Assembly (NCBI GenBank): GCA_021778575.1
Contig: JAJYCH010000046.1
Location: 1-10,028, forward strand
DNA length: 10,028 bases
Direction: 5' to 3'
From: Planctomycetota bacterium
GTDB lineage: Bacteria; Planctomycetota; Planctomycetia; Isosphaerales; Isosphaeraceae
This document shows positions 1 to 10,028 of the stretch, piece after piece (position 1 is the stretch's first letter; each line of letters begins with the position of its first letter). The position numbers were made by a program, and so were the translations under genes. The notes under the pieces are model-generated. The model searched no databases. It was not told where the DNA came from and saw only the letters and a program-made list of their open reading frames with translations.

Positions 1-288
1 ATCGCGAACCCGCCGCTCGATCCGCTGCGAGCGATCGATCTTGATCGAGTTCAGCGCCGCCTGATCGATCATCCAGACATGAACTTCATTTTGCGGTTTA
101 TAGGTCTCAAAAAACTCGCTGCTACGCTGACGGATCAAGGCCAGATCCTCGGCCACGACGACCGACGAACAAAGCCCATGCTTCAACGAATTCGCGCGTG
201 AGTTCGCCTTTCCTTCGACGGTCCGAGGACCGGTGGAAAGCTGAGAATTTCGCCGATTCGCCTCAATTCGCGCGGGGGAAACGATCAT
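1..288 (-). CDS. Conserved planctomycete protein of unknown function, 5' part only
   Basis: The minus strand is open from an ATG at 288 to the window edge (96 codons, no stop), so the C-terminus is missing. The start is supported by GAGG seven bases upstream. The N-terminus reads MIVSPARIEANRRNSQ, followed by LSTGPRTVEGKANSR and then ANSLKHGLCSS. Next comes a predicted helical, charged stretch, including EDLALIRQRSSEFFETYKP and VWMIDQAALNSIKIDR. I recognise the STGPRT..EGK..SR.N.LKHGL pattern from a widespread planctomycete family that is annotated only as hypothetical; this is from memory and untested here. No signal peptide or membrane segment is visible. The basic, Asn/Arg-rich N-terminus could suit a nucleic-acid or phosphate contact, but no function can be assigned. 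It is divergent from the riboswitch-controlled gene on the plus strand. Confidence 0.8.
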   Translation of the reverse strand, partial: MIVSPARIEANRRNSQLSTGPRTVEGKANSRANSLKHGLCSSVVVAEDLALIRQRSSEFFETYKPQNEVHVWMIDQAALNSIKIDRSQRIERRVRD

Positions 289-570
289 GATCAAGCCTCG
301 AAACAGAGTTGGTGAACGACAACGGCACCAACGTCATATTTCGCGATTGGGGCGGCGGGTTAACACACTTTCCGACGGATTCGGCCTGGCCAAGTCGTTC
401 TGTCCAGGCATCCCCAACCGCCTCGGCGGGAATTGGAACGGTCCCGGTTGGAGTCCTTCGTTGGAATCCATCCCTGTTTGGAATCCTTTAGTCGACAAAA
501 TCGTTAAATTCGGCCAATCGACAGGCCGATGATAGAGATGGTCTCGGCTCATGATCTTTGCCGATTCCAG
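289..570. other. Intergenic region without a recognised gene
   Basis: The stretch separates the divergent left-edge gene from the fluoride riboswitch. Short open frames exist on both strands, but their translations look like random high-GC sequence (Arg/Pro/Ser rich, no family resemblance), and none has a convincing ribosome binding site. The promoter for the riboswitch transcript must lie near the right end. I saw no clear -35/-10 pair and do not mark one. Confidence 0.5.
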
Positions 571-632
571 GGCGATGGAGTTCGCCTACCATAGAACCGC
601 CCCCAAAAGCGTGGGGCTGATAACTCCTACCT
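571..632 (+). promoter_or_regulatory. Fluoride riboswitch aptamer (crcB motif)
   Basis: The sequence carries the hallmarks of the crcB/fluoride aptamer in order. GGCGATGGAGTTCGCC (571-586) contains the GGCG/CGCC stem (571-574 with 583-586). The linker TACCATAGAACC follows. A GC stem GCCCC (599-603) / GGGGC (613-617) closes a nine-base loop, and the 3' element CTGATAACTCCTACC follows it. Loop bases GGAGT (577-581) are exactly complementary to ACTCC (623-627), which is the expected pseudoknot. The arrangement closely matches the Bacillus cereus crcB leader as I remember it. The family binds fluoride through Mg2+ ions and normally turns on fluoride exporters or fluoride-tolerance genes. Here the only gene immediately downstream encodes a predicted outer-membrane protein. 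Motif and pairings are seen directly; ligand identity is inferred from family membership. Confidence 0.95.
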
Positions 633-672
633 AGAGGTTCAAGTACCTCCAGGTAGGAGTATTTCTTTTTCG
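623..672 (+). terminator. Intrinsic terminator of the fluoride riboswitch (expression platform)
   Basis: A perfect 10-bp inverted repeat, ACTCCTACCT (623-632) and AGGTAGGAGT (651-660), continues inward past one A/C mismatch into GAGGT (634-638) / ACCTC (645-649), closing a six-base loop. It is followed at once by ATTTCTTTTT (661-670), a U-rich tail. The 5' arm overlaps the aptamer's pseudoknot strand ACTCC (623-627), so terminator and ligand-bound aptamer cannot form together. This predicts transcription stop without fluoride and read-through with fluoride. The hairpin ends 26 bases before the ATG of the next gene, inside the leader, so it controls that gene rather than ending an upstream one. 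Confidence 0.92.
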
Positions 673-685
673 AAGGGAAGTGATC

Positions 686-1828
686 ATGGAGCGCTGGCGA
701 TCGGGTCATCCGCAAATTCGGCGGGCGCGTTTCAGGCTGTTCGCGGTCTTCGCGGTGTTCGTCATTGCGATGTCCGGAGGTTGCTCCATTGTCGACCGGC
801 CGAAGCTGACACCGGCGAGCGAGGCGACCCAAACGCCTCCTTCCGCCGTGAGGGTTCGAGCCCAAAGTGAGGAACCGCCGACTGGGTCAGTGGCCCCGCC
901 GTCCAGTCCGGTTGCCTCGAACCTGGCGGCGTCCAGGATTTTCAGGGGGGGAGCGCTCGATACGGCGCTGGAGTCGTTGTTCGGCGAAGCATCGACTTCG
1001 GATTGGACGCCCCTGTCGTTTGCCACCCTCTTCACGGAGGGATGGAACCAGCCGTTCGTGTTCTCTCCGCCGAGCGACTCCGGCGCGCTTCGACAGGAGT
1101 GGATCAACGCGGCCAATGGCGTCTTCTACCGTCAGTCGGTACTCAACTACAATTTCCGGGATCAGGCGACTTCCGCAGGGAATCGCAATATTGGCACTTT
1201 TACGATTTTCGCACCATTGAGCCGACGGCTCGAACTGAACATCTCGATCCCGTTCGTTGACGATCGCGCCGTCGCTCATTCGTCGGCTTCGGGCGGGAGC
1301 CGGGCGAGTTTGAATTCGAGAACCTCCTATCAATCGACCTTCGGTGACTTCACGATCACGCCGCAGGTGATGCTCAGCGAGACCAGGAACACATCGATCA
1401 TGTCGGTGCTCGCGATTCGGGCTCCGCCTGGATCTCGTGCCGCAGGCGATGGCGGTACGTCACTCGGGCCGCAGCTTCAGTTCTGGCAAGGCTTACCGAA
1501 CCGCTGGGTGGTCCGTGGTGGTGCAGGCCCGACGGTTCCACTGACGGCGACGGGATTGCATACGACGTTTGACACAAACTTGACGATCGGCCGGTTCCTG
1601 ACGCTCGACGATGCGCGGTACTTCAAGCAACTCTCGGTCTGGGTCGCGGCCAATAATTCGGCGGCCATGGATCACAGCGGCCCGGCGGTCGATTTCATGA
1701 CGATCCTGCCGGGCATCCGGTTCCTCATCGCCAAGAATACCTGGTTCCTTTACGGGGTCGAGATCCCGCTGGTCGCCCCTCGAAACGAGGATTATGGTAT
1801 GTACTTTAGTTTGGTCAGGCGATGGTAA
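686..1828 (+). CDS. Predicted outer-membrane beta-barrel protein under fluoride riboswitch control
   Basis: The product has 380 residues. ATG at 686 is preferred over an in-frame GTG at 680 because GGGA (675-678) lies seven bases before the ATG. A basic N-terminus and hydrophobic segment (about residues 15-30) end in SGGC, so Cys33 could be lipidated. The -3 residue is Ser, so the lipobox is not canonical. A Pro/Ser/Ala-rich linker reaches about residue 85. From about 145 onward there are amphipathic strand-like segments, such as IGTFTIFAP, RLELNISIPF, FGDFTITPQVML and FLYGVEIPLVAP. The chain ends in FSLVRRW, a C-terminal aromatic typical of outer-membrane barrels. The pattern resembles a planctomycete transporter-annotated family related to the MetA-pathway phenol-degradation porins (PF13557-like); this is recognition, not a search. 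Substrate is unknown. The fluoride riboswitch suggests a role in the fluoride response. Confidence 0.85.
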   Translation: MERWRSGHPQIRRARFRLFAVFAVFVIAMSGGCSIVDRPKLTPASEATQTPPSAVRVRAQSEEPPTGSVAPPSSPVASNLAASRIFRGGALDTALESLFGEASTSDWTPLSFATLFTEGWNQPFVFSPPSDSGALRQEWINAANGVFYRQSVLNYNFRDQATSAGNRNIGTFTIFAPLSRRLELNISIPFVDDRAVAHSSASGGSRASLNSRTSYQSTFGDFTITPQVMLSETRNTSIMSVLAIRAPPGSRAAGDGGTSLGPQLQFWQGLPNRWVVRGGAGPTVPLTATGLHTTFDTNLTIGRFLTLDDARYFKQLSVWVAANNSAAMDHSGPAVDFMTILPGIRFLIAKNTWFLYGVEIPLVAPRNEDYGMYFSLVRRW

Positions 1829-1860
1829 GACGAACCCATTTCCGGCTCTGCGTTCTCCTG

Positions 1861-1909
1861 GCGGTAAGGCGTAGGGTGGGCTCGGCGGGGCACCCCCGGA
1901 AAATCCGGG
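1861..1909 (+). repeat. GC-rich hairpin region starting with GTAGGGTG
   Basis: The gap between the outer-membrane gene and the methyltransferase holds GTAGGGTGGG (1871-1880). Its GGGTG (1874-1878) can pair with CACCC (1891-1895). A second small inverted repeat follows: CCCGGA (1895-1900), loop AAA, TCCGGG (1904-1909). No T-run follows, so it is not a classical terminator. The GTAGGGTG head recurs on the minus strand at the 5675-5705 hairpin, which suggests a degenerate dispersed intergenic repeat. Confidence 0.4.
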
Positions 1910-1971
1910 CAGACTCCCACTCTGGGTGCAATCGCTCGACGCGGCGGATCGATTCGGGGAAGATTGAGGGG

Positions 1972-2892
1972 ATGTCACGCCGGCGAAACCTCTCGGGGAT
2001 CGAGCGGCGGGCAACTTTCGCTGGAGACCCATCGTTGAGCGCGGCGAGCCCTTCAAAAATTCCCGTTCAGTCGCGGACGCAATCCGCCTATAGCTTCCAG
2101 TGGAACACTTTCCGGATCGTCCGGCCCGAGGAAGACCGCGCGACCTTCCAAAACCGGACCGGTCTCGACCCGATCGACCTGGCGGGCCAGACCGTGCTCG
2201 ACGCCGGTTGTGGGATGGGCCGTTACTTGCGGGTGGTGGCTGAAGCGGGAGCGGTCGCCGTCGGGATGGACCTCAGCCGCGCCGTCGAGGCGGCTCGCGA
2301 CCAGACCCGCGAGTATCCCGGAGTCTCGGTCGTCCAGGGCGACCTGTTGCGTCTGCCGTTTGCCGATGGGTCGTTCGACCAGATTTACTCGCTCGGAGTT
2401 CTCGACCACACGCCCGACCCTCGTCGAGCGTTCCTCGGCCTGGCGAAGCTGCTCCGGCCCGGCGGTCGGATCGCGATCTGGGTTTACCCGCGCGAGAAGC
2501 CCCGGCTGGAGACGATCATCAACATTCACCGAGCGATCTCCCGGCGGCTCCCGCTGGGCGTCCTGGTCCCGTTCAGCCGCCTGATGGCTCCGGTGGGAGG
2601 CTTGAAGCGTCGGCTGATGGCCAGTCCGAACCGGCTGGTGAGCAAGGCCGGTGTCGCGCTGAACCTCCTGACGATCGGCGTCTCGATGCACCCCGACCCC
2701 GAAGTTCGCGTCTGCGACACCCTCGACTGGTACGCCCCACGCTATCTCTCACGCCACACGCCGGAAGAGGTCCGAGGCTGGTTCGAGGAAGCGGGACTGG
2801 TCGATATCATCGACCTATCCACGCAACAGAACTTCTTCCACGCCGGGCAAGGCAACGGAGTCAACTTCGCGGGTCGGCGGCGTGAGGGGTGA
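1972..2892 (+). CDS. Class I SAM-dependent methyltransferase (Methyltransf_11-like)
   Basis: The protein has 306 residues counted from ATG 1972. It has the full seven-strand fold signature: motif I VLDAGCGMGRYL (about 75-86) binds SAM, the acidic GMDLS (Asp100) should contact the ribose, QGDLLRLPF (122-130) is motif III-like, and LLRPGGRIAIWVY (160-172) follows strand 5. The segment SRTQSAYSFQWNTF before motif I recalls methyltransferases that follow a Trm112-like zinc domain, but no such domain is present. The substrate is unknown. The start is uncertain. The frame is open back to an ATG at 1822 that overlaps the previous stop, but that extension looks non-coding. TTG 2035 has the best ribosome site (GGAG, eight bases before) and would give 285 residues. 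The gene is co-directional with the outer-membrane gene, with a 143-bp gap. Confidence 0.85.
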   Translation: MSRRRNLSGIERRATFAGDPSLSAASPSKIPVQSRTQSAYSFQWNTFRIVRPEEDRATFQNRTGLDPIDLAGQTVLDAGCGMGRYLRVVAEAGAVAVGMDLSRAVEAARDQTREYPGVSVVQGDLLRLPFADGSFDQIYSLGVLDHTPDPRRAFLGLAKLLRPGGRIAIWVYPREKPRLETIINIHRAISRRLPLGVLVPFSRLMAPVGGLKRRLMASPNRLVSKAGVALNLLTIGVSMHPDPEVRVCDTLDWYAPRYLSRHTPEEVRGWFEEAGLVDIIDLSTQQNFFHAGQGNGVNFAGRRREG

Positions 2893-2953
2893 GGCAGACT
2901 AGGGCTGAGATCGGGTATAGCTCTCGATTCTGGAACTTTTCGGCAGAACCCTA

Positions 2954-2982
2954 CTCGTTCCCACGCACCGCGTGGGAACGAG
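2954..2982. repeat. Perfect 13-bp palindrome (dispersed REP-like element)
   Basis: CTCGTTCCCACGC (2954-2966) and GCGTGGGAACGAG (2970-2982) are exact reverse complements around an ACC loop. I recognise this palindrome as a high-copy dispersed element in planctomycetes and some other bacteria, often seen as SFPRGAWERV-like peptide tails when read into genes. It lies at the point where the fourth LRR copy loses homology, so it probably marks the insertion or rearrangement breakpoint. As a strong hairpin between the plus-strand methyltransferase and the minus-strand LRR array, it may also slow or end transcription in both directions. No T-run follows on the plus strand, where the next bases are ATTAAACT. 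Confidence 0.85.
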
Positions 2983-3038
2983 ATTAAACTGATCGAGAAC
3001 CAGCGGCGTCGGCGTTTCGGCGGGGTGGGTTCGGTCAT
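2983..3038 (-). pseudogene. 5' stub of a fourth LRR membrane-protein gene
   Basis: On the minus strand an ATG at 3038 begins MTEPTPPKRRRRWFSISL, the same cytoplasmic anchor start as in the LRR genes (MTDPTPPRRRRR and MESPTPKRRRRWFSISL). Bases 2986-3020 are identical over 35 bp to 4122-4156 at the start of the neighbouring LRR gene. Homology stops at about 2985, where the palindrome begins. The frame then runs on into ISFPRGAWERV and unrelated sequence to a stop near 2742, antisense to the methyltransferase. There is no complete membrane segment and no LRR, so this is a remnant. It begins 48 bp after the ancestral stop of the preceding LRR gene, the spacing expected of a former tandem copy. 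Confidence 0.8.
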
Positions 3039-3086
3039 GGGGGTTCTCTTCGAGGGTCGAGTGATCAGAGGATCGGGGTCGAATCT

Positions 3087-3211
3087 TCACCGTTTTCGTC
3101 GGCGGCGAATGGGAAAATTCGGGCTGATGTTCACATTAACACCGGGCCTCTCGGCCTGAAACTGGGCGATGTCGGCGTCGCTCAGATCCCCTTTCGAGAA
3201 TGACACTGAGA
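3087..3211 (-). pseudogene. Orphaned 3' coding tail of the frameshifted LRR gene
   Basis: Removing one copy of the 11-bp duplication at 3244-3265 restores a frame that continues LPMNKEG into LDHLRKLPNLISVSFSKG, then DLSDADIAQFQAERPGVNVN and ISPNFPIRRRRKR, stopping at a TGA (3089-3087). This is what an LRR-family C-terminus should look like: a last LRR, then an F-x-AERPGV segment equivalent to TFRKARPGVTI in the paralogue. The stretch is therefore former coding sequence now lying beyond the premature stop at 3212-3214. It would lengthen the protein from 319 to about 357 residues. Confidence 0.85.
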
Positions 3212-4171
3212 TCAGATTTGGCAGTTTACGAAGATGGTCCAATCCCTCCTTGTTCCCTCCTTGTTCATTGGAAGTCCGGGCAGTTGAAGCATTACCAGGT
3301 TCGTCAGTCGATCCAGGCTGACGAGTCCTCGACCGGTCAGGCTTGTTGGCAGGATGATCGATAAGGTTTTCAGTTGGACCGAGGATTGAAGTTGCGACAG
3401 CCCCTCGTCAGTCAGCTCCTGACCGCTGAGGGACAAGGACTCAAGATCGCGAAGCTGTCCGATCTTTTTCATATGAGCATCAGTCACGGAATCGCTGCCG
3501 ATCGTGAGTGACTTGAGCCGGGGCATCTTGTCGAGGAATGTCAGATCGGTATTCCCGGATTCCTCAAATTGCACGTTGAGATTTTCGAGGTTCGTGAGCC
3601 GCTCCAGCCATTTGAGGCCGTCGGCGTCGAGGTTCCGAGAGAGGCTCAAGACCTTGAGTCGATCGAGCCGCTCCAACCGGGCCAGGCCTTCGGCCTTGAG
3701 TGGGAATCTGGTCGAAAGGACGAGTGATTCGAGCCGGTCCAGATGATCGAGGCAGGCCAACTGATCTTCCTCGATCGGCTGGACGACCAGTTGCTGATAC
3801 GCGAGATCGATCTTCGCCTGTTTCTCGAAGAAGTCGGTATCGTCGTCCGCTGCAACATTGGGTTTGCTAAACTGAGCGGGGAGAGCTACTTGCGTGACTT
3901 CCTGGAAATATTCATCACCCAGAATCTTTCGAAGACAGACGGGGCCGGAAGGGCTCGCCCCTGGCTTGGTAAGCGAGATGTATCCGGTGTATTGCCAGTC
4001 ATAGACAACAGTCCCTTTCAGTTGCTCGATCCTCGCGACCGCTCGCCGCTGAAGGCTCGCCCGCCTGGCCTTCCAGCCCATCAGGCCACCGAGCACCAGG
4101 ATCAATAACATCAAGCCGCGCAAACTGATCGAGAACCAGCGGCGTCGGCGTTTCGGTGTCGGGGATTCCAT
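3212..4171 (-). CDS. Membrane-anchored LRR protein, C-terminally truncated by frameshift
   Basis: The product has 319 residues from ATG 4171, chosen because GAGGT lies about nine bases upstream and the start then aligns with the paralogues. A GTG at 4186 would add five residues. MESPTPKRRRRWFSISL is followed by one transmembrane segment (about 18-33, LRGLMLLILVLGGLMG), then KARRASLQRRAVARIEQ and the family segment VVYDW and GDEYFQEV. LRRs of the RNI/internalin-like type start near residue 120, with units such as LERLTNLENLNV, LDKMPRLKSLTI and DEGLSQLQSS. The basic stretch before the membrane segment suggests N-in and an LRR domain outside the cytoplasm. The last residues (TRRDWTIFVNCQI) are frameshift product. 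It starts 20 bp after the stop of the preceding LRR gene, so they probably share a transcript. Function is unknown; LRRs of this type usually mediate protein contacts. Confidence 0.85.
   Translation of the reverse strand: MESPTPKRRRRWFSISLRGLMLLILVLGGLMGWKARRASLQRRAVARIEQLKGTVVYDWQYTGYISLTKPGASPSGPVCLRKILGDEYFQEVTQVALPAQFSKPNVAADDDTDFFEKQAKIDLAYQQLVVQPIEEDQLACLDHLDRLESLVLSTRFPLKAEGLARLERLDRLKVLSLSRNLDADGLKWLERLTNLENLNVQFEESGNTDLTFLDKMPRLKSLTIGSDSVTDAHMKKIGQLRDLESLSLSGQELTDEGLSQLQSSVQLKTLSIILPTSLTGRGLVSLDRLTNLVMLQLPGLPMNKEGTRRDWTIFVNCQI
3244..3265. repeat. 11-bp perfect tandem duplication causing a frameshift
   Basis: CCCTCCTTGTT occurs twice in direct succession (3244-3254 and 3255-3265; AACAAGGAGGG on the coding strand). 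Eleven is not a multiple of three, so the duplication shifts the frame of the LRR gene. The frame entered after it ends within 13 codons, while the frame with a single copy keeps LRR-like sequence for about 50 more codons. This points to a replication-slippage event. Confidence 0.95.
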
Positions 4172-4190
4172 CACATAGGACCTCACTGGT

Positions 4191-5630
4191 TCATTTTTGG
4201 CTGGGAATTGACACGGCTGGGCCAGATTTGATGGTCACGCCAGGTCGGGCTTTCCGGAAAGTTTCCAGCCCTTCCTGAGTGACCTGCGTCCCTCGGACCC
4301 GGAGGAACTCCAGTTTCACCGCCCCCTGGAGCGATTTGAGCCCGGCATCGGTGAGCGGTGTTTCGTCGAGGCTGAGGAACCTCAGCTCGGGCAGAGTGGC
4401 GAGGATCGCCGCTCCGGCGTCGTCAATCGTGGTGCCGTCGAGACCCAGCCACCGGAGCCTCGTCTGGGCGCTGAGCGCCGGGAGTCCTTCGCTGGTGATG
4501 CTGGTTCCCGACAGGTTGAGTTCCTGAGTCTGATTGTTGGCGGCCAGATTTTTGACTCCGGCATCGGTCACGCCCGCTCCGGAGATGGTCATCCGCAACA
4601 GATTCAAACCCTTCAAGCGGGCGAGTCCGGCGTCGGTGACGTTGGGCGCGGTGAGACAGAGCGTGTCGAAGCCCTGGAGCTTGCTCAGACTGGCGAGTCC
4701 TCGGTCGGTCATTTGGGGGAGCGGGTCGAGATAGATCCCCTTCAGCGACCCGATCGCGTCCAGTTTGGCGAGTCCGACCTCGGTCAGCTTCGAGCCGTCG
4801 ATCAGCACGACTTGCAACTTGGGAAGCTTTGCCAGTCGATCCACGCCCGCGTCGGTTACCTGGGTCCGTCGGAGGTCCAGTTTATTCAGTTCGGTGAGGT
4901 TGGCGAGATAATTCAGGCAAGCATCGTCGGTTGGTGAATTCATGAGCATGAGATTTTCGAGCCTGGTGAGCTTCGCCAGCGGAGCCAGGTCGGCGGGATC
5001 GGTCAGGTCGACCTGCGTCAATTCGAGCCGATTGATTCGAGGCTGCCGGGCGATCCGTTCGAGCCCTCGGACCGTGATCGTGTCGGGCTTCGCCCGCAAG
5101 ACCAGACTCTCGATCGCCGGCGAGGATTCGAGACAAGCCAGACCCTCGTCGGTCACGTCAACGAACAAGAGGGTAACTTCCTTGAGCCGGGGCATCGCCA
5201 TCAGCCGGGCGAAATCGGCATTATCGAGCGGATAGCGGATCGTCTGGAGCATCTCGACCCGGTCGAGCAATGCGACGGTTTCGAACAGCTTCGGATCATG
5301 TTTGATCTCTTCAACCGGGTTTTTGTTGTTGAGGAAGACCCAGGCAACGTCCTGAAAATACTCCGGGCCAACCGACCGGCGGAGCCAGTCGGGAGCCCAG
5401 GGATGGGGCGGGTCGTTGATCCATTTCCCGGATTTTTTCCGAGCCTCGACGGCATAATCGTACTGGACCCTCCCTCCCGCCGCCGTGATCACCGCGACCG
5501 CCTGGCGCTGAAGACTCGCCCGCCGGGCCTGCCAGCCCAGAAATCCACCGACGATCAGGACCAGGATCATCAAGGTTCGAAGGCTCAGGGCGAGTCGGCG
5601 TCGGCGGGGTTTCGTGATCGGTTCGCTCAT
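4191..5630 (-). CDS. Membrane-anchored LRR protein (RNI-like repeats), intact
   Basis: The product has 479 residues from ATG 5630. GGAGG lies eight bases before this ATG and itself falls inside the five-codon extension from an upstream ATG at 5645, so 5630 is preferred. MSEPITKPRRRRLALSLRTL leads into a transmembrane segment (about 13-32, ending VGGFLG), then WQARRASLQRQAVAVITAAGG and VQYDY. A spacer with GPEYFQDVAWVF comes next. LRRs run from about residue 125 to the end, many with the TDAGL/TDEGL signature (VTDEGLACLES, VTDAGVDRLAKL, LTDAGLKSLQG). The C-terminal GLETFRKARPGVTI cap is shared with the next paralogue. No catalytic domain is visible. It is the middle gene of a tandem array and lies 112 bp after the upstream copy. 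It is probably an extracytoplasmic binding or scaffold protein (inference). Confidence 0.9.
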   Translation of the reverse strand: MSEPITKPRRRRLALSLRTLMILVLIVGGFLGWQARRASLQRQAVAVITAAGGRVQYDYAVEARKKSGKWINDPPHPWAPDWLRRSVGPEYFQDVAWVFLNNKNPVEEIKHDPKLFETVALLDRVEMLQTIRYPLDNADFARLMAMPRLKEVTLLFVDVTDEGLACLESSPAIESLVLRAKPDTITVRGLERIARQPRINRLELTQVDLTDPADLAPLAKLTRLENLMLMNSPTDDACLNYLANLTELNKLDLRRTQVTDAGVDRLAKLPKLQVVLIDGSKLTEVGLAKLDAIGSLKGIYLDPLPQMTDRGLASLSKLQGFDTLCLTAPNVTDAGLARLKGLNLLRMTISGAGVTDAGVKNLAANNQTQELNLSGTSITSEGLPALSAQTRLRWLGLDGTTIDDAGAAILATLPELRFLSLDETPLTDAGLKSLQGAVKLEFLRVRGTQVTQEGLETFRKARPGVTIKSGPAVSIPSQK

Positions 5631-5674
5631 GGCTCGGGCCTCCATTCGAGGGAAGGTAGTTGGGATCGCTCGCC

Positions 5675-5701
5675 GGTGCGTCTTCGACGCCTCGACGCAC
5701 C
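5675..5701. repeat. Inverted repeat GGTGCGTC/GACGCACC between LRR genes
   Basis: GGTGCGTC (5675-5682) and GACGCACC (5694-5701) are exact reverse complements around an 11-base loop. On the minus strand the element begins GTAGGGTGCGTCG, similar to GTAGGGTGGGCTCG at 1871 on the plus strand. It sits in the 112-bp gap between two LRR genes. There is no T-run on the transcribed strand, so it looks like a dispersed repeat rather than a terminator, although it could affect mRNA processing. Confidence 0.65.
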
Positions 5702-5742
5702 CTACAAATACTTGATCTTACAAGTATACATATCCAAAGGCA

Positions 5743-7173
5743 TTAGCGGTCTGGTATCGGCTCGATCGGTCCTGATTTGACCATCACTTCCGGCCTGGCC
5801 TTCCGGAACGCTTCGAGACCTTCCGGAGTGACTTTCGTTCCACGGACTTCGAGGAAACGAAGACTCTTGTTTTGCTGGAGAGCGTCCAGGGTTGCGTCGG
5901 TGATCGAGGTTTCATCCAGGCTCAAGAACGCGGTGGAAAGCGTGGCCAGTGTCGCCGCTCCGGCGTCGTCAACCCTGGTGCCGTCGAGGCTCAGCCAGCG
6001 CGGGCCGGGCCGGTTTTCGAGGGCTTTCAGGCCGGTGCTGGTGACGCTGGTGCCTGAGAGGTCGAGTTCCAGGATCTCGTTGGCGGTGACCAGATGCTCG
6101 AAGCCAAGGTCGGTCACGCCCAGGCCCGAGACCGTGATTCGCTGGAGCTTCAACCCCTTCAAATGGGCGAGACCGGCATCGGTGACGTTCGACGCCGTCA
6201 GGCAAAGCGTCGATAGCGAGTTGAGCTTGTCGAGCGAGGCGAGGCCGGCATCGGTCAGGCTTGGCAGTGGTTCGAGGTACATCTCTTTGAGTGTTGGGAT
6301 GGCCGCCAGCCGGGCGAGTCCGGCCTCGGTCAATTTCGAGCCGTCGAAGAGCGCACTTTCGAGCTTGTCGAGCTTCGCCAGCGTCTCGACGCCCGCGTCG
6401 GTGAGGAGGGTCGAGCGGAGGTCGAGTTGCTTCAGCGACTTCAGGTCTTTGAGATGCCGTAGACAGCGATCGTCGGGCGGCGAGGGATAAAGATAAAGCG
6501 ATTCGAGTTGGCTCAATTTCGCGAGCGGGGCCAGGTCGTCGGGATTGGGAAGATTGATCTTGAGCAGTTCGAGGCGCTTGAGCCGAGGCTGACGGGCGAT
6601 CGCGACCAGGGCTCGACCCGTGAGAATCCCTTGCTTCGAGCGGATCGACAGTTCCTCGATCGCCGGCGCGAACTCCAGGGAATCGAGCCCGGCGTCGGTG
6701 ACCTCCACATCGAGCAGGCCCAGCGCCCGAAGTCGTGGCATGGCCATGAATCGGGCGAAGTCGCGATCGTCTAGCGGATATCGAAGCATGTCGATAGCTT
6801 CGACGGTATCCAACGTCGTCACGGCTTCATAAATCGCCGGGTCATGAGGCGGCTCGACTTTCGGGTTATTGTTCTGAAAAAAGACCCAGGAGACTTCCTG
6901 AAAAGACTCTTCGCCCATCGAGGTCCGGAGCCAGCCGGGAACCCAGCGCGGCGGATTCCGGGTGAATTTCCCGGTCTGCCGGCTCGCCGCGATCTGATAG
7001 TCATAAAGCACCGAACCGCCGGCCGCCGTGATCTTCGCGACCGCCTGCCGCTGGATCGACGCCCGTCGGGCCTGCCAGCCCAGGAATCCACCAATGATCA
7101 GGACCAGAATCATCAACGTTCGGAGGCTCAAGGCCAGTCGGCGTCGGCGCCTGGGCGGGGTTGGGTCGGTCAT
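5743..7173 (-). CDS. Membrane-anchored LRR protein (RNI-like repeats), first of the tandem array
   Basis: The product has 476 residues if translation starts at ATG 7173 (MTDPTPPRRRRRLALSLRTL), which aligns exactly with the starts of its paralogues. In-frame ATGs at 7188 and 7227 would add 5 or 18 residues. No strong ribosome site decides between them. The transmembrane segment is at about 13-32 (MILVLIIGGFLG), followed by WQARRASIQRQAVAKITAAGG and VLYDY, the GEESFQEVSWVF segment, then LRRs to the end (LTDAGVETLAKL, LTDAGLASLDKL, VTDAGLAHLKGL, VDDAGAATLATL). The C-terminus reads GLEAFRKARPEVMVKSG. It aligns nearly residue for residue with the 4191-5630 product over the anchor, so the two are recent tandem duplicates. 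It is divergent from zwf and presumably carries the array promoter upstream. Function is unknown; an extracytoplasmic interaction role is likely. Confidence 0.88.
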   Translation of the reverse strand: MTDPTPPRRRRRLALSLRTLMILVLIIGGFLGWQARRASIQRQAVAKITAAGGSVLYDYQIAASRQTGKFTRNPPRWVPGWLRTSMGEESFQEVSWVFFQNNNPKVEPPHDPAIYEAVTTLDTVEAIDMLRYPLDDRDFARFMAMPRLRALGLLDVEVTDAGLDSLEFAPAIEELSIRSKQGILTGRALVAIARQPRLKRLELLKINLPNPDDLAPLAKLSQLESLYLYPSPPDDRCLRHLKDLKSLKQLDLRSTLLTDAGVETLAKLDKLESALFDGSKLTEAGLARLAAIPTLKEMYLEPLPSLTDAGLASLDKLNSLSTLCLTASNVTDAGLAHLKGLKLQRITVSGLGVTDLGFEHLVTANEILELDLSGTSVTSTGLKALENRPGPRWLSLDGTRVDDAGAATLATLSTAFLSLDETSITDATLDALQQNKSLRFLEVRGTKVTPEGLEAFRKARPEVMVKSGPIEPIPDR

Positions 7174-7435
7174 GAGGTGTTGATCCATTTCCGGGGGGAA
7201 TCCGGCTTCAGAAACTCTCGACGACAATTGTCAGACGGCAATGTTACACGATGCGAGGGGTTGATGGGAGCGGTTGCTTCGGAAAACCGATGGAATGGGG
7301 GTTGCGGTGGTCCCTTGATCGGGCGGGCGGTTGGACATACCCTTCTGTTGCGGAATTCCCTCATCCGGATCTGGCCGGAGGGGGATTGTCAGAGGCGTTC
7401 ACGCCGATCATCGAGACCCGTCGGAGCCCAAGGGG
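7174..7435. other. Divergent intergenic region between the LRR array and zwf
   Basis: This 262-bp stretch must hold the promoters for both the leftward LRR genes and rightward zwf. I found no confident -35/-10 pair, operator palindrome or RNA element. The zwf frame stays open back to an ATG at 7331, but the added 35 residues lack resemblance to the family. Confidence 0.4.
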
Positions 7436-8986
7436 ATGAGCGACCTGTCGGCCATTGCCGAATCCAACCCGTTGCGTCAGGCCCTCCCCCGAGCCAAGGT
7501 TCCGGAACCCTGCTCGATCGTTCTGTTCGGGGCGACGGGTGACCTCACGCACCGCAAGCTCGTCCCGGCGCTTTATCATCTCGACCAGGCGGGGCACCTG
7601 CCTGGCGAGTGCGCCATCGTCGGCTTCGCCCGCCGCGACTGGTCCGACCAGCAGTTTCGCGACGAGCTGAAGAAGTCGCTCGCCAACCCCAAGGACGGCG
7701 GCTTCGAGGAGTCGTGGACCGAGTTCGCTCCGAAAATCTTTTATAACGCCAGCAACTTCGACGATCCGTCCGGCTATCGGAAGCTCAAGGAACAGCTCGA
7801 CAAGATCGACGGGACCCACGGAACCCGGGGCAACCGGCTCTTTTACCTGGCGGTCTCGCCGGAATATTTCTCGGTGATCGTCGAGCAGTTGGGCCAGGCC
7901 GGGCTGATCTACAAGGACGACGAAGGCCCCTGGAGCCGCGTGGTCATCGAGAAGCCGTTCGGCCACGACCTGGCCAGCGCCCTGGAGCTGAATCGCGACG
8001 TTTCTCGGGTCCTCCGCGAGGATCAGGTTTACCGGATTGACCATTACCTGGGCAAGGAGACGGTCCAGAACATCCTGGCGTTGCGGTTCGGCAACTCGAT
8101 GTTCGAGCCGCTCTGGGATCGTCGCTACGTCGAGTCGGTCCAGATCACGGCGGCCGAGGAACTGGGGATGGCCGGCGGTCGAGGCGGTTATTACGATACC
8201 TCGGGCGCGCTTCGCGACATGATCCAGAACCATCTGTTGCAGCTTCTCTGCCTGGTCGCGATGGAGCCGCCGGTCGACCTCGGCGCCGACGCCGTCCGGA
8301 ACGAGCGGGCGAAGGTTCTTCAGGCCCTGCCGATCTGGACCGCCGAGGAAGTTGAAAATCACGTCGTCCGGGGCCAGTACGTGGCCGGGTCGATCCAGGG
8401 GAAGGAAGTTCCCGGTTATCGCGACGAAAAAGGGGTCGCTGCCGAGTCGTCGACGGACACGTATGTCGCCTTGCGCGTGACCCTGAACAACTGGCGCTGG
8501 GCGGGCGTGCCGTTCTTCCTCCGGACCGGCAAGCGGCTACCGAAGCGAGCCACCGAGATCGCCATCCAGTTCAAGAAGCCGCCGACGAACCTCTTCGAGG
8601 TCGACAACGAAGCCAACGCCGGCGCGAACCTGCTGGTCCTCCGGATTCAGCCCAACGAAGGGGCGAGCCTGGCCTTCCAGGCAAAGATTCCGGGGTCGAG
8701 ACGCCGGCTTCAGGAAGTCCGGATGGACTTCCGCTACGGAACCGCGTTCGCCTCGCCGCCGCCCGAAGCTTATGAGCGTCTGCTGCTCGACGTCCTTCTG
8801 GGCGATCCGTCGCTCTATACCCGGACCGACGCGGTCGAGGCCGCCTGGAAGTTTGTCGACCCGATCCTCAAGGCCTGGGATGCCCCAGACGCCCCGAAGA
8901 TCCTCGACTACGCCGCCGGAACCTGGGGCCCCGAAGCCGCCGACAAGTTGACCGAAGGAACCGAGACCGAGTGGCGGCGGCTGTGA
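7436..8986 (+). CDS. zwf: Glucose-6-phosphate 1-dehydrogenase
   Basis: The enzyme oxidises glucose 6-phosphate to 6-phosphogluconolactone with NADP+, the first step of the oxidative pentose phosphate pathway, in the cytoplasm. The 516-residue product matches the usual length. The Rossmann motif is FGATGDLTHRKLVPALY (31-47). EKPFGHD (172-178) and the signature RIDHYLGKE (200-208) include the phosphate-binding His203. DMIQNHLLQL (261-270) contains the catalytic-base histidine His266. GGYYDTSGALRD and FFLRTGKRLP are further family blocks. ATG 7436 is chosen because GGAG (7423-7426) lies nine bases before it and the family's N-terminus fits; an upstream ATG at 7331 is open but unlikely. No 6-phosphogluconolactonase or opcA gene is visible nearby. 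It is followed after 21 bp by a HicB-like gene. Confidence 0.97.
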   Translation: MSDLSAIAESNPLRQALPRAKVPEPCSIVLFGATGDLTHRKLVPALYHLDQAGHLPGECAIVGFARRDWSDQQFRDELKKSLANPKDGGFEESWTEFAPKIFYNASNFDDPSGYRKLKEQLDKIDGTHGTRGNRLFYLAVSPEYFSVIVEQLGQAGLIYKDDEGPWSRVVIEKPFGHDLASALELNRDVSRVLREDQVYRIDHYLGKETVQNILALRFGNSMFEPLWDRRYVESVQITAAEELGMAGGRGGYYDTSGALRDMIQNHLLQLLCLVAMEPPVDLGADAVRNERAKVLQALPIWTAEEVENHVVRGQYVAGSIQGKEVPGYRDEKGVAAESSTDTYVALRVTLNNWRWAGVPFFLRTGKRLPKRATEIAIQFKKPPTNLFEVDNEANAGANLLVLRIQPNEGASLAFQAKIPGSRRRLQEVRMDFRYGTAFASPPPEAYERLLLDVLLGDPSLYTRTDAVEAAWKFVDPILKAWDAPDAPKILDYAAGTWGPEAADKLTEGTETEWRRL

Positions 8987-9007
8987 GACAAGGGGAGATC
9001 AACGCTG

Positions 9008-9244
9008 ATGAGCAAGCTTGCGAACACGGCGAATGAAATCCGCTATGAGTTGATTGTTTACTGGAGCGCCGAGGATCAAGCCTTCCTCGTTCAGGTTCCC
9101 GAACTTCCCGGCTGCGCGGCCGACGGATCGTCCTATCAAGAGGCGGTCGCGAATGCGGAGGTCGTCATTCGCGAATGGATCGAGACGGCTCAGGAATTGG
9201 GCCGACCTCTTCCTGAGCCACGTGGGCGGTTGATTTTCGCTTGA
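9008..9244 (+). CDS. HicB-like small protein (UPF0150 family), solitary
   Basis: This 78-residue protein has the HicB partial RNase H-like fold pattern: strand IRYELIVYWSAEDQAFLVQV, then VPELPGCAADG (30-40), then a helix SYQEAVANAEVVIREWIETAQ and the tail GRPLPEPRGRL. PELPGC..G followed by EA..NA is the family signature. HicB proteins normally neutralise a HicA mRNA-cleaving toxin, but no HicA-like frame lies on either side. The protein also lacks the C-terminal helix-turn-helix or ribbon-helix-helix domain of full-length HicB. It starts 21 bp after zwf, with GGAG ten bases before ATG, so it may share the zwf transcript. Solitary short HicB-like genes are common in planctomycetes and cyanobacteria, and their role is unclear. 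Confidence 0.85.
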   Translation: MSKLANTANEIRYELIVYWSAEDQAFLVQVPELPGCAADGSSYQEAVANAEVVIREWIETAQELGRPLPEPRGRLIFA

Positions 9245-9295
9245 GTTTGAACGTCACTTTCCTCTGAAACTGCTTGTCCAGAATGAGGCGAACTA

Positions 9296-9790
9296 ATGAC
9301 CGATCGACGAACCGATCTCAGAGGTCTGCCACTCGTGGTTCTCCTGTCCGTTGTCGCGCTCATGAACCCGGTGGGACCGGCAATTGCCGACGACCCCGCG
9401 CCGTCGCGGCAGGCGGCCAGGGATGACCTCAAGAAGCTCCAAGGGACCTGGGAATGCGTGGCGATGGAGCGCGAGGGGGACGCGATTCCCGCCGAGGCGT
9501 TCAAGGGGTCGAGCGTGGTCTACGAGGATGACCTGGCAACGCTCTATCGCGATGGTGAGTTCTTCCGCCGGGGGATCATCACCCTCGACCCGTCGAAGAC
9601 GCCCAAACGGATCAACACCTGGGATCTCGGCGGCCCTTACGCCGACGATTCCGTCCCGGGGATTTATGAGCTCGACGGCGACACACTGAAGATCTGCTTC
9701 TCTCGTCCCAAGGTCGCCCGGCCCACCGAATTTACCACCAAGAAAGACCCGGGATTTCTGTACGTGGTTTACAAGCGGAAGAAGCCGTGA
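9296..9790 (+). CDS. Secreted TIGR03067 domain protein
   Basis: The 164-residue protein has an N-terminal signal peptide (basic MTDRRTDLRG, hydrophobic LPLVVLLSVVALM) with a likely cleavage after AIA at residue 31. The mature part matches the planctomycete domain TIGR03067: LKKLQGTWECVAMEREG (46-61), a middle strand region SSVVYEDDLATLY, ITLDPSKTPKRINTWD (95-110), and VPGIYELDGDTLKICFSR (120-137), followed by RPTEF and a terminal VVYKRKKP. The domain is expected to form a small beta-barrel, lipocalin-like fold; function is unknown. The start is supported by GAGG seven bases upstream. It follows the HicB-like gene by 51 bp on the same strand and is 15 bp before the PIN-domain gene. Confidence 0.92.
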   Translation: MTDRRTDLRGLPLVVLLSVVALMNPVGPAIADDPAPSRQAARDDLKKLQGTWECVAMEREGDAIPAEAFKGSSVVYEDDLATLYRDGEFFRRGIITLDPSKTPKRINTWDLGGPYADDSVPGIYELDGDTLKICFSRPKVARPTEFTTKKDPGFLYVVYKRKKP

Positions 9791-9805
9791 TCGGAATGGA
9801 GTCGG

Positions 9806-10028
9806 ATGAAACCCAAGGTTTATCTGGAAACGACGATCCCGAGCTACCTGACGGCCTGGCCGAGCCGGGACCTGATCCGCGCCGCGCACCAGCAAAGTAC
9901 CCGCGAGTGGTGGGAATCTCGCCGAACCGCGTTCGAGCTTTATGTGTCGGAGGTCGTGCTGATCGAAGTGGCCGCGGGCGATCCGATCGCTGCGGCTGAA
10001 CGTCTCGACGTCTTGAAAGGCATCCCGG
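9806..10028 (+). CDS. PIN-domain VapC-type toxin, 5' part only
   Basis: ATG 9806 opens a frame that runs off the right edge (74 codons seen). GGAG lies four bases before it and GGA ten bases before. The start MKPKVYLETTIPSYL is characteristic of a PIN-domain subfamily annotated as VapC toxins. Glu8 takes the place of the usual first Asp, and VSEVVLIEVAAGDP (47-60) supplies the next acidic residue, Glu54. PIN domains cut RNA using an acidic metal site; the remaining acidic residues lie beyond the window. No antitoxin precedes it: the upstream gene is a secreted TIGR03067 protein. In this subfamily the partner is often a small downstream gene (recollection), so it may lie just outside. Reverse gene order or an orphan toxin are both possible. 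Confidence 0.88.
   Translation, partial: MKPKVYLETTIPSYLTAWPSRDLIRAAHQQSTREWWESRRTAFELYVSEVVLIEVAAGDPIAAAERLDVLKGIP

Follow-up and report, generated by a model that had tools for sequence, protein, structure and literature searches.

A fluoride riboswitch ahead of a predicted outer-membrane beta-barrel gene in Isosphaeraceae, and a likely outer-membrane step in fluoride defence

Accounts of how bacteria withstand fluoride centre on the inner membrane and the cytoplasm. The targets of fluoride riboswitches named in the available portions of a 2024 review (PMC11139923) and of the crcB motif article (PMC2864571) comprise exporters, K+ or Cl- transport, Na+/H+ antiporters, pyrophosphatase, haloacid dehalogenase-like enzymes, enolase, formate hydrogenlyase and mutS. 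The crcB motif, as set out in the accessible text of PMC2864571, combines an aptamer, a pseudoknot and an overlapping terminator in an arrangement predicting raised expression with ligand, and the locus analysed here shares all three elements. In contrast to that regulon, its target is a predicted outer-membrane barrel, absent from the targets named in those portions of PMC11139923 and PMC2864571. The closest solved folds to this barrel are the amyloid secretion channel FapF (5o65 and 5o68, 13-14% identity) and Pput2725 (4rl8, 12% identity), a channel of the COG4313/Phenol_MetA_deg (PF13557) type. In Pput2725, according to the available part of PMC4493636, the N-terminus lies within the barrel, conductance sets in only above about 150 mV, and hydrophobic molecules are the presumed cargo.

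Aptamer and overlapping terminator

We analysed a stretch of 10,028 nucleotides (hereafter the window) from a planctomycete of the family Isosphaeraceae. Its features around the riboswitch are as follows.

562-636, + strand: fluoride riboswitch aptamer (RF01734), with P1 (571-574/583-586), P3 and a pseudoknot of 577-581 with 623-627
623-660, + strand: intrinsic terminator hairpin (-25.5 kcal/mol, with covariation) sharing ACUCC 623-627 with the pseudoknot
661-670, + strand: U-rich terminator tail, read from the sequence
672-680, + strand: probable ribosome-binding site, GAAGGGAAG, called from sequence only
686-1828, + strand: predicted outer-membrane beta-barrel protein of 380 residues with a FapF/COG4313 fold, the first gene under the riboswitch
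782-784, + strand: codon of Cys33, by its conservation a candidate for lipidation, downstream of a stretch resembling a signal peptide
1133-1822, + strand: barrel-coding region (residues 150-379), delimited by the AlphaFold2 strands
1822-2892, + strand: ORF for a SAM-dependent methyltransferase (PF08241, E 2.5e-21), start maybe at 1972, possibly co-transcribed

When the whole window was scanned with cmscan, the sole Rfam match at E values up to 1 was a fluoride riboswitch on the + strand (562-636; 54.2 bits, E 4.8e-13). The match covers the model over its full length (positions 1-64) and exceeds the gathering score of 34 bits. A sequence-only reading had placed a near-consensus fluoride riboswitch with a terminator ahead of the barrel gene and had proposed a covariance-model search; that search and the hairpin at 623-660 confirm the call. 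A chance match as the source of the call is ruled out by the E value and by ten aligned cases. The minimum-free-energy fold of 562-672 holds P1, P3 and the terminator, with a z-score of -5.4. In the alignment of ten Isosphaeraceae riboswitches, each member forms every one of the 13 named aptamer pairs, and the five pairs of the GGAGU-ACUCC pseudoknot are all formed and invariant. Since 12 of the 13 pairs are invariant, pair conservation says little for the aptamer structure. The TGATAACTCC form, as found in the window, is present in 35 of 117 riboswitch examples from the class and the phylum.

The terminator hairpin begins 14 bases before the end of the aptamer, and the ATG at 686 lies 25 bases past the hairpin. 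Because ACUCC 623-627 is common to the pseudoknot and the terminator, aptamer and terminator are mutually exclusive, and fluoride is predicted to turn expression ON. Without fluoride, the ACUCC strand would pair into the terminator (623-660) and transcription would end ahead of the gene. With Mg-fluoride bound, the pseudoknot (577-581/623-627) would keep this strand, and RNA polymerase would continue into 686-1828. A promoter scan returned just one weak site, on the opposite strand.

The ten family riboswitches that precede barrel genes can be aligned over both aptamer and terminator, and each of them has a hairpin that sets in 14-15 bases ahead of the aptamer's 3' boundary and is followed by a T-rich tail. 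Across these ten sequences, of which three are near relatives of one another and two others likewise, both partners have changed in 7 of the 15 terminator pairs. Of the terminator cells in the alignment 87% are paired, compared with 39-56% for slid versions, a comparison biased against the latter in that the counted structure is that of the window's hairpin; unpaired cells are confined to the middle and upper stem. The aptamer, the covarying terminator that overlaps it and the order of the genes behind it were all computed directly, as were the recurrence of the pairing and the fold of the protein described below; we infer the response to fluoride in vivo, the location in the outer membrane, the constitutive state of CrcB and the role in transport.

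The predicted barrel protein

AlphaFold2 confidently models the protein encoded by 686-1828 as a 12-strand barrel, the fold expected of COG4313/PF13557 channels. At E 1 the protein has no Pfam match, hence none to PF13557, CrcB or CLC, whereas 24 of its 62 aligned relatives match PF13557 (best E 1.3e-7); a profile of the barrel family searched against PDB sequences gave no match up to E 10. Its barrel fold, without a Pfam match, places it outside both families of fluoride exporters, Fluc/CrcB and CLC-F. From COG4313/PF13557 channels it differs in the missing PF13557 match, in a conserved N-terminal cysteine of its own and in the fluoride riboswitch ahead of its gene. This cysteine is present in 34 of the 36 alignment rows that have a residue at the Cys33 column. 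In the rows displayed, the candidate lipobox has Gly at position -1, and position -3 is Ser, Cys, Ala or Thr, not Leu. The barrel may well be lipid-anchored, and it is predicted to reside in the outer membrane. Residues 90-148 are rich in conserved columns, and by analogy with the N-terminus of Pput2725 this segment could act as a barrel plug. The 75 strand residues predicted to face the lumen, with faces guessed from hydropathy alternation and not from coordinates, include six Lys or Arg vs four Asp or Glu, which gives no clear sign of anion selectivity.

Elsewhere in the window, three adjacent leucine-rich-repeat proteins are encoded on the - strand (3212-7227), followed by a glucose-6-phosphate dehydrogenase on the + strand (7331-8986).

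Outer-membrane genes behind fluoride riboswitches

We searched 45 genomes of the window's family, Isosphaeraceae, and found 19 fluoride riboswitches in 15 of them, 18 of which score over the cut-off. Ten of the 19 precede a barrel gene. Four of these genes encode the window barrel or its relatives (G000, G016, G024 and G025), so that a search of planctomycetes for the window's protein family behind this riboswitch, as proposed by the sequence-only reading, recovered it in three other genomes of the family. The other six encode Porin_O_P proteins (PF07396; G014, G017, G018, G019, G020 and G033), all above the Pfam cut-off, with divergent matches of E 1e-8 to 1e-10. The remaining nine riboswitches precede CrcB (4), CLC, enolase, an NADH-dehydrogenase-like membrane subunit, a cytidylate-kinase-like protein and one weak dynamin-like match.

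The search was extended to samples of 397 genomes from the class and 392 from the phylum, both drawn from larger groups. In the class it gave 72 riboswitch matches, of which 63 were examined (62 over the cut-off and G003:C118 under it; nine under the cut-off were omitted). Fourteen of the 63 precede a gene for an outer-membrane protein: four of the window-barrel family, six PF07396, three Alginate_exp barrels (PF13372, E 1e-86 to 1e-89) and one PF02321. Like the window barrel, the Porin_O_P and Alginate_exp proteins are outer-membrane barrels directly behind the same riboswitch class; they belong to different protein families and therefore represent separate links to the riboswitch. In the rest of the phylum, none of the 54 examined riboswitches (those over the cut-off; matches under it were omitted) has a match to an outer-membrane seed downstream. 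The genes there are 16 dynamin-like, 12 antiporter, 10 CrcB/DUF190, 2 CLC and 14 unassigned, the classes having been assigned by tblastn with seeds drawn from these very loci; the seeds were labelled by Pfam, with some but not all of the CrcB, CLC and dynamin seeds scanned, except for the barrel class, whose members lack a Pfam match of their own and which is defined by likeness to the window protein. A Pfam scan of nine of the 14 unassigned cases revealed three Na+/H+ exchangers, a phosphoglycerate-dehydrogenase-like enzyme, a rubrerythrin-like domain and four proteins without a match, and no outer-membrane family among them. The other five are three cases at contig or stretch ends (within about 130 bases) and two short ORFs.

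The PF02321 case lies at L128 2231-7000 (G264:C84), where the riboswitch is followed by the outer-membrane efflux protein, a HlyD-type lipoprotein (PF16576) and an RND pump (PF00873) that runs off the end of the examined stretch. An HlyD-type gene also stands behind a fluoride riboswitch in G243:C360 (L143). Like the Alginate_exp cases, the TolC-type operon of G264 belongs to another family of the class, not to Isosphaeraceae. The hairpin search used for the window showed no aptamer-overlapping hairpin with a clear U-run at the three Alginate_exp loci; at the G264 operon it gave a stem that uses the aptamer's ACUCCUACC, but without a clear U-run at its foot. Loci L119, L124, L121 and L122, all outside the window's family, carry an AGGGG-like complement of the aptamer 3' strand without a U-run. 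This complement, seen in several such loci, suggests that control there may be translational rather than transcriptional.

In G014, the riboswitches of a porin gene and of a CrcB gene are divergent and 203 bases apart, which is the most direct showing of a link between porin and fluoride. In G284, four riboswitches, that of the Alginate_exp gene among them, lie within 12 kb, and behind the other three stand genes for an antiporter, a SulP transporter and a phosphoesterase. Fluoride islands of this kind, with three or four riboswitches within about 3-12 kb, occur at L121 (G284:C492), L136 (G202:C134), L029 (G014:C58) and L122 (G147:C62), and their genes encode an antiporter, dynamin-like proteins, CrcB, a MutS-like protein, PTS enzyme I, SulP, a phosphoesterase or a barrel.

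Under stricter filters, no fluoride riboswitch besides that of the barrel was detected in nine of the ten barrel genomes. Four of the nine are at least 92% complete (G018, G020, G024 and G033); the others are 68-89% complete, so that a second riboswitch may be missing from their assemblies. Eight of the nine carry CrcB, the exception being G025 (68% complete), and no fluoride riboswitch was found, even at a permissive threshold, on eight CrcB stretches of 3-4.5 kb. The window's genome has one CrcB match, on another contig, and the 3.7 kb around it contain no detectable fluoride riboswitch. With a single detected riboswitch and a CrcB gene that lacks one, the riboswitch in these genomes controls the outer-membrane protein and not the exporter, and CrcB would be constitutive there. 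The concern that a missed fluoride exporter might be the real target thus finds no support; within the window itself, the nine ORFs scanned have no CrcB or CLC match in Pfam.

Among 64 barrel relatives, the four riboswitch-linked members of the window-barrel family fail to group as a single clade (AU p 4.8e-37) in a quick tree without bootstrap, for which 16 of 121 relatives were hand-picked, 14 duplicate rows and the fragments L202 and L203 were dropped, and the first 300 residues of L050 were cut. Three label changes are needed in this tree, two of them forced by well-supported branches. The six riboswitch-linked Porin_O_P proteins form one clade (SH-aLRT 99) in a tree, likewise quick and without bootstrap, of these six, one paralogue and 22 others, which is a part of the family from which five weaker matches were dropped. 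Repeated gain of the link between barrel and riboswitch is the simplest reading of the barrel tree, though an old link with many later losses may instead underlie it. Together with the Alginate_exp barrels and the TolC-type operon, the simplest count would be about five separate recruitments of outer-membrane proteins into the fluoride regulon.

The window barrel sits in a clade of its own, whose members at 50-90% identity come from metagenomes and other sources. At E 1e-50, the samples of 397 class and 392 phylum genomes yielded no relative that exceeds 41% identity; the pairing of barrel and riboswitch in the window's own clade is thus known from one genome only. At a permissive threshold, none of 27 further family loci of barrel relatives, taken one per genome, has a fluoride riboswitch. 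Among 27 genome-contig loci, 24 are without one, some of them with little upstream sequence, and the other three are those of G016, G024 and G025 again. G044, from the same genus as the window's genome, has CrcB and a barrel relative and no detected fluoride riboswitch.

In G016, G024 and G025 (L021, L022 and L030), a second barrel copy lies just upstream of the riboswitch-linked barrel, forming a tandem pair; the upstream copy in G016 runs to the contig end. Methanotrophs of the Methylococcaceae/Crenotrichaceae (Methylobacter, Methylomagnum and Crenothrix; L184, L187, L188, L191, L193 and L198) have a related barrel that forms one clade, a possible transfer between phyla judging from the tree. 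No fluoride riboswitch was found at these methanotroph loci, some of which have little upstream sequence.

Baker et al. 2012 supplementary gene tables aside, no outer-membrane target of a fluoride riboswitch was found described in the accessible portions of the literature. Outer-membrane proteins therefore appear to be a new and recurrent target class, which makes a real and seemingly undescribed extension of the known fluoride regulon.

An outer-membrane step and its alternatives

That the riboswitch controls an outer-membrane protein finds good support in the ten aligned cases, the covarying hairpin and the several unrelated families behind the switch. The further proposal of the sequence-only reading, a cell-envelope step in fluoride handling, follows fairly from the recurrence in ten aligned cases, from window-type barrels that do not form a clade and from the Porin_O_P, Alginate_exp and TolC-type proteins behind the same switch. 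We estimate at roughly 55% the probability that a fluoride-ON antitermination riboswitch controls a (probably lipid-anchored) outer-membrane barrel here and that this barrel most likely serves an outer-membrane step of fluoride defence. Isosphaeraceae and another family of the class would have repeatedly recruited unrelated families of outer-membrane proteins into the fluoride regulon. CrcB/Fluc, not itself under the riboswitch, would deliver F- to the periplasm, and the barrel would give F- or another anion passage across the outer membrane. Unrelated families of outer-membrane channels have repeatedly come under a fluoride riboswitch, and this recurrence hints, on genetic grounds, at the importance of an outer-membrane step; it names concrete proteins for testing and offers a hint of function for barrels otherwise without one.

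That the barrel is an exit route for periplasmic fluoride is hypothetical, since a poorly conducting Pput2725-type relative is among the nearest solved structures. Given the properties of Pput2725, a lumen that is not strongly positive and the many relatives unlinked to a riboswitch, it is regulation alone that points to fluoride transport. We consider it somewhat less likely than not that export in some planctomycetes spans two membranes. In such a scheme, a constitutive inner-membrane Fluc would be joined by a limiting, fluoride-inducible outer-membrane channel that would let periplasmic fluoride leave before its return as HF; three or more barrel families would have supplied such channels independently, each brought under a fluoride riboswitch.

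Porin_O_P proteins, which are named as phosphate-selective porins, make up six of the ten family cases, and the available portion of the 2024 review (PMC11139923) links fluoride resistance to phosphate homeostasis, pyrophosphatase and phosphate importers. The barrels might thus not export fluoride at all and instead import phosphate-like anions or nutrients depleted by fluoride toxicity, or replace leakier porins. However, neither the window protein nor the Alginate_exp barrels are known phosphate porins, and the Porin_O_P matches are themselves divergent; we consider this explanation rather unlikely. It is quite improbable that fluoride induces a general envelope efflux of the RND type, or a surface remodelling, without fluoride itself being moved. 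The TolC-type/HlyD/RND operon of G264 (PF02321, PF16576, PF00873) and the HlyD-type protein of G243 behind riboswitches argue for it, but no pump gene is found among the downstream ORFs (at most three each) of the ten family barrel cases.

The barrel might be a channel of the COG4313 type for hydrophobic compounds, such as organofluorine substrates whose breakdown would free the inducing fluoride; yet Porin_O_P and Alginate_exp proteins, which are not known for such a role, also stand behind the switch, and this reading strikes us as highly improbable. The methyltransferase ORF (1822-2892), on the same strand and overlapping or close to the barrel gene, can hardly be the real target with the barrel merely carried along. 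No relative of it was found next to the barrels at the further loci compared, three more genomes have the barrel behind the switch, and the next ORF in G024 lies on the opposite strand. An outer-membrane step of fluoride defence remains the reading that we prefer.

Dynamin-family GTPases are common behind the fluoride riboswitches of Planctomycetota, with 6 of 63 cases in the class and 16 of 54 elsewhere in the phylum (L122, L131, L136, L142 and many of the phylum loci L220-L251). Fluoride-metal complexes mimic phosphate in GTPases, and the riboswitch-linked dynamin-like proteins may therefore compensate for inhibition by fluoride.
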